Shown: positions 1 through 64,000 of the stretch, one piece after another
Layout of the letters: the number at the start of each line of letters is the position of its first letter
Position numbering within the stretch: the stretch's first letter is position 1
Origin: Saccharothrix ecbatanensis
GTDB lineage: Bacteria > Actinomycetota > Actinomycetes > Mycobacteriales > Pseudonocardiaceae
Direction: 5' to 3'
DNA length: 64,000 bases
Assembly (NCBI RefSeq): GCF_014205015.1
Contig: NZ_JACHMO010000001.1
Span: 6,324,001 to 6,388,000, forward strand
Position numbers and translations under genes: made by a program
Notes under the pieces: model-generated
Seen by the model: the letters and a program-made list of their open reading frames with translations, nothing else
Told to the model about the DNA's origin: nothing
Database searches by the model: none

Positions 1-417
1 GCCCAGGATCGCCTCCGGGTCACGCATGTCGGCCTGCACGACGGCCGCGTTGTCGTTCCCGACCAGCATCAACTCGCTGTGCGCCACCGCCACGGGATCA
101 CGGTCGACGTAGAGGACGCGGCACTCGGGTGCCTCGGCCTGGGCGACCTCGTGCACGTTGCCGACGGTCGGGATGCCGGAGCCGATGTCGAGGAACTGCC
201 GCACGCCCTGGCCCGCCATGTACCGGACCACGCGGCCGAGGAACTTGCGGTTGACGCGGGCCGCGTTGCGGAGTCCGGGCATGGCGGTCTCGATCTGCTC
301 GCCGACGGCGCGGTCGACCGCGAAGTTGTGCCCGCCACCCAACATGTAGTCGTAGGTGCGCGCCATGCTCGGCACGGAAACATCCACGCCCGATGGAATC
401 CATTGGCTTTGGGTCAT
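1..417 (-). CDS. SAM-dependent methyltransferase, DUF574 family (partial)
   Basis: Minus-strand reading frame open to the left window edge, so the C-terminus is missing. The visible ~139 residues begin MTQSQWIPSGVDVSVPSMAR, followed by YDYMLGGGHNF and LDIGSGIPTVGNVHEVAQ. These are hallmarks of the actinobacterial DUF574 (PF04672) class I methyltransferase family, and the GxGxP stretch is the SAM-binding loop. An in-frame GTG at 429 could extend it by four residues; the ATG at 417 lies about 10 nt after a GGAGAG ribosome site. The gene is divergent from the P450. Substrates of this very common family are unknown. Family call is confident, function is not. Confidence 0.85.
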   Translation of the reverse strand, partial: MTQSQWIPSGVDVSVPSMARTYDYMLGGGHNFAVDRAVGEQIETAMPGLRNAARVNRKFLGRVVRYMAGQGVRQFLDIGSGIPTVGNVHEVAQAEAPECRVLYVDRDPVAVAHSELMLVGNDNAAVVQADMRDPEAILG

Positions 418-584
418 CTCTGCGGACACCTCTCCACTTTCTCGAACCGATGAGAGTACCGATCGGCCGAACGCGTGATCACTGAACCATCAGTGTGACA
501 CCAACCCACCCGATCGGGCCTGTCTATGTCAACCGACCGAGTCCTATTGTGGGCCGTCCCTTTCGGCCACCGACGGGAGCAGGT

Positions 585-1895
585 ATGGGTGTCCCGGTGG
601 CTCCTGGCCGCCTGCCGTTTCTCGGGCACACCCTGGAGATGGTGCGCCGGCGGCACGAGTTCACCTCATCACTGCGCGATCACGGTGATGTGGTACGTGT
701 CGATCTCGGCCCGATGGAGACGCATTTCGTGACCAGTCCCCGACTCGCGCACCAAGTGCTGGTCACCGACGGCGCGCTTTTCCGCAAAGGTGCGATGTTC
801 GACAAGTTCCAACCGTATCTCGGCAACGGTGTGATGCTCTCCAACGGCGCGTTCCACCTGCGGCAGCGGCGGATGATGCAGCCCGCGTTCCACCGTGACC
901 GCATCGACGGGTACGCGCGGACGATGGCGCGCGCCGCCGCCGCGTTGACGTCGTCGTGGGCTCCCGGCGAGGTCCGGGTGGTCGAGGACGACATGCAGGG
1001 CCTGGCGGTCACGGTCGTCGGCGATGCGTTGTTCTCCGCGGAGTTGGGGCAGCGGGCGGTAGCCGAGGTTCGGCGGTCGATCTTCGTGGTGATCAAGCAG
1101 GGCATGGTGCGGGCGTTGTCGCCGTCGTTCGTTGAACGGCTGCCGCTGCCGGGGAACCGGGAGTTCGACCGGGCCATCGCACGGATGCGCGCGATCGTGC
1201 TGGAGGTCATCGCGAGCCGGCGGGCGGACGCTGAGGACCACGGTGACCTGTTGTCGAAGTTGTTGCTGGCACAGGACGACACCGGCGCGAGCATGACCGA
1301 CCGGCAGCTGTACGACGAGGTGCTGACCCTGCTCACGGCGGGGATCGAGACCACGGCGTTGGCGCTGGCCTGGGCGTTCCACGAGATCGCCGAGCACCCG
1401 GACGTCGAGGAGCGGGTTGTCGCCGAGATCGACGAGGTGCTGGGCGGGCGTCCGGTCACTTTCGCGGACGTGCCGAAGTTGACGTACACGGCGGCGGTGG
1501 TCAACGAGGTGCTGCGGATGTACCCGGTGTGGATCCTGATGCGCCGGAGCACCGCGCCCGTCGACCTGGGCGGGGTGGAGTTACCGGCGGGCGCCGAGGT
1601 GATCGTGAGTCCGCACGCGCTGCACCACGACCCGGCGTCCTTCCCCGAGCCGCACCAGTTCGACCCGGACCGGTGGACCTCTTCCGCCGACGTGCCTCGC
1701 GGCGCGTTCGTCCCGTTCGGGGCCGGCACGCGGCAGTGCATGGGCAACGTGTTCGCCCAGACCGAGGTCGTGATCACCCTGGCCACCGTGCTCTCGCGGT
1801 GGCGGCTCGTCCCTGTGCCCGGCAAACCCGTGCGCACCAAGTTCACGTCCGCCGCCTACCCCAGCGGTCTGCTCATGACAGCCGTTCCCCGCTAA
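585..1895 (+). CDS. Cytochrome P450
   Basis: 436-residue P450 monooxygenase. The I-helix oxygen-binding motif AGIETT lies at residues 252-257, the ExxR motif at E308-R311, and the heme loop FGAGTRQCMG has its thiolate ligand at Cys385. The start at 585 follows GGGAG with a 5-nt gap; the open frame extends 30 codons further up without support. The N-terminal sequence (MGVPVAPGRLPFLGHTLEMV) resembles terpene-hydroxylating P450s such as pentalenene oxygenases, but no terpene cyclase or redox partner is in view, so the substrate is open. It needs a separate ferredoxin and reductase. The next gene is 40 bp downstream on the same strand and may be co-transcribed. Confidence 0.93.
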   Translation: MGVPVAPGRLPFLGHTLEMVRRRHEFTSSLRDHGDVVRVDLGPMETHFVTSPRLAHQVLVTDGALFRKGAMFDKFQPYLGNGVMLSNGAFHLRQRRMMQPAFHRDRIDGYARTMARAAAALTSSWAPGEVRVVEDDMQGLAVTVVGDALFSAELGQRAVAEVRRSIFVVIKQGMVRALSPSFVERLPLPGNREFDRAIARMRAIVLEVIASRRADAEDHGDLLSKLLLAQDDTGASMTDRQLYDEVLTLLTAGIETTALALAWAFHEIAEHPDVEERVVAEIDEVLGGRPVTFADVPKLTYTAAVVNEVLRMYPVWILMRRSTAPVDLGGVELPAGAEVIVSPHALHHDPASFPEPHQFDPDRWTSSADVPRGAFVPFGAGTRQCMGNVFAQTEVVITLATVLSRWRLVPVPGKPVRTKFTSAAYPSGLLMTAVPR

Positions 1896-1935
1896 CGCGG
1901 ATCTCAGCGGCTCACACACAGGAGGTTGTTCAGTC

Positions 1936-2940
1936 GTGCGTTGGTCGCGTTTCCGGTTGGGTGCTGTCGCACTGCTCGTCGCGGTGGCGGGTCTCCTGCC
2001 AGCCACCCCGGCGAGCGCCGCACCCGTCACGTGTGAGCAACTCCGCGTGCCCGTGACGGTGTTCGGCACGCAGCAGTCCATGCACGGCACGCTGTGCACG
2101 CCGGTGGGCGCGTCCACCGTTCAGGTGTTGATTCCCGGCGGCACGTACAACAGCTCGTACTGGGACATCTCGTACGCGCCGGCGACCCGGTCGTACCGGC
2201 AGGCGATGAACCACGCGGGCATCGCCACGCTCGCCGTCGACCGGCTCGGCACGGGGCGCAGTTCACGGCCGTTGAGCGCGTTGGTGACGGCGTCCACGCA
2301 GGCGAACGCGGTGCACCAGGTGATCCGGACGATCCGGCCGCGGTTCGACAAGGTGATCGTCGGTGGGCACTCGATCGGGTCGGCCATGGCGTTGATCGAG
2401 GCCGGTGTGCACCAGGACGTGGACGGGGTGCTGGTCACCGGGTTCACGCACCGGATGAACTTCCTCACCGTGGCGCCCGTGCTGGCAGGCATGATCCCGG
2501 CGGCGCTCGACCCGCAGCTGCGGGGGTACGGGCTGGACTTGGGTTACCTGACGACCGCGGCGGGCAAGCGTTATGGCGCTTTCCACGCGCCGGGGCGTGC
2601 GGTGGCGGAGGCGATCAGGCTCGACGAGGCGACCAAGGACGTGTTCGCGGCGTCGGAGGCGGTGGACACGGTCACGCTGAACAACGTGGTCATCCCGTTC
2701 ACCCGCTTGGTCGACGTGCCGGTGATGATCGTCGTCGGCGACGACACCCACTTCTGCGGCCCACCGCTGGGCAGTGACTGCACGTCCGCGGAGGCGCTGC
2801 GTGCGTCCGAGTCCCCGTTCTTCTCCCCCGCCGCCCGCCTGCACACGTACGTCCTGGACGGCTACGGCCACTCGATCAACTACGCCCCCAACGCCCCCGA
2901 CTACCACCGCGCCGTAGCCACCTGGACCCAAACCCTCTAA
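1936..2940 (+). CDS. Secreted alpha/beta hydrolase
   Basis: 334 residues starting at a GTG, with AGGAGG 10 nt upstream. An N-terminal Sec signal peptide (MRWSRFRLGAVALLVAVAGL) ends near an ASA-AP cleavage site at about residue 29. The nucleophile elbow GHSIG places the catalytic Ser at 146; GYGHS near the C-terminus gives the likely catalytic His312, and VGDD is a plausible acid region. Several cysteines suit an extracellular protein. Known family members are esterases, lipases or peptidases; the substrate cannot be told. Its 3-prime end faces the GH26 gene across repeat element 1. Confidence 0.85.
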   Translation: MRWSRFRLGAVALLVAVAGLLPATPASAAPVTCEQLRVPVTVFGTQQSMHGTLCTPVGASTVQVLIPGGTYNSSYWDISYAPATRSYRQAMNHAGIATLAVDRLGTGRSSRPLSALVTASTQANAVHQVIRTIRPRFDKVIVGGHSIGSAMALIEAGVHQDVDGVLVTGFTHRMNFLTVAPVLAGMIPAALDPQLRGYGLDLGYLTTAAGKRYGAFHAPGRAVAEAIRLDEATKDVFAASEAVDTVTLNNVVIPFTRLVDVPVMIVVGDDTHFCGPPLGSDCTSAEALRASESPFFSPAARLHTYVLDGYGHSINYAPNAPDYHRAVATWTQTL

Positions 2941-2951
2941 CCCCACCCCCC

Positions 2952-3111
2952 GTGAGTCCTACGTTCAGGACCCGTGAGTCCTACGTTCGGAACCCCCGAG
3001 TTCAACGCTCAGTACAAGATCGTTTGTTCTGAGCGTTGAATTCAGGGGTCCCAAACGTAGGACACGGTGGTCCTGAAGGTACGACTCGCGCGTTCTGAAC
3101 GTAGGACTCAC
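2952..3111. repeat. 22-bp phased palindromic repeat element, copy 1
   Basis: Cores TCCTACGTTC at 2957 and 2979 and TTCAACGCTC at 3001 are followed by inverted cores GAGCGTTGAA at 3031, AAACGTAGGA at 3053, GAAGGTACGA at 3075 and GAACGTAGGA at 3097. All steps within each arm are exactly 22 bp. The centre forms a perfect 12-bp stem (3001-3012 with 3029-3040) around a 16-nt loop. The whole element can fold as one long imperfect hairpin. It occupies the gap between the convergent hydrolase and GH26 genes and could act as a bidirectional terminator. Confidence 0.9.
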
Positions 3112-3130
3112 GCGGGCGGTGGGGGGAGGG

Positions 3131-5185
3131 TTAGGCGGCGCGGATGTTGTCCAGGTAGAAGGTGCCGCTGACTACGGGGTTGGCTTCGACCTGGTTGATG
3201 AAGATGTTGAACTGGGACAGGTTCTTCAGGTCCTCCGGCGTGATCCGCCTGTGCGCGTTCCCGGTGTCCCAAGGCGCCGGACGCCAGTCCGCGAACGGGA
3301 TCGTGACCACCCCGCCGGTCGTCCCGGCGAGCGACGGGTAAGCCTCGTAAGCCACCCCACCGGCGTTCAGCTGCAACACCAGCTTGTGGTTCGACCCGTC
3401 ACCCTTCAGCCACACCGACAACCCGCTGTACGCCGACCAGTCGCCCTCGACGCGCTTTCCGATCCCGGTGTACGTCTGGAAGCTGAAGTCGTAGTCGAAC
3501 TTCAGCGCCTTGCCACCGTTCTCCGCCGCCAACGAGATCGTGTTCGTCCCGTACGGGCTGTACTCCGCAGCCAACGCGGTGTCGTCCACGTGACCCTCGA
3601 AGTCGTCCACCACACCCGGCGCCAACGGCGGCTTCGCGCCCAGGATCACCCGGTTCGACACCACCAGTGGCTCACCGGTCGACGCGGTCACCTTCAGCTG
3701 CGTGACCTTGTTGGTCAGGTTCTCCGCGCCGATGTCCCACGTGCCGGTGTAGTAACCCGAACGGCGGTCCAGCGTCAGCCGGTGCCTGGCCGGGTCGTCA
3801 CCCACGGTGAAGTAGACGGACTTGGCCTTGGCGTCGAGCAGCCGCACGCGGACCGTCGTGGTCGGCGTGACGACGCGCTCGCCGTCCGTCGGCGACACGA
3901 TGTGCATGAACGGCCCGTGCGCCTCGGCCCGAACCTTGCGCCCGTACACGTTCCCGAGGTCCAAAGCCTGGCTGAACACCGCGAACGGATCCGCGTGCAG
4001 CCGCTTCAGGTCCGGCAGCAACTCGTGCTCCGGCTCGGTCGCGGTCGCCGGGTACGGCAGGAAGAACTGCTCGGTGCCGAAGTTCACCCACGTCAGCATG
4101 AACGCGCTGCGACTGGCCCACGGGTCCGCCTTGATGGCGTTGAACATCGTGGTGAACCAGCTCAGGTTCCCGTTCTGCCCGTTGGGCTTCAGCGCGCCGC
4201 TGATCCCGTACTCGGTGAACGCCGACACCTTCCCCTTCTCCGCCGCGATGCGGGCGATCATGCCGAGGTCCGCGACGATGCCGTCCAGGAACTGCTGCGA
4301 CCCGTTGCTGCCGTCGTAGCTGTCGATGCCGAACACGTCGATGTAGTTGTCACCCGGGTACGTCCGCATGTAGACGTCGTCCACGCCGCCGTAGCCGCCG
4401 CCCGGCGAGTACGCGTACAGGAAGTTGTGCACGTCCTTCACGTCACGCAGGTACTCGACCGTGTACCGGAACAGCTCGACGTACTTCGCCGGTGACGCGT
4501 GCGCCGCGCCCCACCAGAACCACGAGCCGCTGTTCTCGTGGAACGGCCGGTAGATCATCGGGATCGGGTTGCCGTTGACGTCGTCGGCCTCGTGCGCGAG
4601 CCGGGCGACCCGGTCCAGGTAGGCGTTGAACTGCGCGTTGTGGTCGCCGCCGGGCAGGATGCGGGTGACGACATCGCCGTTGGTGTCGTAGAAGCTGCCG
4701 CCGGTGACGAAGTTGTCCATGTGCGACGCGAGCGTGTGCACGCCGCCGATCTCGTTGTGCGCGGTCTCGATCAGCTTGACCGTGGCCTGGAAGTTCTCCT
4801 CCGGCGCCGGGTCGCCGGGCGACGAGCCGTAGCCGAGGTGGCCGGTGTCCCAGCCGAACATCGCCGGGTGGTCGCCGACGCCCGCCTTGACGTCGGACTT
4901 CAGCCCGTCGGTCTCGGTGAACTCGTCCCAGGTGACGCCGAACTCGGTCGTCTGCTGGTGGCCGAACAGCACGCCCTTGCCCTGCTGCTCGCGCAGGTAG
5001 GAGTACAGGGACCTGGTCTCGGGGGTGGCGTCCGGGTCGGAGATCCGGACCGTCTCCCGCTTCGCCTTGCCGTCGGCGAACTCGGCCTCGGCGGGCGCGG
5101 CCGAAGCACCGACCGCACCGGCGCCCAGCAGGGCTGCGACGACGACCGCGACGGTCCCCCGTCTGGCTGGTGAACGTTTCCTCAT
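3131..5185 (-). CDS. Secreted GH26 endo-beta-1,4-mannanase with C-terminal CBM-like domain
   Basis: 684 residues. The N-terminal signal peptide (MRKRSPARRGTVAVVVAALL) ends near ASA-AP at about residue 30. The GH26 barrel covers roughly residues 50-400, with acid/base Glu217 in RPFHENSGSWFWWG and nucleophile Glu325 in FTEYGISG; this pair and the WFWWG motif identify endo-mannanases. An Ig-like module (about 430-510) and a beta-sandwich domain (about 525-684, VDDFEG...FYLDNIRAA, CBM11-like) follow. It would cut mannan or galactomannan chains outside the cell and supply the Opp-type importer encoded at 25-30 kb. The upstream region carries an inverted repeat that may be its operator. Confidence 0.93.
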   Translation of the reverse strand: MRKRSPARRGTVAVVVAALLGAGAVGASAAPAEAEFADGKAKRETVRISDPDATPETRSLYSYLREQQGKGVLFGHQQTTEFGVTWDEFTETDGLKSDVKAGVGDHPAMFGWDTGHLGYGSSPGDPAPEENFQATVKLIETAHNEIGGVHTLASHMDNFVTGGSFYDTNGDVVTRILPGGDHNAQFNAYLDRVARLAHEADDVNGNPIPMIYRPFHENSGSWFWWGAAHASPAKYVELFRYTVEYLRDVKDVHNFLYAYSPGGGYGGVDDVYMRTYPGDNYIDVFGIDSYDGSNGSQQFLDGIVADLGMIARIAAEKGKVSAFTEYGISGALKPNGQNGNLSWFTTMFNAIKADPWASRSAFMLTWVNFGTEQFFLPYPATATEPEHELLPDLKRLHADPFAVFSQALDLGNVYGRKVRAEAHGPFMHIVSPTDGERVVTPTTTVRVRLLDAKAKSVYFTVGDDPARHRLTLDRRSGYYTGTWDIGAENLTNKVTQLKVTASTGEPLVVSNRVILGAKPPLAPGVVDDFEGHVDDTALAAEYSPYGTNTISLAAENGGKALKFDYDFSFQTYTGIGKRVEGDWSAYSGLSVWLKGDGSNHKLVLQLNAGGVAYEAYPSLAGTTGGVVTIPFADWRPAPWDTGNAHRRITPEDLKNLSQFNIFINQVEANPVVSGTFYLDNIRAA

Positions 5186-5267
5186 GACTACCGACCTCTC
5201 GCCTGTCGGATTCTCGGCTCCGCCGAGGTGTTGAGCGGCACTCGCTGGAAACGCACCCTAGCTGCGT

Positions 5268-5290
5268 AAGTTTCGTAAGTGAAGAAACTT
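5268..5290. promoter_or_regulatory. Candidate operator upstream of GH26 mannanase
   Basis: AAGTTTC (5268-5274) and GAAACTT (5284-5290) form a perfect 7-bp inverted repeat with a 9-nt gap. The segment AAGTTTCGTAAGT recurs almost unchanged upstream of the ROK kinase-manA operon (13488-13501), which suggests shared control of mannan genes. The binding regulator is not proven. Confidence 0.5.
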
Positions 5291-5294
5291 GTCC

Positions 5295-5330
5295 GAGCTT
5301 GTCCGCCGACCGTCTCGACAGGACAAGCTC
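5295..5330 (-). terminator. Stem-loop after the MarR gene
   Basis: GAGCTTGTCC (5295-5304) pairs perfectly with GGACAAGCTC (5321-5330) around a 16-nt loop. The stem starts at the MarR stop codon, so it is probably its terminator and insulates GH26 from MarR. Confidence 0.6.
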
Positions 5331-5820
5331 ACGCGTCGCCGAGCGACTCCAGCACCTGCTTCAACGTCGCCGCCAACGCCGCCCGCTCCTTCTTCGTCAA
5401 CGCGCTGAGCAGCCGGTTCTCCGTGGCGAGGTGAGCGGGCAGGGTCCGGTCGATCAGCTCCCGACCCTCGTCCGTCAGGGCCACGACCACCCCACGCCCG
5501 TCGTGCTCGTTCGGCGTCCGGACGACGAGCCCGCGCGCTTCGAGCCGGTCGAGCCGCTGCGTGACCGCCCCCGAGGTGACCATCGACGACCGCATCAGCT
5601 CGGTCGGGGTCAGCCGGTGCGGCGGTGCGCTGCGGCGCAAAGTGGCCAGCACGTCGAACGACGCCCGGTCCAACCCGTGCTCGGCGAACGTCTTGTTCAG
5701 CTCGCCGTCCACCAGTCGGGCCAGCCGGCTGAGCCTGCCGATCACCGCCATCGGGGAGACGTCGAGGTCGGGGCGCTGCGCGTGCCACTGACCGAGGACC
5801 AGGTCGACGTGATCTGCCAT
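5329..5820 (-). CDS. MarR-family transcriptional regulator
   Basis: 163 residues with the winged-helix layout of MarR proteins: FDVLATLRRSAPPHRLTPTEL leading into the recognition helix SGAVTQRLDRLEARGLVVR, then the wing HDGRGVVVALTDEG. It is divergent from the EamA exporter with about 80 bp between starts, and that gap holds two perfect 12-bp direct repeats. The usual role is ligand-released repression of an adjacent exporter and itself; here that is inferred from arrangement. Confidence 0.88.
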   Translation of the reverse strand: MADHVDLVLGQWHAQRPDLDVSPMAVIGRLSRLARLVDGELNKTFAEHGLDRASFDVLATLRRSAPPHRLTPTELMRSSMVTSGAVTQRLDRLEARGLVVRTPNEHDGRGVVVALTDEGRELIDRTLPAHLATENRLLSALTKKERAALAATLKQVLESLGDA

Positions 5821-5828
5821 CGAACTAG

Positions 5829-5906
5829 CTTAGCGGTGAGGTAAGTCACCGGCACGACACTCTGGCGAGATACCTTAGCGGTGAGCTACTTTGTCTTAGT
5901 GCTAAG
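5829..5906. promoter_or_regulatory. MarR/EamA divergent operator region
   Basis: CTTAGCGGTGAG occurs twice, at 5829-5840 and 5874-5885, each in the same orientation. A palindrome CTTAG-TG-CTAAG lies at 5895-5906, over the likely EamA start codon. These are good candidates for MarR binding sites controlling both divergent genes. Confidence 0.6.
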
Positions 5907-6843
5907 CAAATGGGTGACCGCGCTCGCCCCCGCCGTCTGGGGCACGACCTACTTCGTCACCACCGAGTACCTGCCGCCGGACCGACCGCTGCTGGCCGGG
6001 CTGCTGCGGGCGTTGCCGGCCGGGTTGTTGCTGGTCGCGGTCACGCGGCAGCTGCCTCGCGGCGACTGGTGGTGGCGGTCGCTGGTGCTCGGCTCGCTCA
6101 ACATCGGCGTGTTCCTGCCGCTGCTGTTCCTGGCCGCGTACCGGCTGCCGGGCGGTGTCGCGGCGACCGTCGGCGCGGTGCAGCCGTTGGTGGTGGCCGG
6201 GTTGGCGACGGTGTTGCTCGGTCAGCGGATGACGACGCGCACGGCGCTCGCCGCGATCGCGGGCATCGTCGGCGTCGCGCTGCTGGTGCTGCGGGCCGAC
6301 GCACAGCTGGACGCGGTGGGGGTGGCGGCGGCGCTCGGCGGCGCGGTGGCGATGGCGACCGGCGTCGTGCTGAGCAAGCGCTGGACCACGCCCGCGCCGC
6401 TGCTGGCCGTCACGGGGTGGCAGCTCGTGGCGGGCGGTGTGGTGCTGCTGCCGGTGACGCTGCTGTTCGAAGGCCTGCCGCCGGCGCTCACGGCGACGAA
6501 CCTCGGCGGCTTCGCCTACCTGGGGATCATCGGCGGCGCGCTCACGTACGCCCTGTGGTTCCGCGGGATCCGGCTGTTGCAGGCCACCCAGGTCACGTTC
6601 CTCGGACTGCTGAGCCCGGTCGTCGCCACGCTCGTCGGCTGGCTCGCGCTCGACCAGGGGCTGACCGCTTGGCAGGTGCTCGGCGCGGCCGTCGTGCTCG
6701 GCGCGCTCGTCGCCGCCCAAAGGAAAGTCGCCCAGAGGAAAGTCGCTCAGAGGAAAGTCGCTCAGCCAACAGTCGCCCAGGGAAAAACACTGGAGCAGAA
6801 GGGGGAAAACCATGCGGATCACCGTGTTCGGAGCCTTCGGTAG
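5899..6843 (+). CDS. EamA/DMT-superfamily exporter
   Basis: About 314 residues with ten hydrophobic helices in two EamA repeats. It opens with the typical TALAPAVWGTTYFVTTEYLP and has the second-half signature FRGIRLLQATQVTFLGLLSPV. The GTG at 5899 gives the family's normal N-terminal length; a GTG at 5881 is possible but overlaps the operator, and no ribosome site is visible, so it may be leaderless. The C-terminal tail carries a 15-bp tandem repeat encoding RKVAQ units. The gene overlaps the next one by 32 bp. Likely metabolite or drug efflux under MarR control. Confidence 0.85.
   Translation: MLSKWVTALAPAVWGTTYFVTTEYLPPDRPLLAGLLRALPAGLLLVAVTRQLPRGDWWWRSLVLGSLNIGVFLPLLFLAAYRLPGGVAATVGAVQPLVVAGLATVLLGQRMTTRTALAAIAGIVGVALLVLRADAQLDAVGVAAALGGAVAMATGVVLSKRWTTPAPLLAVTGWQLVAGGVVLLPVTLLFEGLPPALTATNLGGFAYLGIIGGALTYALWFRGIRLLQATQVTFLGLLSPVVATLVGWLALDQGLTAWQVLGAAVVLGALVAAQRKVAQRKVAQRKVAQPTVAQGKTLEQKGENHADHRVRSLR
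6721..6780 (+). repeat. 15-bp tandem repeat in the exporter C-terminus
   Basis: Units of AGGAAAGTCGCYCAG at 6721, 6736 and 6751 plus a diverged fourth unit at 6766. They encode RKVAQ three times then PTVAQ, giving a basic cytoplasmic tail after the last membrane helix. Such in-frame minisatellites change copy number readily. Confidence 0.9.
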
Positions 6844-7405
6844 CGTCGGCCGCCGGGTGGTCGAGGAGGCACGGCGGCGCGGCCACGACGTCACGCCCGT
6901 CAGCCGCAGGCCCGGTCCGGACAGCGAGGTCGGTGACGCGAGGCTCGTCGCGGACGTGGTGCGGCTCAGCGCGGGTCGTGACCTGGTCATCAGCGCGACC
7001 CGCCCGGCGGACGGGCAGGAGGGGGAGCTGGTCGAAGCCACCAAGGCGTTGCTCGCGGGGGTCGCCGAGACCGGGGCGCGACTGCTGGCCGTGGGCGGGG
7101 CGGCCACCCTCGTCACCCCCGCCGGGCACACGGTCGAGGAAGCGCCCGACTTCCCGGACGAGCTGAAGCCCATCGCGCGGGCGTGCGCCGAGCAGTTGGC
7201 GGTGTACCTGGCCGATCCCGTCGCCGACTGGACCTACCTCAGCCCGCCGGCGTTGTTGGAGCCCGGTGAGCGGACCGGCGTGTTCCGGGTCGGCGGTGAC
7301 GAGCAGGTCGGTTCCACGATCTCGGTCGAGGACCTGGCGGTGGCGCTGCTGGACGAGGCCGAAACCCCCAAGCACCAACGAAAGCGCTTCACGGTCGGGT
7401 ACTAG
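6812..7405 (+). CDS. NAD(P)-binding Rossmann protein (NmrA/BVR-B-like)
   Basis: 197 residues beginning MRITVFGAFGSVGRRVVEEA, a dinucleotide-binding GxxGxxG loop at residues 7-13. The pattern of ISATRPADGQ and the late YLSPPALLEPGERTGVFRVG match the COG2910 family of short atypical reductases. A GGGGG ribosome site lies 8 nt before the ATG inside the exporter's tail, so translation is coupled. It probably belongs with the MarR-controlled exporter. Substrate unknown. Confidence 0.82.
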   Translation: MRITVFGAFGSVGRRVVEEARRRGHDVTPVSRRPGPDSEVGDARLVADVVRLSAGRDLVISATRPADGQEGELVEATKALLAGVAETGARLLAVGGAATLVTPAGHTVEEAPDFPDELKPIARACAEQLAVYLADPVADWTYLSPPALLEPGERTGVFRVGGDEQVGSTISVEDLAVALLDEAETPKHQRKRFTVGY

Positions 7406-7408
7406 CAA

Positions 7409-7438
7409 AAGGGGCGGGCCTATGCGGGCCCGCCCCTT
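7409..7438. terminator. Bidirectional terminator hairpin
   Basis: AAGGGGCGGGCC (7409-7420) pairs perfectly with GGCCCGCCCCTT (7427-7438). It sits between the convergent NAD(P)-binding and GH3 genes, and T and A runs flank the stem in each direction. Confidence 0.85.
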
Positions 7439-7447
7439 CCGACAAGA

Positions 7448-10051
7448 TCAGCTCAACTCGGCGCACGTCTTGGCGTCCGGATCGGCCGCCGCCTTCGGCA
7501 CCCACCGCACGTTCGCGAACGAAGCCTGGAACGGAGCGTCCGTGTACACCAGGAACGGCGTGTTGACGTTCTCCAGGTCCAACCCGCCCGCCGCGAAGCA
7601 CGAGATCGGGATCTTCACCGTCGACTTCACGCCCGTCGGCAGCCCGTTGAACACCCCGGTCGCGTTGACCTCGGCGAAGCACGGGTACTGGCAGTGCGTG
7701 CTCACCACGGTCCGAGAGGTCGGGGCCTGGTGCACGATCACGTCGAACACCAGCGCCGCGTTGGCGTTGAGGTAGCCGCGCAGGTCGGTGCCACCGGCCG
7801 GGTTCTGCGCGTAGACCTGACCCGGACCGGCGCCGGTCCACGTCGTCTTCATCGCGTCACCCTGCACGTTCACGTCCGCCGGCACGACGTTGATCTCGCT
7901 GTGCGAGGCCTCGCCGTCGGCGCCCAGCTCGGTGCCGCCCCAGTTCTCCGGTGAGCCGATGGCGCTGCGGTACGGCGCGACGTCCGTCCGCACGTGGATC
8001 TCCAGGTCCTCGGTCGCCGTGCCGCCGCCACCGCCGCCGGAGCAGCCGAACTCCGGCGCCGTCTCGTCCAGCTGACCGACGTCGCCGGTCTGGTCGTTGC
8101 TCAGGCCGTAGCCCGGCTTGAACAGCGGGTCGCCGTCCGCGTTCACCGGGGTCTGGCAGGCGCTGCGCGGCCACGAGAACGACAGCTTGCCGGTGAAGCC
8201 GGTCTTGGTGTGCTTGCCCCGCACCAGCAGGTCCGCCACGCCGCCGCCCTCGGTGCCGGGCAACCACGCCGCCACGAACGCGTCCGAGCGGTTCAGCTCC
8301 TTGTTGACGTGCAGCGGACGCCCGGACACGTACACCGTGACGACCGGCGCGCCCTTGCCGCTGACCTTGTCCAGCACGGCGAGGTCGTTCGGGTACAGCT
8401 TCGCGGCCTCCAGCGAGCGCTTGCCGATGTCGCCGACGCCCTCCGCGTACGGGGTCTCGCCGATCACCGCGACGACCGCGTCGAACCCGGCCGGGTCGAC
8501 GTCACCGGTCTCGCTGAACACCACGTTGTCCGTGCCCAGCGCTTCACGCAGACCGCCGAGGACGGTGGTGCCGTTGGGGAAGTCGGCGTTGGTGTTGCCG
8601 GTGCCCTGCCAGCTCAGCGTCCAGCCGCCGGTCTGGTTCTGCATGCTGTCCGCGCTCTTGCCGACGACCAGGACCTTCGACTTCGGCGCGAGCGGCAGCA
8701 CCCGGTTGTCGTTCTTGAGGAGCACCTGCGACTTGCGCACCGCCTCGCGGGCCAGCTTGCGCGCCTCCAACGCGTCGGCCGAACCGGCGTGCTCGCGCTC
8801 CGACGGCTTCACGCCGTCCAGCACACCCGAGCGGAGCTTCACGCGCAGGATGCGGGTCACCGCGTCGTCGATCCGCGCCATCGGGATCTGGCCGCCCTCG
8901 ACCTGCGCGACCGTGTTGGCGATGAACGCCTTCCACTCGTTCGGCACCATCACGACGTCGATGCCCGCGTTGATCGCCTGCGGGCAGCTCGCGTTGGTGC
9001 AGCCGGCGACCTGGCCGATGCCGTTCCAGTCCGACACCACCAGGCCGTCGAAGCCCATCTTGTCCTTGAGGATGTCGTTCACCGCGAGCTTGCTGCCGTG
9101 CAGCTTGCCCTCGTTGATGCCCTGCTCCTCGTTGGTCCAGCTGTTGAACGACACCATCACGGTCTGCGCGCCGGCCGCCAGCGCCCCGTAGTAGCCCTGG
9201 CCGTGCACGTTGATCATCTCGGCTTCGGTGGCCGGGTTGACGCCCTGGTCCTTGCCGCCGATCGTGCCGCCGTCACCGATGAAGTGCTTCGCGGTGGCGA
9301 GCACGCCCACCCGGTCGCGGCCCTTGCCCTGGAGACCCACGACGGCCTCGTAGCCGTAGGCCCGGGTGATCCGCGGGTCCTCGGAGAAGCCCTCGTACGT
9401 GCGGCCCCACCGGTCGTCCAGCGGCACGGCCAGCGTCGGCGCGAACGCCCAGTCCTGGCCGGTGGCGCGGATCTGCCGGGCGGTCGCCTTGCCGACGTCC
9501 CGGATCAGGCACGGGTCGTGCGCCGCGCCGAGGCCGATGTTGTGCGGGAAGACCGTCGTGCCGTAGACGTTGTTGTTGCCGTGCACGGCGTCGATGCCCC
9601 AGAGCACCGGCACCTGCGTGCGGCTGGTCTTGGACGCGTCCCAATAGGCGTCCGCCAGGCCCAGCCACGCGGCGGGCGCGGCGTGCTTGTCCCGGTTCGG
9701 CCACGAGCCGCCGCCGTTGAGCACCGAGCCGATGCCGTGCTCGCGCACCTCGTCCGGGGTGATCGCGCCGATCTCCGGCTGGGTCATCTGGCCGACCTTC
9801 TCGGCCAACGTCATGCCGGCGAGGATGTCCGCGACCCGCCGCTCGTCGGCCGGGTTCGACTTGACCCGGCTCTCGACCTTCGGCCAGTCGGCCAGTTCCG
9901 GCAGCTCGTCCTCGATCCGGGCGCAGCCGTGGTCGGTGTTCGGCGCACCGATGACGGGCTGGGCGGACTCCTGGGAGGCGGCGACGCCTCCGGTGATGAG
10001 GCCGGCGGCGAGCACCGCGGCCAGCGCGGCGCTCAAGGTTCTGCGGGACAT
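7448..10051 (-). CDS. Secreted GH3 beta-glucosidase/exo-glucanase with ExoP-type C-terminal domain
   Basis: 867 residues with a signal peptide (cleavage near residue 24). The GH3 N-domain starts around ADILAGMTLAEKVGQMTQPE; the nucleophile is Asp341 in GLVVSDWNG. The alpha/beta sandwich C-domain follows (LVVGKSADSMQNQTGGWTLS), and residues ~700-867 resemble the galactose-binding-like ExoP C domain, reached through a short Gly-rich linker. Family members release glucose from cello- or laminari-oligosaccharides. The gene is divergent from an LPMO across CebR-type boxes, so it is probably cellulose- rather than mannan-controlled. Confidence 0.9.
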   Translation of the reverse strand: MSRRTLSAALAAVLAAGLITGGVAASQESAQPVIGAPNTDHGCARIEDELPELADWPKVESRVKSNPADERRVADILAGMTLAEKVGQMTQPEIGAITPDEVREHGIGSVLNGGGSWPNRDKHAAPAAWLGLADAYWDASKTSRTQVPVLWGIDAVHGNNNVYGTTVFPHNIGLGAAHDPCLIRDVGKATARQIRATGQDWAFAPTLAVPLDDRWGRTYEGFSEDPRITRAYGYEAVVGLQGKGRDRVGVLATAKHFIGDGGTIGGKDQGVNPATEAEMINVHGQGYYGALAAGAQTVMVSFNSWTNEEQGINEGKLHGSKLAVNDILKDKMGFDGLVVSDWNGIGQVAGCTNASCPQAINAGIDVVMVPNEWKAFIANTVAQVEGGQIPMARIDDAVTRILRVKLRSGVLDGVKPSEREHAGSADALEARKLAREAVRKSQVLLKNDNRVLPLAPKSKVLVVGKSADSMQNQTGGWTLSWQGTGNTNADFPNGTTVLGGLREALGTDNVVFSETGDVDPAGFDAVVAVIGETPYAEGVGDIGKRSLEAAKLYPNDLAVLDKVSGKGAPVVTVYVSGRPLHVNKELNRSDAFVAAWLPGTEGGGVADLLVRGKHTKTGFTGKLSFSWPRSACQTPVNADGDPLFKPGYGLSNDQTGDVGQLDETAPEFGCSGGGGGGTATEDLEIHVRTDVAPYRSAIGSPENWGGTELGADGEASHSEINVVPADVNVQGDAMKTTWTGAGPGQVYAQNPAGGTDLRGYLNANAALVFDVIVHQAPTSRTVVSTHCQYPCFAEVNATGVFNGLPTGVKSTVKIPISCFAAGGLDLENVNTPFLVYTDAPFQASFANVRWVPKAAADPDAKTCAELS

Positions 10052-10131
10052 CGGCGGTTCCGTTCGTCTTCACTGCGACGGCTGTGTCGCGCCCGATCCT
10101 CGCTACCCGACCGGCCGTGGTCAATAGCCTG

Positions 10132-10145
10132 TGGGAGCGCTTCCT
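10132..10145. promoter_or_regulatory. CebR-type operator (12/14 match)
   Basis: TGGGAGCGCTTCCT differs at two positions from the known actinobacterial cellulose-regulator palindrome TGGGAGCGCTCCCA. It lies 80 bp upstream of the GH3 start and likely controls that gene. Confidence 0.7.
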
Positions 10146-10317
10146 CGCAGGTAGGAGTTACGGTCCCGACCTCTCGTCCCGGTACCGGCCGCAAATGGGC
10201 CAACCGCCCGTGTTGATCTATCCACAGAGGACTCCGACTGCGCGGGCGGGCGAAAACCCGTACGCGTGGACCGGAAAGCGCTTGCCAGATTGATGTCCGC
10301 TGCGTTACGTTCCGATC

Positions 10318-10331
10318 TGGGAACGCTCCCA
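10318..10331. promoter_or_regulatory. CebR-type operator (13/14 match)
   Basis: TGGGAACGCTCCCA, one base from the CebR consensus, lies in the middle of the 621-bp GH3-LPMO gap. A weaker relative, GGAAAGCGCTTGCC, lies at 10273-10286. The rest of the gap holds the degenerate 22-bp repeat pair at 10480 and no supported gene. Confidence 0.75.
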
Positions 10332-10479
10332 GATCGACTGCCGCAAGACCGCGTAACGCACGGCGGCGGGCGTTACGGGTGCAAGGGCCGTCGCCGGCCG
10401 GGGGTCTCAACGATGAGACCACCACGCCGGCGGCGGCCCTTGTCGTTCGCACCCTGTGGCCACAGGCCGCGGCGTACGC

Positions 10480-10511
10480 GAACGTGGAACTCGCGGGACC
10501 TGAACGTTCGA
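10480..10511. repeat. Degenerate two-unit copy of the 22-bp phased repeat
   Basis: GAACGTGGAA at 10480 and GAACGTTCGA at 10502 are exactly 22 bp apart. Both resemble the inverted core GAACGTAGGA, and the linkers (ACTCGCGGGACCT, CACGCG) match those of the intact arrays. Unlike the other copies it lies between divergent genes. Confidence 0.55.
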
Positions 10512-10621
10512 CACGCGCTTGTGGCGTAACGGGTTGAGCTGTTCGGACGCACAAGCGCCGCGTAAGAGCTTCGTGGAGATACGGGGTTCACAGATTGTGC
10601 CCGGTTCGCTACCTTGAGGTC

Positions 10622-10635
10622 TGGGAGCGCTCCCA
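10622..10635. promoter_or_regulatory. CebR-type operator (perfect 14/14)
   Basis: TGGGAGCGCTCCCA, a perfect copy of the CebR operator, centred about 45 bp before the LPMO start codon. That position suits repression of the LPMO, relieved by cellobiose in characterised actinomycetes. Confidence 0.9.
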
Positions 10636-10672
10636 GTCCGTAGTCGGTAATCCTCAACGTGGAGGACAGCAG

Positions 10673-11344
10673 ATGACCTTCAGACGCGGTCTCCGTACGG
10701 TAATCGGCGTCTTCGCCTCGGTCCTGGCGGTCCTCGCCGCCAGCATCGTGGCTCTGGTGGGGGCGACAAGCGTCGCCAGCGCGCACGGTTCGGTCACCGA
10801 CCCGCCGTCGCGCAACTACGGCTGTTGGCAGCGCTGGGGCAGCGACCACCTGAACCCGAACATGGGTCAGACGGACCCGATGTGCGCCCAGGCCTGGAAG
10901 GCCGACGCGAACGCGATGTGGAACTGGAACGGCCTGTACCGCAACGGCGTCGGTGGCAACCACCAGGGCGCCCTCCCGAACGGCCAGCTGTGCAGCGGCG
11001 GCCTGGCCGAGAGCGGCCGGTACCGGGCGCTCGACACCGTGGGCGCGTGGAACACCGCCACCAAGCCCCGCCAGTTCACCCTCACGATCTCGGACCAGGC
11101 GCGGCACGGCGCGGACTACCTCCGCATCTACATCACGCGCCAGGGCGTCAACACGGCGACCACGCCGCTGCGCTGGAGCGACCTGGAGCTGGTCACGTCG
11201 ACCGGCCGTTACCCGACCACGGGCAACTACCAGGCGCAGGTGAACGCGGGCAGCCGCACCGGTCGCCACGTGGTGTTCACGATCTGGCAGGCCAGCCACA
11301 TGGACCAGGCCTACTACCTGTGCAGTGACGTGAACTTCCAGTAA
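10673..11344 (+). CDS. AA10 lytic polysaccharide monooxygenase
   Basis: 223 residues. The signal peptide ends at Ala37, so the mature protein starts with His38 (HGSVTDPPSRNYGCWQRW). This His with His145 (ARHGADYLRIY) forms the copper histidine brace. The start ATG is preceded by GGAGG; the frame extends further but would ruin the signal peptide. The sequence closely follows small single-domain actinobacterial AA10 enzymes of the ScLPMO10B type, which oxidise cellulose and/or chitin. No carbohydrate-binding module is present. A perfect CebR box upstream points to cellulose. Confidence 0.95.
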   Translation: MTFRRGLRTVIGVFASVLAVLAASIVALVGATSVASAHGSVTDPPSRNYGCWQRWGSDHLNPNMGQTDPMCAQAWKADANAMWNWNGLYRNGVGGNHQGALPNGQLCSGGLAESGRYRALDTVGAWNTATKPRQFTLTISDQARHGADYLRIYITRQGVNTATTPLRWSDLELVTSTGRYPTTGNYQAQVNAGSRTGRHVVFTIWQASHMDQAYYLCSDVNFQ

Positions 11345-11352
11345 TAACAAGC

Positions 11353-11394
11353 AGCACACGGGTGCGGCTAAAGCGCCCGCCGCACCCGTGTGCT
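11353..11394. terminator. Bidirectional terminator hairpin
   Basis: AGCACACGGGTGCGG (11353-11367) pairs perfectly with CCGCACCCGTGTGCT (11380-11394), loop 12 nt. It lies between the convergent LPMO and manA genes and its last base is the final base of the manA stop codon. Confidence 0.85.
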
Positions 11395-12497
11395 CACCCT
11401 CCGAGATTCGTGGTGGCCCAAAACGCCTCACCACCACCGCTTACCTCGGCCGCGTTCTCGCTGTGCGGCAGGAACATCGACTCACCGCCACCCAACCGAA
11501 CCTCTTCACCACCACGACTGACCACAACAGAACCCTTGGCGCACAAGAGAAGTTGCGGTCCACCACCAGCCAGAACCGCACCGCCCCGCACGGAGTGCAA
11601 GCGGAACTCCGGGTCCGGCGTGCGATAGGTCCTCAGTGGACCGTCGCCCTCGCCGTCGAGGACGTCAGCGGGACCGGACCGGTGATCCACCAACGACAGC
11701 ACCGCGTGCACGTCCACCGGCTTGGTGGTCAGGCCCGCGCGCAGGACGTTGTCGGAGTTGACCATCAACTCGACACCAGTGCCGCGCAAGTGCGCGTGCA
11801 GAATCCCCGCCCCGACGTACACCGCCTGACCTGGCCGCAACTTCACCGCGTTGAGCAGCAACGCCGCCACCACGCCCGCGTCCGTCGGGTAGACCTTCGC
11901 CAGTTCCACGATGTGCGCGAGGTCGGGCACTCGCGCCGCCGCTTCGGCCACCTCTGAGACCAGCGCGGCGTCAGCGGCGTGCAACGCCCAGCGCAGTGCG
12001 CCCCACGTGTCGCAGACCGTGAGTTCGGCCCGCATCGGCGCCAGAGCCGGCAGGCCCAGTTCGTCCAGCAACGCCACCGTGTCGGCGGGACGGCGGAAGC
12101 CGGACATCGTCTCGAACTCCGTCAGCGCCAGCAGGATTTCCGGCTTGGCCCGGTCGTCCCGGTAGCCCTGCTCGGCGAACCCGACGAGGGCCTGTTCCCG
12201 GTTCGGGTGGACCTGCAAGGACAGCGGCGCGTCCACAGCCAGCACCTTGAGCAGGAACGGCAGTCGTGGGCCGAACGCGGCCAGGCTGTCCGGCCCGAGC
12301 AGCCCGGCCGGGTTCGCCGCGAGGTAGGCGTTCAGCGGCACGTCGCAGCCGGTCAGCCGGGACGGGTCGTCCGGGTGCGCGCCGACCCACAGTTCGGCCT
12401 GCGGCACCGGGCTAGGCGACGGTTCGCCGCGCATCTCGGCGAGCGCGGTCCGTGAACCCCAGTGGTACTCGCGGACGATGGTCTCCAGCTTGCGCAC
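11394..12497 (-). CDS. manA: Mannose-6-phosphate isomerase
   Basis: 367 residues, class I phosphomannose isomerase. Zinc ligands are visible as Gln95 and His97 (SLQVHPNREQA), Glu120 (AKPEILLAL) and His234 (GILHAHLRGTGVEL). The family motif NSDNVLRAGLTTKPVDV follows. It converts mannose-6-phosphate to fructose-6-phosphate in the cytoplasm. It lies 9 bp downstream of the ROK kinase in one operon, the expected last steps for mannose released by the GH2 mannosidase. Confidence 0.96.
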   Translation of the reverse strand: MRKLETIVREYHWGSRTALAEMRGEPSPSPVPQAELWVGAHPDDPSRLTGCDVPLNAYLAANPAGLLGPDSLAAFGPRLPFLLKVLAVDAPLSLQVHPNREQALVGFAEQGYRDDRAKPEILLALTEFETMSGFRRPADTVALLDELGLPALAPMRAELTVCDTWGALRWALHAADAALVSEVAEAAARVPDLAHIVELAKVYPTDAGVVAALLLNAVKLRPGQAVYVGAGILHAHLRGTGVELMVNSDNVLRAGLTTKPVDVHAVLSLVDHRSGPADVLDGEGDGPLRTYRTPDPEFRLHSVRGGAVLAGGGPQLLLCAKGSVVVSRGGEEVRLGGGESMFLPHSENAAEVSGGGEAFWATTNLGG

Positions 12498-12506
12498 GGT
12501 GATTCC

Positions 12507-13463
12507 TCAGATTCCCACGGGCACGGACGGGACCCGTTCAGCCGCGAGCAGTGCCGCTGCGCCGATCAGACCCGAGTCGACGCCCAACGTCGCCGGGCAC
12601 ACGTCGACCCGGCGGATGAACTCCAGTCCGGCGTAGTCCGCGAGCGGTTCGGTGATGGCGGGTTCGAGCAGGTCCCAGGCCTGCGCCACACCGCCGCCGA
12701 TCACCACCCGGTCGATCTCGCACAGAGCGGAGGCCACCGTGATGACCTGCGCCACCGCCGCACCGGAACGCCCGAAAGCGGCCTCCGCAGTCGGATCGCC
12801 CGCCCGTGCGGCGGCGGCAAGCGCGACACCGTCCGCCGTGCCACCGAGTGGTTGCCAGCCCTGTTCCAGCGCCCAACGCACCATCGAAGGGCCACTGGCG
12901 ATGGCTTCGGAGCAGCCGTTCGCACCGCAACCGCAAAGGGGACCGGCCGGGTCGACGACGAAGTGGCCGACGTGGCCGGCGTTGCCAGTGGCGCCGAAGT
13001 GCGGCCGTCCGCCGAACACGAACCCACCGCCGATACCGGTGGAGACCACCATGCCGAGCAGGCATTCACTGCCCTGCCCGTTGCCGTGGTGGTACTCGGC
13101 CAGGGCCATGCAGAGCGCGTCGCCCCCAAGACGAACCGGTAGACCGGGCAGCAGATCACCCACGCGGGCCGTGATCGGAAAATCACGCCAGCCGGGAATG
13201 TTCACCGGACTGATCGTGCCGTCACGCAAGTCCATGGGGGCGGCCGAAGCGATGCCCGCACCCAACACAGCGCGACCTGACACCAGCCCCAACAGCTCGT
13301 CCAACACCCCCGCGAGCCCTCGCCACACAGTTTCACCGTCCCCAACCGGCGTAGGCGTCGTCCGGCGGGCGAGGACCGAGCCGTCCGACTCGACCAACGC
13401 CGCCGCGAGCTTCGTGCCACCGATGTCAATGGCGACCGCGACCGGGTCGAGTGCTTGGCCCAT
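12507..13463 (-). CDS. ROK-family sugar kinase (probable mannokinase/glucokinase)
   Basis: 318 residues. The N-terminal ATP-binding loop is AIDIGGTKLAAAL; the ROK zinc signature GHVGHFV...CGCGANGCSEAIASG gives the His and three Cys ligands. There is no DNA-binding N-terminus, so it is an enzyme and not a repressor. It precedes manA by 9 bp; the pairing suggests mannose phosphorylation, although family members also act on glucose or fructose. A segment in its upstream region matches the candidate operator of the GH26 gene. Confidence 0.88.
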   Translation of the reverse strand: MGQALDPVAVAIDIGGTKLAAALVESDGSVLARRTTPTPVGDGETVWRGLAGVLDELLGLVSGRAVLGAGIASAAPMDLRDGTISPVNIPGWRDFPITARVGDLLPGLPVRLGGDALCMALAEYHHGNGQGSECLLGMVVSTGIGGGFVFGGRPHFGATGNAGHVGHFVVDPAGPLCGCGANGCSEAIASGPSMVRWALEQGWQPLGGTADGVALAAAARAGDPTAEAAFGRSGAAVAQVITVASALCEIDRVVIGGGVAQAWDLLEPAITEPLADYAGLEFIRRVDVCPATLGVDSGLIGAAALLAAERVPSVPVGI

Positions 13464-13487
13464 GGGACTTAGTTAAGCGGTTAATCA

Positions 13488-13501
13488 AAGTTTCGTCAAG
13501 T
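13488..13501. promoter_or_regulatory. Candidate mannan-regulon operator upstream of the kinase-manA operon
   Basis: AAGTTTCGTCAAGT nearly matches AAGTTTCGTAAGT upstream of the GH26 gene. It lies 25 bp before the kinase start. The adjacent GTTAAGCGGTTAAT is AT-rich and may be part of the promoter. The remaining ~140 bp up to the ABC gene holds its ribosome site and nothing else I recognise. Confidence 0.45.
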
Positions 13502-13647
13502 CCTGTTGACGACCTGGACCTGGGCCGGAGACCCGGGAAGCCGTTGCCCGGAGGCCGGCCCTGGCTTGACCTTGACGCCGGGTCAACCCTCCATCCTCCC
13601 GGCAGGAGCTTCCACCGCCGACGGGAAGAACTCCACGAAGGAGGCAG

Positions 13648-14475
13648 ATGCCCATGTTCATCGAGAAAACGGGGACCCGGTCAACGGCCCGAACGCCTGC
13701 CGGTCCGGCGATTCGCGTGCAAGGTCTTGAGAAGGCGTACGGGACGACCGAGGTACTGCGCGGCGTGGACTTCGACGTGGCGCGGGGCACCATTTTCGCG
13801 CTCCTCGGCTCCAACGGCTCGGGCAAGACCACGACCGTCCGAATACTCGCCACGCTCCTGAAGGCTGATGCGGGCACGGCCGGCGTGAACGGCTTCGACG
13901 TCGCCACGCAACCGGCGAACGTGCGGGAGTCCATCAGCCTCACCGGGCAGTTCGCGGCCGTCGACGAAATCCTCAGCGGCCGGGAGAACCTCGTCCTGGT
14001 CGCCAGGTTGCGGCACCTCAAGGACCCGGGCGCGATCGCGGATGACCTGCTCGATCGTTTCTCGCTGACCGACGCGGCCACCCGGAGGGTGTCGACGTAC
14101 TCGGGTGGCATGCGCCGCCGCCTGGACATCGCGATGAGCCTCATCGGGAACTCGCCGGTGATCTTCCTCGACGAGCCGACGGCCGGGCTCGACCCCGAGG
14201 CGCGCATCGAGGTGTGGCACACGGTCAAGCAACTCGCCGGCCACGGCACGACGGTGCTGCTCACCACGCAGCACCTGGACGAGGCCGAACAGCTGGCCGA
14301 CCGGATCGCGATCCTGCACAAGGGTCGGATCATCGTGAACGGCACCCTCGCCGAACTCAAGCAGCTCCTCCCGCCCGCCAACGTCGAGTACGTCGAGAAG
14401 CAGCCGACCCTGGAGGAGATCTTCCTCGCGCTCATCGGCGACGACAAGCACGGCGCCATCGGCACGAACGACTAG
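13648..14475 (+). CDS. ABC transporter ATPase, DrrA-like exporter
   Basis: 275 residues with Walker A GSNGSGKTTT, ABC signature YSGGMRRRLDIA, Walker B VIFLDEPTAGLDPEA and switch His in LLTTQHLDEAEQL. The GLDPEAR and QHLDEAEQLADRI stretches plus the C-terminal tail are typical of the daunorubicin-resistance ATPase family. Start preceded by AAGGAGG. It pairs with the permease 9 bp downstream and is followed by a MerR regulator in the same direction, a common layout for drug- or lipid-export operons. Substrate unknown. Confidence 0.93.
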   Translation: MPMFIEKTGTRSTARTPAGPAIRVQGLEKAYGTTEVLRGVDFDVARGTIFALLGSNGSGKTTTVRILATLLKADAGTAGVNGFDVATQPANVRESISLTGQFAAVDEILSGRENLVLVARLRHLKDPGAIADDLLDRFSLTDAATRRVSTYSGGMRRRLDIAMSLIGNSPVIFLDEPTAGLDPEARIEVWHTVKQLAGHGTTVLLTTQHLDEAEQLADRIAILHKGRIIVNGTLAELKQLLPPANVEYVEKQPTLEEIFLALIGDDKHGAIGTND

Positions 14476-14484
14476 GGAACAAGG

Positions 14485-15246
14485 ATGACCACGTACTTCT
14501 TCGGCGACACCGGCGTGCTCACCGGACGGACCCTGCGCCATGTCACCCGCAGCATCGACACCATCATCACGACGGTCATCACGCCGATCGCCATGATGCT
14601 GATGTTCGTCTACGTGTTCGGCGGCGCGATCGACACCGGTCGGGCCCAGTACATCGACTACATGCTGCCCGGCATTCTGCTCATCACGATCGCGTCGGGC
14701 ATCTCCTACACCGCGTTCCGACTGTTCATGGACATGAAGAGCGGGATCTTCGAGCGGTTCCAGGCCATGCCGATCGCACGGTCGGGCGTTCTGTGGGCAC
14801 ATGTCATCACCTCCCTGGTCGCCAACCTGATCTCGCTCGTGATCGTCGTGGGCGTCGCCCTGCTCATGGGCTTCCGCTCAGGGGCCGGGGTGGTGGAATG
14901 GCTCGCGGTCGTCGGCGTCCTGCTCCTGTTCACGCTGGCGCTGACCTGGATCGCTGTGATCCCGGGACTCTCCGCGACGTCGGTCGAGGGCGCGGGCGCG
15001 TTCTCCTACCCGCTCGTCTTCCTGCCGTTCATCAGCTCGGCGTTCGTGCCGACGGAGACCATGCCCGGCCCGGTGCGCTGGTTCGCCGAGCACCAGCCGG
15101 TGACGTCGATCGTCAACACGCTCCGCGGCCTGCTCGCCCGCCAGCCGGTCCGTGACGACGTGTGGGTCGCACTCGCGTGGTGCGTCGGCATCCTCGTAGT
15201 GGCGTACGTTTTCGCGATGGTCGCCTATCGCCGGAAGATTGCCTGA
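14485..15246 (+). CDS. ABC-2 type permease, DrrB-like
   Basis: 253 residues with six hydrophobic helices. The conserved loop FRLFMDMKSGIFERFQAMPIAR and the late FLPFISSAFVPTETMPGPVRWFAEHQPVT segment (in parts) are characteristic of ABC-2/DrrB permeases. It forms the membrane half of the exporter with the preceding ATPase. Confidence 0.92.
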   Translation: MTTYFFGDTGVLTGRTLRHVTRSIDTIITTVITPIAMMLMFVYVFGGAIDTGRAQYIDYMLPGILLITIASGISYTAFRLFMDMKSGIFERFQAMPIARSGVLWAHVITSLVANLISLVIVVGVALLMGFRSGAGVVEWLAVVGVLLLFTLALTWIAVIPGLSATSVEGAGAFSYPLVFLPFISSAFVPTETMPGPVRWFAEHQPVTSIVNTLRGLLARQPVRDDVWVALAWCVGILVVAYVFAMVAYRRKIA

Positions 15247-15261
15247 GGCACCCTGAGACCC

Positions 15262-16086
15262 ATGCTCACCATCAGCCGACTGTCGGCGTACGCCGGGGTG
15301 ACGGTGCGGGCTGTACGCCACTACCACAAGATCGGGCTGCTGCCCGAGCCCGAGCGCGACCACTCCGGGTACCGGATCTACGACGCCGCGGCGGTCGTGC
15401 GACTGATCCGGATCCACACCCTGGCGGATGCCGGCGTGCCGCTGGCCCGGGTGCAGGAACTCCTCGACGCCGACCCGGTGGAGTTCGCCGATGGCGTGCA
15501 GGAGATCGACAGGGAACTGCGCGCCAGGATCCAACGCCTGGAGGGCACCCGCAAACGGCTCGCCAGGCTTGCCGACGGAACGAACCTGGCGCTCCCTCAA
15601 TGCGTCGTGGACTACCTCGACCGCCTGCGGGGTCTCGGTGTCGAGGAGTGGTACATCGAGCTGGAGCGGGACGCCTGGATCATGGTCGCCGCCAACGCGC
15701 CGGACCTGATCGACTCCGTGATCGCCCAGAAGCACGCGGATCTGGAAGACCCCGACATGGTGAAGCTCTACAGCCTCATCCGCGGGCCACTCGACTGGTC
15801 GGTCGACGATCCGCGGATCGTCGAGTTCGCCGACATCCTCGAGCGCCTGGCGATTCGCGCTGTGGAGGCCGGCGCAACAGGGCTCGACGCCATCGACGAC
15901 CAGTTCGCCTACCTGATGGACTCGGTCATGGTCGAGTTCTCACCTGGCGCCGAGCGGGTGTTGGCAATTCTGGAGGAGCGGGGCTGGAAGGGCTGGACCC
16001 GCATCGAGCGAGTGCCTGCCGACCGTGCCGTCAGTGGAGGACTTCCCACCTCGGACCCGGAACTGACGCGCCAAGGCCCGATTTGA
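15262..16086 (+). CDS. MerR-family regulator
   Basis: 274 residues. The N-terminal MerR helix-turn-helix (LTISRLSAYAGVTVRAVRHY) is followed by the wing and a dimerisation coiled coil (EIDRELRARIQRLEGTRKRL). A ~150-residue C-terminal domain has no visible cysteine metal site and resembles TipAS-like or drug-sensing regions. It is the third gene of the exporter operon, so it probably controls it. The last codons and the stop lie inside the left arm of a long inverted repeat. Confidence 0.9.
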   Translation: MLTISRLSAYAGVTVRAVRHYHKIGLLPEPERDHSGYRIYDAAAVVRLIRIHTLADAGVPLARVQELLDADPVEFADGVQEIDRELRARIQRLEGTRKRLARLADGTNLALPQCVVDYLDRLRGLGVEEWYIELERDAWIMVAANAPDLIDSVIAQKHADLEDPDMVKLYSLIRGPLDWSVDDPRIVEFADILERLAIRAVEAGATGLDAIDDQFAYLMDSVMVEFSPGAERVLAILEERGWKGWTRIERVPADRAVSGGLPTSDPELTRQGPI

Positions 16087-16208
16087 CATGGGTTCGGGTG
16101 CCATAGGCTGGACGAAGCCGGGCAGGCTTGGCGGACGCACTTCCCGCCATGCCTGCCCGGCTTTGGCCTGCCTGGGGTGCCCGTACGGGCCCCATGTCAA
16201 ATCGGGCC
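16075..16208. repeat. Nested inverted repeat between convergent MerR and AKR genes
   Basis: Outer arms GGCCCGATTTGACATGGG (16075-16092) and its perfect complement (16191-16208) enclose inner arms AAGCCGGGCAGGC (16115-16127) and GCCTGCCCGGCTT (16151-16163). The MerR stop codon TGA lies inside the left outer arm. The gap to the aldo-keto reductase holds nothing else. It may be a terminator or a small non-autonomous mobile element. Confidence 0.85.
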
Positions 16209-16276
16209 GAACCGGCCCACCCACTCCCACCACACACAAACCCGCTGACCAACCACAACCCGCTGACCCACACACC

Positions 16277-17257
16277 TCAGAGGTGCTTTTCGATCTCCGC
16301 CAGCTCGTCAGCCTCAAACGACAGGTTCCCCGTCGCGGCCACGTTGTCCTCAAGCTGCTTCACGCTGGAAGCCCCGATCAACGCCGACGTCACGTTCCGC
16401 AGCACCCAAGCGATCGCAAGCTGCGCCAACGTCTGCCCACGCCGCTTCGCGATGTCGTTCAACGCCCGCACCTTCGCCAGCGTCGCCTCGTCCAAATTGG
16501 ACGAAGACAGGAACGGCGAAGCGCCGGCCGCCCGCGACCCCTCCGGAACACCGTCCAGGTAGCGGTCGGTCAGCACGCCCTGGGCCAACGGCGAGAACGC
16601 GATGCTGCCCGCGCCCACCGAGTCCAACGCGTCCAGCAGCCCGTCCTCGATCCACCGGTTGAACATCGAGTACGACGGCTGGTGGATCAACAGCGGCGTA
16701 CCGAGTGAACCGAGCACCCGCGCCGCTTCCAACGTCTGCTCGTCCGAATAATTCGAGATGCCGACGTACAGCGCCTTGCCCGAACGCACCACGTGGTCGA
16801 GGGCGCCCATCGTCTCCTCGATCGGAGTCTCCGGGTCCGGCCGGTGGTGGTAGAAGATGTCGACGTAGTCCAGCCCCATCCGGGCCAGCGACTGGTCCAG
16901 CGAGCTGACCAGGTACTTCCGCGAACCCCACTCGCCGTACGGGCCGTTCCACATGTGGTACCCGGCCTTGGTGGACACCAGGATCTGGTCCCGGTACGGC
17001 CGGAAGTCGTCGGCGAACAGGCGGCCGAAGTTCTCCTCCGCGCTCCCCGGCGGCGGACCGTAGTTGTTCGCCAGGTCGAAGTGCGTCACCCCGAGGTCGA
17101 ACGCCCGGCGCAGGATGGCGCGTTGGCCGTCCAGGTGCCGGTCGTGGCCGAAGTTGTGCCAGAGACCGAGGGACACCGCGGGCAGCTTGAGCCCACTGCG
17201 ACCGGTCCGGCGGTAGGGCATCGAGTCGTACCGCGACGCAGCGGCTTCGTACGTCAT
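16277..17257 (-). CDS. Aldo-keto reductase (YghZ/AKR14-like)
   Basis: 326 residues. The tetrad is visible: Asp and Tyr in DLANNYG, Lys in VSTKAGYHMW, His in IFYHHRPD. The sequence MPYRRTGRSGLKLPAVSLGLW and the SAEENFGR loop match the YghZ group, which reduces small aldehydes such as glyceraldehyde-3-phosphate. It is the last gene of the GH2 operon, separated from the LacI-like gene by a 23-bp tandem duplication that contains its start and ribosome site. A role in sugar-derived aldehyde detoxification is an inference. Confidence 0.9.
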   Translation of the reverse strand: MTYEAAASRYDSMPYRRTGRSGLKLPAVSLGLWHNFGHDRHLDGQRAILRRAFDLGVTHFDLANNYGPPPGSAEENFGRLFADDFRPYRDQILVSTKAGYHMWNGPYGEWGSRKYLVSSLDQSLARMGLDYVDIFYHHRPDPETPIEETMGALDHVVRSGKALYVGISNYSDEQTLEAARVLGSLGTPLLIHQPSYSMFNRWIEDGLLDALDSVGAGSIAFSPLAQGVLTDRYLDGVPEGSRAAGASPFLSSSNLDEATLAKVRALNDIAKRRGQTLAQLAIAWVLRNVTSALIGASSVKQLEDNVAATGNLSFEADELAEIEKHL

Positions 17258-17297
17258 GTCAGTCCTCTACCGGTCGTCATGTCGGTCCTTTACCGGT
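17252..17297 (-). repeat. 23-bp tandem duplication at the LacI-like/AKR junction
   Basis: Two adjacent 23-bp copies (17252-17274 and 17275-17297) differ at two positions. Each contains an SD-like AGGA and an ACATGA start/stop overlap. The upstream copy supplies the LacI-like stop, the downstream copy the AKR start. An ancestral 4-bp ATGA overlap seems to have been split by the duplication. Confidence 0.85.
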
Positions 17298-18113
17298 GCT
17301 TTCCCTCGGAATGAGCTTGGCCTTCGGCGACCAGCGCTCCGTAACGTCCTCACCGGCGATGAGTTCCAGCACGGACTCGGCCACCGTGACGCCGAACTGG
17401 TGCACGTCCACGCTCATGGTGGTCATCGCGGGCGACGTGAGCCGGCACAGCGACGAGTCGTCCCACGCCACCAGGCTGAGCCGGTCGGGCACGGCCACAC
17501 CGCGTTGCTTGGCGACGTTCAGACCCGCGACGGCCATCACGTCGTTGTCGTAGAGGATCGCAGTGGGTGGCTCGGCGCCGTCCAGGAGCACGGTGGTGAG
17601 CTTCGCCCCCGACTCCTCGGAGTAGTCGCCCTCCACCACGACAGGCTCGATGCCCGCCGCCGCACAGCCTTCGAGCAACGCGGCGGTGCGCGCCTTGGTG
17701 TGCAACAAAGTCTCCGGGCCGCTGACCCGCGCGATCCGCCGGTGCCCGAGGTCGAGCAGGTACGCGAGGGCCTCGCGCATCGGGCCTGCGTCGTCCGAGC
17801 GGACCGCGGGCACGGCGATCTCGTCCGGCTCGCCCACGTACAGCGCGGGCAGGCCGATCTCCCGCAGCGTCGCCGGGCGGTGGTCGCCCACGGTGCGGTT
17901 GACCACCACCACCGCGTCGACCACACCGCTCGCCGCCCACCTGCGGTAGGCGGCGATCTCGGCGTCTTCGGTGCCCACGATGTGCAGCAGCACGGAACGG
18001 TCGCCCTCGGCGAGCCGTTCCTCGATGCCCGCGATGAACTCCATGAAGAACGGCTCCGCGCCCAGCAGCCGCGCGGGGCGGGCCAGGACCAGGCCGACGG
18101 AGCCGGTGGTCAT
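17277..18113 (-). CDS. LacI/GalR-type ligand-binding protein lacking the DNA-binding domain
   Basis: 278 residues covering only the periplasmic-binding-protein-like effector domain of LacI regulators: GSVGLVLARPARLLGAEPFF, then RRIARVSGPETL, TAILYDNDVMAVAG and DRLSLVAWDDSSLCRLTSPA. The usual ~60-residue N-terminal helix-turn-helix is absent. The start overlaps the GH2 stop by ATGA, and upstream sequence in all frames is GH2 coding, so the HTH is not merely missed. It is co-translated with the beta-mannosidase. It could be a sugar sensor or co-regulator, or a decayed repressor. Confidence 0.85.
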   Translation of the reverse strand: MTTGSVGLVLARPARLLGAEPFFMEFIAGIEERLAEGDRSVLLHIVGTEDAEIAAYRRWAASGVVDAVVVVNRTVGDHRPATLREIGLPALYVGEPDEIAVPAVRSDDAGPMREALAYLLDLGHRRIARVSGPETLLHTKARTAALLEGCAAAGIEPVVVEGDYSEESGAKLTTVLLDGAEPPTAILYDNDVMAVAGLNVAKQRGVAVPDRLSLVAWDDSSLCRLTSPAMTTMSVDVHQFGVTVAESVLELIAGEDVTERWSPKAKLIPRESTGKGPT

Positions 18114-20554
18114 GTCCGCACCGCGCTCAGGCTGTTGGCCGTTCGCAGCACCAGCGGGCCGGTGAGAACGGACGGGTCGGCCAGCGTGGTCGCGGTCCGG
18201 ACCAGGAACGAGTGCGTCCCGCCCGCGGGAAGGGTGACCAGGGCGTCGTCGGTGACGGCGTCCTCGGCGACCCGGTCCGCCAGCACTGCGATGTCACGGG
18301 CGAAGGACGTCGCGGTGACGTCCACCCGGTAGCCCTCGGCCACCCGGTGCGCCTCGGCGGTGAGCGGCGCGGGGTCGTAGGACAGCTCCAGGTCCTCCTG
18401 GAACAGGTGCGCGGTGCGCGCGTCGTCCGTCTCCACCACCAGCACCTCCCCCTTCGGGTCGCCTGGCGTGACCAGGTCCGCTGCCAACTCGAACTGCCCG
18501 ACCGACCTGGCCGGCACCTCGATCGGGAGTTTAACCACCGCGAGCACGTCACCGTTGAACGTCCGCCGCTCCAGCGTGGCTTCGCCGGTCCAGACCTCGT
18601 CCGTGTCGTTGACGGCGATCAGCGCGTCCACGCCGTCCCTCGGCTGCACGGTGAGCAGGCGCGGCGCGAAGGCGTGCTTGAGCGAGTAGTACAGCGGCTT
18701 GAGCCGCTCGTCGCCATCGATCGCCGCCCAGGAGGTGACCGGCCAGCAGTCGTTGAGCTGCCACACGAGCGCGCCGGCCGTGCGGGGCCAGTGCGAGCGG
18801 AAGTGCTCGACGCCGAACGCGACCGCGCGGGCCTGGTTCAGCTGGGTGGCCCAGTGCCAGTCCTCGAACGCCGCCGGCGCGTGCAGGTGCGGCGCGAGGC
18901 CGCGGTCCAGCTTGCCGTTGCCGTCATCGGCCTTCTGGTGCAGCAGGAACGCGGGCGACGTCGGCGTCATCGGCTCGTCGTGCACCCACTTGGTCAGGGT
19001 CGCCCAGGTCGGCGGGCCCTGGAAGCCGAACTCCGAGCAGAACCGCGGCAGGTGGTCGCGGTAGTGGGTGTAGTCGATCTTGTTCCACACCTCCCACTCG
19101 TGCCGCGTGCCGTGGGTGTCCTCGTTCGAGTGAAGGTCACCGGGGCTGTACGGGCTGCCCGGCGAGTAGTGCCGGGTCGGGTCCAGCTCGGCGACGATCT
19201 TCGGCAGCAGCTCGGTGTAGTAGCCGAGGCCCCAGGTGCGGCCTTCGAGCTTTTCCTTCCAGCCCCAGTCCTCGAAGCCCCACAGGTTCTCGTTGTTGCC
19301 GTTCCACAGCGCGAGGGAGGCGTGCGAGGTCAGCCGGGCGACGTTCTCGCGGGCCTCGGCCTCGACCTCCTCCCACAGCGGCGACTCCTCGGCGTACGCG
19401 GCGCAGGCGAACAGGAAGTCCTGCCACACCAGCACGCCGCGCTCGTCGCAGACGTCGTAGAAGTCCTCGGTCTCGTAGATGCCGCCGCCCCAGATGCGGA
19501 GCATGTTCATGTTGGCGTCGACGGCCTGCTCGACCCGGCGGACCAGGCGGTCGCGCGTGATACGGGTGAGGAAGTGGTCGTCGGGGATCCAGTTGGCGCC
19601 CTTGGCGAACACCGGCTTGCCGTTCACGACGAACGTGAAAGGGGTACCGATCTCGTCGGGTGCGGTGTCGACGGTGATGGTGCGGAAGCCGACGCGCCGC
19701 TCGGTCCGGTCCACGTCCTCGTCACCGGACTTCAGCACGACGCCCAGGTCGTAGAGGGGGTGCTCGCCGTAGCCCACAGGCCACCACAGGTCGACGTCCG
19801 GCACCTCGACGGTCACCACGGCGGTGTCGCCGTCGACGCGGGCGCTCTGCTCGACGCCGCCCACGGTCGCGACGACGGTCAGGTCGGAGTCCCGCGCGCG
19901 GTCGACCTCGACGTGCACCTCGACCCGGCCGGCGCCGTTCTCGTCCACCGTGACCAGCGGGCGGACCTGGTGCAGCCGCGCCTCGGTCCAGCGCTCCAGC
20001 CGGACGGGCTTCCAGATGCCGGCGGTCTGGAGGTCGGGGCCCCAGTCCCAGCCGAACGAGCAGGCCATCTTGCGGACGGCGTTCATCGGGTGCGGGTAGG
20101 CGCGGTCGCGCCAGCCCAGCTTCTCCTCCTGCGCCTCGGCGTACGCGAGGGCGGAGTGGAACGTGACGACCAGGTCGTTCGCGCCGTCCTTGAGGTGCTC
20201 GCGCACGTCGAAGCGGTAGGAGCGGAACATGTTGGCCGTGCTGCCGAGGACGACGCCGTTCAGCTCGACGGTGGCGACGGTGTCGAGGCCGTCGAACGCC
20301 AGCTCGACCTTCTCGCCGGCCTTGGCGGCCTCGGCCTCGAACGTCAGCGCGTAACGCCAGTCGGCGCGGTGCATCCAGGCCAGCTCGGCCTCGTTGGTGT
20401 CGAGGTACGGCTCGGGGATCAGGTTCGCCGCGAGGAGGTCGAGGTGCGTGCTGCCGGGCACGACGGCAGGCACCTCGCGGTCGGCGACGGCCGCCGGAAT
20501 CGGCCCGCCCGCCGCGCTCAGACGCCACCCGTCGTGCAAGGTCGTACGGATCAT
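18110..20554 (-). CDS. GH2 exo-beta-mannosidase
   Basis: 814 residues, no signal peptide, so cytoplasmic. N-terminal sugar-binding domain (HDGWRLSAAGG...WMHRADWRY), Ig-like middle and the barrel with acid/base Glu422 in WNGNNENLWGF and nucleophile Glu508 in RFCSEFGFQGPPTW. The NGNNEN and SEFGFQ versions identify beta-mannosidases rather than galactosidases. The start at 20554 follows AAGGGGAACG; a 30-codon upstream extension lacks support. It releases mannose from imported oligomannosides. Divergent from a GH36 gene. Confidence 0.94.
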   Translation of the reverse strand: MIRTTLHDGWRLSAAGGPIPAAVADREVPAVVPGSTHLDLLAANLIPEPYLDTNEAELAWMHRADWRYALTFEAEAAKAGEKVELAFDGLDTVATVELNGVVLGSTANMFRSYRFDVREHLKDGANDLVVTFHSALAYAEAQEEKLGWRDRAYPHPMNAVRKMACSFGWDWGPDLQTAGIWKPVRLERWTEARLHQVRPLVTVDENGAGRVEVHVEVDRARDSDLTVVATVGGVEQSARVDGDTAVVTVEVPDVDLWWPVGYGEHPLYDLGVVLKSGDEDVDRTERRVGFRTITVDTAPDEIGTPFTFVVNGKPVFAKGANWIPDDHFLTRITRDRLVRRVEQAVDANMNMLRIWGGGIYETEDFYDVCDERGVLVWQDFLFACAAYAEESPLWEEVEAEARENVARLTSHASLALWNGNNENLWGFEDWGWKEKLEGRTWGLGYYTELLPKIVAELDPTRHYSPGSPYSPGDLHSNEDTHGTRHEWEVWNKIDYTHYRDHLPRFCSEFGFQGPPTWATLTKWVHDEPMTPTSPAFLLHQKADDGNGKLDRGLAPHLHAPAAFEDWHWATQLNQARAVAFGVEHFRSHWPRTAGALVWQLNDCWPVTSWAAIDGDERLKPLYYSLKHAFAPRLLTVQPRDGVDALIAVNDTDEVWTGEATLERRTFNGDVLAVVKLPIEVPARSVGQFELAADLVTPGDPKGEVLVVETDDARTAHLFQEDLELSYDPAPLTAEAHRVAEGYRVDVTATSFARDIAVLADRVAEDAVTDDALVTLPAGGTHSFLVRTATTLADPSVLTGPLVLRTANSLSAVRT

Positions 20555-20633
20555 CGTTCCCCTTTTCCCGGCTGCGGCGGTGGGTTTCTGCCGTGTGACA
20601 TTCAAGGTATGGCGATTCTTACGCCAGCAACTA

Positions 20634-20645
20634 AAGTAAGTCAAC
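20634..20645. promoter_or_regulatory. Candidate operator between GH2 and GH36
   Basis: AAGTAAGTCAAC in the 121-bp divergent gap shares AAGTCAAC with the SBP-ROK intergenic region (30626-30633) and a GTAAGT motif with the GH26 upstream site. It is a plausible target of the ROK repressor encoded at 30.7 kb. Confidence 0.4.
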
Positions 20646-20675
20646 GACGTTCACCACCAGAGAGGAAGACCACAA

Positions 20676-22829
20676 GTGGCAGACGTGACTCACCTGCGGG
20701 CAGCAGGTGTGAGCCTGGTGCTCGACTTCTCCGGAGGGACGCTTCCCCGGGTCCGCTATTGGGGCGCTGACCTGGGCGAACTTGATTCTGCCGCACTGGC
20801 GGCGGTGGTGCTGGCCCAGCAGCCGCACCCCATCGGCAACTCGGTGGACGGCCCGGTCGACGTGGCCGTGCTGCCCGAGCAGTCGGCCGGGTGGCTCGGC
20901 ACGCCGGGGATCATCGGCAACCGGGGCGGGCGGGACTTCTCCACCGCGTTCCGGGTCGTGTCGGTGGACGGCCCGGTCGACGGATCAGCGGTGTCGGTCG
21001 CCGGACCGGTGGTGCGCGCGGTCGACGAGGTCGCCGGGCTCGCGCTGGAACTGACCATCGAGCTGACCCCGTCCGGGCTGGTGCGGCAGCGGGCCGTGCT
21101 GTCCAACACCGGGTCGTCGGAGTTCACCGTGGACGCGGTGAACCTGACCCTGCCGGTGCCGGGGCAGGCGGTCGAGATCCTTGACTTCACCGGGCGGTGG
21201 ACGCGCGAACGCAGTCCTCAGCGCACACCGTGGACGCAGGGCCTGCGCGTGCGGGAGAACCGGACCGGTCGGACCGGCTACGACTCCGCCTACCTGTTCG
21301 CGGCGGGCACCTCGGGGTTCGACAACCGGTCGGGCGAGATCTGGGCGGTGCACACGGCCTGGTCGGGCAACCACCGGACGTTCGCCGAGAAGACGTACCA
21401 CTCGGTGTCGCTGCTCGGGTCGGGCGAGCTGCTGCTGTCCGGTGAGGTGGTGCTGGCCCCGGGCGAGTCGTACACGTCGCCGTGGCAGTACGCGTCGTAC
21501 GGGCACGGGCTGGACGAGGTGTCCGGGCGGTTCCACCAGTACCTGAGGTCTCGGCCGTCCCATCCCTCTTCGCCGCGCCCGGTCGTGGTGAACACGTGGG
21601 AGGCCGTGTACTTCGACCACGACCTGGGTCGGTTGAAGGCTCTGGCGGACGCCGCCGCGTCGATCGGCGGCGAGCGGTTCGTGCTGGACGACGGCTGGTT
21701 CGGCTCGCGTCGGGACGACCAGCGAGGGCTCGGCGACTGGTACGTGTCGGACGAGGTGTGGCCGGACGGGCTGAAGCCGTTGACGGACCACGTGACCGGG
21801 CTGGGGATGCAGTTCGGCATCTGGGTCGAGCCGGAGATGATCAACCCGGACTCGGACCTGGCTCGCGCGCACCCGGACTGGATCATGGCGGCGGGCGACC
21901 GGCTGCCCGGTGCGGCGCGGCACCAGCAGGTGCTGGACCTGGCGCGGCCCGAGGCGTTCGAGCACATCCTGGAGCGGCTGGACGACCTGCTGTCCACGTA
22001 CCCGGTGTCGTACCTGAAGTGGGACCACAACCGGGACTTGGTGGACGCGGGGCACCGGCCGACGGGGCGTGCGGGGGTGCACGGTCAGACGTTGGCCATC
22101 TACCGGCTGCTGGACGAGCTGCGGCGGCGTCATCCGGGGGTGGAGATCGAGTCGTGCTCGTCCGGTGGCGGGCGGGTGGACCTGGAGATCCTGGAGCGCA
22201 CGGACCGGGTGTGGGTGTCGGACTGCATCGACGCGCTGGAGCGGCAGTCGATGCAGCGGTGGACGAACGCTTTGATCCCGTTGGAGCTGATGGGGACGCA
22301 CGTGGGGTCGGGGACGTCGCACACGACGCACCGTCAGCACCCGATCGACTTCCGGGCCGGGACCGCGTTGTTCGGGCACTTCGGCATCGAGTGGGACCTG
22401 ACCAAGGCGTCGGCTTCGGATCTGGAGCGGCTGACGTCGTGGGTGGCCTTGTACAAGGAGTTGCGGCCTCTGCTGCACACCGGTGTGTCCGTGCACGGTG
22501 ACCACTCGGATCCGGCGATCAACGTGCACGGTGTGGTGGCGGAGGACGGGTCGGACGCCGTGTTCGCCATCGTCGCGCTGGCCACTTCCGAGTTCTACCC
22601 GCCGGGTGCTGTCCGTCTGCCCGGCCTGTCCCCGGACCGCACGTACCACGTCCGCCCCCTGCCGCCGGGTGACGTCCCGGATGGCAACGCGCACAACTGG
22701 GGCGTGCAGCTGCCGTGGTGGCAGCCGGAAGGCGTGACCCTCCCGGGCCGCGTCCTCACCACGGCCGGCGTCCAGGCCCCCGTCCTGCACCCGGAACGCC
22801 TGGTCCTCCTCCGAGCCACCGCCCTCTAA
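20676..22829 (+). CDS. GH36 alpha-galactosidase
   Basis: 717 residues without signal peptide. Nucleophile Asp450 in YLKWDHNRD and acid/base Asp516 in WVSDCIDALER; RFVLDDGWFGSRRDD and GIWVEPEMINPDSDL are standard GH36 motifs. The GTG start follows AGAGAGGAAG. It removes alpha-1,6-galactose from galactomannan oligosaccharides (and raffinose-type sugars) in the cytoplasm. It is divergent from the beta-mannosidase and convergent with a second GH36, with repeat element 2 in between. Confidence 0.95.
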   Translation: MADVTHLRAAGVSLVLDFSGGTLPRVRYWGADLGELDSAALAAVVLAQQPHPIGNSVDGPVDVAVLPEQSAGWLGTPGIIGNRGGRDFSTAFRVVSVDGPVDGSAVSVAGPVVRAVDEVAGLALELTIELTPSGLVRQRAVLSNTGSSEFTVDAVNLTLPVPGQAVEILDFTGRWTRERSPQRTPWTQGLRVRENRTGRTGYDSAYLFAAGTSGFDNRSGEIWAVHTAWSGNHRTFAEKTYHSVSLLGSGELLLSGEVVLAPGESYTSPWQYASYGHGLDEVSGRFHQYLRSRPSHPSSPRPVVVNTWEAVYFDHDLGRLKALADAAASIGGERFVLDDGWFGSRRDDQRGLGDWYVSDEVWPDGLKPLTDHVTGLGMQFGIWVEPEMINPDSDLARAHPDWIMAAGDRLPGAARHQQVLDLARPEAFEHILERLDDLLSTYPVSYLKWDHNRDLVDAGHRPTGRAGVHGQTLAIYRLLDELRRRHPGVEIESCSSGGGRVDLEILERTDRVWVSDCIDALERQSMQRWTNALIPLELMGTHVGSGTSHTTHRQHPIDFRAGTALFGHFGIEWDLTKASASDLERLTSWVALYKELRPLLHTGVSVHGDHSDPAINVHGVVAEDGSDAVFAIVALATSEFYPPGAVRLPGLSPDRTYHVRPLPPGDVPDGNAHNWGVQLPWWQPEGVTLPGRVLTTAGVQAPVLHPERLVLLRATAL

Positions 22830-22840
22830 CCACCCGCGTG

Positions 22841-23061
22841 TCGAACCCCCAGACCCCGCGTGTCGAACCTCCAGGACCCGTGAGTCCTACGTTCGCGACC
22901 CGTGAGTCCTACGTTCAGGACCCGTGAGTCCTACGTTCGGAACCCCCGAGTTCAACGCTCAGTACAAGATCGTTTGTTCTGAGCGTTGAATTCGGGGGTC
23001 CTGAACGTAGGACACGGTGGTTCTGAAGGTACGACTCGCGCGTTCTGAAGGTAGGACTCAC
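22841..23061. repeat. 22-bp phased palindromic repeat element, copy 2
   Basis: Left arm units start at 22841 and 22863 (TCGAACCYCC variants), 22885, 22907 and 22929 (TCCTACGTTC) and 22951 (TTCAACGCTC). Right arm units start at 22981 (GAGCGTTGAA), 23003, 23025 and 23047. Every step within an arm is 22 bp. The central stem-loop and most of the right arm are nearly identical to copy 1. The last unit overlaps the stop codon of the minus-strand GH36, which is the TGA of GCGTGAGTCC. Confidence 0.92.
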
Positions 23062-25145
23062 GCGGGGGTGGGGGTTAGGCGGACTACGACGGCTGCGGGG
23101 GCGTTGCCGTTGTGGGCGGCATGTAGTGATCCCTGGCCTGTGTCCCAGGTGAAGGTCCACGAGGGGGACGTCAGCGGGAACTGCGGGGATATCGCCATGG
23201 GCTGGCCCTGGAGGTGCGGCACGGGGAGGGTTACGTCGGCGGAGGCGCCTGGGAGGCGCCAGACCGTGATGTAGGTGGACTGGGCACGGAGCCCTTGGGC
23301 CACCCACGGGCCGGTGCGGTTGGTCAGGCCCAGCGGCCAAAACGGGATCGAGGTGGCGATCTCCGACCGTAGTCCCTTGTGGACGGACACCGCTTCGTGC
23401 ACGAGTGCGCGTTGCGCGGAGTCCATCAGGTCGACCCGTCCGGCCAGGTAGAGGCGTCCCAGAACACCCGTCGCCAAGGTGAAAGCAGCCTCGTCCGGTG
23501 ACATGCCGGGCTGCGCATAAGCCCAGTTACCGGCCTGCTCAGGCAGCACGGAAGCGGGCGCGGCGGCGGCGATCGGCGGGTACAGCAACGGGTTCTGCTG
23601 GTCCGAAGTGGACTGGATGTGGAGGCGCGACAGCATCGCGTAGTCCATCCGCATCGCACCCGACGCGCAGTTCTCCAACAGCAGGTCCGGGTGCCGGGCC
23701 AACACCCCGTCCAGCCACGCCAAGTGCGCGCGGTTGTGGCCGAGCAGGCCCTCACCGGGCGCGACGCCACCGACATCGGTCCCCGCACCGGGCATGATGT
23801 TGTAGTCCAGCTTGATGTACCCGACGCCGAACTCGCCGACCAGCCGGTCCACCACCTCGTCCACGTGCCGGACCGCCGCCGGGTGCCGCAGGTCCAGGTG
23901 GAACCGCCCGTGCTCACCCACCCGCGCACCCTGGCGCTGGAAGAACGCCTCCTCCGGCAACGACCGCGCCAACGCCGACCGCACGCCGACGACCTCCGGC
24001 TCCAGCCAGATCCCCGGCACCATCCCCCGTGCCCGGATCCGATCCGCGACCTCGCCGAACCCGCCGGGGAACCGCGTAGTGGACGGTCGCCACTCGCCGA
24101 CGCTGTCCCACCACTTGCCGTCCTCGTCGTACCACCCCGCGTCCACGCAGAAGTAGTCCGCGCCGACCGAAGCCGCCGCGTCGATCAACGGCAGCAGCTT
24201 CTCGGTGGTCGGGTCACCCATCAGGGTGTTCATGTAGTCGTTGAAGATCACCGGCAACCAGGGCGCACGCCGGTTCCGCAACGTCGCCCGCCGCTGCCGC
24301 GTCAACGCACCGAAAGCGTCGTCGACCCCTCCGGCGACGACGGCCACGGATACCGGCACGGTCGTGAACCCCGCACCGGAGGACACCACGCGCGACCACT
24401 GGTGCTCGGCATCCGTAGGCCCCAGGACCGCCACGTACGCACCCGCGACCGTCTCCCCGACCTCCCAGTGCCACGCGCCGTTGTGCTCGATCTGCCAAGC
24501 CATGGCCCAGCTGTCGTCCCGCGCCACCAGAACACCGCAAGGCAGGTGCTCACCGGTAGACCACGAGCTCCGGGACGTCAACGCGAACCGGCTCCGCGAC
24601 GCGTGGTGGTGCACCGTCGGGTCCATGGCCACCAGACCCGCCTCGCGCAACGGCGTGCGGTGCCAGCGCGACTCGGCGACCCAGTCCGAGTCACCGTGCA
24701 CGAGGTCCACCTCGTCCACCGAACGGTCCGCGTCCACCAGGAACGCCCCGGTGGACAACGATGTCACCGCCTGGAGGCACACCGAACCAGGGCCCTCGAC
24801 GTCGACCTCGGTCCACGTCCGCACCGCGGGCACCCCGGCGACACCCTGGAACACGGACGACACCACGAGCCCGCTCACCGGGTCGTGCTGCACGACCCGC
24901 AGCTCGTCGGCGGACGCCACATGCGTGCGATACCGCAGCCGCGCGCCGATCATGGTGTCCGCGTAACGGTGGCTACCGGGGAACCTCCCGTGGCCGAGCG
25001 CCTGCACCTCGACCAGCGGCACCCCGATCCCGGCAGAAAGCCCCGAAGAAGGCCCGGAAGGCCGCAACGAGAGCAGTCGCACCGGCCGGTCGTCCGACAC
25101 GTCCAACAGCAGCCGAATCGCGCCCGTGGACCAGCTGACCGTCAT
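23058..25145 (-). CDS. Second GH36-family alpha-galactosidase
   Basis: 695 residues, cytoplasmic. Nucleophile Asp447 in YIKLDYNIMPG and acid/base Asp515 in STSDQQN; DAGWYDEDGKWWDSVGEW and GIWLEPEVVG support GH36. It is divergent in sequence from the 20.7-kb enzyme (CASGAMRMDY instead of CSSGGGRVDL), so a different linkage or oligosaccharide size preference is likely. Its ATG overlaps the stop of the transporter ATPase (ATGA), making it the last gene of the importer operon. That physical link argues that the imported sugar carries alpha-galactose. Confidence 0.9.
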   Translation of the reverse strand: MTVSWSTGAIRLLLDVSDDRPVRLLSLRPSGPSSGLSAGIGVPLVEVQALGHGRFPGSHRYADTMIGARLRYRTHVASADELRVVQHDPVSGLVVSSVFQGVAGVPAVRTWTEVDVEGPGSVCLQAVTSLSTGAFLVDADRSVDEVDLVHGDSDWVAESRWHRTPLREAGLVAMDPTVHHHASRSRFALTSRSSWSTGEHLPCGVLVARDDSWAMAWQIEHNGAWHWEVGETVAGAYVAVLGPTDAEHQWSRVVSSGAGFTTVPVSVAVVAGGVDDAFGALTRQRRATLRNRRAPWLPVIFNDYMNTLMGDPTTEKLLPLIDAAASVGADYFCVDAGWYDEDGKWWDSVGEWRPSTTRFPGGFGEVADRIRARGMVPGIWLEPEVVGVRSALARSLPEEAFFQRQGARVGEHGRFHLDLRHPAAVRHVDEVVDRLVGEFGVGYIKLDYNIMPGAGTDVGGVAPGEGLLGHNRAHLAWLDGVLARHPDLLLENCASGAMRMDYAMLSRLHIQSTSDQQNPLLYPPIAAAAPASVLPEQAGNWAYAQPGMSPDEAAFTLATGVLGRLYLAGRVDLMDSAQRALVHEAVSVHKGLRSEIATSIPFWPLGLTNRTGPWVAQGLRAQSTYITVWRLPGASADVTLPVPHLQGQPMAISPQFPLTSPSWTFTWDTGQGSLHAAHNGNAPAAVVVRLTPTPA

Positions 25146-26005
25146 GTGGCGACTTCCTCCCAGGCACCGGTGTTGTGGTCGTACGCCGCGGCGGCTCCGG
25201 CCCGTTCCACGTCGGCCGGGTCGATGTTCACGTTCCGACCGCGGGCCTCGGGGTTCGGCGCGGCGGACGCCAGGATCTTGGTGTACGGGTGCTGCGGGTT
25301 GAGGATCACCTCGTCGGCCGGCCCGCGCTCGACCACGCGCCCCTTGTAGAGCACGAGGATGTCGTCGGAGAAGTGACGCGCCGTGGCCAGGTCGTGCGTG
25401 ATGTAGAGGACGGCCAGGTTCTCCTCGCGTTGCAGGCGGGCCATCAGGTTCAGCACGCCCAGCCGGATCGACACGTCCAGCATCGACACCGGCTCGTCCG
25501 CCACCACGACCTTCGCGCCCGGCGCCAACGCCCGTGCGATCGCCACGCGCTGCCGCTGACCGCCGGACAGCTCGTGCGGACGGCGTCCGGCGATGTCACG
25601 TCCGGGCAGCGACACGCGTTCCAGCAGCTGCACCACGTCGTTCCACTCGTGCGGCAGGCCGTGCAGCTTCAACGGCCTGGCCAGGTGGTGCTCGATGGTG
25701 TGGAACGGGTTCAGCGAGGCGAACGGGTCCTGGAACACCATCTGCACGTTGTCCCGGTACTGCCGCTCGGGCACGCGCTTCCCGTCCGGCCCGGTCAACG
25801 TGATGGCGCCGCCGCTCGGCTTCTCCAGCCGGGCGATCATCCGGGCGATGGTGGACTTGCCCGACCCGGACTCGCCGACCAGCGCGACCGTGCGGCCGGG
25901 GGTGAGGGTGAACGACACGTTGTCCACCGCACGCAGCTTGATCCGCCGCAGGCCGACCCGGACGTGGAAGTCCTTGACCAGCTCACGAGCTTCCAACGTG
26001 GTCAT
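25142..26005 (-). CDS. Opp/Dpp-type ABC transporter ATPase (OppF-like)
   Basis: 287 residues. Walker A GESGSGKST, signature LSGGQRQRVAIARAL, Walker B VVVADEPVSMLD, and the C-terminal oligopeptide-transporter extension (NPQHPYTKILASAAP) typical of OppF/DppF. Start ATG overlaps the upstream stop (ATGA); longer frames run into the preceding gene. It energises the importer together with the fused OppD domain. In Thermotoga similar Opp-type systems carry beta-manno- and gluco-oligosaccharides, which fits the GH neighbours. Confidence 0.93.
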   Translation of the reverse strand: MTTLEARELVKDFHVRVGLRRIKLRAVDNVSFTLTPGRTVALVGESGSGKSTIARMIARLEKPSGGAITLTGPDGKRVPERQYRDNVQMVFQDPFASLNPFHTIEHHLARPLKLHGLPHEWNDVVQLLERVSLPGRDIAGRRPHELSGGQRQRVAIARALAPGAKVVVADEPVSMLDVSIRLGVLNLMARLQREENLAVLYITHDLATARHFSDDILVLYKGRVVERGPADEVILNPQHPYTKILASAAPNPEARGRNVNIDPADVERAGAAAAYDHNTGAWEEVAT

Positions 26006-27828
26006 CGGACGCCTCCGGACGGGGTGGGCTCGCCGGACCGGTCGACCGGCGTCATCTGCTCGCCGGAGCGGACGAACGAGCCGCGTTCGCCGGTCAGGCT
26101 GGGGAACGAGTCGAGCAGCTGGCGGGTGTACGGGTGCGCGGGCTGCTCGAACATCCGCTGCGCCTCCGCGTACTCGACGACCTCGCCGTCCTTCATCACC
26201 GCGATGCGGTCGGCGAGTTCGAGGAGCAGCGGCAGGTCGTGCGTGATGAACAGGACGGCGAAGCCGATCTCGTCGCGCAGCCGCAGGATCTCGCGCAGGA
26301 TGCCGCGCTGCACGACCACGTCCAGCGCGGTGGTCGGCTCGTCCATGATCATGACCTGCGGGTCGAGCAGCAGCGCCATCGCGATCATCACGCGCTGCCG
26401 CATGCCGCCGGACAGCTCGTGCGGGAACGAGCTGAGCCGCCGCACGTCCACGCCGACCAGCTTCAGCACTTCCTCGCACTTCGCGCGCCGCTCGGCCTTG
26501 GTCATCTCCGGCCGGTGCGTGGTGAGCACGTCCTCCAGCTGCGCCCGGATCGACAGGACCGGGTTCAGCGCGTTCATCGCGCCCTGGAACACCATGGACA
26601 GCTTCGACCAGCGGAACGCCCGCAGTTCCTCGGGCGTCAACGCCAGCACGTCCACGTCGTCGCCGTCACGGTCGTGGAAGGTGACCGCTCCGGTCGTCAC
26701 CTCGGCCGGCGGCCGGTGCAGCCGGTTGATCGCGTAGGCGAGCGTCGTCTTGCCGCAGCCGGACTCACCGGCCAGGCCCAGGATCTCACCGCGCCGCAAC
26801 GTGATCGACACGTCCTTGACCGCGTGCACCGGGTTCTCCACCTGGTACACGACGGACAGGTTGTCCACGGTCAGCACCACGTCGTCGTCCGGACGCTCGA
26901 CGGGCTCCGGCGTGCGAACGGCCTCCACCTTGCGGCGCCGGGGGATGTCCCGCAGCTTCGGGTTGATGATCTCGTCGATGCTGAAGTTGACCAGCGCCAG
27001 ACCACAGCCGAACAGGGCGATGATCAGGCCCGGCGGCACGAACCACCACCACGCGTCACGTTGCAGCGCGAAGCCGTTCTGCGCGTAGTAGAGCATCGTG
27101 CCGAGCGTGGACGAGTTGGACGCGCCCAGGCCGAGGAACGACAGGCCCGCCTCGCTCAGGATCGCGTAGATCACCGAGAACACGAACTGCGACGCCAGCA
27201 GCGGCAGCAGGTTCGGCAGGATCTCGACCGTGATGACGCGCCACGGCTTCTCGCCGGAGACCTTGGCCGCGGCCACGTAGTCCCGGTTGCGCAGCGACAA
27301 CGTCTGCGCGCGCAGCACCCGTGCCGACGCGGCCCAGCCGGTGATCGCCAGCACCACCGCGATCGTCCACGAGCCGCGCTGGTCTGCGGGCACGAACGCG
27401 GAGATGACGATCACCAGCGGCAGGCCGGGGATCACCAGCATCACGTTGGAGAACAGGGAGAAGCCCTCGTCCACGTACCCGCCGATGTAGCTGCCGATGA
27501 TGCCGAACAGCGCCGACAGCACGGTCGCCATCACGCCGACGAGCACGCCGATGTAGAGGGAGCCCCTGGTGGCGTACGCGAGCTGGGCCACGATGTCCTG
27601 GCCGGTCTGCGTGGTGCCCAGCCAGAACTCGCCGCCCGGCGGGGTCAGGCTGATGTCGCGGATGGTGTTCGGGTCGCCGACCAGCAACGGGCCGATCACG
27701 CCGATGAACGTGATCAGCGCGATCAGGGCCAGGCCGACGCCGAGCTTCGGCGACCAGCGCGGCAGCATCGACCGCCAGCCGGCCCGTCCGCGCGAAGGCT
27801 CGACGGTGACAGCACTGAGATTAGTCAC
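26002..27828 (-). CDS. Opp-type permease-ATPase fusion (OppC-OppD)
   Basis: 608 residues. Residues 1-300 are a DppC/OppC permease with six helices and the EAA loop (NRDYVAAAKVSGEKPWRVI). Residues ~315-590 are an OppD ATPase with Walker A GESGCGK at 354-360, LSGGMRQRVMIAMAL and VMIMDEPTTALD. The join is a short charged linker (IPRRRKVEAVRTPEPVERP). The GTG start follows AAGGAG, 18 bp after oppB. Such fusions are known in actinobacterial Opp-like systems and fix permease:ATPase stoichiometry. Confidence 0.93.
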   Translation of the reverse strand: MTNLSAVTVEPSRGRAGWRSMLPRWSPKLGVGLALIALITFIGVIGPLLVGDPNTIRDISLTPPGGEFWLGTTQTGQDIVAQLAYATRGSLYIGVLVGVMATVLSALFGIIGSYIGGYVDEGFSLFSNVMLVIPGLPLVIVISAFVPADQRGSWTIAVVLAITGWAASARVLRAQTLSLRNRDYVAAAKVSGEKPWRVITVEILPNLLPLLASQFVFSVIYAILSEAGLSFLGLGASNSSTLGTMLYYAQNGFALQRDAWWWFVPPGLIIALFGCGLALVNFSIDEIINPKLRDIPRRRKVEAVRTPEPVERPDDDVVLTVDNLSVVYQVENPVHAVKDVSITLRRGEILGLAGESGCGKTTLAYAINRLHRPPAEVTTGAVTFHDRDGDDVDVLALTPEELRAFRWSKLSMVFQGAMNALNPVLSIRAQLEDVLTTHRPEMTKAERRAKCEEVLKLVGVDVRRLSSFPHELSGGMRQRVMIAMALLLDPQVMIMDEPTTALDVVVQRGILREILRLRDEIGFAVLFITHDLPLLLELADRIAVMKDGEVVEYAEAQRMFEQPAHPYTRQLLDSFPSLTGERGSFVRSGEQMTPVDRSGEPTPSGGVR

Positions 27829-27845
27829 GGTGTCCGTTCTCCTTC

Positions 27846-28835
27846 TCAGCCGCTGACGCGGGTGCGCGGGTCGATGAGGGCGTACAGCAGGTCGACCACG
27901 AGGTTCGCGCCGAGCACGGCGACCGTGATCACGAGGAAGATGCCCTGCATGAGGGCGTAGTCGTTGTTCTGCACCGCTTGCAGGAGCTTCGACCCGATAC
28001 CCGGGTAGGAGAACACCTGCTCGGTGATGATGGAGCCGGCCACCACGAACCCGAGCGAGATCGCGAAGCCGGCCACCGACGGCAGCACCGCGTTGCGGGC
28101 CGCGTACTTGATCATGATCCGGGAGTCCCGCAGACCCTTGGCCTGCGCGGTGAGCACGTAGTCCTCGGCCGTGGTGGACACCATCATGTTGCGCATCCCC
28201 AGCAGCCAGCCGCCGACGGACGAGATGACGATGGTCAACGCGGGCAGCGTGCCGTAGTAGATCGCCGAGCCGATGAAGTCGGCGTTCCAGCCGGGCCAGA
28301 GGACCACGTCGTAGCCGCCCTGGAGCGGGAACCAGCCCCACGCCGAGGACAGCACCGCGACCAGGATCAGGGCCAGCCAGAAGTACGGCACCGCGGCGAG
28401 CACGGTGGTGGCGGGCACCAGGCTGTCCAGCCAGGTGCCGCGCCGCCAGCCGACGAACGCGCCCAGGGCGATGCCGAGGACGAACGACAGGAACGTCGCG
28501 ATCCCGACCAGCATCAGGGTCCAGGGCAAGGCCTCCCCGATGATCTGGGACACCGGTGTGGGGAACGAGCTCACCGATATGCCCAGATCACCGCGGAACA
28601 TGTTGCCGAGATAAGAGGTGTACTGACTTAGGAGCGATTCACCGCTGTTCGTGCCGAGCAGCAGCTCGTACGCCCTGCGGGCCGATGGGTCCACGGTTCC
28701 GCCGCGTTGCGCCAGCTTCGCCATCAGGATGTCCACCGGGTTGCCCGGCATGAGCCTCGGGATGAAGAAGTTCAGCGTCAGCGCCGCCCAGAGGGCGACC
28801 AGGTAGAACGCGAACTTTCGGGCGTAGTACCTCAT
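27846..28835 (-). CDS. Opp-type ABC permease (OppB-like)
   Basis: 329 residues with six transmembrane helices. The N-terminal RYYARKFAFYLVALWAALTL and LMPGNPVD are standard for DppB/OppB; the EAA loop is DYVLTAQAKGLRDSRIMIKY. Forms the membrane channel with the OppC half of the downstream fusion. It lies 27 bp after the substrate-binding protein gene. Confidence 0.93.
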   Translation of the reverse strand: MRYYARKFAFYLVALWAALTLNFFIPRLMPGNPVDILMAKLAQRGGTVDPSARRAYELLLGTNSGESLLSQYTSYLGNMFRGDLGISVSSFPTPVSQIIGEALPWTLMLVGIATFLSFVLGIALGAFVGWRRGTWLDSLVPATTVLAAVPYFWLALILVAVLSSAWGWFPLQGGYDVVLWPGWNADFIGSAIYYGTLPALTIVISSVGGWLLGMRNMMVSTTAEDYVLTAQAKGLRDSRIMIKYAARNAVLPSVAGFAISLGFVVAGSIITEQVFSYPGIGSKLLQAVQNNDYALMQGIFLVITVAVLGANLVVDLLYALIDPRTRVSG

Positions 28836-28862
28836 CGGTCCGCCTATCGGTCACTCAGTCGA

Positions 28863-30551
28863 TCACTGGCCGGCCGGCTTGAGCTTCAGGTAGATCTCGG
28901 AGGCCTCGGGGCGCGCCCAGATGGCGGGGAACGCGTAGAGGTCGTCCTTGGTGGGCCAGCCGGTGAACTTCTTCGCGTTGTACTCGCTGGTCGTGCCGCC
29001 GGTCAGCACGGGGATGTACGGGATCGACTTCTCGATCTCCGTCTGGATGGTGTCGAAGTACGGCTGCCGGGCCGCGGTGTCCTCCGGGTCGACGCCCTTC
29101 AGCGCGGTGAGCGCGGCGTCCACTGCGGGGTTGGAGAAGCGCGAGAAGTTCGGGTTCGCCGCCTCGCCGACCTTGGCCGTGGTCGCGGTGCTGTAGAAGT
29201 AGGAAGCGTTGTAGAACGGGTCGGGGGCCGGACCCTGGTGCAGTGCGTCGATCAGCAGCTCGAACTCGCCGCGACCGCGCGCGTCGGACCACTCGTTCCA
29301 GGAGACCTGCTGCGCGGTGATCTTGATGCCGACCTTCTGGAGCTGCTGCGTCATCGTGTCGACAGCGGTGATGTAGTCGGTCCAGCCGGCGACGACCTTG
29401 AGGGTCATGGCCAGCGGCTTGCCGTCCTTGGCGTAGACGCCGTCGGAGCCCTTGGCGTAGCCGGCGCTCTCCAGCAGCTGCGTGGCCTTGGCCTCGTCCG
29501 GCTGCATCGGCGCGGTCTTCTCCTGGAGCTTGGCGGAGATCTGGTCCTTGTCCCGCTCCAGCAGCGCCGCGCCCGGGGAGACCTCGCTCGCGGTGTTCTC
29601 GAACGCCAGCGCGTTGATCTGGGTCCGGTTGATCGCGTAGTAGATCGCCTTGCGGACGGCCACGTCGGTCTGCGGGCCCTGGCAGCCGAGGGCGGCGTTC
29701 GAGCAGGTGAACAGGGCCGTCTGGTTCATCGGGATGGTGATGGCCTTGTAGCCCGGGTAGTTCTTCTCGACGTCCTTGATGTCCGGGACCGGACCGGTCT
29801 GCCAGTCGATCTGGCCGGCCTTCAGCGCGGCCTCACCGGACTGGTTGCCGGACAGCGCGAGGTAGCGGACCTTCTTCAGCGCCGGCTCACCGGAGTGGTA
29901 GCCGGCGTTCGCCTTGAGCGTGAACGCCTGACCCTTGAACTCGTCCAGCATGAAGGGGCCGGTGCCGACGGGCTCCTTCACGACATCGGTCGACGGGTTC
30001 GACATGTCCTTCCACTTGTGCTCCGGGACCATGAAGATCTTGCCGAGGACCTGCGGGCCCTCCATGAAGGACGGCTCGGTGAACTTGATCGACACGTTCG
30101 TGTCGTCGACCGCGGTGGCCACGCCCTTGTAGCCCGTGCCGTTCATGGCCGGGTTCTTGGTGATCATGTCCAGGGTGAAGACGACGTCCTTGGCGGTGAA
30201 CTTCTGCCCGTCGGTCCACTTCGCGTCGTCACGCAGCGCGACGTCGAGCTGGGTGCCGTCCGCGTTCCACTTGAAGCTCTTGCCCAAGCGGGGCCGCGGC
30301 TCGACGTCGCGGATGTTGTTGAAGAAGAACAGCGGCTCGAAGATCGTGCCGGGACCCTCGATCTGGGTCGGCGAGAACGGGTTGAAGTTCAGCTGCCAGT
30401 CACCGGACTGGCCGGTGTACACGATCAGCGTGTCCTTGTTCGCGTCGCCTGCCGTGTCCGACCCGCCACACGCAGTAGCCAGCATGGCGACCGCGGCCAG
30501 TCCGGCCGCCGCCATGCGCGTCCGTGAGAAGCGCCTTGCCTTCAGGAACAT
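28863..30551 (-). CDS. Family 5 substrate-binding lipoprotein
   Basis: 562 residues. The lipobox LATAC puts the lipid-anchored Cys at residue 28. The SBP_bac_5 fold shows LRDDAKWTDGQKFTAKDVVF, VGTGPFMLDEFKG and AVRKAIYYAINR. Although annotated as peptide-binding in general, this family includes oligosaccharide binders (cellobiose, mannobiose). Aromatic residues WSDARGR and DALHQGPAPDP line the predicted cleft. It is the first gene of the importer operon, divergent from a ROK repressor. Confidence 0.9.
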   Translation of the reverse strand: MFLKARRFSRTRMAAAGLAAVAMLATACGGSDTAGDANKDTLIVYTGQSGDWQLNFNPFSPTQIEGPGTIFEPLFFFNNIRDVEPRPRLGKSFKWNADGTQLDVALRDDAKWTDGQKFTAKDVVFTLDMITKNPAMNGTGYKGVATAVDDTNVSIKFTEPSFMEGPQVLGKIFMVPEHKWKDMSNPSTDVVKEPVGTGPFMLDEFKGQAFTLKANAGYHSGEPALKKVRYLALSGNQSGEAALKAGQIDWQTGPVPDIKDVEKNYPGYKAITIPMNQTALFTCSNAALGCQGPQTDVAVRKAIYYAINRTQINALAFENTASEVSPGAALLERDKDQISAKLQEKTAPMQPDEAKATQLLESAGYAKGSDGVYAKDGKPLAMTLKVVAGWTDYITAVDTMTQQLQKVGIKITAQQVSWNEWSDARGRGEFELLIDALHQGPAPDPFYNASYFYSTATTAKVGEAANPNFSRFSNPAVDAALTALKGVDPEDTAARQPYFDTIQTEIEKSIPYIPVLTGGTTSEYNAKKFTGWPTKDDLYAFPAIWARPEASEIYLKLKPAGQ

Positions 30552-30605
30552 CGTTGATTCCTCTCGTGGCCCGAGACCGGCCGCGGTCCCGCGTTGAGGC
30601 AGATT

Positions 30606-30633
30606 GTTAAGTCATCGAAGAAACGAAGTCAAC
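30606..30633. promoter_or_regulatory. Candidate ROK-repressor operator between SBP and ROK genes
   Basis: GTTAAGTCA (30606-30614) and GAAGTCAAC (30625-30633) flank TCGAAGAAAC. AAGTCAAC recurs between GH2 and GH36 (20638-20645). Location in the divergent gap suits autoregulation plus control of the importer. Confidence 0.5.
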
Positions 30634-30704
30634 ACCTCGACGTCATCTGCGGGTCAAGTTGCTACCCTTCGTCCGGCGAACGAACTAAGACGGCGGGAGT
30701 CCAT

Positions 30705-31976
30705 GTGAGCGGACCGGCGCGGGCGACGCAACACGCGAGCAGCAAGTCCGCGGTGCTCGACGTGATCCGCGCCGCGGGCACGATCAGCCGCGTCGGGCTG
30801 ATCAACGCCACCGGTTTCACCGGCGCCACCATCTCGACCGTCGTCCGCAAGCTCATCGACGAGGGCCTGGTCGTGGAGACCGGGCGCGCGGAGTCGACCG
30901 GCGGCAAGCGTCGGGTGCTGCTCCAGCTCAACCACTCCTCCCGCTACGCCGTGGGCGTGCACCTCGACCATGCGGGCATCACGTACGTGCTGACCAATCT
31001 CGGCGGTTCGGTCGTCGCGCGCATTTCGAGGGCGGGCGCCGGCGCGGCGGAACCGCAGACCGTGGTGGGCCGGATGGCGGCCGAGGTGAAGGGCCTGATC
31101 GACGGCGTGGGGGTCGAGCACAACCGCGTGCTGGGCCTCGGCCTCGTGTCCCCCGGGCCGCTCAGCTCGAACACCGGCATGGGCCTGACCCCGCCGGCCA
31201 TGCGCAAGTGGGAGGACTTCCCGCTCGGCCAGGCGTTGGAGCAGGCCACGAGCCTGCCGGTGGTGCTGGACAACGACGCGACGGCGGCGGCGCTCGGTGA
31301 GCACTGGTCCGGCGGTATCGGCGGGACGGCCATCTCGGCGGCGCTGTACATGGGGACCGGGATCGGCGCGGGCCTGATCATCAACGGCATCACGTATCGC
31401 GGGAGCAGCGGGAACGCCGGGGAGATCGGCCACATCTGCGTGGACGCGGACGGGCCGGAGTGCTGGTGCGGCGCGCGTGGGTGCGTGGAGGCGCTGGCCG
31501 GCCCGTCGGCGGTGGTGGCGGCGGCTCGTGCGGACGCGGCGTTGGCCGGTGCGGCGGGGTTGACCGGGCGGGCGAAGTCGGTGTCGTCGGACTTCGCGGC
31601 GGTGAGCCGGGCGGCGCGGCGGGGTGAGCCGGCCGCGTTGGCGATCCTGGAGCGTTCGGCGCGGTACATCGCGGTGGCGGCGCGGACGTTGGCGAACATC
31701 ATGGACCTGGAGGTCCTGGTGCTGACGGGGCCGAGCTTCGCGATCGCCGGGTCCGTCTACCTGCCCGTGGTGCGCGACGAGCTGGAGCGGACGTTCTTCT
31801 CTCGGGCGGCGCACGGCGTCGACGTACGACTGTCCCGTTCGGCCGCTACTGCGTCGGCGATCGGCGGGGCGGCACTTGTGCTGCAGTCCGAACTCGTGCC
31901 GCTGCACGAGGGCTTCAGGCTCCCGGAAAACCTGTCCGACTCGGAGCCGGCCGCCCTGCCCGCCTCAGGGGCCTGA
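30705..31976 (+). CDS. ROK-family transcriptional repressor
   Basis: 423 residues. An N-terminal winged helix (SKSAVLDVIRAAGTISRVGL, then FTGATISTVVRKLIDEGLV) precedes a ROK domain with MGTGIGAGLIINGITYRGSSG and the zinc motif GHICVD...CWCGARGCVEALAG. The GTG start follows GGGAG; a 37-codon upstream extension is unlikely. Divergent from the importer operon, it resembles the placement of ManR in Thermotoga beta-mannoside loci. It probably binds a sugar inducer and represses the importer and GH genes. Confidence 0.9.
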   Translation: MSGPARATQHASSKSAVLDVIRAAGTISRVGLINATGFTGATISTVVRKLIDEGLVVETGRAESTGGKRRVLLQLNHSSRYAVGVHLDHAGITYVLTNLGGSVVARISRAGAGAAEPQTVVGRMAAEVKGLIDGVGVEHNRVLGLGLVSPGPLSSNTGMGLTPPAMRKWEDFPLGQALEQATSLPVVLDNDATAAALGEHWSGGIGGTAISAALYMGTGIGAGLIINGITYRGSSGNAGEIGHICVDADGPECWCGARGCVEALAGPSAVVAAARADAALAGAAGLTGRAKSVSSDFAAVSRAARRGEPAALAILERSARYIAVAARTLANIMDLEVLVLTGPSFAIAGSVYLPVVRDELERTFFSRAAHGVDVRLSRSAATASAIGGAALVLQSELVPLHEGFRLPENLSDSEPAALPASGA

Positions 31977-32046
31977 GCGGACGACTCGCGGTGTGCGGGG
32001 AACGAGCCGACGGCTGGGAACGGGCCGGCCGTCAACCGCGCGGGGC

Positions 32047-32083
32047 GGGGCGTCAGCGCGCGGGCGGGGCGTCAGCGCGCGGG
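32047..32083. repeat. 18-bp tandem duplication over the ThuA-like stop codon
   Basis: GGGGCGTCAGCGCGCGGG occurs at 32047-32064 and 32066-32083. The second copy contains the stop codon of the minus-strand ThuA-like gene, so the duplication appears to have copied its 3-prime end. Confidence 0.8.
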
Positions 32084-32710
32084 GCGGGCGACCCAGAGGA
32101 GGCCTCGTTCGACCATGGTTCGCACGGGTGGCAGGGCCAGGTCCGCCGGGAAGTGGCCGATGGTGCAGGCGAAGATCCGGCCCGCGCCCCAGCGCCTCGT
32201 CCACACCGCCGGCACGGTCAGTTGCGCGTGCCACGGGGACTCGGCGGCGAACGTGGTGGTCGCGTGGACGTCGTTGAGGCCGTCGGTGAGCACCCAGTAC
32301 TGCTCGGTGCGCAGCGGGAAGCCGGCGAGACCTTCCACGATCGGGTGGGTGGACGTGATCTCGATCCGGTGGTCCACGAAGCCTCCGGGGTGAGCCACGA
32401 ACTGCCCGCCCACCAACCGCATGTACTCACGGGAGTGGCGGAACGAGTCGACCAGGCCGCCGTGCCAACCGGCCAGGCCCGTGCCGGCGCGCACCGCGGC
32501 GTCCAGGCACGCGAACTGATCATCGGTCAGCTCACCGTCGCTCCAGCACTGCACGATCAAGTCGTAGACACCCAGGCCCGCGTCGTAGACCTCCAGCGAA
32601 TCCGACACGTCCACCGAGAAACCCGAGGACCTCAGGAACGGCAGGAACGCGTCGGTCGCCTCCACCGGCGAGTGCCCGTCCCAACCACCACGAACCACGA
32701 GTGCCTTCAC
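32072..32710 (-). CDS. ThuA-like glutamine-amidotransferase-fold protein
   Basis: 212 residues. MKALVVRGGWDGHSP, GLAGWHGGLVDSFRHSREYM and VVQCWSDGELT-type segments match the ThuA (trehalose utilisation) family, a class I glutamine amidotransferase-like fold. Members often sit in sugar-use loci and may bind or modify a keto-sugar. It follows the ROK repressor convergently and may belong to the sugar region, but nothing ties it to mannan directly. Confidence 0.85.
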   Translation of the reverse strand: MKALVVRGGWDGHSPVEATDAFLPFLRSSGFSVDVSDSLEVYDAGLGVYDLIVQCWSDGELTDDQFACLDAAVRAGTGLAGWHGGLVDSFRHSREYMRLVGGQFVAHPGGFVDHRIEITSTHPIVEGLAGFPLRTEQYWVLTDGLNDVHATTTFAAESPWHAQLTVPAVWTRRWGAGRIFACTIGHFPADLALPPVRTMVERGLLWVARPAR

Positions 32711-32752
32711 GGAACAGCACCCTAGCGAAGACCCGCACGGCCATCCCCCGAC

Positions 32753-32782
32753 TTGACAGGCAAGTCACCACTTGCCTATAAC
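32753..32782 (+). promoter_or_regulatory. Promoter with embedded ArsR operator
   Basis: TTGACA (32753-32758) and TATAAC (32777-32782) are separated by 18 bp. The spacer is entirely the inverted repeat GGCAAGT-CACC-ACTTGCC. Predicted transcription starts at or next to the ArsR ATG (32789), so the mRNA would be leaderless and repression would act by blocking RNA polymerase. Confidence 0.85.
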
Positions 32783-32788
32783 TGGGCC

Positions 32789-33081
32789 ATGGACGCGGAC
32801 CCCGACCTGTTCAAGGCCATCGGCGACGCGACCCGCCGCACGATCCTGGACGAGCTGACCGAAAAGGACGGTCAGACGCTGTTCGAGATCTGCGGCCGAC
32901 TGACCATGAGGCACGGCCTGGCCTCCTCGCGCCAGGCCATCTCCCAGCACCTCGCGGTGCTCGAACAAGCCGGCCTGGTGCACACCCGGCGGCAGGGCCG
33001 GTACAAGTTCCACCACATCGACACGAGCCCGCTGCGCTCGATCGTCGAGCGGTGGCCCATCGACCGAGAGGCACCGAACCC

Positions 33082-33085
<4 letters not shown>
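32789..33085 (+). CDS. ArsR-family winged-helix repressor
   Basis: 98 residues: DPDLFKAIGDATRRTILDEL, then the recognition helix SSRQAISQHLAVLEQAGLV and wing RRQGRYKFHHID. It has no obvious metal-binding Cys cluster, so it may respond to a small molecule or electrophile. The start at 32789 fits the leaderless promoter; the longer frame is excluded because it would begin upstream of the -10. It overlaps the glyoxalase gene by GTGA. Confidence 0.9.
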
Positions 33086-33471
<386 letters not shown>

Positions 33472-33532
33472 ACGCCCTCAGGCCCCGGCTCTCGACCGGC
33501 GAGGGCCGGGCAGCCGCCCACGGGGGGCACCC

Positions 33533-34174
33533 TCAGGCGCGCGCGACCAGCCCGGCCAGGTGGGTGACCAGGCCCTCGGTCAGGCCGACGCGGAACATCT
33601 CGTCGGGCGGCGGTGCGCCCATCTCGCGCATGACCTGCGCCATCGCGTCGGCCGGGTTCGCATGGGGCCACAGGCCGGCCGTCATCACCAGCACCGCCTT
33701 GGCGAAGTGCCGCGCCGCGGGCTCGTCCAGCACCGGCACGCGCGCCCGCACGAGGTCCGCCAGACGGTCGGTGTGCGAGGTCGCCCGGCGTTTGAACACG
33801 CGCGCGAAGTCCACCGAGATGTTGCGCTCCAGCACCCCGGCCATCCCGCAGATCAACTCGCACATCAGCCGCCGGCGGTGCAGGGAGGTCGCGATCGTGG
33901 TCGCCACCTCGACCGGGTCGGACGCCGGAGCCAGCGCGCCCTCCACCTCGTCCAGCCAGGCGCCCCACTCCTCGTCCAGCACCTCCAGGAAGATCGCCTC
34001 CCGGCTGTCGAAGTACCGCAGCACGTTCGACTTGGCCAGCCCCACCCGATCGCTCAGCTCACGCAGGCTGATGTCCGCGACGGACCGCTCCCGCAGCATC
34101 GCGCACGCCGTTTCGAGGATCGTGCGTCGCCGCTGCGCCACGTGCTCGGGCTTCCTGGCGCGCTTGAACTCCAC
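33533..34174 (-). CDS. TetR-family regulator
   Basis: 213 residues. The N-terminal HTH reads RRRTILETACAMLRERSV, then SLRELSDRVGLAKSNVLRYF and DSREAIFLEVL, typical TetR. The C-terminal ligand domain resembles the TetR_C_17 type. No divergent partner with a clear function is adjacent, so its targets are open. Confidence 0.9.
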   Translation of the reverse strand: MEFKRARKPEHVAQRRRTILETACAMLRERSVADISLRELSDRVGLAKSNVLRYFDSREAIFLEVLDEEWGAWLDEVEGALAPASDPVEVATTIATSLHRRRLMCELICGMAGVLERNISVDFARVFKRRATSHTDRLADLVRARVPVLDEPAARHFAKAVLVMTAGLWPHANPADAMAQVMREMGAPPPDEMFRVGLTEGLVTHLAGLVARA

Positions 34175-34249
34175 CGCCGCAGGCTAACAGCCCACCGGTC
34201 TGTTGCCGGTCGCGTGCTTGACCACCGTCACGGCGGGTAGGTGGCTGGG

Positions 34250-35068
34250 GTGCAGACGTTCCTGCCGTGCGCGACCTTCAGCCGCAGCGCCGCCGTCCTC
34301 GACTCCCGAAGGCTCGGCAAGCAGCGCGTGGAGACCTTGCAGATCCTGCGCGCCCTGGTGTGGCCCGAGTACGGCTGGAAGCGGCACCCGGCGGTCCTGA
34401 TGTGGCGCGGCTTCACGCCCGCGCTGGTCGCCTACGGCGTGGCCGTGTGCGACGAGTGGAGACGTCGGGGCCACCGCGACGGCATGCGTGCCGCGCTCCT
34501 CGACTTCACCGGCGGCGGCGTCACCGGCGACGACTTCACCGGCGACTTCACGGGCGGCGACTTGGCGGGCGGCGAACTCACCGGTGGCGACTTCACCGAC
34601 GGGAACCTCACCGGCGGCCGGGAGCCGACGTGGTCGTGGTGCCTGGCCGAGGGCCTGCTCCCACCCTGGCTCGGCGACGACGACCTGCACCGCAGCCACC
34701 GGTCCGCCCTCCTGCGCAAGGACCCCGACCACTACCGCCCGCTGTTCCCCGACGTCCCGGACGACCTCGACTACGTCTGGCCGCCGCCGGTGTTCCCGAT
34801 GGACGTCCCCGACACACCGGGCCTGATCGCGTACCGGCTCGACCGCCCTCCCCTGCCCGACCTCTCCCCGCCCGACGACCTTCCGCCCCCGCCACTCGAC
34901 CACCGCCCCGGCCCATCGGTCGCCCGCGCGCCCAGCGAGGCCGACCTGGCGGCCATGCGCGACGAGGCGACCGACCCACGCCAGGTCCGCTTCTTCCGCC
35001 GCGGCCAACGCCTACCGCCTCCGACCAGCCGTTTCACCCTCCGACGACAACTCCCGGGAAAAAGTTGA
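34250..35068 (+). CDS. MSMEG_6728-like protein with pentapeptide-like insertion
   Basis: 272 residues. The N-terminal QTFLPCATFSRSAAVLDSRR, LGKQRVETLQILRALVWPEY and CDEWRRRGHRD match the MSMEG_6728 family (related to pyrimidine-dimer DNA glycosylases), and LPPWLGDDDLHRSHRSALLR, DPDHYRP belong to its second half. Between them (about residues 83-118) lies a run of five-residue units such as DFTGG, DLAGG, ELTGG, DFTDG and NLTGG, like pentapeptide repeats. I chose the GTG at 34250 because the family begins MQTFLP; a GTG at 34241 is possible. The C-terminal ~70 residues are proline-rich. Confidence 0.75.
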   Translation: MQTFLPCATFSRSAAVLDSRRLGKQRVETLQILRALVWPEYGWKRHPAVLMWRGFTPALVAYGVAVCDEWRRRGHRDGMRAALLDFTGGGVTGDDFTGDFTGGDLAGGELTGGDFTDGNLTGGREPTWSWCLAEGLLPPWLGDDDLHRSHRSALLRKDPDHYRPLFPDVPDDLDYVWPPPVFPMDVPDTPGLIAYRLDRPPLPDLSPPDDLPPPPLDHRPGPSVARAPSEADLAAMRDEATDPRQVRFFRRGQRLPPPTSRFTLRRQLPGKS

Positions 35069-35102
35069 GCGGAGGTGTCGATCCGGCGGGGTCCCGTTCG
35101 AC
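35057..35102 (+). promoter_or_regulatory. ECF42-type promoter for the DoxX gene
   Basis: TGTCGA (35076-35081) and CGAC (35099-35102) with a 17-bp spacer match the -35 TGTCGA / -10 CGA/TC motif known for ECF42 sigma factors. GGAAAAAGTT at 35057-35066, 9 bp upstream of the -35, recurs at the DGPF promoter with the same spacing. Confidence 0.75.
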
Positions 35103-35136
35103 GCAGTAGTGAGACCACCGAGAAGGGGAGCCCGAG

Positions 35137-35619
35137 ATGACCACCACCGACACCCGCCGCGCCGCCACCACCACCGTCGCCACGATCACCACCAAGCGCA
35201 ACGACCTGGTCCTCGCCGCCTTCCGCATCGTCGTGTCGTTCCTGTTCGGGTGCCACGGCCTGATGGGCCTCGGCTTCCTGGGCGGCATCGACGGGCAGGG
35301 CACGGCGGTCCCGTTCGGGTCGTGGCCGGGCTGGTACGGCAGCGTGATCGAGCTGGTCGGCGCGGTCCTGGTGCTGGTCGGCCTGGCCGCACGTCCGGCG
35401 GCGTTCGTGCTCTCCGGCGTGATGGCCTACGCGTACTTCACCGTGCACCAGCCCGAGGCGCTGCTCCCCCTGCACAACATGGGCGAACTGGCCGCCGTCT
35501 ACAGCTGGGTGTTCCTGCTGCTGGCCGTCCTCGGCCCCGGCGCCTTCACGGTCCAGCGCGCGTTCACGGCCCGGCGCTCCGTCCGGGAGCACACCGTCCG
35601 CGAGCACGCCGACCGCTGA
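35137..35619 (+). CDS. DoxX-family membrane protein
   Basis: 160 residues with four helices. LAAFRIVVSFLFGCHGLMGL, the GGIDGQG loop and AYAYFTVHQPEALLPLHNMG are DoxX motifs. RBS AAGGGGAG precedes the ATG. The cytoplasmic N-terminus is threonine-rich. Carries an ECF42-type promoter, placing it in the same regulon as the DGPF gene downstream. DoxX proteins take part in redox homeostasis; the exact reaction is unknown. Confidence 0.88.
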   Translation: MTTTDTRRAATTTVATITTKRNDLVLAAFRIVVSFLFGCHGLMGLGFLGGIDGQGTAVPFGSWPGWYGSVIELVGAVLVLVGLAARPAAFVLSGVMAYAYFTVHQPEALLPLHNMGELAAVYSWVFLLLAVLGPGAFTVQRAFTARRSVREHTVREHADR

Positions 35620-35641
35620 ACACGCCGATACGGGACCACTT

Positions 35642-35677
35642 CCGATGGCGCGCCTCCACCCGGAGGTGCGCCATCGG
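35642..35677 (+). terminator. Stem-loop after the DoxX gene
   Basis: CCGATGGCGC (35642-35651) pairs with GCGCCATCGG (35668-35677); the inner bases GCCTCC/GGAGGT extend the stem. It lies 23 bp after the DoxX stop and before the SDR. Confidence 0.7.
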
Positions 35678-35714
35678 CGTGTTCAGGTGGCAAGACCGTG
35701 GGCACCCTCCCGGC

Positions 35715-36554
35715 ATGGCAGAGCCCGCAGTCCAGTACCCCGGTCTGACCGACGACGTCCAACCCACCCCCGACCACGGTGAATCGACCTACCGCGGCAC
35801 GGGGCGTCTCATCGACAAGAAAGCCGTCATCACCGGCGGCGACTCGGGCATCGGCCGCGCCGTCGCCCTTGCCTTCGCCCGTGAGGGCGCGGACGTGCTC
35901 ATCTCCTACCTCGAAGCCGAGGAGAAGGACGCCCGCGACACCGCCCGGCTGATCGAGGACGCGGGCCGCACCGCCGTCACCGTCCCCGGCGACCTGGTGG
36001 AGGAGTCCCAGTGCGCGGACGTCGTGGCCCGCGCGGTCGCCGAGTTCGGCCACATCGACGTCCTGGTCAGCAACGCGGCCTACCAGATGTCGCAGGACGG
36101 CGGCCTGCTCGACATCACCAGCCGGCAGTTCGACCGGGTCATGAAGACGAACGTGTACGCGATGTTCTGGCTGTGCAAGGCGGCCGTGCCGCACATGCCC
36201 GAGGGCTCCTCGATCATCACCACGTCGTCCATCCAGGGCTTCCAGCCCTCGTACCAGCTCCTCGACTACGCCACCACCAAGGCCGCGATCGTGAACTTCA
36301 CCAAGGGCCTGGCGCAGAACCTGGTCGAGCGGAAGATCCGGGTGAACTCGGTCGCGCCCGGTCCCGTGTGGACTCCGCTCATCCCGGCCACCATGCCGCC
36401 GGAGAAGGTGGAGAGCTTCGGCGAGCAGGCGCCCATGGGCCGCGCCGGGCAGCCCGCCGAGCTGGCGCCGCTGTACGTCTTCCTCGCCTCGTCCGATTCG
36501 AGCTACATCACCGGCGAGGTCATCGGCGTCACCGGCGGCTCGCCCATCACGTAA
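35715..36554 (+). CDS. Short-chain dehydrogenase/reductase (YghA/Gsp39-like)
   Basis: 279 residues. NAD(P) loop AVITGGDSGIGRAVAL, NNAG-equivalent VSNAAYQMSQ, catalytic Ser in TTSSIQGFQPS and Tyr/Lys in DYATTKAAIVNF. The ~35-residue N-terminal extension (YPGLTDDVQPTPDHGESTYR) marks the general-stress YghA group of aldehyde reductases. No ECF42 motif precedes it; its start follows shortly after the DoxX terminator. Confidence 0.92.
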   Translation: MAEPAVQYPGLTDDVQPTPDHGESTYRGTGRLIDKKAVITGGDSGIGRAVALAFAREGADVLISYLEAEEKDARDTARLIEDAGRTAVTVPGDLVEESQCADVVARAVAEFGHIDVLVSNAAYQMSQDGGLLDITSRQFDRVMKTNVYAMFWLCKAAVPHMPEGSSIITTSSIQGFQPSYQLLDYATTKAAIVNFTKGLAQNLVERKIRVNSVAPGPVWTPLIPATMPPEKVESFGEQAPMGRAGQPAELAPLYVFLASSDSSYITGEVIGVTGGSPIT

Positions 36555-36586
36555 AACCGCTGGTCAACGGCCCGCGAGAAAATCTT

Positions 36587-36633
36587 GGAAAAAGTTCGGC
36601 CCGCGTGTCGATCCGCGTACCCCCTCGTTCGTC
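36587..36633 (+). promoter_or_regulatory. ECF42-type promoter for the DGPF gene
   Basis: TGTCGA (36606-36611) and CGTC (36630-36633), spacer 18 bp. GGAAAAAGTT at 36587-36596 lies 9 bp upstream of the -35, exactly as at 35057. The bases TCCG after TGTCGA are also shared. Confidence 0.8.
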
Positions 36634-36688
36634 GCGTCAGTACAGGCCACGATGGACCGGCCGCAACGAACCGACAGGGAGTATCGAG

Positions 36689-37117
36689 ATGCGTTTCATG
36701 GTGATCGTGAAGGCCAACGAGGACACCGAGGCCGGGGCCCAGCCGAGCGAGGAGATGCTCAACGAGATGGGCGCCTTCAACGAGGAGCTGGCGAAGGCCG
36801 GCGTGCTGCTCGCGGGCGAGGGCCTGCACCCCAGCTCCAAGGGCGCGCGCGTCTACTTCTCCGGTGACAAGAGGACGGTCGTCGACGGTCCGTTCACCGA
36901 GACCAAGGAGCTCATCGCGGGGTTCTGGCTGCTGGAGGTCAAGTCACTGGAAGAGGCCGTCGAATGGGTGAAGCGCGTGCCGAACCCGACCGGCGAGGAG
37001 TCCCAGATCGAGATCCGGCAGGTCTTCACGGAGGACGACTTCGTGAACGCGTCGGAGGAGATGAAGGACCGCGAGCGTCAGCTGCGCGCCGAGAACGAGG
37101 CCCGCGCCAACGGCTGA
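36689..37117 (+). CDS. DGPF-domain (YCII-related) protein
   Basis: 142 residues: MRFMVIVKANEDTEAGAQPS, the naming motif VVDGPFTETKELIAGFW, and EEAVEWVKRVPNPTGEESQI. DGPF proteins are the standard genomic partners of ECF42 sigma factors, and this one is followed by such a sigma gene. Biochemical role unknown. Confidence 0.93.
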   Translation: MRFMVIVKANEDTEAGAQPSEEMLNEMGAFNEELAKAGVLLAGEGLHPSSKGARVYFSGDKRTVVDGPFTETKELIAGFWLLEVKSLEEAVEWVKRVPNPTGEESQIEIRQVFTEDDFVNASEEMKDRERQLRAENEARANG

Positions 37118-37146
37118 GGGCCCCCACGGGAGCTGTTCCCGCTTGC

Positions 37147-37203
37147 CGACGAGCATCGGTAGCTGGTCTGATGCCAGACCGTGATGGCTACCGATGCTCG
37201 TCG
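37147..37203 (+). promoter_or_regulatory. Hairpin enclosing the ECF42 sigma start codon
   Basis: CGACGAGCATCGGTAGC (37147-37163) pairs perfectly over 17 bp with 37187-37203. An inner stem GGTCTG/CAGACC (37165-37170, 37175-37180) caps it. The only unpaired bases between stems include the tandem starts GTGATG (37181-37186), and codons 3 to 8 are in the right arm. No Shine-Dalgarno is visible. It could attenuate transcription or gate translation of the sigma factor. Confidence 0.8.
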
Positions 37204-38425
37204 TGCCGTTGAAGCGGTGTGGCGGATCGAATCCGCGCGCCTGATCGCCGGGCTCGCGCGGATGGTGCGGGACGTCGGCCTGGCCGAGGAACTGGCCCAG
37301 GACGCGATGGTCAGCGCCCTGGAGCAGTGGCCGGAGCACGGCATACCGCGCAACCCCGGCGCGTGGCTGATGACCGCCGCGAAGAACCGGGCCGTCGACC
37401 TGATCCGGCGCAAGCAGAACTACCAGCGCAAGCTGGAGGAGATCGGCCGGGACACCGAGCACGACCACGTGGCGGACGCCGCCGACCGGGTCGGCGAGAT
37501 CGACGACGACCTGCTGCGGCTGGTGTTCACCGCGTGCCACCCGGTGCTGTCCACCGAGGCGCAGGTCGCGTTGACCCTGCGCATGCTGGGCGGCCTGACC
37601 ACCGACGAGATCGCGCGGGCGTTCCTGGTGCCCGAGTCGACCGTGGCGCAGCGGATCGTGCGGGCGAAGAAGGCGCTGGCCAAGGCCGGTGTGCCGTTCG
37701 AGGTGCCGGCGGAGAACGAGCGGGACGCCCGGCTGTCGTCCGTGCTCGGCGTGATCTACCTGATCTTCAACGAGGGCTACTCGGCCACGGCCGGCGACGA
37801 CTGGATGCGTCCGGCGCTGTGCGAGGACGCGCTCCGGCTGGCCCGCGTGCTGGCCGGCCTGATGCCGCGGGAACCCGAGGTGCACGGGCTGGTGGCGTTG
37901 CTGGAGATCCAGGCGTCCCGGGCGAAGGCCCGGATCGGGCCGAACGGCGAGCCCGTGCTGCTGCTCGACCAGAACCGGGCGCGCTGGGACCAGCTGCTGA
38001 TCCGCCGCGGCTTGGCGGCGTTGGCGAAGGCGGAGTCGTTGGGCGGCGCGGGCGGCCCTTACGCGGTGCAGGCGGCGATCGTCGCGTGCCACGCCCGTGC
38101 CCGCGTGCCCGAGGACACCGACTGGACCCGGATCGCCGGCCTGTACGAGGCGTTGTCGCTGGTCGCGCCGTCCCCGATCGTGGAGCTGAACCACGCGGTG
38201 GCGATCGGGATGGCGTTCGGGCCGGAGGTCGGGCTGGAGCTGGTGGACGAGCTGGTCGGCGAGCCCGCGTTGAAGGAGTACCACCTGCTGCCGAGCGTGC
38301 GCGGCGACCTGCTGGCCAAGCTCGGTCGGCACGCCGAGGCGCGGGTGGAGTTCGAGCGGGCGGCCGGGCTCACCCGCAACGAACGGGAGCGGAAGCTGCT
38401 GCTCGACCGTGCCGCCGCCTGCTAG
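37181..38425 (+). CDS. ECF42-group RNA polymerase sigma factor
   Basis: 414 residues. Sigma region 2 (VEAVWRIESARLIAGLARMV, NPGAWLMTAAKNRAVDLIRR) and region 4 (LGGLTTDEIARAFLVPESTV, QRIVRAKKAL) are followed by a ~200-residue C-terminal TPR-type domain (LNHAVAIGMAFGPEVGLELV, KLGRHAEARVEFERAAGLTR). This extension replaces an anti-sigma factor in ECF42 proteins. Starts at GTG 37181 or ATG 37184. Its 3-prime end overlaps the convergent SRPBCC gene in CTAG. Confidence 0.93.
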   Translation: MMATDARRAVEAVWRIESARLIAGLARMVRDVGLAEELAQDAMVSALEQWPEHGIPRNPGAWLMTAAKNRAVDLIRRKQNYQRKLEEIGRDTEHDHVADAADRVGEIDDDLLRLVFTACHPVLSTEAQVALTLRMLGGLTTDEIARAFLVPESTVAQRIVRAKKALAKAGVPFEVPAENERDARLSSVLGVIYLIFNEGYSATAGDDWMRPALCEDALRLARVLAGLMPREPEVHGLVALLEIQASRAKARIGPNGEPVLLLDQNRARWDQLLIRRGLAALAKAESLGGAGGPYAVQAAIVACHARARVPEDTDWTRIAGLYEALSLVAPSPIVELNHAVAIGMAFGPEVGLELVDELVGEPALKEYHLLPSVRGDLLAKLGRHAEARVEFERAAGLTRNERERKLLLDRAAAC

Positions 38426-38880
38426 GACCGCGCGGAACCGATTTCGCGGCCGAGGTTGTCCAGCAGTTCGGCGGTGCCCTGCTCGCGGTGCTGGACCTTG
38501 TCGTGGCCGTCGAGGAACGCGCCGGACTCGGTGTAGACGAGCCGCGTGCCGTGGTCGGCGGGCTTGAACTCCACCGTCGCCACGGACACCGAGATGCGGG
38601 TGTCCTCCATGTGCATTTCGTACGTCGTGACGATCCGCTCGTCCGGCACGATGTCCTGGAAGCGGCCCAGGTAGTGGAACTCCTTGCCGCCCGGCTGCCC
38701 GCCGCTGACCCGCTCCTCGCCGCCGACGCGGAAGTCCTGCTCCAGCGGCTTGCTCACCCACTCGTCCGGGCCGACGAACCAGCGCGCCTTCGCCTCGGGC
38801 GTGGACCAGGCCGCGAAGACCTTGGCCGGCGGGGCGTCGTAGGTGCGTTCCAGCGTGAACGTGGCGTGTTCGACGGTCAT
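38422..38880 (-). CDS. SRPBCC (AHSA1-like) protein
   Basis: 152 residues: TFTLERTYDAPPAKVFAAWS, WFVGPDEWVSKPLEQDFRVG, TTYEMHMEDTRISVSVATVE. This is the AHSA1 activator-like START fold, usually coupled to an ArsR regulator as here (ATGA overlap). Ligand unknown. Convergent with the ECF42 gene; both stop codons share CTAG. Confidence 0.9.
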   Translation of the reverse strand: MTVEHATFTLERTYDAPPAKVFAAWSTPEAKARWFVGPDEWVSKPLEQDFRVGGEERVSGGQPGGKEFHYLGRFQDIVPDERIVTTYEMHMEDTRISVSVATVEFKPADHGTRLVYTESGAFLDGHDKVQHREQGTAELLDNLGREIGSARS

Positions 38881-39185
38881 GGTTGCTCCTTGAGGTAGTC
38901 GTCGAGCCGGTCGAGCCGGCTTTCCCAGGTCGTTCGGCGCTCGGTGATCCACTGCTCGGCCTGGCGCAGGGCGGTCGGCACGATGTGGCACGTCCGCACC
39001 CGCCCGACCTTCTCGGTCCGCACCAAGCCGCTGGCTTCCAGCACCTGGAGGTGCTGCACCACCGCCGGGAGGGACATCGCCAACGGCTTCGCCAGTTCGC
39101 TGACCGACGCGGAGCCCAGGGTCAGCCGTTCGACCATGGTCCGCCGACTCGGGTCGGCGAGCGCGTGGAACACTTGGTTAAGCAC
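38877..39185 (-). CDS. ArsR-family regulator
   Basis: 102 residues: MLNQVFHALADPSRRTMVER, VSELAKPLAMSLPAVVQHLQ, wing VGRVRTCHIVPTALRQAEQW. No metal-site cysteines. It precedes and overlaps an AHSA1-type gene, a widespread two-gene unit. The AT-rich TTAAGCACCTCCTTAAGTA around its start (39178-39196) is a likely operator: TTAA half-sites flank the start. Confidence 0.9.
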   Translation of the reverse strand: MLNQVFHALADPSRRTMVERLTLGSASVSELAKPLAMSLPAVVQHLQVLEASGLVRTEKVGRVRTCHIVPTALRQAEQWITERRTTWESRLDRLDDYLKEQP

Positions 39186-39230
39186 CTCCTTAAGTATCCG
39201 CGTTCGCGCCCGGATGTCAACCGGGCAGGT

Positions 39231-39683
39231 TCAGCGCTCGGCAATGGCCTTCACGTGCTCGTTGCGGAGGTTGATCAGCCGGGGCATGTACCGGTTGAGC
39301 ACCAGCCGTTCCGCGGCGATGCCGAGTGGACCCAGCGGAGCGGCGAAGTCGATCACGTCCCGCATCACGGTGCCGCCGTGGCCGTCCGGGTCGAAGTGGT
39401 GCGCGTGGTGCCAGCGCTTGAACGGCCCGCGCACCTGCTCGTCCACGAAGAACCGCGGTGGGTCGAACGCGCTGATCCGGGACGTCATCCGCCAGCGCAG
39501 GCCGAAGTGCGTGGCCTGCCAGGTGACGGTGTCGCCGGGTCGGAGGCGGCCGGAGGTGACGCCGTCGACGGCCCGCTCGGCGGAGCCCGACATGGAAGCG
39601 GTGTGCACCTCGACTTCGAGCGAGACGTCGAAGACCCGCTGTGGTGGCGCGGCGATGTTGGCCACGACCTCGAATCGCGTCAT
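39231..39683 (-). CDS. SRPBCC-family protein
   Basis: 150-151 residues. MTRFEVVANIAAPPQRVFDV, FGLRWRMTSRISAFDPPRFF, VDEQVRGPFKRWHHAHHFDP are typical of the polyketide cyclase/CoxG-like START fold. Two adjacent starts (39686, 39683) exist. Ligand unknown; separate from the ArsR pair by 45 bp but same strand. Confidence 0.85.
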   Translation of the reverse strand: MTRFEVVANIAAPPQRVFDVSLEVEVHTASMSGSAERAVDGVTSGRLRPGDTVTWQATHFGLRWRMTSRISAFDPPRFFVDEQVRGPFKRWHHAHHFDPDGHGGTVMRDVIDFAAPLGPLGIAAERLVLNRYMPRLINLRNEHVKAIAER

Positions 39684-39787
39684 CAACCGACCTTACGACC
39701 GAGGGGAGGCGAAAACCGGCTGGGCGCACAGAGGTCTCGCGGGTACGGTCCGGAACCGGACGTGATCAAGACCGAAGGAGGTGTGTC

Positions 39788-40162
39788 GTGCGCAGGACTC
39801 CGCAGGAGAAGAAGCGGCTGAGCTACGCCAAGGACTGCCGCAACGTGTACGGGGAGAACCACAAGAGCTCCCGCAAGAACATCCCGCGGAGCAGGCAGCG
39901 CGCCCACCGTGCCAACCGGCGGCGTGCGGACGAGGCCCTGCGCGCGGCGGTGGGACGGGCGGACGAGGTGCTTGCCGACAGTGCCGAGCAGGCCGTCCGG
40001 ATGGTGTGGCCGAAGGTGTTCCGGAAGTACCCCGACCTGCCGTTGGGCGTGCTCGTGGAGGACCGGTTGAAGCGGCGTGTGCGGTCCGGCATGGATCAGG
40101 AGGAGCGATCCGCGATCAAGCTGGAGCGGATGCGCCGGCATCGCCGCCCGAACGACGCGTGA
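39788..40162 (+). CDS. Conserved basic protein of unknown function
   Basis: 124 residues starting at a GTG preceded by AAGGAGG. Very Arg/Lys-rich (QEKKRLSYAKDCRNVYGENH, KSSRKNIPRSRQRAHRANRR), then a helical acidic stretch and RRHRRPNDA at the end. I do not recognise a family; RNA or DNA binding is a guess from charge. It overlaps the following APH-fold gene by GTGA. Confidence 0.75.
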   Translation: MRRTPQEKKRLSYAKDCRNVYGENHKSSRKNIPRSRQRAHRANRRRADEALRAAVGRADEVLADSAEQAVRMVWPKVFRKYPDLPLGVLVEDRLKRRVRSGMDQEERSAIKLERMRRHRRPNDA

Positions 40163-40815
40163 CCCCGCCGGCGGGTGACGTGGAGCTGCTGGCATCGGGC
40201 CGGGACGCGGACGTGTTCGCGCTGGACGCCCAACGCGTACTGCGCCGCTACCGCGACGGTGGTGACGTGACGGCAGAGGTGGCGGTGATGGCGCACGTCG
40301 CGGCGGACGGCTTCCCGGTCCCCGAGGTGTTCGCCGCCGACGGCGCCGACCTGGTCATGACCCGCGTCGCGGGCCCCACCATGCTCACCGCACTGGTCAG
40401 CGGGGACGTCCGGGTCGACGACGCCGCCCGCACCCTGGCCGCCCTGCTCCACCGGCTGCACGCCGTACCACCACGCGGCGCGACCGGGAGTGTGCTGCAC
40501 CGGGATCTGCACCCGGACAACGTGATCCTGAGCCCGACCGGGCCTGTCGTGATCGACTGGCGCGACACGACAGAGGGACCTCCCGACCTCGACGTCGCAC
40601 TCACCGCGTTGATCATCGCCCAAGTCGCCGTGGACGACTCGCCGCTGACCGGGATCGCCACCGCTGTCCTCACCGCGTTCCTCGCCCACGCACGAGGAAA
40701 CCCGGCCGAACAGCTCGGCCACGCCGTGACGTTCCGCCGCGCGAACCCCACCCTCACCGAACGGGAAGCCGCCCTGCTGACCGAGGCCACCCGCCTGGTG
40801 CGCGCCCAAGTCTGA
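40159..40815 (+). CDS. APH-fold phosphotransferase
   Basis: 218 residues. The kinase catalytic loop VLHRDLHPDNVIL and metal Asp in VVIDWRDT are clear; the N-lobe (VELLASGRDADVFALDAQRV) is short. Shorter than aminoglycoside phosphotransferases (~260), nearer to small-molecule kinases of this superfamily. Its GTG overlaps the preceding stop. Its last ~35 bp are duplicated at 41700 as part of a segmental repeat. Confidence 0.82.
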   Translation: MTPPAGDVELLASGRDADVFALDAQRVLRRYRDGGDVTAEVAVMAHVAADGFPVPEVFAADGADLVMTRVAGPTMLTALVSGDVRVDDAARTLAALLHRLHAVPPRGATGSVLHRDLHPDNVILSPTGPVVIDWRDTTEGPPDLDVALTALIIAQVAVDDSPLTGIATAVLTAFLAHARGNPAEQLGHAVTFRRANPTLTEREAALLTEATRLVRAQV

Positions 40816-40960
40816 GAAGGTGGACCGCAGGGGGTGGCCGCACGATCAAACTGTTGCACCACCGCGACTTCGTCCGATTCCGGGCCGCCGACACGGTGTC
40901 CCTGGCCGGCACGCACGTCACCACGCCGGCACTGCGAGCAGTCGCCGGCGCCACGCTGCT
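40780..40960 (+). repeat. Segmental direct repeat, copy A (APH end + MFS start)
   Basis: 40780-40960 matches 41700-41890 at about 90% identity. It holds the last APH codons, an identical ribosome-site region and the first ~45 codons of the MFS gene. Copy A lacks 12 nt including the MFS start codon. Confidence 0.9.
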
Positions 40961-40988
40961 GTCCCGGGTGAAGTGTCGGTCGACGTGA
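40850..40988 (+). pseudogene. Truncated MFS N-terminal fragment
   Basis: Reads RTIKLLHHRDFVRFRAADTV then SLAGTHVTTPALRAV, matching the intact MFS at 41762, before diverging and stopping. The start codon is deleted. It is a remnant of a duplication, not a working gene. Confidence 0.85.
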
Positions 40989-41016
40989 CCTGGCCTGGCT
41001 CGCGTGAGCCCTTCTG

Positions 41017-41679
41017 TCAGCAGTCCGAGATGGGGCACGGCCGCCGGGCCGCCGCGTCGGTCAGCAGCCGCAGAGCGCCCTCGCGGCCCTCGTCGGACGG
41101 CATGCCTGCCGGCTTGGCGCCGATGTTGGCCCCGCTGTACTCGATCTCCAGTGTCAGGTTCGCGTCGACGGCCCGGATCCGGGTGTAGCTCTCCTCACCG
41201 TTGGGCTGCTGGGTGATGTCGCCGTCATCGAGGCCGAGCGCCGTGATGTCCGGCACCCGTTCCTGCGGATCCGACGTGAGCCAGTGCCGTGCGAGTTCGG
41301 TGCCCGACTGGCCGTCGACGGCGTGGTGGCGCATGGCCGTGACCACGACGTGGCGGCGGGCGGGGGTGCCCGGGGTGTCCGGCGCGAACTCGTCGAACGG
41401 CGCGATCGGCAGGCTGTCGGAACCGCCGAACTGGAGGTGGCACGTGGTCATGTCGACCCGGTCGCTCAGCTGTCGGCCCGACCGCTGGCCCTGACGCGAC
41501 ACCGTCTTCGCGAGGCCGCGAGCGAGCACTGCGACCGTCGCCGTGTCCACGAGATCACACGCCTCGACGAGCACGCCGTACTCGCCGTCGGTCTGCTCAC
41601 CACCGGCCTCACCGCCGGCCGAAGAGCAGCCCGAGACACCGGTTGCCAACAGCAGGGCGACGACCCCCAGTCTCACCAT
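41017..41679 (-). CDS. DUF3558-like lipoprotein
   Basis: 220 residues. Lipobox LLATGVSGCSS puts the lipidated Cys at about residue 18. VEACDLVDTATVAVLARGLA and the Cys pair (CDLVD... TCHLQFGG) match the actinobacterial DUF3558 family of secreted lipoproteins. The ORF runs upstream without a start but the signal begins at 41679. It lies opposite to its neighbours and between the two copies of a segmental repeat, so it may have been inserted there. Function unknown. Confidence 0.82.
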   Translation of the reverse strand: MVRLGVVALLLATGVSGCSSAGGEAGGEQTDGEYGVLVEACDLVDTATVAVLARGLAKTVSRQGQRSGRQLSDRVDMTTCHLQFGGSDSLPIAPFDEFAPDTPGTPARRHVVVTAMRHHAVDGQSGTELARHWLTSDPQERVPDITALGLDDGDITQQPNGEESYTRIRAVDANLTLEIEYSGANIGAKPAGMPSDEGREGALRLLTDAAARRPCPISDC

Positions 41680-41699
41680 GCCGGGAACACTAGCGGGGA

Positions 41700-41890
41700 A
41701 CCGAGGCCACCTGACTGGTGCGCGCCCAAGTCTGAGAAGGTGGACCGCAGGGGGTGGCCGCATGAGCGACCGCACGATCAAACTGTTGCACCACCGGGAC
41801 TTCGTCCGGTTCTGGACCGCCGACACGGTGTCCCTGGCCGGCACGCACGTCACCACGCTGGCGCTGCAAGCCGTCGCCATCCTGACCTTG
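41700..41890 (+). repeat. Segmental direct repeat, copy B
   Basis: Second copy of the 40780 segment. It carries a non-functional APH 3-prime tail followed by the intact MFS start region with GGGGG ribosome site. Confidence 0.9.
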
Positions 41891-42985
41891 GGCGCCTCGC
41901 TCACCGAAACGGGCACGCTGGCCGCGTCACGATGGCTGCCCTACCTCTTGTTCGGCCTGGTCGCGGGCGTGTTGGTGGACCGCCGCCGCAGGCTGCCCGT
42001 GCTCATCGGCGCCGACTTCGCCCGCGCCGCCGTGCTCGCGCTGATCCCGTTGGCCGCCTTCACCGACACCCTGACCTTGCCGCTGCTGTTCGGCCTGGTC
42101 GTGGTCTTCGGGACGTTGTCGCTCTTCTACGACGCGGCGCACCAGTCGTTCCTGCCGCTGATCGTCCCCACCGAACGCCTCACCGACGCCAACGCCCGCC
42201 TGGAGCAGACCGGGTCGGTCGCCCAAGGCTTGGGACCGCTCGTCGGCGGCGCACTGGTCAAGCTGATCGGCGGGCCGCTGGCGATCCTGGTGGACGCCGT
42301 CTCCTACTTGATCTCCGGCCTGGTGCTGGCCACCCTCCGCACGCGCGAACAGCTGCCGGAGGCGCCGAAGCGGGACCTGCGCGCCGAGTTACGGGAAGGG
42401 CTCCGGTGGGTCTACGGCCACAAAGTGTTGCGGCCACTCGCGATCGCCTCGCACGCCTGGTTCCTGTTCACCGCGATGGTCACCCCCGTCTTCTCCTTCC
42501 TGATGCTCAACGAACTGGGCTTCGACGCGCTCGACCTGGGCATCACGTACGCCGTCGGCGGGGTCGGCGGAGTGCTCGGCGCGTCGGTGTCCAGCCATGC
42601 GGGACGGCGGTTCGGCGTCGGCCCGGTGATCGTGGCCGCCCGCTGGCTGACCCCGGTGGCCTACGCGCTGGTCCCGTTCGCCACGTCGAGCGCCACCGGG
42701 TTCACCCTGCTGTGCGCGGCGCAGTTCCTGTTCTGGCTGTCGGCCACCCTGGACAGCGCGGTGGAGATGGGCTACCGGCAGACCATCACGCCGGCCCGGC
42801 TCCTGGGCCGGTCGTTCGCCACCATGCGGTCGGTCAACCGGGCCTCGCTCATGGTCGGCGCGCTGGTGGGCGGCGTCCTCGCCGAGTGGCTGGGCATCGG
42901 GACGGCGCTGTGGATCGCGGTGGTCGGCTTGGTCGGGCAGGCCGTCGGCATGACCTTCTCCGCCGTGCGCCACGCCCGCCTCTAG
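41762..42985 (+). CDS. MFS transporter
   Basis: 407 residues with twelve predicted helices. LLHHRDFVRFWTADTVSLAG, TLAASRWLPYLLFGLVAGVL, VDRRRRLPVLIGADFARAA and PLVGGALVKLIGGPLAILVD are typical of the enterobactin/EntS-like drug-export MFS group. Its stop codon TAG is formed by the left TA and first base of a MITE-like element, so the native C-terminus may have been longer. Substrate unknown. Confidence 0.9.
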   Translation: MSDRTIKLLHHRDFVRFWTADTVSLAGTHVTTLALQAVAILTLGASLTETGTLAASRWLPYLLFGLVAGVLVDRRRRLPVLIGADFARAAVLALIPLAAFTDTLTLPLLFGLVVVFGTLSLFYDAAHQSFLPLIVPTERLTDANARLEQTGSVAQGLGPLVGGALVKLIGGPLAILVDAVSYLISGLVLATLRTREQLPEAPKRDLRAELREGLRWVYGHKVLRPLAIASHAWFLFTAMVTPVFSFLMLNELGFDALDLGITYAVGGVGGVLGASVSSHAGRRFGVGPVIVAARWLTPVAYALVPFATSSATGFTLLCAAQFLFWLSATLDSAVEMGYRQTITPARLLGRSFATMRSVNRASLMVGALVGGVLAEWLGIGTALWIAVVGLVGQAVGMTFSAVRHARL

Positions 42986-43149
42986 GCGGTGTTTCGGGAG
43001 CCTCGTTCGACGAGAGTCGTGATCGGGGTGGTTCCTGGCGGTGTGGGCCGGGGGCGCAGATACCGGTGTTGTATCGGTGTCCTCGGCCCGTGCCGCCAGG
43101 GGCCGCATCCGGCGCGGCTATCGCGAACACGGGCTTCCGAAACACCGCC
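42985..43149. mobile_element. MITE-like element with 15-bp terminal inverted repeats
   Basis: TAGGCGGTGTTTCGG (42983-42997) and its perfect complement (43137-43151) bound a 165-bp element flanked by TA, a possible target duplication as in some IS5-type or mariner-like transposons. The interior is an imperfect full-length palindrome (CCTGGCGG...CCGCCAGG and GATACCG...CGGTGTC). It carries no transposase. Confidence 0.75.
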
Positions 43150-43162
43150 TAACCTCGGCACA

Positions 43163-43666
43163 GTGGACCTGCGCACCGCCAAAGCCGCCGACCTGGACCG
43201 GATCGCCGCGCTGGACGACTCGTTCACCACCGACACAGTGTTCGACGTGGTGGCGGTGCCCGACGGGTTCACCTTGCGGCCCAAGCCGGTCGACCCGCCG
43301 CTGCACAAGGTCTTCCCCCAGGACGACCCGGACGGCACGGTGTTCGTCGCCGCCGACGGCTCCCGGGTACGCGGGTTCGTCGTGGTCGACCTGGAGGACT
43401 GGCACCGGCGGCTGGTGATCCAGCAGGTCACGGTCGCGCCGGGCCACCGCGGGCTCGGCATCGGGCGGGCGCTGGTGGAGCACGCGTGCGCCCACGGCCG
43501 CGAGCACGGCGCGCTGACCGCGTGGCTGGAGACGTCCACCGTGAACGTGCCCGCGATCCGCGCCTACCAGCGGATGGGGTTCACGTTGTGCGGCCTGGAC
43601 ACCACGTTCTACCGGGGCACGCCGGCTGAAGGCGAGACCGCCCTGTTCTTCGCCCGCAGCCTCTAG
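43163..43666 (+). CDS. GNAT-family N-acetyltransferase
   Basis: 167 residues. VDLRTAKAADLDRIAALDDS, the acetyl-CoA loop VTVAPGHRGLGIGRALVEHA and the late AIRAYQRMGFTLCGLDTTFY are GNAT motifs. The last resembles streptothricin acetyltransferase-like members. GTG start 14 bp after the MITE; the promoter is therefore inside or right next to the element. Confidence 0.88.
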   Translation: MDLRTAKAADLDRIAALDDSFTTDTVFDVVAVPDGFTLRPKPVDPPLHKVFPQDDPDGTVFVAADGSRVRGFVVVDLEDWHRRLVIQQVTVAPGHRGLGIGRALVEHACAHGREHGALTAWLETSTVNVPAIRAYQRMGFTLCGLDTTFYRGTPAEGETALFFARSL

Positions 43667-43699
43667 CAGGAAGTCTCCAGCAGGAAGCCTCTAGCAAGG
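43661..43699. repeat. 14-bp tandem repeat spanning both convergent stop codons
   Basis: CTCTAGCAGGAAGT (43661), CTCCAGCAGGAAGC (43675) and CTCTAGCAAGG (43689). The first copy contains the GNAT stop TAG, the last the AraC stop on the other strand. Confidence 0.8.
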
Positions 43700-44419
43700 C
43701 GTCGCCGCCGGCAGGTTGCCCGCCACGTACGCACCGGGCGGCACGCCCATGGTGTTGCGGAACTCCGTGGTCAGGTGGGCCTGGTCGTAGTAGCCCAACT
43801 CGGCGGCCAACCGCGCCCACTCGCCGCGCTTGCCCCGCGCCACCACCCGCCGAACCCGGTCAACCCGGGCGAACTGCTTGGGCGACAACCCGACCGCCCT
43901 GGTGAACAACGTCCGCAAGTGCCGTTCGCTGACGTCCAACGCCCGCGCCGTGTCCGCCACGCCGTGCGTCCGCAGCAACCGCGCCGCCGCGTGCACCAGG
44001 TCCGACCGCCTCGGATCGGCCGACGCGACCCGCCCCAGCAGCACGGACGTCAGCTCGGCCTCGTCACCCACCGACCGCCCCCACACCTCGCTCAGCGGCA
44101 CGACGCGGCCGGCCAACTCGTCCACCGGCACGTCCAGCACCGCCTGCGCCCGCCCCGGCGTCAACCGCACGACGGTCCGCTGCGCCGTCCGCCAGTTGTG
44201 GTACCGGGCCTTGTCCTGCGGCCCGACGACCATCGCGCCCTTGGTCTCGGTGCACATCACCAGCGAGGTCGCGGCGTCCGGTTCGAGCACGTACGTGTCG
44301 CCTTCGTACAACTGGCTGTCCATCGCACTGACCCACGGCCGCAAGAGTTGGTCCACGTCCACACCAACCGCCGAAACTTCCAAGACCTTCCCGACCTCGT
44401 CGAACCAGACTCGTCCCAT
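43691..44419 (-). CDS. AraC-family regulator
   Basis: 242 residues. C-terminal double HTH: HGVADTARALDVSERHLRTL, FTRAVGLSPKQFARVDRVRR, AAELGYYDQAHLTTEFRNTM. The N-terminal half (LRPWVSAMDSQLYEG) resembles DUF6597-type sensor domains. Its ATG overlaps the divergent NmrA-like ATG in CATG, so start choice may be slightly upstream of truth. It probably regulates the NmrA-like gene. Confidence 0.87.
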   Translation of the reverse strand: MGRVWFDEVGKVLEVSAVGVDVDQLLRPWVSAMDSQLYEGDTYVLEPDAATSLVMCTETKGAMVVGPQDKARYHNWRTAQRTVVRLTPGRAQAVLDVPVDELAGRVVPLSEVWGRSVGDEAELTSVLLGRVASADPRRSDLVHAAARLLRTHGVADTARALDVSERHLRTLFTRAVGLSPKQFARVDRVRRVVARGKRGEWARLAAELGYYDQAHLTTEFRNTMGVPPGAYVAGNLPAATPC

Positions 44420-45182
44420 GTTCCTGATCACGGGTGCCACCGGCACCGTCGGCCGCGAAGTAGTCCGCCTCCTCACCGACCGCGAGGTCGGTTTCCGCGC
44501 CATGTCGCGCACGCCCGCCGCCGACCAGGTCCACGGCGACCACACCGATCCGGCGTCCCTGGACCAGGCCGTGGAGGGCGTGGACACGGTGTTCCTGCTC
44601 GGTCCGGGCACCCCCGACGTGGCCGCCTACGACCTGGCCGTGCTCAACGCGGCGAAGCGCGCGGGCGTGTCCAAGGTGGTGAAGCTGTCCGCCATCCCGG
44701 TCGGCCCGGTCGCCGAATGGCACCGTCCCGGCGAGGAGGCCGCCCGCGAGTTCCCGTCGTGGACGTTGTTGCGCCCCAACGTGTTCGCGTCGAACTCGCT
44801 CCAGTGGGCGGCGCAGATCGCCGCCGGCGAGCCGATCCCGAACCCGATGGGCGCGATCAAGCTCGGTGTCGTCGACCCGCGCGACCTGGCCGAAGTGGCC
44901 GTCGAAGCCCTTGTCCACGACCATCACGGGCGGGTGTACACGCTCACCGGCCCGGAACTGCTCGGCATCCCCGACCAAGTGGCCGTGCTGGCGGAAGTTC
45001 TCGGTCGCACATTGTCTACAGTAGACGTACCACTGGATGCGCTGCCGGAGGCGTACGCGGAGGGCCTGCGCGCGATCCGCCCCGAAGACGTGTCGATCCT
45101 GTCGGGCGATATCGCGGAGATCCTGGGCCGACCGGCACGCACGTACGCCACTTGGGCCCGGGACCGCTATCCGGCGTCTTGA
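44418..45182 (+). CDS. NmrA-like NAD(P)-binding protein
   Basis: 254 residues starting MFLITGATGTVGREVVRLLT (GxxGxxG nucleotide loop). VVKLSAIPVGPVAEWHRPGE, LLRPNVFASNSLQW match the NmrA/quinone-oxidoreductase-2 family. Its start codon overlaps the AraC start by sharing CATG on opposite strands. Redox sensing or reduction of a small ligand is likely. Confidence 0.9.
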   Translation: MFLITGATGTVGREVVRLLTDREVGFRAMSRTPAADQVHGDHTDPASLDQAVEGVDTVFLLGPGTPDVAAYDLAVLNAAKRAGVSKVVKLSAIPVGPVAEWHRPGEEAAREFPSWTLLRPNVFASNSLQWAAQIAAGEPIPNPMGAIKLGVVDPRDLAEVAVEALVHDHHGRVYTLTGPELLGIPDQVAVLAEVLGRTLSTVDVPLDALPEAYAEGLRAIRPEDVSILSGDIAEILGRPARTYATWARDRYPAS

Positions 45183-45244
45183 CCGGACGCGCCGCGAGGT
45201 CGACTTCCCAGGCGACCGAGCCGCCGTCTGCGGAGCAGCGGCCA

Positions 45245-47902
45245 TCAAACACAGTGTCGGATTGCTTCACGGGCGATGTCCGTCCGCGAACGAACACCGA
45301 GCTTGGCCAACACGTGTGACACATGCGTGGCCACCGTGCGGCCGGAGAGGAACAGCCGCTCGCCGATCTGCCGGTTCGACAACCCCGTCACCACCAACTC
45401 GGTGACCTTCAGCTCCATCGGGGTGAGGCTCTCCCACCCGTGCGTGGCCCGCCGGTGCTTGGCGTGCGGGCCACGCCGGATGCCGTGCTCCCGCAACCGC
45501 GCCAGCAACCGGGTCGAGTCCCACTCCGCGCCCAACTCCGCGTGCACGTCCACCGCGTGGCTCATCGCCGCCCGCGCCGACGACCGGTCACCCGACGCCG
45601 CGAACAGCTCCGCCGCACCCGACAAAGCCTTGGCGCGGAACAACATCCGCCCCGCCACCCGGTACTCCTCGGCCGCGTGCAACAACCCCACCGGGTCCGC
45701 CGACACCAACGCCCTGCAATACGCCGCGGACGCACGCCGATGCGGCACGTCCAGTTCCACAGCCAACGCCTCCGCGTGCGCGACCGCCGCCGACGCGTCC
45801 TCACCCAGCTCCACCGCCAGCCGCACGAAGTCCGGCAGCAGGTCCTCCACCGAATCCCACCCGGTCAGCACCGACCACGCCTCCCGCACCCGTCCGGCCT
45901 GCTCCAGCGACAGGCTCACCGCCAGCGCCAACGGCCCGATCACGTGCCCGTCCAAGCCCGTGCCCGCCACGTCCAGGTGCCGCCGCGCACCCTCCGCGTC
46001 ACCCCGGTGCAGGTGGATCAACGCCGCCACCCCGTGATCGCACCGGGACACCATCGGGTGCTTCAGGTCGTCGGCCAACAAGTCGACGTCGACCAGCGCC
46101 TCGTCCCACCGGCCCGCGTCCAGCAGCAGCTGTCCCAAAGCGCTCTGCGCCTGCGCGAGCCGCACGAGGTTCCCGACCTGGTCGGCGGCGGACCGGACGA
46201 CCTGGGCCGACGCGATGGCCTCCGCGCCCCGGTCCAGCTCCCCCAACGTCACGGCCTGGTTGATCTGGAGCAGCAACCGCAGGTCCGACGCCGCCGGCTC
46301 ACCCATGGCCACCGCCAGCGCCCGGTCGAACAGCGGCAACGCCTCGGCCATCCGGCCACGCGCCATGGCCACGATCGTGCGGACGTGCAGCGCCCAGCTC
46401 GTGGCCCACCGGTCGCCGCCGACCAACGCCGCCTGCGCGAGCCGTTCGGCTGCGTCCAGGTCACCGATGTCCCAGTGCGCACGGGCGGCCAGCACGAGCA
46501 GCCGTGCCCGGTCCGAAGCAGCCAGCTCGGGTGCCGCGAGCGCGCGCTCCACCTCCACCAACGTCTCCGCCGAACGCCCCGTCATGCTGCGGCACTGCGC
46601 CAGCGTCCAGTGCAGGTCCACGAGCGTCCCGTGCTCCAGACCGGCCAACGCCACGGCCTCGGCGCCGTGGTGATCGCCCAGCCGGAACCGCGCCTCGGCC
46701 AGGTGCGCCAGCAGCTCCCCACGCCGTGACCCGACGTTCGGCGCCGCTATCACCCGGCCGAACAGGTCCACGGCGGCCTCGGGCGCATGCGCGACCAGCG
46801 TCGAGCCGTGCGCGACCAGCCACTCCGCCACCCAGTCCGGCATCCGGTCGTCGGCCGCGAGCAGCTGCCGCGTCACCCGGTCCACGCCCGCGCCCGTGTC
46901 GACCAACGAACGGGCCGCCTCGACGTGCCACGCCCCGCGCGCCGCCTCCGGCACCTCGTCGTACAAAGCCGTGCGCACCAACGGATGCCGGAACGACAGA
47001 CCGGCCGTGCCGTCCACCAGCACGCCCGCCAAAGTCGCCTCCTGCAACGCGGGCAGCAGGTCCACCACCCGCATCCCCAGCACCGCGGCCAGATCGGCGA
47101 CCGGGAAGTCCACGCCGAGCAACGCGGCGGCCACGAGCACCCGGCGCACCTCCGCGCCCAGGAACCCGATCCGGTCCGCGATCGCGGCCGACAACGACGG
47201 CGGCACGCCGGAGTCGGTCAACCGGGCGACCCCACGGGCGTCCACCTCGATCGCGCCGCCGCGCAACAGCGCCTCGACCAGCTCGACCAGGTAGAGCGGG
47301 TTGCCTCCGGCGTCCTCCGCGAGTCGTGCCAACGCCTCGTCCGGTGTGCCGCCGGCCAGTTCACCGGCCAGCTCCACCACGGCCGCCGACCCGAGCCGCG
47401 GCACCGATAATCGGGTCACACCCTTGCGCAACGCGGCCAGGTCGTCCCGGCGCGGCAACGGTCGCAGCACGCCGATCAGCAGCAACGGCAGTTGCGGCAC
47501 GAGCCCAGCCAGCCGCCGCCACACCGCGACGCTGGCCTCGTCCGCCCACTGGAGGTCGTCCAGCACCAGCACCACCGGGCCGATCGCGCACAGGTCGTCC
47601 ACCCGCGCCAGCAGGCGTTCGGCGGTGACCGCGGCACTCTCCGACCGGCCCGCGGCCAGCGCGTCCAACAGGGGAAGCAGTGGCAGGGGACGGCCCAGCT
47701 CGTCACCCGCGCCCCGGCAGACCCGGAACCCGCGGACCGCCGCCACGTCACACGCCGCGCGGACCAGCGCCGTCTTGCCGATGCCCGGCTCACCCTCCAC
47801 GAGCAGCGCGGTGCCCCGCCCGTGGGACAGCTCGTCCACCAGCCCCAGTAGGCGGCCGATCTCCCGCTCGCGGCCCGCGAGACGCAGTGTGACGGCGCGC
47901 AC
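45245..47902 (-). CDS. Large ATP-binding LuxR-family regulator (LAL/MalT-like)
   Basis: 885 residues. Walker A GEPGIGKT at 37-44, Walker B VVLVLDDLQWADEAS, a long TPR-like helical middle, and a C-terminal LuxR HTH (LTPMELKVTELVVTGLSNRQ, IGERLFLSGRTVATHVSHVL). Members are STAND ATPase activators that bind an inducer and switch on nearby genes, often secondary metabolism or sugar genes. It is divergent from a tiny secreted-peptide gene with an inverted repeat between them, so it may respond to or control that peptide. Confidence 0.92.
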   Translation of the reverse strand: MRAVTLRLAGREREIGRLLGLVDELSHGRGTALLVEGEPGIGKTALVRAACDVAAVRGFRVCRGAGDELGRPLPLLPLLDALAAGRSESAAVTAERLLARVDDLCAIGPVVLVLDDLQWADEASVAVWRRLAGLVPQLPLLLIGVLRPLPRRDDLAALRKGVTRLSVPRLGSAAVVELAGELAGGTPDEALARLAEDAGGNPLYLVELVEALLRGGAIEVDARGVARLTDSGVPPSLSAAIADRIGFLGAEVRRVLVAAALLGVDFPVADLAAVLGMRVVDLLPALQEATLAGVLVDGTAGLSFRHPLVRTALYDEVPEAARGAWHVEAARSLVDTGAGVDRVTRQLLAADDRMPDWVAEWLVAHGSTLVAHAPEAAVDLFGRVIAAPNVGSRRGELLAHLAEARFRLGDHHGAEAVALAGLEHGTLVDLHWTLAQCRSMTGRSAETLVEVERALAAPELAASDRARLLVLAARAHWDIGDLDAAERLAQAALVGGDRWATSWALHVRTIVAMARGRMAEALPLFDRALAVAMGEPAASDLRLLLQINQAVTLGELDRGAEAIASAQVVRSAADQVGNLVRLAQAQSALGQLLLDAGRWDEALVDVDLLADDLKHPMVSRCDHGVAALIHLHRGDAEGARRHLDVAGTGLDGHVIGPLALAVSLSLEQAGRVREAWSVLTGWDSVEDLLPDFVRLAVELGEDASAAVAHAEALAVELDVPHRRASAAYCRALVSADPVGLLHAAEEYRVAGRMLFRAKALSGAAELFAASGDRSSARAAMSHAVDVHAELGAEWDSTRLLARLREHGIRRGPHAKHRRATHGWESLTPMELKVTELVVTGLSNRQIGERLFLSGRTVATHVSHVLAKLGVRSRTDIAREAIRHCV

Positions 47903-47926
47903 ACTTTGAGAATACGGCGCTAACGC

Positions 47927-47964
47927 CAGGTTAACAAGATGTTAAGTAACGGCGGATTAACCTG
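47927..47964. promoter_or_regulatory. Inverted repeat between LAL regulator and peptide gene
   Basis: CAGGTTAA (47927-47934) and TTAACCTG (47957-47964) with further GTTAAG between. AT-rich for this genome and placed 25 bp upstream of the LAL start, so a probable activator or repressor site. Confidence 0.55.
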
Positions 47965-48071
47965 ATCGTCGCGCAGTTCTCCGTTTGTTCACACCGATTC
48001 CGCCCGACGTGCCACGGTGCAATGCCACGGTAATCGCCGGAATTCCCCGACACCGTCGACCTGGAGAACAC

Positions 48072-48173
48072 ATGCGAAACGCACGAGTGCTCGTCGCCGC
48101 CCTGCTGGTCGCCGTCTTCACCACCGCCGCACAGGTGTCCACCAGCCCGTTCGGCGGAATGCCCTACAACTGA
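48072..48173 (+). CDS. 33-residue secreted peptide
   Basis: MRNARVLVAALLVAVFTTAA followed by QVSTSPFGGMPYN. A basic N-terminus and a hydrophobic core make a complete signal peptide; cleavage near residues 20-21 would release about 12 residues rich in Ser, Pro and Gly. A GGAGA ribosome site lies 7 nt upstream. The gene stands alone, divergent from a LuxR-type ATPase regulator. It could be a signalling peptide. I do not recognise a family. Confidence 0.6.
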   Translation: MRNARVLVAALLVAVFTTAAQVSTSPFGGMPYN

Positions 48174-48295
48174 CCGGCACTATTCCACGCGGGTTGTGCG
48201 ATAACCCGCAATGGGGGTCGCGCGGACAACGGCGTCCGGCTACCCACCCATTCGCCCCTCCTGTCGCGGCGCTCCCACCGCTAGGCTGCGAAAGC

Positions 48296-48817
48296 GTGGC
48301 ACCGGCCCCGACCCGAGGCGCCGCACGCGTGGTGCGCTGCGGTGCGGTCGGGCTGTCCACCGGCCTGCTGGCCGTGCTGGCGCACGCGAGCGGCGGCGGC
48401 CACGTCCCCTCCCTCCCGCACGTGCTGGTGTTCGCGCTGGCCATGGCGTGGACGTGCGTGCCGCTGACCGACCGGCAACTCGGGTTCGCCGAACTGCTCG
48501 GGCTGGTCGGCGTGGTGCAGGTGGCCGCGCACGTGTTCCTGGCCGTGCTCTCCCGGCACCCGCGTGACCTGCTGCCGGCGCCGTCGATGGCGCTGACCCA
48601 CCTGGCGGCCACGGCGATCGTCGTCGCGGCCCTGGCGGGCTTCGAACAGGCCGTGTTCCGGCTGGCCGCCGCCCTCGCGTCCGTCCTGCCGCGCAGGCTC
48701 AGCCCACCACCGGCGGTCGCGCCGCTGCGCATCCCGATCGCCGCCCACGCGCCGCAGCCGCTGTCGGAAGTCCTGCGCCGCCGCACGCTGCCCCGCCGCG
48801 GCCCGCCCCACTCCTAG
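48296..48817 (+). CDS. Four-helix membrane protein of unknown function
   Basis: 173 residues. Four hydrophobic segments (VVRCGAVGLSTGLLAVLAHA, LPHVLVFALAMAWTCVPLTD, AELLGLVGVVQVAAHVFLAV, HLAATAIVVAALAGFEQAVF) then a proline/arginine tail with HAPQPLSEVLRRR. GTG start with TAGGCT -10-like hexamer nearby, perhaps leaderless. It precedes a PepSY protein by 72 bp and might share a role in metal handling. No family recognised. Confidence 0.7.
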   Translation: MAPAPTRGAARVVRCGAVGLSTGLLAVLAHASGGGHVPSLPHVLVFALAMAWTCVPLTDRQLGFAELLGLVGVVQVAAHVFLAVLSRHPRDLLPAPSMALTHLAATAIVVAALAGFEQAVFRLAAALASVLPRRLSPPPAVAPLRIPIAAHAPQPLSEVLRRRTLPRRGPPHS

Positions 48818-48889
48818 GTATGCGCCCTTCCCACCACCGTCCCGAGTCCGGGGACCGGTGGCATCCCCCCATACCCAGGAGTTCTCGCC

Positions 48890-50149
48890 ATGACCGAGTC
48901 CTGGCGCGGCCTTGTGCTGCGCTTCCACTTCTACGCGGGCGTGCTCGTCGGCCCGTTCGTGTTGATCGCCACCCTGACCGGCGTCCTCTACGCCGCGACA
49001 CCCCAACTGGAGTCGTGGCTCTACTCCGACCAATTGCGCGTGCCCGTGTCCACGTCGTCGGTGCCGTTGGCCGACCAGGTCCGGGCCGCGGTGGCGACCC
49101 GGCCGGACGACGACGTGGTGGCCGTCCGACCGGCGCCCGAACCCGGCGCGACGACCCGCGTGCTGTTCGCCGATGACGGTGAAGCCCGGCCGACGGTGTT
49201 CGTGAACCCGGCCGACGGCACGGTGGTCGGCGACCTGATGACCTACGGCACCACCGGCGTGCTGCCGTTGCGCACCACGATCGACGAGATCCACCGCAAC
49301 CTGCTGCTCGGTGAACCCGGCCGCCTGTACAGCGAACTGGCCGCGTCGTGGCTGTGGGTGGTCGCACTGGGCGGTGTGTTCCTGTGGTTCAGCCGCCGGC
49401 GCACCCAGCGGACCAAGCCCACGACCCGGCGGCACGCCCTGCTCGGCCTGTGGGTGCTGGTCGGCGCGCTGGTCCTGTCCGCGACCGGGCTGACGTGGTC
49501 GACCTACGCCGGGGAGAACGTCGCCGACCTGCGCAAGACGCTGGGCTGGACCACACCGTCGCTCGGTGCGGGCGACCACGCCGGGCACGGCGGCATGACG
49601 TCGTCGGCGTCACCGTCCGATGTGGACGCCGTGCTGGCGACCGCACGTGCGGCGGGGATCGACGCGGGCGGCGTGGAGATCAGCCTGCCCGCGTCCGCCC
49701 ACGCGCCGTGGACGGTGACCGAGATCGAACGTGGCTGGCCGTCCCAGGTCGACGCGGTGGCCGTCTCGGGCGGCACGGTGGTGGACCAGGTGCGGTTCGC
49801 CGACTACCCGCTGGCGGCGAAGCTCAGCCGGTGGGGCATCGACGCGCACATGGGCGTCCTGTTCGGCTGGCCGAACCAGGTGCTGCTGCTGGCATTCGGG
49901 CTCGGCTTGGTGGCCTTGGTGGTCCTGGGCTACCGGATGTGGTGGCTGCGCCGCCCGACCGGCGGTTTCGGCCGACCGGTGCCGCGCGGGCAGTGGCGGA
50001 AGGCGCCACGCGGTCAGCTCGTCGTCGTGCTGCTCCTGGCGGCGGGCGTTGGCTGGTTCGTGCCGCTGTTCGGGCTGAGCCTGGTGGCGTTCCTGCTGGT
50101 GGACGCGCTGCTGAGCCGACGGCGCGCGAAGGTCGCGGAGCCGGTTTAA
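48890..50149 (+). CDS. PepSY-associated transmembrane protein
   Basis: 419 residues, four helices. LRFHFYAGVLVGPFVLIATL, TGVLYAATPQLE, DEIHRNLLLGEPGRLYSELA and AASWLWVVALGGVFLWF are hallmarks of the PepSY_TM/PiuB family, often linked to siderophore or metal uptake reduction. A His-rich loop (GDHAGHGGM) may bind metal. Preceded by a GGAG-like site. Confidence 0.88.
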   Translation: MTESWRGLVLRFHFYAGVLVGPFVLIATLTGVLYAATPQLESWLYSDQLRVPVSTSSVPLADQVRAAVATRPDDDVVAVRPAPEPGATTRVLFADDGEARPTVFVNPADGTVVGDLMTYGTTGVLPLRTTIDEIHRNLLLGEPGRLYSELAASWLWVVALGGVFLWFSRRRTQRTKPTTRRHALLGLWVLVGALVLSATGLTWSTYAGENVADLRKTLGWTTPSLGAGDHAGHGGMTSSASPSDVDAVLATARAAGIDAGGVEISLPASAHAPWTVTEIERGWPSQVDAVAVSGGTVVDQVRFADYPLAAKLSRWGIDAHMGVLFGWPNQVLLLAFGLGLVALVVLGYRMWWLRRPTGGFGRPVPRGQWRKAPRGQLVVVLLLAAGVGWFVPLFGLSLVAFLLVDALLSRRRAKVAEPV

Positions 50150-50245
50150 CCGCGTGACGGCCGAGCCGGGCGCGGGTTAGCCTGGGCCATGCCCTTTGGT
50201 TGACGCCCGTTACCGCCCCCGGCTCGGCCGCTCGCCCGCCTCGCG

Positions 50246-51415
50246 GTGGGCTGGGCGCTCCTGGCCGACACCGTGCCGATCTACCCGCTGTACGCGCTGC
50301 TGTTCGTGTCCACCGGGTTGTCGGATGTCGAGATCTCGGTCCTGTTCGCGATCTGGTCGACCGTCGGGGTCGTGGCGGAAGTGCCGTTCGGCGCGTTCGC
50401 GGACCGGTTCTCGCGGAAGTGGTCGATCGTCGGCGCAGGCGTGTGCCAAGCCGCCGGTTACGCGTTGTGGACGGTGTTGCCCGGGTTCACCGGGTTCGCG
50501 GTGGGTTTCGTGCTCTGGGGCGTGGGCGGCGCGATGTCGTCGGGCTCGGTGGAAGCCCTGTTGCACGACGGTCTCGCGGCGGCCGGCGCGGTCTCGCACT
50601 TCGGCAAGGTCCTCGGTCGGGTCACGGCGGTCGGCCTGCTGGCCCAGATCCCGGCCGCCCTCCTGGCCACCGTGCTGTTCTCGACCGGCGGATTCGTCCT
50701 GGTCGGTTGGGTGAGCGTGGCGACGTGCCTGGGCGCGGCCCTGGTGGCGACCCGGCTGCCGGAGACACCGCGACCGGAACGGGAGAGCTACCTGGCCACG
50801 TTGCGGTCCGGTCTGTCCGAGACCGCGCGCGTGCTGGACGTCCGCCTGGCGGTGCTGGTCGTGGCGATGCTGGCCGCGATCGACGCGTTCGAGGAGTACT
50901 TCCCGCTGATCGCGGCGGACTGGCGGGTGCCCGTGGCGCTGGTGCCGCTGGCGACGTTGGCCATCCCGCTGGCCGGTGCCGCCGGCGCCGCGTTGGGTGG
51001 CACGCGGCTGCCGTTGGGGGTGTTGCTGGGCGGAGTGGCGGTGCTGCTCGGCGCGGCCGGTCTGGTCGGCCACCCGGCGGGGTTGGCGGTGGTGGCGGTG
51101 TTCTACGGCGTGTACCGGCTGGTGTTGGTGACCGCCGAGGCCCGGTTGCAGGAGCGGATCACCGGTGACGCGCGGGCGACCGTGACGTCGGTGGCGGGGC
51201 TGGCGAGCGAGGTGTTCGCGTTCACCGTGTACGCGGCGTGGGTGTTCGGCGGCGTGGTCGGCGTGTCCGTGCCGGTGCTGGCGCTCGCGGTGTTCCTAGT
51301 CGGTCAGCGACTGAACCTCGCCGTACGTGGGGATGTCCGGCGGGATCGGGACGCCGTCGCGCACGGCTTGAGCGGTCCGGACGGCCTCGCCGAGCGCGGC
51401 GCGGAACAGGAGTGA
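50246..51415 (+). CDS. MFS transporter with in-frame upstream stop
   Basis: 389 residues, about eleven to twelve helices. LADTVPIYPLYALLFVSTGL, FGAFADRFSRKWSIVGAGVC, WGVGGAMSSGSVEALLHDGL belong to the MFS_1 drug/proton group. The start at GTG 50246 lacks a ribosome site. A better leaderless start (ATG 50189 behind TTAGCCT) is in frame but meets TGA at codon 5, followed by RPLPPPARPLARLAVGWALL, which looks like a natural N-terminus. The 3-prime end overlaps the convergent fusion gene by 120 bp. Confidence 0.75.
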   Translation: MGWALLADTVPIYPLYALLFVSTGLSDVEISVLFAIWSTVGVVAEVPFGAFADRFSRKWSIVGAGVCQAAGYALWTVLPGFTGFAVGFVLWGVGGAMSSGSVEALLHDGLAAAGAVSHFGKVLGRVTAVGLLAQIPAALLATVLFSTGGFVLVGWVSVATCLGAALVATRLPETPRPERESYLATLRSGLSETARVLDVRLAVLVVAMLAAIDAFEEYFPLIAADWRVPVALVPLATLAIPLAGAAGAALGGTRLPLGVLLGGVAVLLGAAGLVGHPAGLAVVAVFYGVYRLVLVTAEARLQERITGDARATVTSVAGLASEVFAFTVYAAWVFGGVVGVSVPVLALAVFLVGQRLNLAVRGDVRRDRDAVAHGLSGPDGLAERGAEQE

Positions 51416-52576
51416 GCCGGTGCTGACGCGGCGGACACCCAGGTCCTTCAACGTCCGGACGTCCAGCTGTGCCAAGACGTTCAGGGGCACGGGGACGGCC
51501 GCGACGACGTCGGCGATGTCCCGTTTGTCGGTGAGGCCGGGCACGAAGACGCCGTCGGCGCCCGCGTCCACGTAGCGGAGCGCGCGGTCGACGGTGGAGT
51601 CCCGGTCGACGCCCAGCCAGTGCGTGTCGACCCGGGCGTTGACGAACAAGCCGGGCGCGGCGTCCTTGAACGCACGCACGATCGCCGTCTGCTCGCCGGG
51701 ATCGGCCAGGCCTTCACCGCGCCCGTCCTCGACGTTCACCCCGGCCACGCCCAGCTCCCACAGTTCGGCCGCCAACGACCGCACGTCACCGAATCCGGCC
51801 TCGACGTCCACCGTGATCGGAACCGGCAGCCGCACCAGCATCCGGGCCAGCGCCAGCGTCTCCTCACGTGCCACACCGGTCGCGTCCGGAATCCCGTGTG
51901 CCGCCGCGACGCCCAAGCTGGTCGTCCCGATGGCCGGGAACCCGGCCCGCGCCAACGCCGCCGCCGACGCGAAGTCCCACGCGTTCGGCAGCACTAGGAA
52001 GTCGTCGTGCAACCGGTGGAACGCCCGCGCCCCCTCGACCAACGCCCACGCGTGCGCCTGCCCCGGGCACTCATGCCGCCCGGCCCCGAACCACGCGTCG
52101 CTCAGGTCCACTTCGACCACCGACCCGTCCGGCGCGACCCGCCGCGTCACCGGCACCGGCGGCTCGACCCCGGCGATCAGCGCCCGCGTCGCGTCACACG
52201 CCTGCACCAGCAACCCGATCCGGTTGGCCGTCTCCTCGTCCCACACCCCGCCGCACGCCGCGACCAGCCGCGCGACCGCCTCATCAGCCTCAGGCGTCAC
52301 GTCGACGTGCGGCTGGTAGCACCGGGCCGCCACCGCCACGTCCCCGGCGACCGACCGGGGCAATCCCAGCGCCTCGGCCAACACCGCCACCGGCATCCCC
52401 GGCCGCCGCAACGACTGAAGATCCACAGTGGACAGAGTCCGCTCCACGAACGCGCGCCGCCGCTCGTGGTCGGCGCCCTCGCTGAACCGCACCACCCCGG
52501 CCCGCAGCCACGCGACGCCCGACTCGGCCGCGGGCACCGGAGTCACCACGTAGGACTTGTCATGCAAGAAGCTCAT
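51296..52576 (-). CDS. P450-like fragment fused to isocitrate lyase/PEP mutase domain
   Basis: 426 residues. Residues ~1-185 resemble a shortened cytochrome P450: SEGADHERRRAFVE (helix-C-like), LLVQACDATRALIAG (I-helix-like) and WFGAGRHECPGQAHA with Cys170 in a heme-loop pattern; no ExxR motif is seen. Residues ~190-410 are an isocitrate lyase/phosphonomutase barrel (VLPNAWDFASAAALARAGFP, ITVDVEAGFGD, GVNVEDGRGEG, FVNARVDTHWLG). The KKCGH catalytic loop of isocitrate lyases is absent. Start at 52576, possibly leaderless. Divergent from an ArsR regulator. Confidence 0.85.
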   Translation of the reverse strand: MSFLHDKSYVVTPVPAAESGVAWLRAGVVRFSEGADHERRRAFVERTLSTVDLQSLRRPGMPVAVLAEALGLPRSVAGDVAVAARCYQPHVDVTPEADEAVARLVAACGGVWDEETANRIGLLVQACDATRALIAGVEPPVPVTRRVAPDGSVVEVDLSDAWFGAGRHECPGQAHAWALVEGARAFHRLHDDFLVLPNAWDFASAAALARAGFPAIGTTSLGVAAAHGIPDATGVAREETLALARMLVRLPVPITVDVEAGFGDVRSLAAELWELGVAGVNVEDGRGEGLADPGEQTAIVRAFKDAAPGLFVNARVDTHWLGVDRDSTVDRALRYVDAGADGVFVPGLTDKRDIADVVAAVPVPLNVLAQLDVRTLKDLGVRRVSTGSLLFRAALGEAVRTAQAVRDGVPIPPDIPTYGEVQSLTD

Positions 52577-52600
52577 GCGGCCAACGTAAGGCCCGGTTGC

Positions 52601-52616
52601 TTCGGCGCACGCCGAA
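52601..52616. promoter_or_regulatory. Candidate ArsR operator
   Basis: TTCGGCG-CA-CGCCGAA is a perfect 7-bp inverted repeat in the 56-bp gap between the fusion gene and the ArsR gene, suitable for controlling both. Confidence 0.6.
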
Positions 52617-52632
52617 CCGTCGTCGGCGCACA

Positions 52633-53319
52633 ATGGCGGGCATGGCAGCCGACGAACTGGCGAACCTGGCCGCGTTGCTGGCCGACCGCAGCCGTGCCCG
52701 GTTCCTGCTCGCGCTCATGGACGGCAAGGCGTGGACGTCCGGTGAGCTGGCCGACGCCGCCGAAGTCGCGCCGTCCACGGCCAGCGAGCACCTGAACAGG
52801 CTCGTCCACGGCGGTCTGCTGGTCGAACGCCGGCAAGGCCGCCACCGGTACGTCCAGCTCGCCGGTCCGAAGCAGGCTCAACTGCTCGAAGACCTGCTCG
52901 GCTACCTCGGGCCGACCGAACCGGCGAAACCCACGCTCCGCGCGTCCGCCGCCGACCAGGCTCTGCGGCGCGGCCGGACGTGCTACGACCACCTCGCCGG
53001 ACGGCTGGGCGTGGCCATCACCGACGCCATGACGGCCCGCGGCCTGCTCACCGACGGACTGACGATCACCGACGACGGCCTGGCGTGGCTCGAGGCCGAA
53101 CTCGCGTTCACCCCGCCCGGCACCCGCCGTCCGCTCGCCAGGGCGTGCCTGGACTGGACGGAACGCCGTTCGCACCTCGCGGGCACGGTGGGCGCGCACG
53201 TGTGCGCCCACCTCCACGCCCGGAACTGGGTGCGCCGGATCGGCACCGGCCGCGCCGTCCGCCTCACGCCGACCGGTGAAGCGGCTCTGCGCGACCTGCT
53301 CGGCGTGCTACCGGTCTAG
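52633..53319 (+). CDS. ArsR-family regulator with extended C-terminus
   Basis: 228 residues (or 225 from ATG 52642). HTH: AALLADRSRARFLLALMDGK, AWTSGELADAAEVAPSTASE, HLNRLVHGGLLVERRQGRHR. A ~120-residue C-terminal part (TCYDHLAGRLGVAITDAMTA, CLDWTERRSHLAGTVGAHVC) is shared by a large actinobacterial ArsR subgroup. It probably controls the divergent fusion gene. Confidence 0.88.
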   Translation: MAGMAADELANLAALLADRSRARFLLALMDGKAWTSGELADAAEVAPSTASEHLNRLVHGGLLVERRQGRHRYVQLAGPKQAQLLEDLLGYLGPTEPAKPTLRASAADQALRRGRTCYDHLAGRLGVAITDAMTARGLLTDGLTITDDGLAWLEAELAFTPPGTRRPLARACLDWTERRSHLAGTVGAHVCAHLHARNWVRRIGTGRAVRLTPTGEAALRDLLGVLPV

Positions 53320-53334
53320 CCGCCTAGGCGACGC

Positions 53335-54087
53335 TTAGACGCGCGTCAGCCAATTCGGCAGCCAGGAGGCGTTCCCCGCCGGCATCACGTCGACCACGAC
53401 GCAGGTGATGTTGTCCGGGCCGCCGCCCGCGTTCGCCGCCTCGATCAGCGTGCGCACGGTCTCGTCACCGTCCGCCGTGGCCGTCAGCAGTCGGGCGATG
53501 TCCGCCTCGGCCACCACGTCCGACAGCCCGTCCGAGCAGATCAGGTACCGGTCGCCCGCCTCGACGTCCTGGAAGAACAGGTCCGGGTCGTGCGCGCTGC
53601 CCGCCTGGAGCGCCCGCATGAGCATGGACCGGCCGGGGTGCTCGGCGGCCTGTTCGGCGGCCATCCGACCGTCGTCCACCAACGCCTGGACCATGGTGTG
53701 GTCGCGGGTGACCTGGGTCAGCACGCCCTCGCGGACGACGTAGCAGCGCGAGTCGCCGATGTGCCCGACCGCGAACCGCTCACCGTCCCACCACAGCGCG
53801 GTGAGCGTGGTGCCCATGCCGCGCATGTCGAAGTTCTCCTCGGCCAGGTCGGTCAGCCGGATGGCGATCTCCCGCGCCGCGGCGGACAGCTCTCCGAGGG
53901 GGTCGTCGGCCTCCAGGTCGAGGTCGGCCAGCACCGCCACCGCGATCGAACTCGCCACTTCGCCGTACGCGTGACCGCCCATGCCGTCCGCTACGGCGAA
54001 CAGGCGGTCGTTGAAGTACACGGAGTCTTCGTTCGCTTCACGGCGCAGGCCGGGGTCGGTGCCGACGGCGTACCGGAGCGCATACAT
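53335..54087 (-). CDS. PP2C-family Ser/Thr phosphatase
   Basis: 250 residues. Metal-binding motifs REANEDS, ADGMGGHAYGEVAS, IGDSRCYVVREG, ICSDGLSDVV and GGPDNITCVVVD are all intact, so it is active. No membrane helix or sensor domain; cytosolic, like PstP catalytic domains. No kinase is adjacent. Confidence 0.95.
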   Translation of the reverse strand: MYALRYAVGTDPGLRREANEDSVYFNDRLFAVADGMGGHAYGEVASSIAVAVLADLDLEADDPLGELSAAAREIAIRLTDLAEENFDMRGMGTTLTALWWDGERFAVGHIGDSRCYVVREGVLTQVTRDHTMVQALVDDGRMAAEQAAEHPGRSMLMRALQAGSAHDPDLFFQDVEAGDRYLICSDGLSDVVAEADIARLLTATADGDETVRTLIEAANAGGGPDNITCVVVDVMPAGNASWLPNWLTRV

Positions 54088-54142
54088 GCCGCACAGTGAA
54101 TCACCCGCACGAGTGCCCGTGAGCAGGGCATGTCCAATCCGG

Positions 54143-55183
54143 TCACCTGGGACGGCCGTAAAACTCGCTCAAGAGCAACATGGCCGCACCCGCCGCGACC
54201 ACGTCATCACCCAGCGGGGTGATCGACACGTCCACCGGCAGCCACTCGTCCTTGGGCAGCCGGGCCCGCACGCCCTCGACGTAGGCGGTGGGCTCCGCGA
54301 GCACCGCGCGACCGGCCAGCACGACGTGGTCGATGTCCAGCAGCTGCACCAGGTCGGCCACCGCCACGCCCACGATGGACGTCGCCTCGACCAGGTCGCC
54401 CCGGGCGGCGGCGAGGTTGTGCAGCGCCTCGATGCACCCGCTCCGGCCGCACACGCACGGCGGGCCGTCGAGCTGGAGCGTGGTGTGCCCGTACTCGCCC
54501 GCGTTGGTCCGCACGCCCCGGTGCACGCGGCCGTCGAGCAGCATCCCGATGCCGAGGCCCGTGCCGACGAGCACGAGCACCGCGTCCCGCAGCTCCTCGC
54601 CGCGCCGCCACGCCTCCGCGACGACCGCCGTGTTCGTGTCCTTGTCGAGCACGACCGGCAGCCCGAGCTGCTTCTCCGCCATCGCCCGCAGCGGCACGTC
54701 GTGCCACGCGGTCAGGCCGGTCGGGTAGTGCACCACGCCGGTGCGGTGGTCGAGCGGTCCGACGAAGCCGATGCCGACGCCGAGCAGCCGGTCACTGCGC
54801 AGGCCGTCCACCAGGCGGTTCAGCTCGGCCACGAACGTCGGCGGGTCGAAGTCGCACGGCAGCGGCGCGACCGCCCGGTCCAGCACGGTGCCCGCCAGGT
54901 CGGTGAGCACGACCCGCAGCTCGTCCCGCTCGACCTGGGCGCCGAGCGCGAGCCTGCTGTCCGCGACGAGCTTCAGCAGGGTGCGCGGCTTGCCGACGCC
55001 GACGTTCCGGGTGCCGGACTCGACCAGCAGCCCGTCGTCGATGAGCCGGTTCACCACCTTGGACACCGCCTGGGGCGTGAGCCCGCTGCGGTCGGCCAGC
55101 TCGACCCTCGTCACCGCGCCGGACCGTGCCAAGCCCAGCACTACCGCGTCGTTGTATCCCCGCAGGAAGCGCAAGTTGGGCAC
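54143..55183 (-). CDS. ROK-family transcriptional regulator
   Basis: 346 residues. N-terminal HTH GAVTRVELADRSGLTPQAVS, KVVNRLIDDGLLVES; ROK domain VLVGTGLGIGMLLDGRVHRG and zinc motif CVCGRSGCIEALHN. GTG start at 55183, since upstream codons are an unlikely extension. It is divergent from an oxidoreductase gene with AGCAA (55202-55206) and TTGCT (55220-55224) as a possible operator in the 52-bp gap. Confidence 0.9.
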   Translation of the reverse strand: MPNLRFLRGYNDAVVLGLARSGAVTRVELADRSGLTPQAVSKVVNRLIDDGLLVESGTRNVGVGKPRTLLKLVADSRLALGAQVERDELRVVLTDLAGTVLDRAVAPLPCDFDPPTFVAELNRLVDGLRSDRLLGVGIGFVGPLDHRTGVVHYPTGLTAWHDVPLRAMAEKQLGLPVVLDKDTNTAVVAEAWRRGEELRDAVLVLVGTGLGIGMLLDGRVHRGVRTNAGEYGHTTLQLDGPPCVCGRSGCIEALHNLAAARGDLVEATSIVGVAVADLVQLLDIDHVVLAGRAVLAEPTAYVEGVRARLPKDEWLPVDVSITPLGDDVVAAGAAMLLLSEFYGRPR

Positions 55184-55235
55184 GGGTCCATCATCGCATC
55201 TAGCAATTACTAAACGACGTTGCTTTAATCCCTCC

Positions 55236-56255
55236 ATGCTTCTCCGCACCGGACTGCTCGGCTACGGCATCGCCGGCCGCGTGTTCCACGCACCGCTGAT
55301 CGCCGCGACGCCCGGCATGGAGCTGAGCGCCGTCGTCACGACCGACCCGGCACGGCGGGCGCAGGCACAGGCCGCGTTCCCCGACGTCCCCCTGCCGCAC
55401 ACCGCCGAGGAGCTGTTCGCGCTCGACCTGGACCTGGTCGTGATCGCCACTCCCAACCGCACGCACGTGCCGCTGGCGCTGTCGGCGATCGAGGCGGGCC
55501 TGCCGGTCGTGGTGGACAAGCCGTTCGCGCCCACGTCCGCCGACGCCCGCCGGGTGCTCCAGGCGGCGCGCTACCGGGACGTGCCGGTGACGGTCTTCCA
55601 GAACCGGCGGTGGGACTCCGACTTCCGCACGATCCGGTCGCTGGTGGCCGACGGCGCGCTGGGCGCCGTGACCCGGTTCGAATCCCGGTTCGAGCGCTGG
55701 GTGCCGGACGTCTGGGACAACTGGCGCGAGTTGGGCGCGCCCGAGGAGGCCGGCGGGCTGCTGTACGACCTGGGCGCGCACCTCGTGGACCAGGCGATGG
55801 AGCTGTTCGGGCCGGTGGCGACGGTGTACGCGGAGCTGGACCGGCGACGGCCGGGCGTCGAGGTGGACGACGACGTCTTCGTGGCGTTGACGCACATGAA
55901 CGGCGTTCGCTCGCACCTGTGGGCCAGCGCCGCCGCGCCACACCACGGGCCGAGGTTCCGGGTGCTCGGGTCGGCGGGCGCGTACGTTTCGGACGGCTTG
56001 GACCGCCAGGAGGACGCGCTGGCGGCCGGCAAGCCGTTCGACGACTTGTCGACATCCGGCCGGTTGGTCCTGCCGGGCGCGACCGAGGAGATCGTCGGCC
56101 TGCCGGGCGCCTACTCCGAGTTCTACCGGCTGCTGGTCGCCGCGCTCCGCGACGGTGGCCCGGTGCCGGTGGAACCCGAGTCGGCGGTCTGGGCGCTGGA
56201 AGTCATCGAGGCGGCGTTCACCTCCGCCCGGACCGGACAGGTGGTGTCGCTGTGA
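55236..56255 (+). CDS. Gfo/Idh/MocA-family oxidoreductase
   Basis: 339 residues. Rossmann loop LLGYGIAGRVFHAPLI, VVIATPNRTH, the sugar-binding/catalytic VVDKPFAPTSADARR (EKP variant DKP), and GGLLYDLGAHLVDQAMELFG. Cytosolic NAD(P)-dependent sugar dehydrogenase, probably under the divergent ROK regulator. Stop overlaps the next gene by GTGA. Confidence 0.93.
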   Translation: MLLRTGLLGYGIAGRVFHAPLIAATPGMELSAVVTTDPARRAQAQAAFPDVPLPHTAEELFALDLDLVVIATPNRTHVPLALSAIEAGLPVVVDKPFAPTSADARRVLQAARYRDVPVTVFQNRRWDSDFRTIRSLVADGALGAVTRFESRFERWVPDVWDNWRELGAPEEAGGLLYDLGAHLVDQAMELFGPVATVYAELDRRRPGVEVDDDVFVALTHMNGVRSHLWASAAAPHHGPRFRVLGSAGAYVSDGLDRQEDALAAGKPFDDLSTSGRLVLPGATEEIVGLPGAYSEFYRLLVAALRDGGPVPVEPESAVWALEVIEAAFTSARTGQVVSL

Positions 56256-56716
56256 GCTTGCTGGAGACGTTGGCCGAGCAGGAGTCCCGGCTGGTGTTCC
56301 CGTCGTTCGACAACGAGGTGGCGCTGGCGTTGGGCGCGTTCCTGCTGTCGGCCGCCCGCGAACGGTCGTTGCCGGTGACGATCTCGGTGCGGCGCGGGCA
56401 GCAACGCCTGTTCCACGCGGCGCTGCCGGGGACGTCCGCGGACAACGACGAGTGGATCGACCGGAAGAGCCGGGTGGTCGACCGCTTCGCCCGCAGCTCG
56501 TACCGGGTCGGCGAGAGCTTCCGCGCGGACGGCAAGACGTTCGAAGTGGACTCCCGCCTGGACCCCGACCGCTACGCCGCGCACGGCGGCGTGTTCCCCG
56601 TGATCGTCGCCGGCGTGGGGATGGTGGGCACCGTCGGGGTGTCCGGCCTGCCCCAGGCCGACGACCACGCGTTCGTGGTGGAGCAGTTGGAGGAGTTCCT
56701 CGCCACCACGGCCTGA
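56252..56716 (+). CDS. UPF0303/HbpS-like heme-degrading-domain protein
   Basis: 154 residues. LVFPSFDNEVALALGAFLLS, VTISVRRGQQRLFHAALPG, HGGVFPVIVAGVGMVGTVGV match the PF03928 family, cytoplasmic UPF0303 branch. Often co-transcribed with Gfo/Idh sugar enzymes as here. Role uncertain. Confidence 0.88.
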   Translation: MSLLETLAEQESRLVFPSFDNEVALALGAFLLSAARERSLPVTISVRRGQQRLFHAALPGTSADNDEWIDRKSRVVDRFARSSYRVGESFRADGKTFEVDSRLDPDRYAAHGGVFPVIVAGVGMVGTVGVSGLPQADDHAFVVEQLEEFLATTA

Positions 56717-56794
56717 CCCTGGCGCACCGGCTGCCGCCCAGCCGGCGTGCCCATCCCCACCCGACGAGCGTCCTGCCCCCGGACGGCCGTCGGA

Positions 56795-56840
56795 AAGGCG
56801 GTGAGGGGCTTCCCACCCCTGGGAAGCCCTTCACCGCCTT
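56795..56840. terminator. Bidirectional terminator hairpin
   Basis: AAGGCGGTGA and GGGCTTCCCA pair with TGGGAAGCCC and TCACCGCCTT (one mismatch in 21). Lies between the convergent UPF0303 and ECF41 genes. Confidence 0.85.
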
Positions 56841-56852
56841 GGAACCGCTGGA

Positions 56853-57740
56853 CTACAGCTCCGGACCGGCGAGGTCGAGGCGTGCCAGCCGCTCGGGGTC
56901 GGAGAGGATGTCGATCCCGACGATCCTCTCGTCGGCGATCGTGAAGCCGATGATCGAGATGAGTTCGCCATCGACGGTGTTGACCAGTCCGGCCACGCCG
57001 TTGACCAGGGCCGGGCGGGTGGTCGAGGTGGTCGCCATGCGGTGGAAGGTGGCGAGCTGACCGGCCACGGCCTGTGCGCCGTGCAGGACCTTCATGCCGC
57101 CGGGTAGTGCCTTGCCACCGTCGGCGCGCAGCGTGACGTCCGGGTCCAGGACGGCCAGAAGTGCGGTGAGGTCGCCACCGCGGGCGGCGGCCAGGAAGGC
57201 GTCGACCACGCGTCGTTGAGCGGCCGGGTCCGGGTCCGGTGCGGGTGCCGCCCCCTGCACGCGTTGACGGGCACGGCTGGCCAGTTTCCTGGCGGCGACC
57301 GGTGTGCGGCCCAGGATCGGCGCGATCTCCTCGAATGGCATGCCGAACAGGTCGTGCAGGACGAACGCCAGCCGTTCGGCGGGGTTGAGCGATTCCAGCA
57401 CCACGAGCAGCGCCAGGCCCACCGAGTCGGCCAGCACCACTTGGTGCTCGGGATCGACCACCTCGTCGGTGACGACCGGGTCGGGCAGGCGGTCCTCCAG
57501 CGGGTCCTCCTGGCGCAGGCGGCGTGAGCGCAGCATGTCCAGGCAGACCCGGCCCACGACGGTGGTCAGCCAGCCGCCGAGGTTGTCGATGTCGTCGGAC
57601 TCGGAGCGGGCCAGCCGCAGCCAGGCCTCTTGGACTGCGTCGTCGGCCTCGGTCAGCGAGCCGAGCATCCGGTAGGCCACCGCCTTCAGGTGCCCGCGGT
57701 GTGCTTCGAAGCGCCCGGCCAGGAAGTCGCTGTCGTTCAT
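56853..57740 (-). CDS. ECF41-group RNA polymerase sigma factor
   Basis: 295 residues. Region 2 (AYRMLGSLTEADDAVQEAWL, GWLTTVVGRVCLDMLRSR) and region 4 (VLHDLFGMPFEEIAPILGRT, PVAARKLASRARQRV), then a ~100-residue SnoaL-like C-terminal domain (FLAAARGGDLTALLAVLDPD, LRADGGKALPGG) that serves as a built-in regulator in ECF41. Divergent from a carboxymuconolactone-decarboxylase-type gene, the standard ECF41 partner. Its own ECF41 promoter lies upstream. Confidence 0.95.
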   Translation of the reverse strand: MNDSDFLAGRFEAHRGHLKAVAYRMLGSLTEADDAVQEAWLRLARSESDDIDNLGGWLTTVVGRVCLDMLRSRRLRQEDPLEDRLPDPVVTDEVVDPEHQVVLADSVGLALLVVLESLNPAERLAFVLHDLFGMPFEEIAPILGRTPVAARKLASRARQRVQGAAPAPDPDPAAQRRVVDAFLAAARGGDLTALLAVLDPDVTLRADGGKALPGGMKVLHGAQAVAGQLATFHRMATTSTTRPALVNGVAGLVNTVDGELISIIGFTIADERIVGIDILSDPERLARLDLAGPEL

Positions 57741-57787
57741 GGTCACCCCTCGTGTCGGCGGCCGGAACTGCCGGCGTTCACGACGAT

Positions 57788-57814
57788 GACGAACGGAACG
57801 TCCGCGATGTGACC
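57788..57814 (-). promoter_or_regulatory. ECF41 promoter for the sigma gene
   Basis: On the minus strand GGTCACA (57814-57808), 16 bp, CGTC (57791-57788). Matches the known ECF41 motif TGTCACA-N16-CGTC and indicates autoregulation. Confidence 0.85.
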
Positions 57815-57824
57815 GCCGGGATCC

Positions 57825-57851
57825 GGTCACATCCACCGCTCGCCACGCGTC
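57825..57851 (+). promoter_or_regulatory. ECF41 promoter for the AhpD-like gene
   Basis: GGTCACA (57825-57831), 16 bp, CGTC (57848-57851), the same motif as on the opposite strand. The AhpD-like ATG is 43 bp after it. Confidence 0.88.
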
Positions 57852-57893
57852 AAGGCGGTGACAGCAACGAAATCCGGAAGGACGCATCCCACC

Positions 57894-58409
57894 ATGACCA
57901 CCACGCAGGACACCCGGACCACCACGCAGGACACCCGCCAGTCGCGTCTGCCCAACCCCGCCGTGCTCGTGCCCGAGATGGGGCAGGTCGCCGGAGCCCT
58001 GTTCAAGGCCGTCGGCAACGGCTCGGTCCCGCAGACCACCGTCGGCCTGGTGCACCTGCGCGCCGGGCAGCTCGTCGGCAACACCTACCTGACCACGCTG
58101 CACACCGGCAACCTCCGCAAGGCCGGCGAGACGGAGGACCGCATCACCGCCGTCGCGTCGTGGCGGGACGCACCCCACTTCACCGCCGCCGAACGTGCCG
58201 CGCTGGCACTCGTCGAGGCCGTGCTCACCCCCAACCCGCACGGCGAGCGCGTCCCCGACGAGCTGTACGCCGAGGCGTCCGCCCACTACGACGACAAGGC
58301 GCTCGCCACGCTCGCCATGGCGATCGGCCAGGTCTGCTTCTTCATCCCCGTCGCCCTCATCGGCAGGCCGCTGCCGGGCGTCGCGCCCGCGGAGCAGTGG
58401 AGGGACTGA
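57894..58409 (+). CDS. Carboxymuconolactone decarboxylase/AhpD-like protein without CxxC
   Basis: 171 residues. The core VGLVHLRAGQLVGNTYLTTL, HTGNLRKAGETEDRITAVAS, FTAAERAALALVEAVL follows the AhpD/CMD family, but where relatives have GCxYCxxMHT this one reads GNTYLTTLHT, so both redox cysteines are missing. The N-terminus carries a 21-bp duplication (57897-57917, 57918-57938) encoding TTTQDTR twice. GGAAGGA precedes the ATG. Partner of the divergent ECF41 sigma. Confidence 0.88.
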   Translation: MTTTQDTRTTTQDTRQSRLPNPAVLVPEMGQVAGALFKAVGNGSVPQTTVGLVHLRAGQLVGNTYLTTLHTGNLRKAGETEDRITAVASWRDAPHFTAAERAALALVEAVLTPNPHGERVPDELYAEASAHYDDKALATLAMAIGQVCFFIPVALIGRPLPGVAPAEQWRD

Positions 58410-58417
58410 GACGCCGA

Positions 58418-58453
58418 GCGGTGAGGGCACCCGAACCCGGGTGCCCTCACCGC
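58418..58453. terminator. Bidirectional terminator hairpin
   Basis: GCGGTGAGGGCACCCG (58418-58433) pairs perfectly with CGGGTGCCCTCACCGC (58438-58453), loop AACC. Between convergent AhpD-like and serine hydrolase genes. Confidence 0.9.
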
Positions 58454-58472
58454 TTCTACCCGTGCCGGATCG

Positions 58473-59576
58473 TCAGCAGAACACCTCGTTCAGCACCTCG
58501 TTGTAGCCCTCCAACTCACCGGGGTCGGGGGCGGAGGTGATGGACGCGGTCAGGCGGGTCTTCGTGTCCGGCGTGCTCGCCATCACGCTGGAGTAGCCGG
58601 GGATGCCGCCGCTGTGGCCCCACACCGTGACGCCGCACGGCAGTTCGGTGGACGTGAAGCCTAGGCCGTAGCCGTGCGTGTTCGGCAGCACCGACGTCAG
58701 CTCCTTCTGCTCCGCCGGACCGAGCAGACGGCCGTCCAACAGGGCGTCCACGAACCGGTCCAGGTCGCCGGTCGTGGAGATCATCTCGCCCGCCGCGTAC
58801 GCGATCGACGGGTTGATCTCGGTGATGTCGACGACCTGCCCGGCCACCCGCACGTACCCGTGCGCGTGCGGACCGGGGATGCCGATGCGGGTACCGGGCA
58901 CGGACGTCGCGCCCAGACCCAGCGGACGCAGGATGCGCTGCGCCACCGCGACCTCGTACGGCCGTCCGGTGACCTTCTCGACCAGCATCCCGGCGACGAC
59001 GTAGTTCGTGTTCGAGTATTTCCAGTCGGTGCCGGGCGCGAAGTCCAGCGGCTTCGCGGTGGACAGGGCGACCAGCTCGGCGGGCGTCCACGTCTTGTAG
59101 CGGATGGCCTCGAACTCGTCCGGGTTCAGCGGCAGCGCGTTCGTGTAGTTGTAGAGGCCGCTGGTGTGCTGGAGCAGGTGCCGCACGGTGATCTTGTCGC
59201 CGTCCGGCAGCAGGCCCGGCAGGTACCGCTGCACGGGCGCGTCGAGATCGACCTCGCCCTCGCCGACCAGCTGCAGCACGACCGTCGACACGAACGTCTT
59301 GGTGATGCTGCCGACCCGGAACCGGCCGTCCGTCGGCACCGGCCGCGACGAGTCGACCTTCGCCGTGCCCGCGCGGGCGGTGAACTGCTGCCGTCCGTCG
59401 GTGACCCGGATCTGCACCCCCTGTGCCCCGGTGCGGGTCATGTCGTCCAACGCGCGCTGCACGACCTTCCGGTCGATCCGGTGGTCAGCGGTCCCCGGCT
59501 CCGCTACCGCCGTCCCCCCGATGCCCACGGCCGCCAACCCCACGACGGCGGCCAGAGCGATTCCCCTCTTGCCCAT
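58473..59576 (-). CDS. Secreted serine hydrolase (beta-lactamase/DD-peptidase family)
   Basis: 367 residues with a signal peptide (AVAEPG cleavage near residue 26). Motifs SITK (SxxK nucleophile), YSN (YxN) and HSGG are in the right order for class C beta-lactamase/D-Ala-D-Ala carboxypeptidase-like enzymes. A TTG codon lies one position before the ATG. Extracellular peptidase or esterase; antibiotic hydrolysis is possible but unproven. Confidence 0.92.
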   Translation of the reverse strand: MGKRGIALAAVVGLAAVGIGGTAVAEPGTADHRIDRKVVQRALDDMTRTGAQGVQIRVTDGRQQFTARAGTAKVDSSRPVPTDGRFRVGSITKTFVSTVVLQLVGEGEVDLDAPVQRYLPGLLPDGDKITVRHLLQHTSGLYNYTNALPLNPDEFEAIRYKTWTPAELVALSTAKPLDFAPGTDWKYSNTNYVVAGMLVEKVTGRPYEVAVAQRILRPLGLGATSVPGTRIGIPGPHAHGYVRVAGQVVDITEINPSIAYAAGEMISTTGDLDRFVDALLDGRLLGPAEQKELTSVLPNTHGYGLGFTSTELPCGVTVWGHSGGIPGYSSVMASTPDTKTRLTASITSAPDPGELEGYNEVLNEVFC

Positions 59577-59702
59577 CAACGTGTCCTCCCTGTTGACGTT
59601 GAGGACACCGAGTCTTGCCGTCCGGCGACGTCCGCACGTCGGCCCCTGGTCTGGGAGTGGGCGCGACTTTAGGCTGATCCACCCCTAGTGGTCGCGAAGC
59701 TG

Positions 59703-59716
59703 CGGAACCGGTTCCG
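59703..59716. promoter_or_regulatory. Perfect palindrome upstream of chitinase
   Basis: CGGAACCGGTTCCG in the 254-bp gap between serine hydrolase and chitinase. LacI-family-like symmetry; target regulator unknown. Confidence 0.5.
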
Positions 59717-59751
59717 AGGACCCTGACACTAGTCCATTCGAGTGACGAGAA

Positions 59752-59786
59752 TGGTCTAGACCTTGACCGTGAAGTGGTCTGAACCA
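59752..59786 (+). promoter_or_regulatory. DasR-type operators upstream of chitinase
   Basis: TGGTCTAGACCT (59752-59763) is a near-perfect dre half of the DasR site A(C/G)TGGTCTAGACCA. A second, weaker repeat TGGTCTGAACCA lies at 59775-59786. Paired 12-bp direct repeats of this kind are known in Streptomyces chitinase promoters. Implies induction by N-acetylglucosamine or chitobiose. Confidence 0.85.
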
Positions 59787-59830
59787 CATGGTGGCGTCAA
59801 CCCTGCACTCCTTTCCTGACAAGGAGCACG

Positions 59831-61453
<1,623 letters not shown>

Positions 61454-61483
61454 CACTTCCCTGCACACACGGCACACACACGA

Positions 61484-61515
61484 CGGGCCCTGCGGGCATT
61501 CCCCCGCAGGGCCCG
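61484..61515 (+). terminator. Chitinase terminator hairpin
   Basis: CGGGCCCTGCGGG (61484-61496) pairs perfectly with CCCGCAGGGCCCG (61503-61515), loop CATTCC. It lies 30 bp after the chitinase stop. Confidence 0.9.
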
Positions 61516-61525
61516 CCGCCGTCCC

Positions 61526-61676
61526 GAACGTTGAATTCACCCGTCCCGAACGTAGGACTCACGCGTTCTGAACGTAGGACTCACGCGGTGGTCGCGTGAG
61601 TCCTACGTTCGCGTCGCGTGAGTCCTACGTTCGGAACAGGCGTGTCCTACGTTCAGGACCCCCGAATTCAACGCTC
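61526..61676. repeat. 22-bp phased palindromic repeat element, copy 3 (inside-out)
   Basis: Inverted cores at 61526 (GAACGTTGAA), 61548 and 61570 (GAACGTAGGA) come first, then direct cores at 61601, 61623 and 61645 (TCCTACGTTC) and 61667 (TTCAACGCTC). Steps are 22 bp. The order of orientations is opposite to copies 1 and 2. The last core overlaps the stop codon of the RmlB-like gene. It lies between convergent genes. Confidence 0.92.
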
Positions 61677-62663
61677 GGGTGACGGGGTCCAGGACGTTTC
61701 GGAGACCGGGCTGCGGTCGCGCAGGGGTTCCCACCAGGAGCGATTGTCGGCGTACCAGCGGATGGTGTCGCGGACGCCGGTGGCGAAGTCCACCCGCGGC
61801 TCCCAGCCGAGCTCACGGCGGATCTTGGTCGAGTCGAGCAGGTAACGGCGGTCGTGCCCCGGACGGTCCGGCACGGTGGCCTTGCGCGACGACGGCAGGC
61901 CCAGCTCGTCCAGCACCAGGTCCGCGATCTCCTCGACGCTCGCCTCCACCCCCGTCCCCACGTGGTACGTCTCCCCGACCCGCCCACGCAGCAGCACGGC
62001 CTCGATCGCCCGGCAGTGGTCGAGCACGTGGATCCACTCGCGGCGGTTGTCCTTCGACGCGTAGACCGGCAGGTCGCCCCCGTCCAACGCCCGCGTCGTG
62101 AACAGCGGCAGCACCTTCTCCGGGAACTGGTTCGGCCCGTAGTTGTTCGCGCAGTTCGTGATCGTCACCGGCAGCCCGAACGTCTCGTGGTACGCCCGCA
62201 CCGCGTGGTCCGCCCCTGCCTTGCTCGCGTTGTACGGCGTCCGCGGCCGGTACGGCGACTCCTCCGTGAACGCCGACACAGCGTCCAACGCCAGGTCCCC
62301 GTACACCTCGCACGTCGAGATGTGGTGGAACCGCCGCACCCCCGCCCGCCGCGCCGCCTCCAGCAACGCCTGCGTGCCCATCACGTTGGTCCGGAAGAAC
62401 CGGGTCGGGTCCAGCACCGCCAGGCTGTTGTGCGACTCGGCCGCGAAGTTCACCACCACGTCGATCCCGCTCAGGTCGAACGACGCGATGTCGCCGTGCA
62501 CGAACGTGATCCGGTCCCGCACGTCGGCGAGGTTCGTCTCCGTCCCCGCGTACGTCAGCGCGTCCAGCGCCACCACCCGATCGGAGGGATGCTCCCGCAC
62601 CCAGTGACGCGTGAAGTGCGACCCGATGAACCCGGCCGCGCCGGTCACGAGAACTGATGTCAT
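61668..62663 (-). CDS. RmlB-like dTDP-glucose 4,6-dehydratase homologue
   Basis: 331 residues. GxxGxxG loop VTGAAGFIGSH, NFAAESHNSL, YNASKAGADHAVRAYHETFG (YxxxK) and NCANNYGPNQFPEKVLPLF are RmlB motifs. The catalytic TDE triplet is replaced by TCE (STCEVYGD), losing the Asp acid. No sugar-nucleotide partner genes are near. It may act on a different nucleotide sugar or carry out only part of the reaction. Confidence 0.85.
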   Translation of the reverse strand: MTSVLVTGAAGFIGSHFTRHWVREHPSDRVVALDALTYAGTETNLADVRDRITFVHGDIASFDLSGIDVVVNFAAESHNSLAVLDPTRFFRTNVMGTQALLEAARRAGVRRFHHISTCEVYGDLALDAVSAFTEESPYRPRTPYNASKAGADHAVRAYHETFGLPVTITNCANNYGPNQFPEKVLPLFTTRALDGGDLPVYASKDNRREWIHVLDHCRAIEAVLLRGRVGETYHVGTGVEASVEEIADLVLDELGLPSSRKATVPDRPGHDRRYLLDSTKIRRELGWEPRVDFATGVRDTIRWYADNRSWWEPLRDRSPVSETSWTPSPER

Positions 62664-62731
62664 ACCGCACGCTACCCACGTCGACGGCCCGCGTGCCGGA
62701 GCGCGCGGGCCGTCTACAAGACAAAGCCGGC

Positions 62732-64000
62732 CTAGAGCGTCAGGCTCCAGGAGTTGATGTGCCCGGTGTCCGCCGAGTACACGTCCTGGACCCGCAGCTT
62801 CCACGCGCCGTTGCGCGCCTCGGACGAGACGTTCGCGGTGTACGTGGTGTCGATGTTGTCGCCGGAGTCGTTGTTCGACGCCTTCAACCGGTACGCCGAG
62901 CCGTCCGGCGCGACCAGGTCGATCACCAGGTCACCCCGGTAGGTGTGCACGATGTGCACCTCGACCTGCGACGTCGCCGAAGCGTTGCCCTCACACCCGG
63001 CGATGGTGATGGTGCTGGTGACGGCCGCCCCGTTGTCCGGGATCGCCACATCGGCGTCGTTGGTGGCCTTCGCGCACCCGGGCGGCGGGGTGCCACCGCC
63101 GTACGGGCTGGTCGCCTTCTTCGCCGCGTACATCAGCATCGGCTTGACCTTCGGCCAGAACGTCGACGCCTGGCACGAGTACGTCGGGAAGAAGCCCGAG
63201 CAGGTGCCGGACGACGGCCCGACCTCCCACACGAACGACGCCACGCCCAGGTCGTCGTACACCCAGTCGTCCGTCGCGCCGGCCGCGTTGTACAGCACCT
63301 CGCCCGGCTGCCCGTACTGCCAGCCACCGGCCAACGTCGCCATGTCCCGCGCCATCCCGCGCAGCGCCGCGTCGTTGCCCGTCTTGTACGACGTGGTCCA
63401 GCCCCACGGGAACAGCACCAGGTTCGAGTAGCTGTGCATGGAGATGACGACGCCGGTCGTGTCGGCGGGCGCGGCGTCGGTGACGGCGGTGCCGCGCCGG
63501 TCGCGGTACAGGTTGCGCCACAACCCCTGCAACGCCCGCGTCTCGACCTCGGAGTTCGCCGACGGACCCTTGTAGGTCTGGGCGCACGGGTCGGACGACG
63601 TGCCCGCGCCACCCCAGTGCGAGTCGGTGTTGCGGTTGAGGTCGATGCCGATCTGCGACGACGACGTGCCGGAGCAGCTCGACCCGTTCGTGGTGTTGGC
63701 GTTCTTGCGCTGGTAGCGCGGCGAGTTGCCGCCCTGCTGCACGATGTTCACGCCGTCCGGGTTGGCGATCGGCACGACCCACACCTCGGTGGTGTCGAGC
63801 AGCGCGGTGACCTCCGCGTCGACGCCGTAACCGGTGGTCAGGTGGTCGATCCAACGCCAGGCGATGTCACCGGTGGACAGCTCGCGGGCGTGCAGCTGAC
63901 CCATCACGAAGAACCGGGGCTTCGGCGCGGACGTGTTCAGCGCGCAGTCGCCGGCGTTCTTCTTGGTGATGCAGATCGCGCGCAGGTCGTACCCGCCGGC
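62732..64000 (-). CDS. M14 zinc carboxypeptidase with C-terminal P-domain (partial)
   Basis: 422 residues visible; the N-terminus continues beyond the window. Zinc motif in GQLHARELST (HxxE), the third ligand His in VVISMHSYSNLVLF, and the general-base Glu in SFVWEVGPSS. Residues after ~CAKATNDADVAIPDNGAAVT to the end (HTYRGDLVIDLVAPDGSAYR, GAWKLRVQDV) form a proprotein-convertase P-domain. A secreted carboxypeptidase; P-domains stabilise or target such enzymes. Confidence 0.92.
   Translation of the reverse strand, partial: AGGYDLRAICITKKNAGDCALNTSAPKPRFFVMGQLHARELSTGDIAWRWIDHLTTGYGVDAEVTALLDTTEVWVVPIANPDGVNIVQQGGNSPRYQRKNANTTNGSSCSGTSSSQIGIDLNRNTDSHWGGAGTSSDPCAQTYKGPSANSEVETRALQGLWRNLYRDRRGTAVTDAAPADTTGVVISMHSYSNLVLFPWGWTTSYKTGNDAALRGMARDMATLAGGWQYGQPGEVLYNAAGATDDWVYDDLGVASFVWEVGPSSGTCSGFFPTYSCQASTFWPKVKPMLMYAAKKATSPYGGGTPPPGCAKATNDADVAIPDNGAAVTSTITIAGCEGNASATSQVEVHIVHTYRGDLVIDLVAPDGSAYRLKASNNDSGDNIDTTYTANVSSEARNGAWKLRVQDVYSADTGHINSWSLTL

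Follow-up and report, generated by a model that had tools for sequence, protein, structure and literature searches.

Two convergent genes of Saccharothrix ecbatanensis, both encoding a Melibiase domain (20805-25022), are separated by a repeat that runs first in one orientation and then in the other. The question raised by this locus is whether such a repeat is an RNA hairpin, a dispersed sequence devoid of host function, or a row of sites in DNA. We addressed it in the window (i.e., the whole 64,000-nucleotide stretch of DNA that was analyzed), in its source genome (G000), and in the genomes of relatives, which bear the other G-numbers. An initial annotation had described three copies, each with a 10-bp core that recurs at 22-bp intervals, first in one direction and then as its reverse complement (TCCTACGTTC; variants, TTCAACGCTC and TCGAACCYCC), and this organization was seen in all three. 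The copies were also said to lie between convergent genes, with near-identical centers in copies 1 and 2, swapped orientations in copy 3, and stop codons overlapped by two of them. All of these features were recovered: our own gene caller agreed on the convergent arrangement, the center AGTACAAGATCGTTTGTTCT is common to copies 1 and 2, copy 3 comprises three reverse units followed by four forward units, and the ends of minus-strand genes are overlapped by the outermost right unit of copy 2 (4 bp) and by the last forward unit of copy 3 (16 bp). Copy 1 ends 11 and 19 bp away from the two flanking stops.

The array unit is directional and spans 22 bp, of which 15 bp form the core and 7 bp a linker that is constant in length but free in sequence, and arrays are often inverted across a short center. 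In Saccharothrix, the core of about 15 bp reads GNGAGTYSWACGYTC. Unit types follow a polar order from the outermost C (GTGTCGAACCTCCAG) through A (GTGAGTCCTACGTTC, with the further form GTGTCCTACGTTC) or E (GAGTCGTACCTTC) to the innermost B (CGARTTCAACGCTC). Array extents were set with a 22-bp unit matrix, which favors conserved positions, and gene calls came from our own simple codon-usage caller rather than from an annotation.

Table 1. Array copies, their parts, and the flanking genes in the window
Feature	Position	Strand	Composition or product	Basis
Copy 1, whole	2952-3111		3 units + 6-bp center + 4 units	Unit matrix
Copy 1, left arm	2952..3017	+	Three units, A-A-B	
Copy 1, center	3018..3023	.	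6 bp, GATCGT	
Copy 1, right arm	3024..3111	-	Four units, B'-A'-E'-A'	
Gene left of copy 1	2047..2940	+	Alpha/beta hydrolase	Own gene caller, Pfam
Gene right of copy 1	3131..5185	-	GH26 with CBM_11	Own gene caller, Pfam
Copy 2, whole	22836-23061		6 forward units + 6-bp center + 4 reverse units	Unit matrix
Copy 2, left arm	22836..22967	+	Six 22-bp units, C-C-A-A-A-B from outside to inside	Sequence and unit matrix
Copy 2, center	22968..22973	.	6 bp, GATCGT	
Copy 2, right arm	22974..23061	-	Four 22-bp units, B'-A'-E'-A'	
Gene left of copy 2	20805..22829	+	Melibiase/GH36 domains	Own gene caller, Pfam
Gene right of copy 2	23058..25022	-	Melibiase domain	Own gene caller, Pfam
Copy 3, whole	61519-61683		3 reverse units + 11-bp center + 4 forward units	Unit matrix; flipped form
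Copy 3, reverse units	61519..61584	-	Three, B'-A'-A'	
Copy 3, center	61585..61595	.	11 bp	
Copy 3, forward units	61596..61683	+	Four, A-A-A-B	
Gene left of copy 3	59861..61453	+	GH18 with CBM_2	Own gene caller, Pfam
Gene right of copy 3	61668..62648	-	Sugar-nucleotide dehydratase/epimerase family	Own gene caller, Pfam

Among 69 distinct arrays of G000, 35 are head-to-head, with a center mostly of 6 to 7 bp, 6 are flipped, and 28 are one-way. Elsewhere in the window, a weak two-unit match between divergent genes (10473-10516) has no partner in the matching stretch of G008. A GC-rich hairpin separate from the array was also noted at 61485-61520, with the plus-strand gene on one side and copy 3 on the other. 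It has similar counterparts in G008 and G001; G011 also has one, next to the orthologue of the minus-strand gene, where the array is absent.

The repeat in the window is not due to chance. When one mismatch at most was allowed, the 10-mer was found 14 times, compared to a mean of 2.2 after shuffling, and 14 or more were reached in 0 of 100 shuffles. In the 9.69-Mb G000 genome, the exact 15-mer GTGAGTCCTACGTTC occurs 273 times, against 0 for the reversed control. A first core scan of 41 stretches placed 220 of 231 same-strand neighbors less than 80 bp apart at a spacing of 22 bp, the exceptions being 44 (nine cases), 42 (one), and 24 bp (one). Loss of the 22-bp phase in other copies, which the initial annotation had named as evidence against a functional role, did not occur: across 212 arrays, 917 of 939 same-strand neighbors are spaced by exactly 22 bp, and 964 units lie inside arrays compared to 0 in reversed sequence. 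In a larger set with further genera, 1127 of 1163 steps measure 21 or 22 bp (56 and 1071, respectively). A motif-free lag scan of intergenic DNA likewise peaked at 22 in G000, G008, G017, and G018 and at 21 in G302 and G204. The proposed 22-bp period holds for the arrays of this genus but not for some other genera, where it is 21 bp. Center lengths may be quantized in 11-bp steps (6/7, 16/17, and 28 bp), a suggestive pattern with exceptions; changes in center length resemble steps of about 11 bp, yet 6, 7, and 13 occur too. Along the G000 chromosome, 20 of the 15-mers fall at 0.69 to 4.5 Mb and 253 elsewhere, a density about eightfold higher outside that region. With DnaA at 7.44 Mb, the arrays favor the origin half. 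Conserved core genes of the family are located near oriC according to the available part of PMC3469384, and this bias could thus reflect gene conservation.

We then examined where the arrays lie relative to genes, counting one array per orthologous locus over several genomes (n = 213). Nor are the copies scattered without preference for convergent ends, the second outcome that the initial annotation had named against a functional role: 111 arrays are in convergent gaps, 91 in tandem gaps, 8 in divergent gaps, and 3 inside called genes, whereas the gaps of at least 60 bp in the fetched stretches of G000 number 80 convergent, 279 tandem, and 142 divergent. The convergent excess and the divergent deficit have Fisher P values of 1e-22 and 5e-16, respectively, with a baseline drawn from one genome and arrays drawn from several. 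In G000 alone, 25 arrays are convergent, 31 tandem, 4 divergent, and 0 inside genes. The placement between convergent genes that had been proposed from the window is hence a preference and not a rule, as the many tandem arrays (91/213) indicate. Over 313 gene 3' ends, the median distance from stop codon to array is 6 bp, and it is 30 bp or less at 219 of them; gene starts are more distant (median, 74 bp; n = 39, G000). Overlaps of exact size recur, namely, 4 bp at 28 gene ends and 9 bp at 16, and, from a reading of the sequence, these place TGA within the GTGAG or GTTGAA of the outer unit. In tandem gaps, one-way arrays have the sense orientation to the gene in 30 cases and the antisense orientation in 16 (P = 0.054). 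This orientation is not fixed, which suits a DNA signal rather than an RNA signal.

Comparison of orthologous loci indicates that the arrays persist in place. In unselected stretches (204 kb of G000 versus 169 kb of G008), eight arrays of at least three units were found, and all were co-located whichever genome was taken as the reference, which argues against recent movement there. Flank identity is at least 0.82 at six of these and about 0.70 at two (one flank rearranged). One form is retained at 42 of 49 orthologous loci, a sample biased to matches in both genomes since most loci were fetched by matches. One-way arrays remain one-way in orthologues, and in 52 of 65 orthologous pairs, the difference in array length is, to within 1 bp, a multiple of 22. 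The history of individual copies is more varied. The right-hand gene of copy 2 has orthologues of at least 79% identity in ten other genomes, the array being found in G008 only; at eight of the nine array-free orthologues, another convergent gene is located 3 to 11 bp away. Copy 2 is thus either younger or was lost elsewhere. Copy 3 is present in G000, G008, and G001 and absent in G019, G011, G015, and G009, and a diverged 22-bp array adjoins the orthologue of the copy 3 gene in G018. At another locus (L180:10062-13267), about 3.2 kb of G000 directly adjoining an array is unmatched in the aligned locus of G008 (L095), and the array edge thus coincides with gene gain or loss.

Within units, the core is more conserved than the linker (14.5% versus 33.5% mismatch over 338 orthologous unit pairs), with mismatches of 1% or less at unit positions 3, 6, 10, 11, and 15. 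Between G000 and G008, 52 array-free intergenic stretches (7348 bp) contain 849 substitutions and 54 indels, whereas 26 array pairs contain 589 substitutions and two odd within-arm gaps (2 and 80 bp). At the neighboring intergenic rate, about 37 array indels were expected and about 20-fold fewer were seen; the corresponding Poisson P value, about 4e-14, overstates the case where whole units are exchanged. Divergence between the two genomes is 30% in linkers, 12.7% in cores, and 11.6% (849/7348) in array-free intergenic DNA, and unit types are swapped between orthologues. The excess in linkers over array-free DNA and these swaps together indicate that whole-unit turnover occurs, and part of the indel deficit may stem from it, as copying of whole units preserves the phase by itself. 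Core divergence is not below that of array-free DNA, and it is the difference from the linker within one and the same unit that argues for selection on the core. Concerted evolution, which we also considered, was unsupported for G000 and G008: orthologous units (8.5% core and 19.8% linker divergence; 39 pairs) are closer than paralogous ones (9 to 11% and 30 to 38%, respectively).

The arrays are unevenly distributed in the genus. The exact 15-mer was detected in 12 of 98 other relatives, 11 of which are Saccharothrix, with 1 to 390 occurrences per genome; the maximum was in G008, the richest genome tested. A degenerate core, GWGAGTCSWACGYTC, yielded 2 to 419 matches in 13 of the 24 other Saccharothrix genomes and none in 11. 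Lag scans of 100 kb each returned zero windows at 21 or 22 in G009 and G006 of the same genus, and two lag-21 windows in G004 and one in G016, with none at 22; those of G004 correspond to an unrelated GC-rich repeat. That these four genomes lack a 21/22-bp signal apart from a few lag-21 windows argues that the system is dispensable in the genus. As a query, copy 2 had no match among plasmids or phages, and an origin from either was therefore rejected.

One explanation for such a pattern is a passive repeat that spread somehow, in the manner of REP/BIME elements, and survives at gene 3' ends because it is harmless there, with no function for the host. It accounts for the patchiness in the genus, for the avoidance of genes and divergent gaps, which fits selection against damage, and for 17 near-identical asymmetric copies of a master element (A-E-A-B, a 6-bp center, and B'-A'-A'; window copies 1 and 2 are among them) that sit in both orientations between unrelated flanks. 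REPs likewise prefer unidirectional and convergent gaps, as stated in the available part of PMC3733652. We nevertheless consider it unlikely, since the arrays of at least three units are all co-located in G000 and G008 (one two-unit G000 match lacks a partner) and since phase and core are retained after long divergence. Marks of transposition are also missing. Repeats of at least 4 bp at the edges of the 69 arrays, taken as target-site duplications, were found in at most 2 arrays at any offset (shuffled maximum mean, 1.0), and the Y1 transposase family PF01797, present in 5 of 25 genomes of the genus, is absent from G008, the genome with the most copies. The genus has seven Y1 matches, and the loci fetched around them contained no array units. 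Mobility through a RAYT-like Y1 enzyme is not supported, and a RAYT/REP origin was rejected on these grounds, as was a transposon or MITE with fixed termini, given the variable unit number and the lack of target-site duplication.

Alternatively, the inverted arms between convergent genes could act as RNA, forming a hairpin that serves as a U-poor bidirectional terminator or a 3'-end stabilizer. Copy 2 folds very stably as RNA (-155.5 kcal/mol; z, -11.6; equal stability in 0 of 200 shuffles), arrays begin a few bases past the stop, 47 of 71 two-way head-to-head arrays are convergent, and the inner inverted cores are near-perfect in G054. Long, stable, U-poor terminators are reported for Streptomyces in the available part of PMC12207403. 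However, a single arm is present in 97 of 210 typed arrays, and the six one-way arrays that were folded gave z values of -2.34 to +0.23. One-way arrays are not decayed forms (score, 30.0, versus 28.4 for two-way arrays), and the preference of two-way over one-way arrays for convergent gaps is not significant (P = 0.15). Pooled over species, arms pair better than shuffled arms, but this excess is confounded by species, as units are particular to each. Within species, the arms in G000 (34 arrays), compared over two or three units, pair no better than shuffled ones, with a slight lean only at the innermost unit (28/500), and those of G008 pair worse, the observed value being reached by 498 to 500 of 500 shuffles; small sets lean toward pairing in some tests (G020, n = 10; G017, n = 4; flipped G000 arrays, n = 6). 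No co-variation between arms was seen at the variable base of the innermost unit (16 matched and 19 unmatched). There is no U tract, and 0 terminator-like sites were detected at 22000-24000, which lowers but does not remove the case for a terminator, as U-poor forms exist in Streptomyces. At copy 3, moreover, a GC hairpin distinct from the array lies upstream of it.

For these reasons, an RNA hairpin also seems an improbable explanation, and the palindrome that the initial annotation took as the defining feature was not supported as such, with 97 of 210 typed arrays being one-directional and arms lacking consistent co-variation within species. The constrained object is most likely a row of sites in DNA, and we conclude that the hairpin is largely a by-product of two rows placed face to face. 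A smaller hairpin within the unit (GTCC..GGAC versus GTTC..GAAC) was rejected as well, as column profiles inspected by eye revealed no co-variation. A search of the window against Rfam 15 returned 0 matches at the gathering score; sub-threshold matches to miRNA precursors at 22926-23015 are generic for a hairpin.

A row of DNA sites could also be read by a topoisomerase. The arrays would then be preferred gyrase sites that relax positive supercoils after genes, like enterobacterial BIME-2. Such a role suits their location between converging genes and the length of two-way arrays, often 140 to 290 bp and close to the length wrapped by gyrase. It is nonetheless quite improbable: gyrase is a universal enzyme of weak sequence specificity, whereas the arrays are patchy in the genus and have a sharply defined core, and three-unit one-way arrays measure only 66 bp. 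The parallel with REPs, which bind gyrase and sit where supercoils accumulate according to the available part of PMC1525189, may be taken in its favor.

Of the three roles initially proposed (terminator, 3' RNA structure, and binding array for a protein), the binding array would fit best. Our preferred reading, still tentative, is that proteins bind to the arrays, whose sites are in helical phase, and that the arrays thereby mark or insulate the ends of genes. Every step, 22 bp long (21 bp in certain genera), would offer one directional site, and, with two helical turns per step, all sites would face the same side of the DNA. From the sites, their phase, their place, and their conservation, which are observed directly, we infer cooperative binding by a sequence-specific protein, which would coat the DNA immediately past the stop codon, once in one-way arrays or as two facing arrays between convergent genes. 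The coated stretch could form a boundary at the end of the transcription unit, either by stopping read-through or by holding the DNA against the twist generated by converging polymerases. The arrays have the features that a cooperative protein would need, namely, a unit of two helical turns, a core that is both sharp and directional, a linker constrained in length but not in sequence, and a placement independent of orientation.

At bacterial gene ends, and above all at convergent ones, polymerases must be stopped and supercoils shed, and GC-rich actinomycetes often lack strong U tracts. The fixed-phase arrays would provide a defined element that can be deleted and that exists naturally in one-way, two-way, and flipped versions, so that one could test whether transcription units are ended or insulated by proteins instead of RNA hairpins. 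They would also mark a putative DNA-binding protein, with carriers and noncarriers available for comparison within a single genus.

Several known systems share features with the arrays. Iterons, found in plasmid origins and partition centromeres, are directional repeats of about two helical turns that are bound cooperatively by protein. The arrays resemble them in having directional repeats with a fixed helical period, protein binding being putative here, but differ in that well over a hundred chromosomal arrays are located at gene 3' ends instead of one array at an origin; Pfam searches of the six genes flanking the window copies revealed no replication or partition gene. The ends of Tn7 also carry 22-bp sites, bound by TnsB, in inverted arms, and Tn7 inserts near a gene 3' end. 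Both the sites and the location are comparable in our arrays, which differ by a varying number of units per arm, an unfixed outer edge, and the absence of cargo and target-site duplication. REP/BIME elements are, according to the available parts of PMC3733652 and PMC1525189, short species-specific repeats in hundreds of copies and both orientations, located downstream of genes and between convergent genes, as the arrays are. A REP, however, is an imperfect palindrome of 20 to 40 bp with a GTAG or CGTC tag, whereas the array unit is directional and, on inspection of the unit matrix, its core has no palindromic symmetry; the strict 21/22-bp head-to-tail phase, the ordered unit types, and the lack of a Y1 (RAYT) gene in the richest genome further set the arrays apart. 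The family is thus REP-like in place but different in build and is not a REP member. Like the U-poor terminators of Streptomyces, as presented in the available part of PMC12207403, the arrays offer long GC-rich hairpin potential past the stop codon, but nearly half of the typed ones lack a second arm, stems do not co-vary consistently, and the sequence is common to many loci. Prokaryotic satellites also consist of tandem units dispersed through intergenic DNA (PMC6749651, in the part available), and the arrays differ from them in being short, in the polar order of their unit types, in occurring in either orientation, and in their constant position at gene ends. The available part of that survey lists Amycolatopsis mediterranei with 23 satellites and describes no such family, and no published description of the array family was found in the open-access literature.

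Related cores, with a period of 21 or 22 bp, occur in other genera. NCBI places Saccharothrix in the Pseudonocardiaceae, the family that we take our 297-genome sample to represent. In this sample, the degenerate core had at least one match in 29 genomes, with controls at or near 0. A second core, GHGAGTTVTGCGYTC, was detected in 71 of the 297 genomes and in 23 of 46 genera, in many cases with no more than one or two matches and with maxima of 198 in G302 and 181 in G018; single core matches are not equivalent to arrays. Visual inspection or lag scans revealed phased arrays in G054, G279, G302, G204, G284, G291, and G018. These observations raise the more speculative possibility of a boundary system of the Pseudonocardiaceae in which a sequence-specific architectural protein would polymerize on helically phased 21/22-bp arrays at transcription-unit ends, one-way or face to face, and insulate convergent genes of the origin-proximal half, its site drifting by genus while place and phase persist. 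A GC-rich 21-bp minisatellite between convergent genes in G017 (L405:14780-14960) is unrelated to the arrays. In G054 (L317-L325), which belongs to another genus, the flipped form predominates, an inner pair of inverted cores is spaced 7 bp apart, the center varies, and up to eight units are present on one side versus two on the other. G302 has, in three places (L388, L389, and L391), a master element specific to its genus that combines 21-bp units with a long, conserved center.
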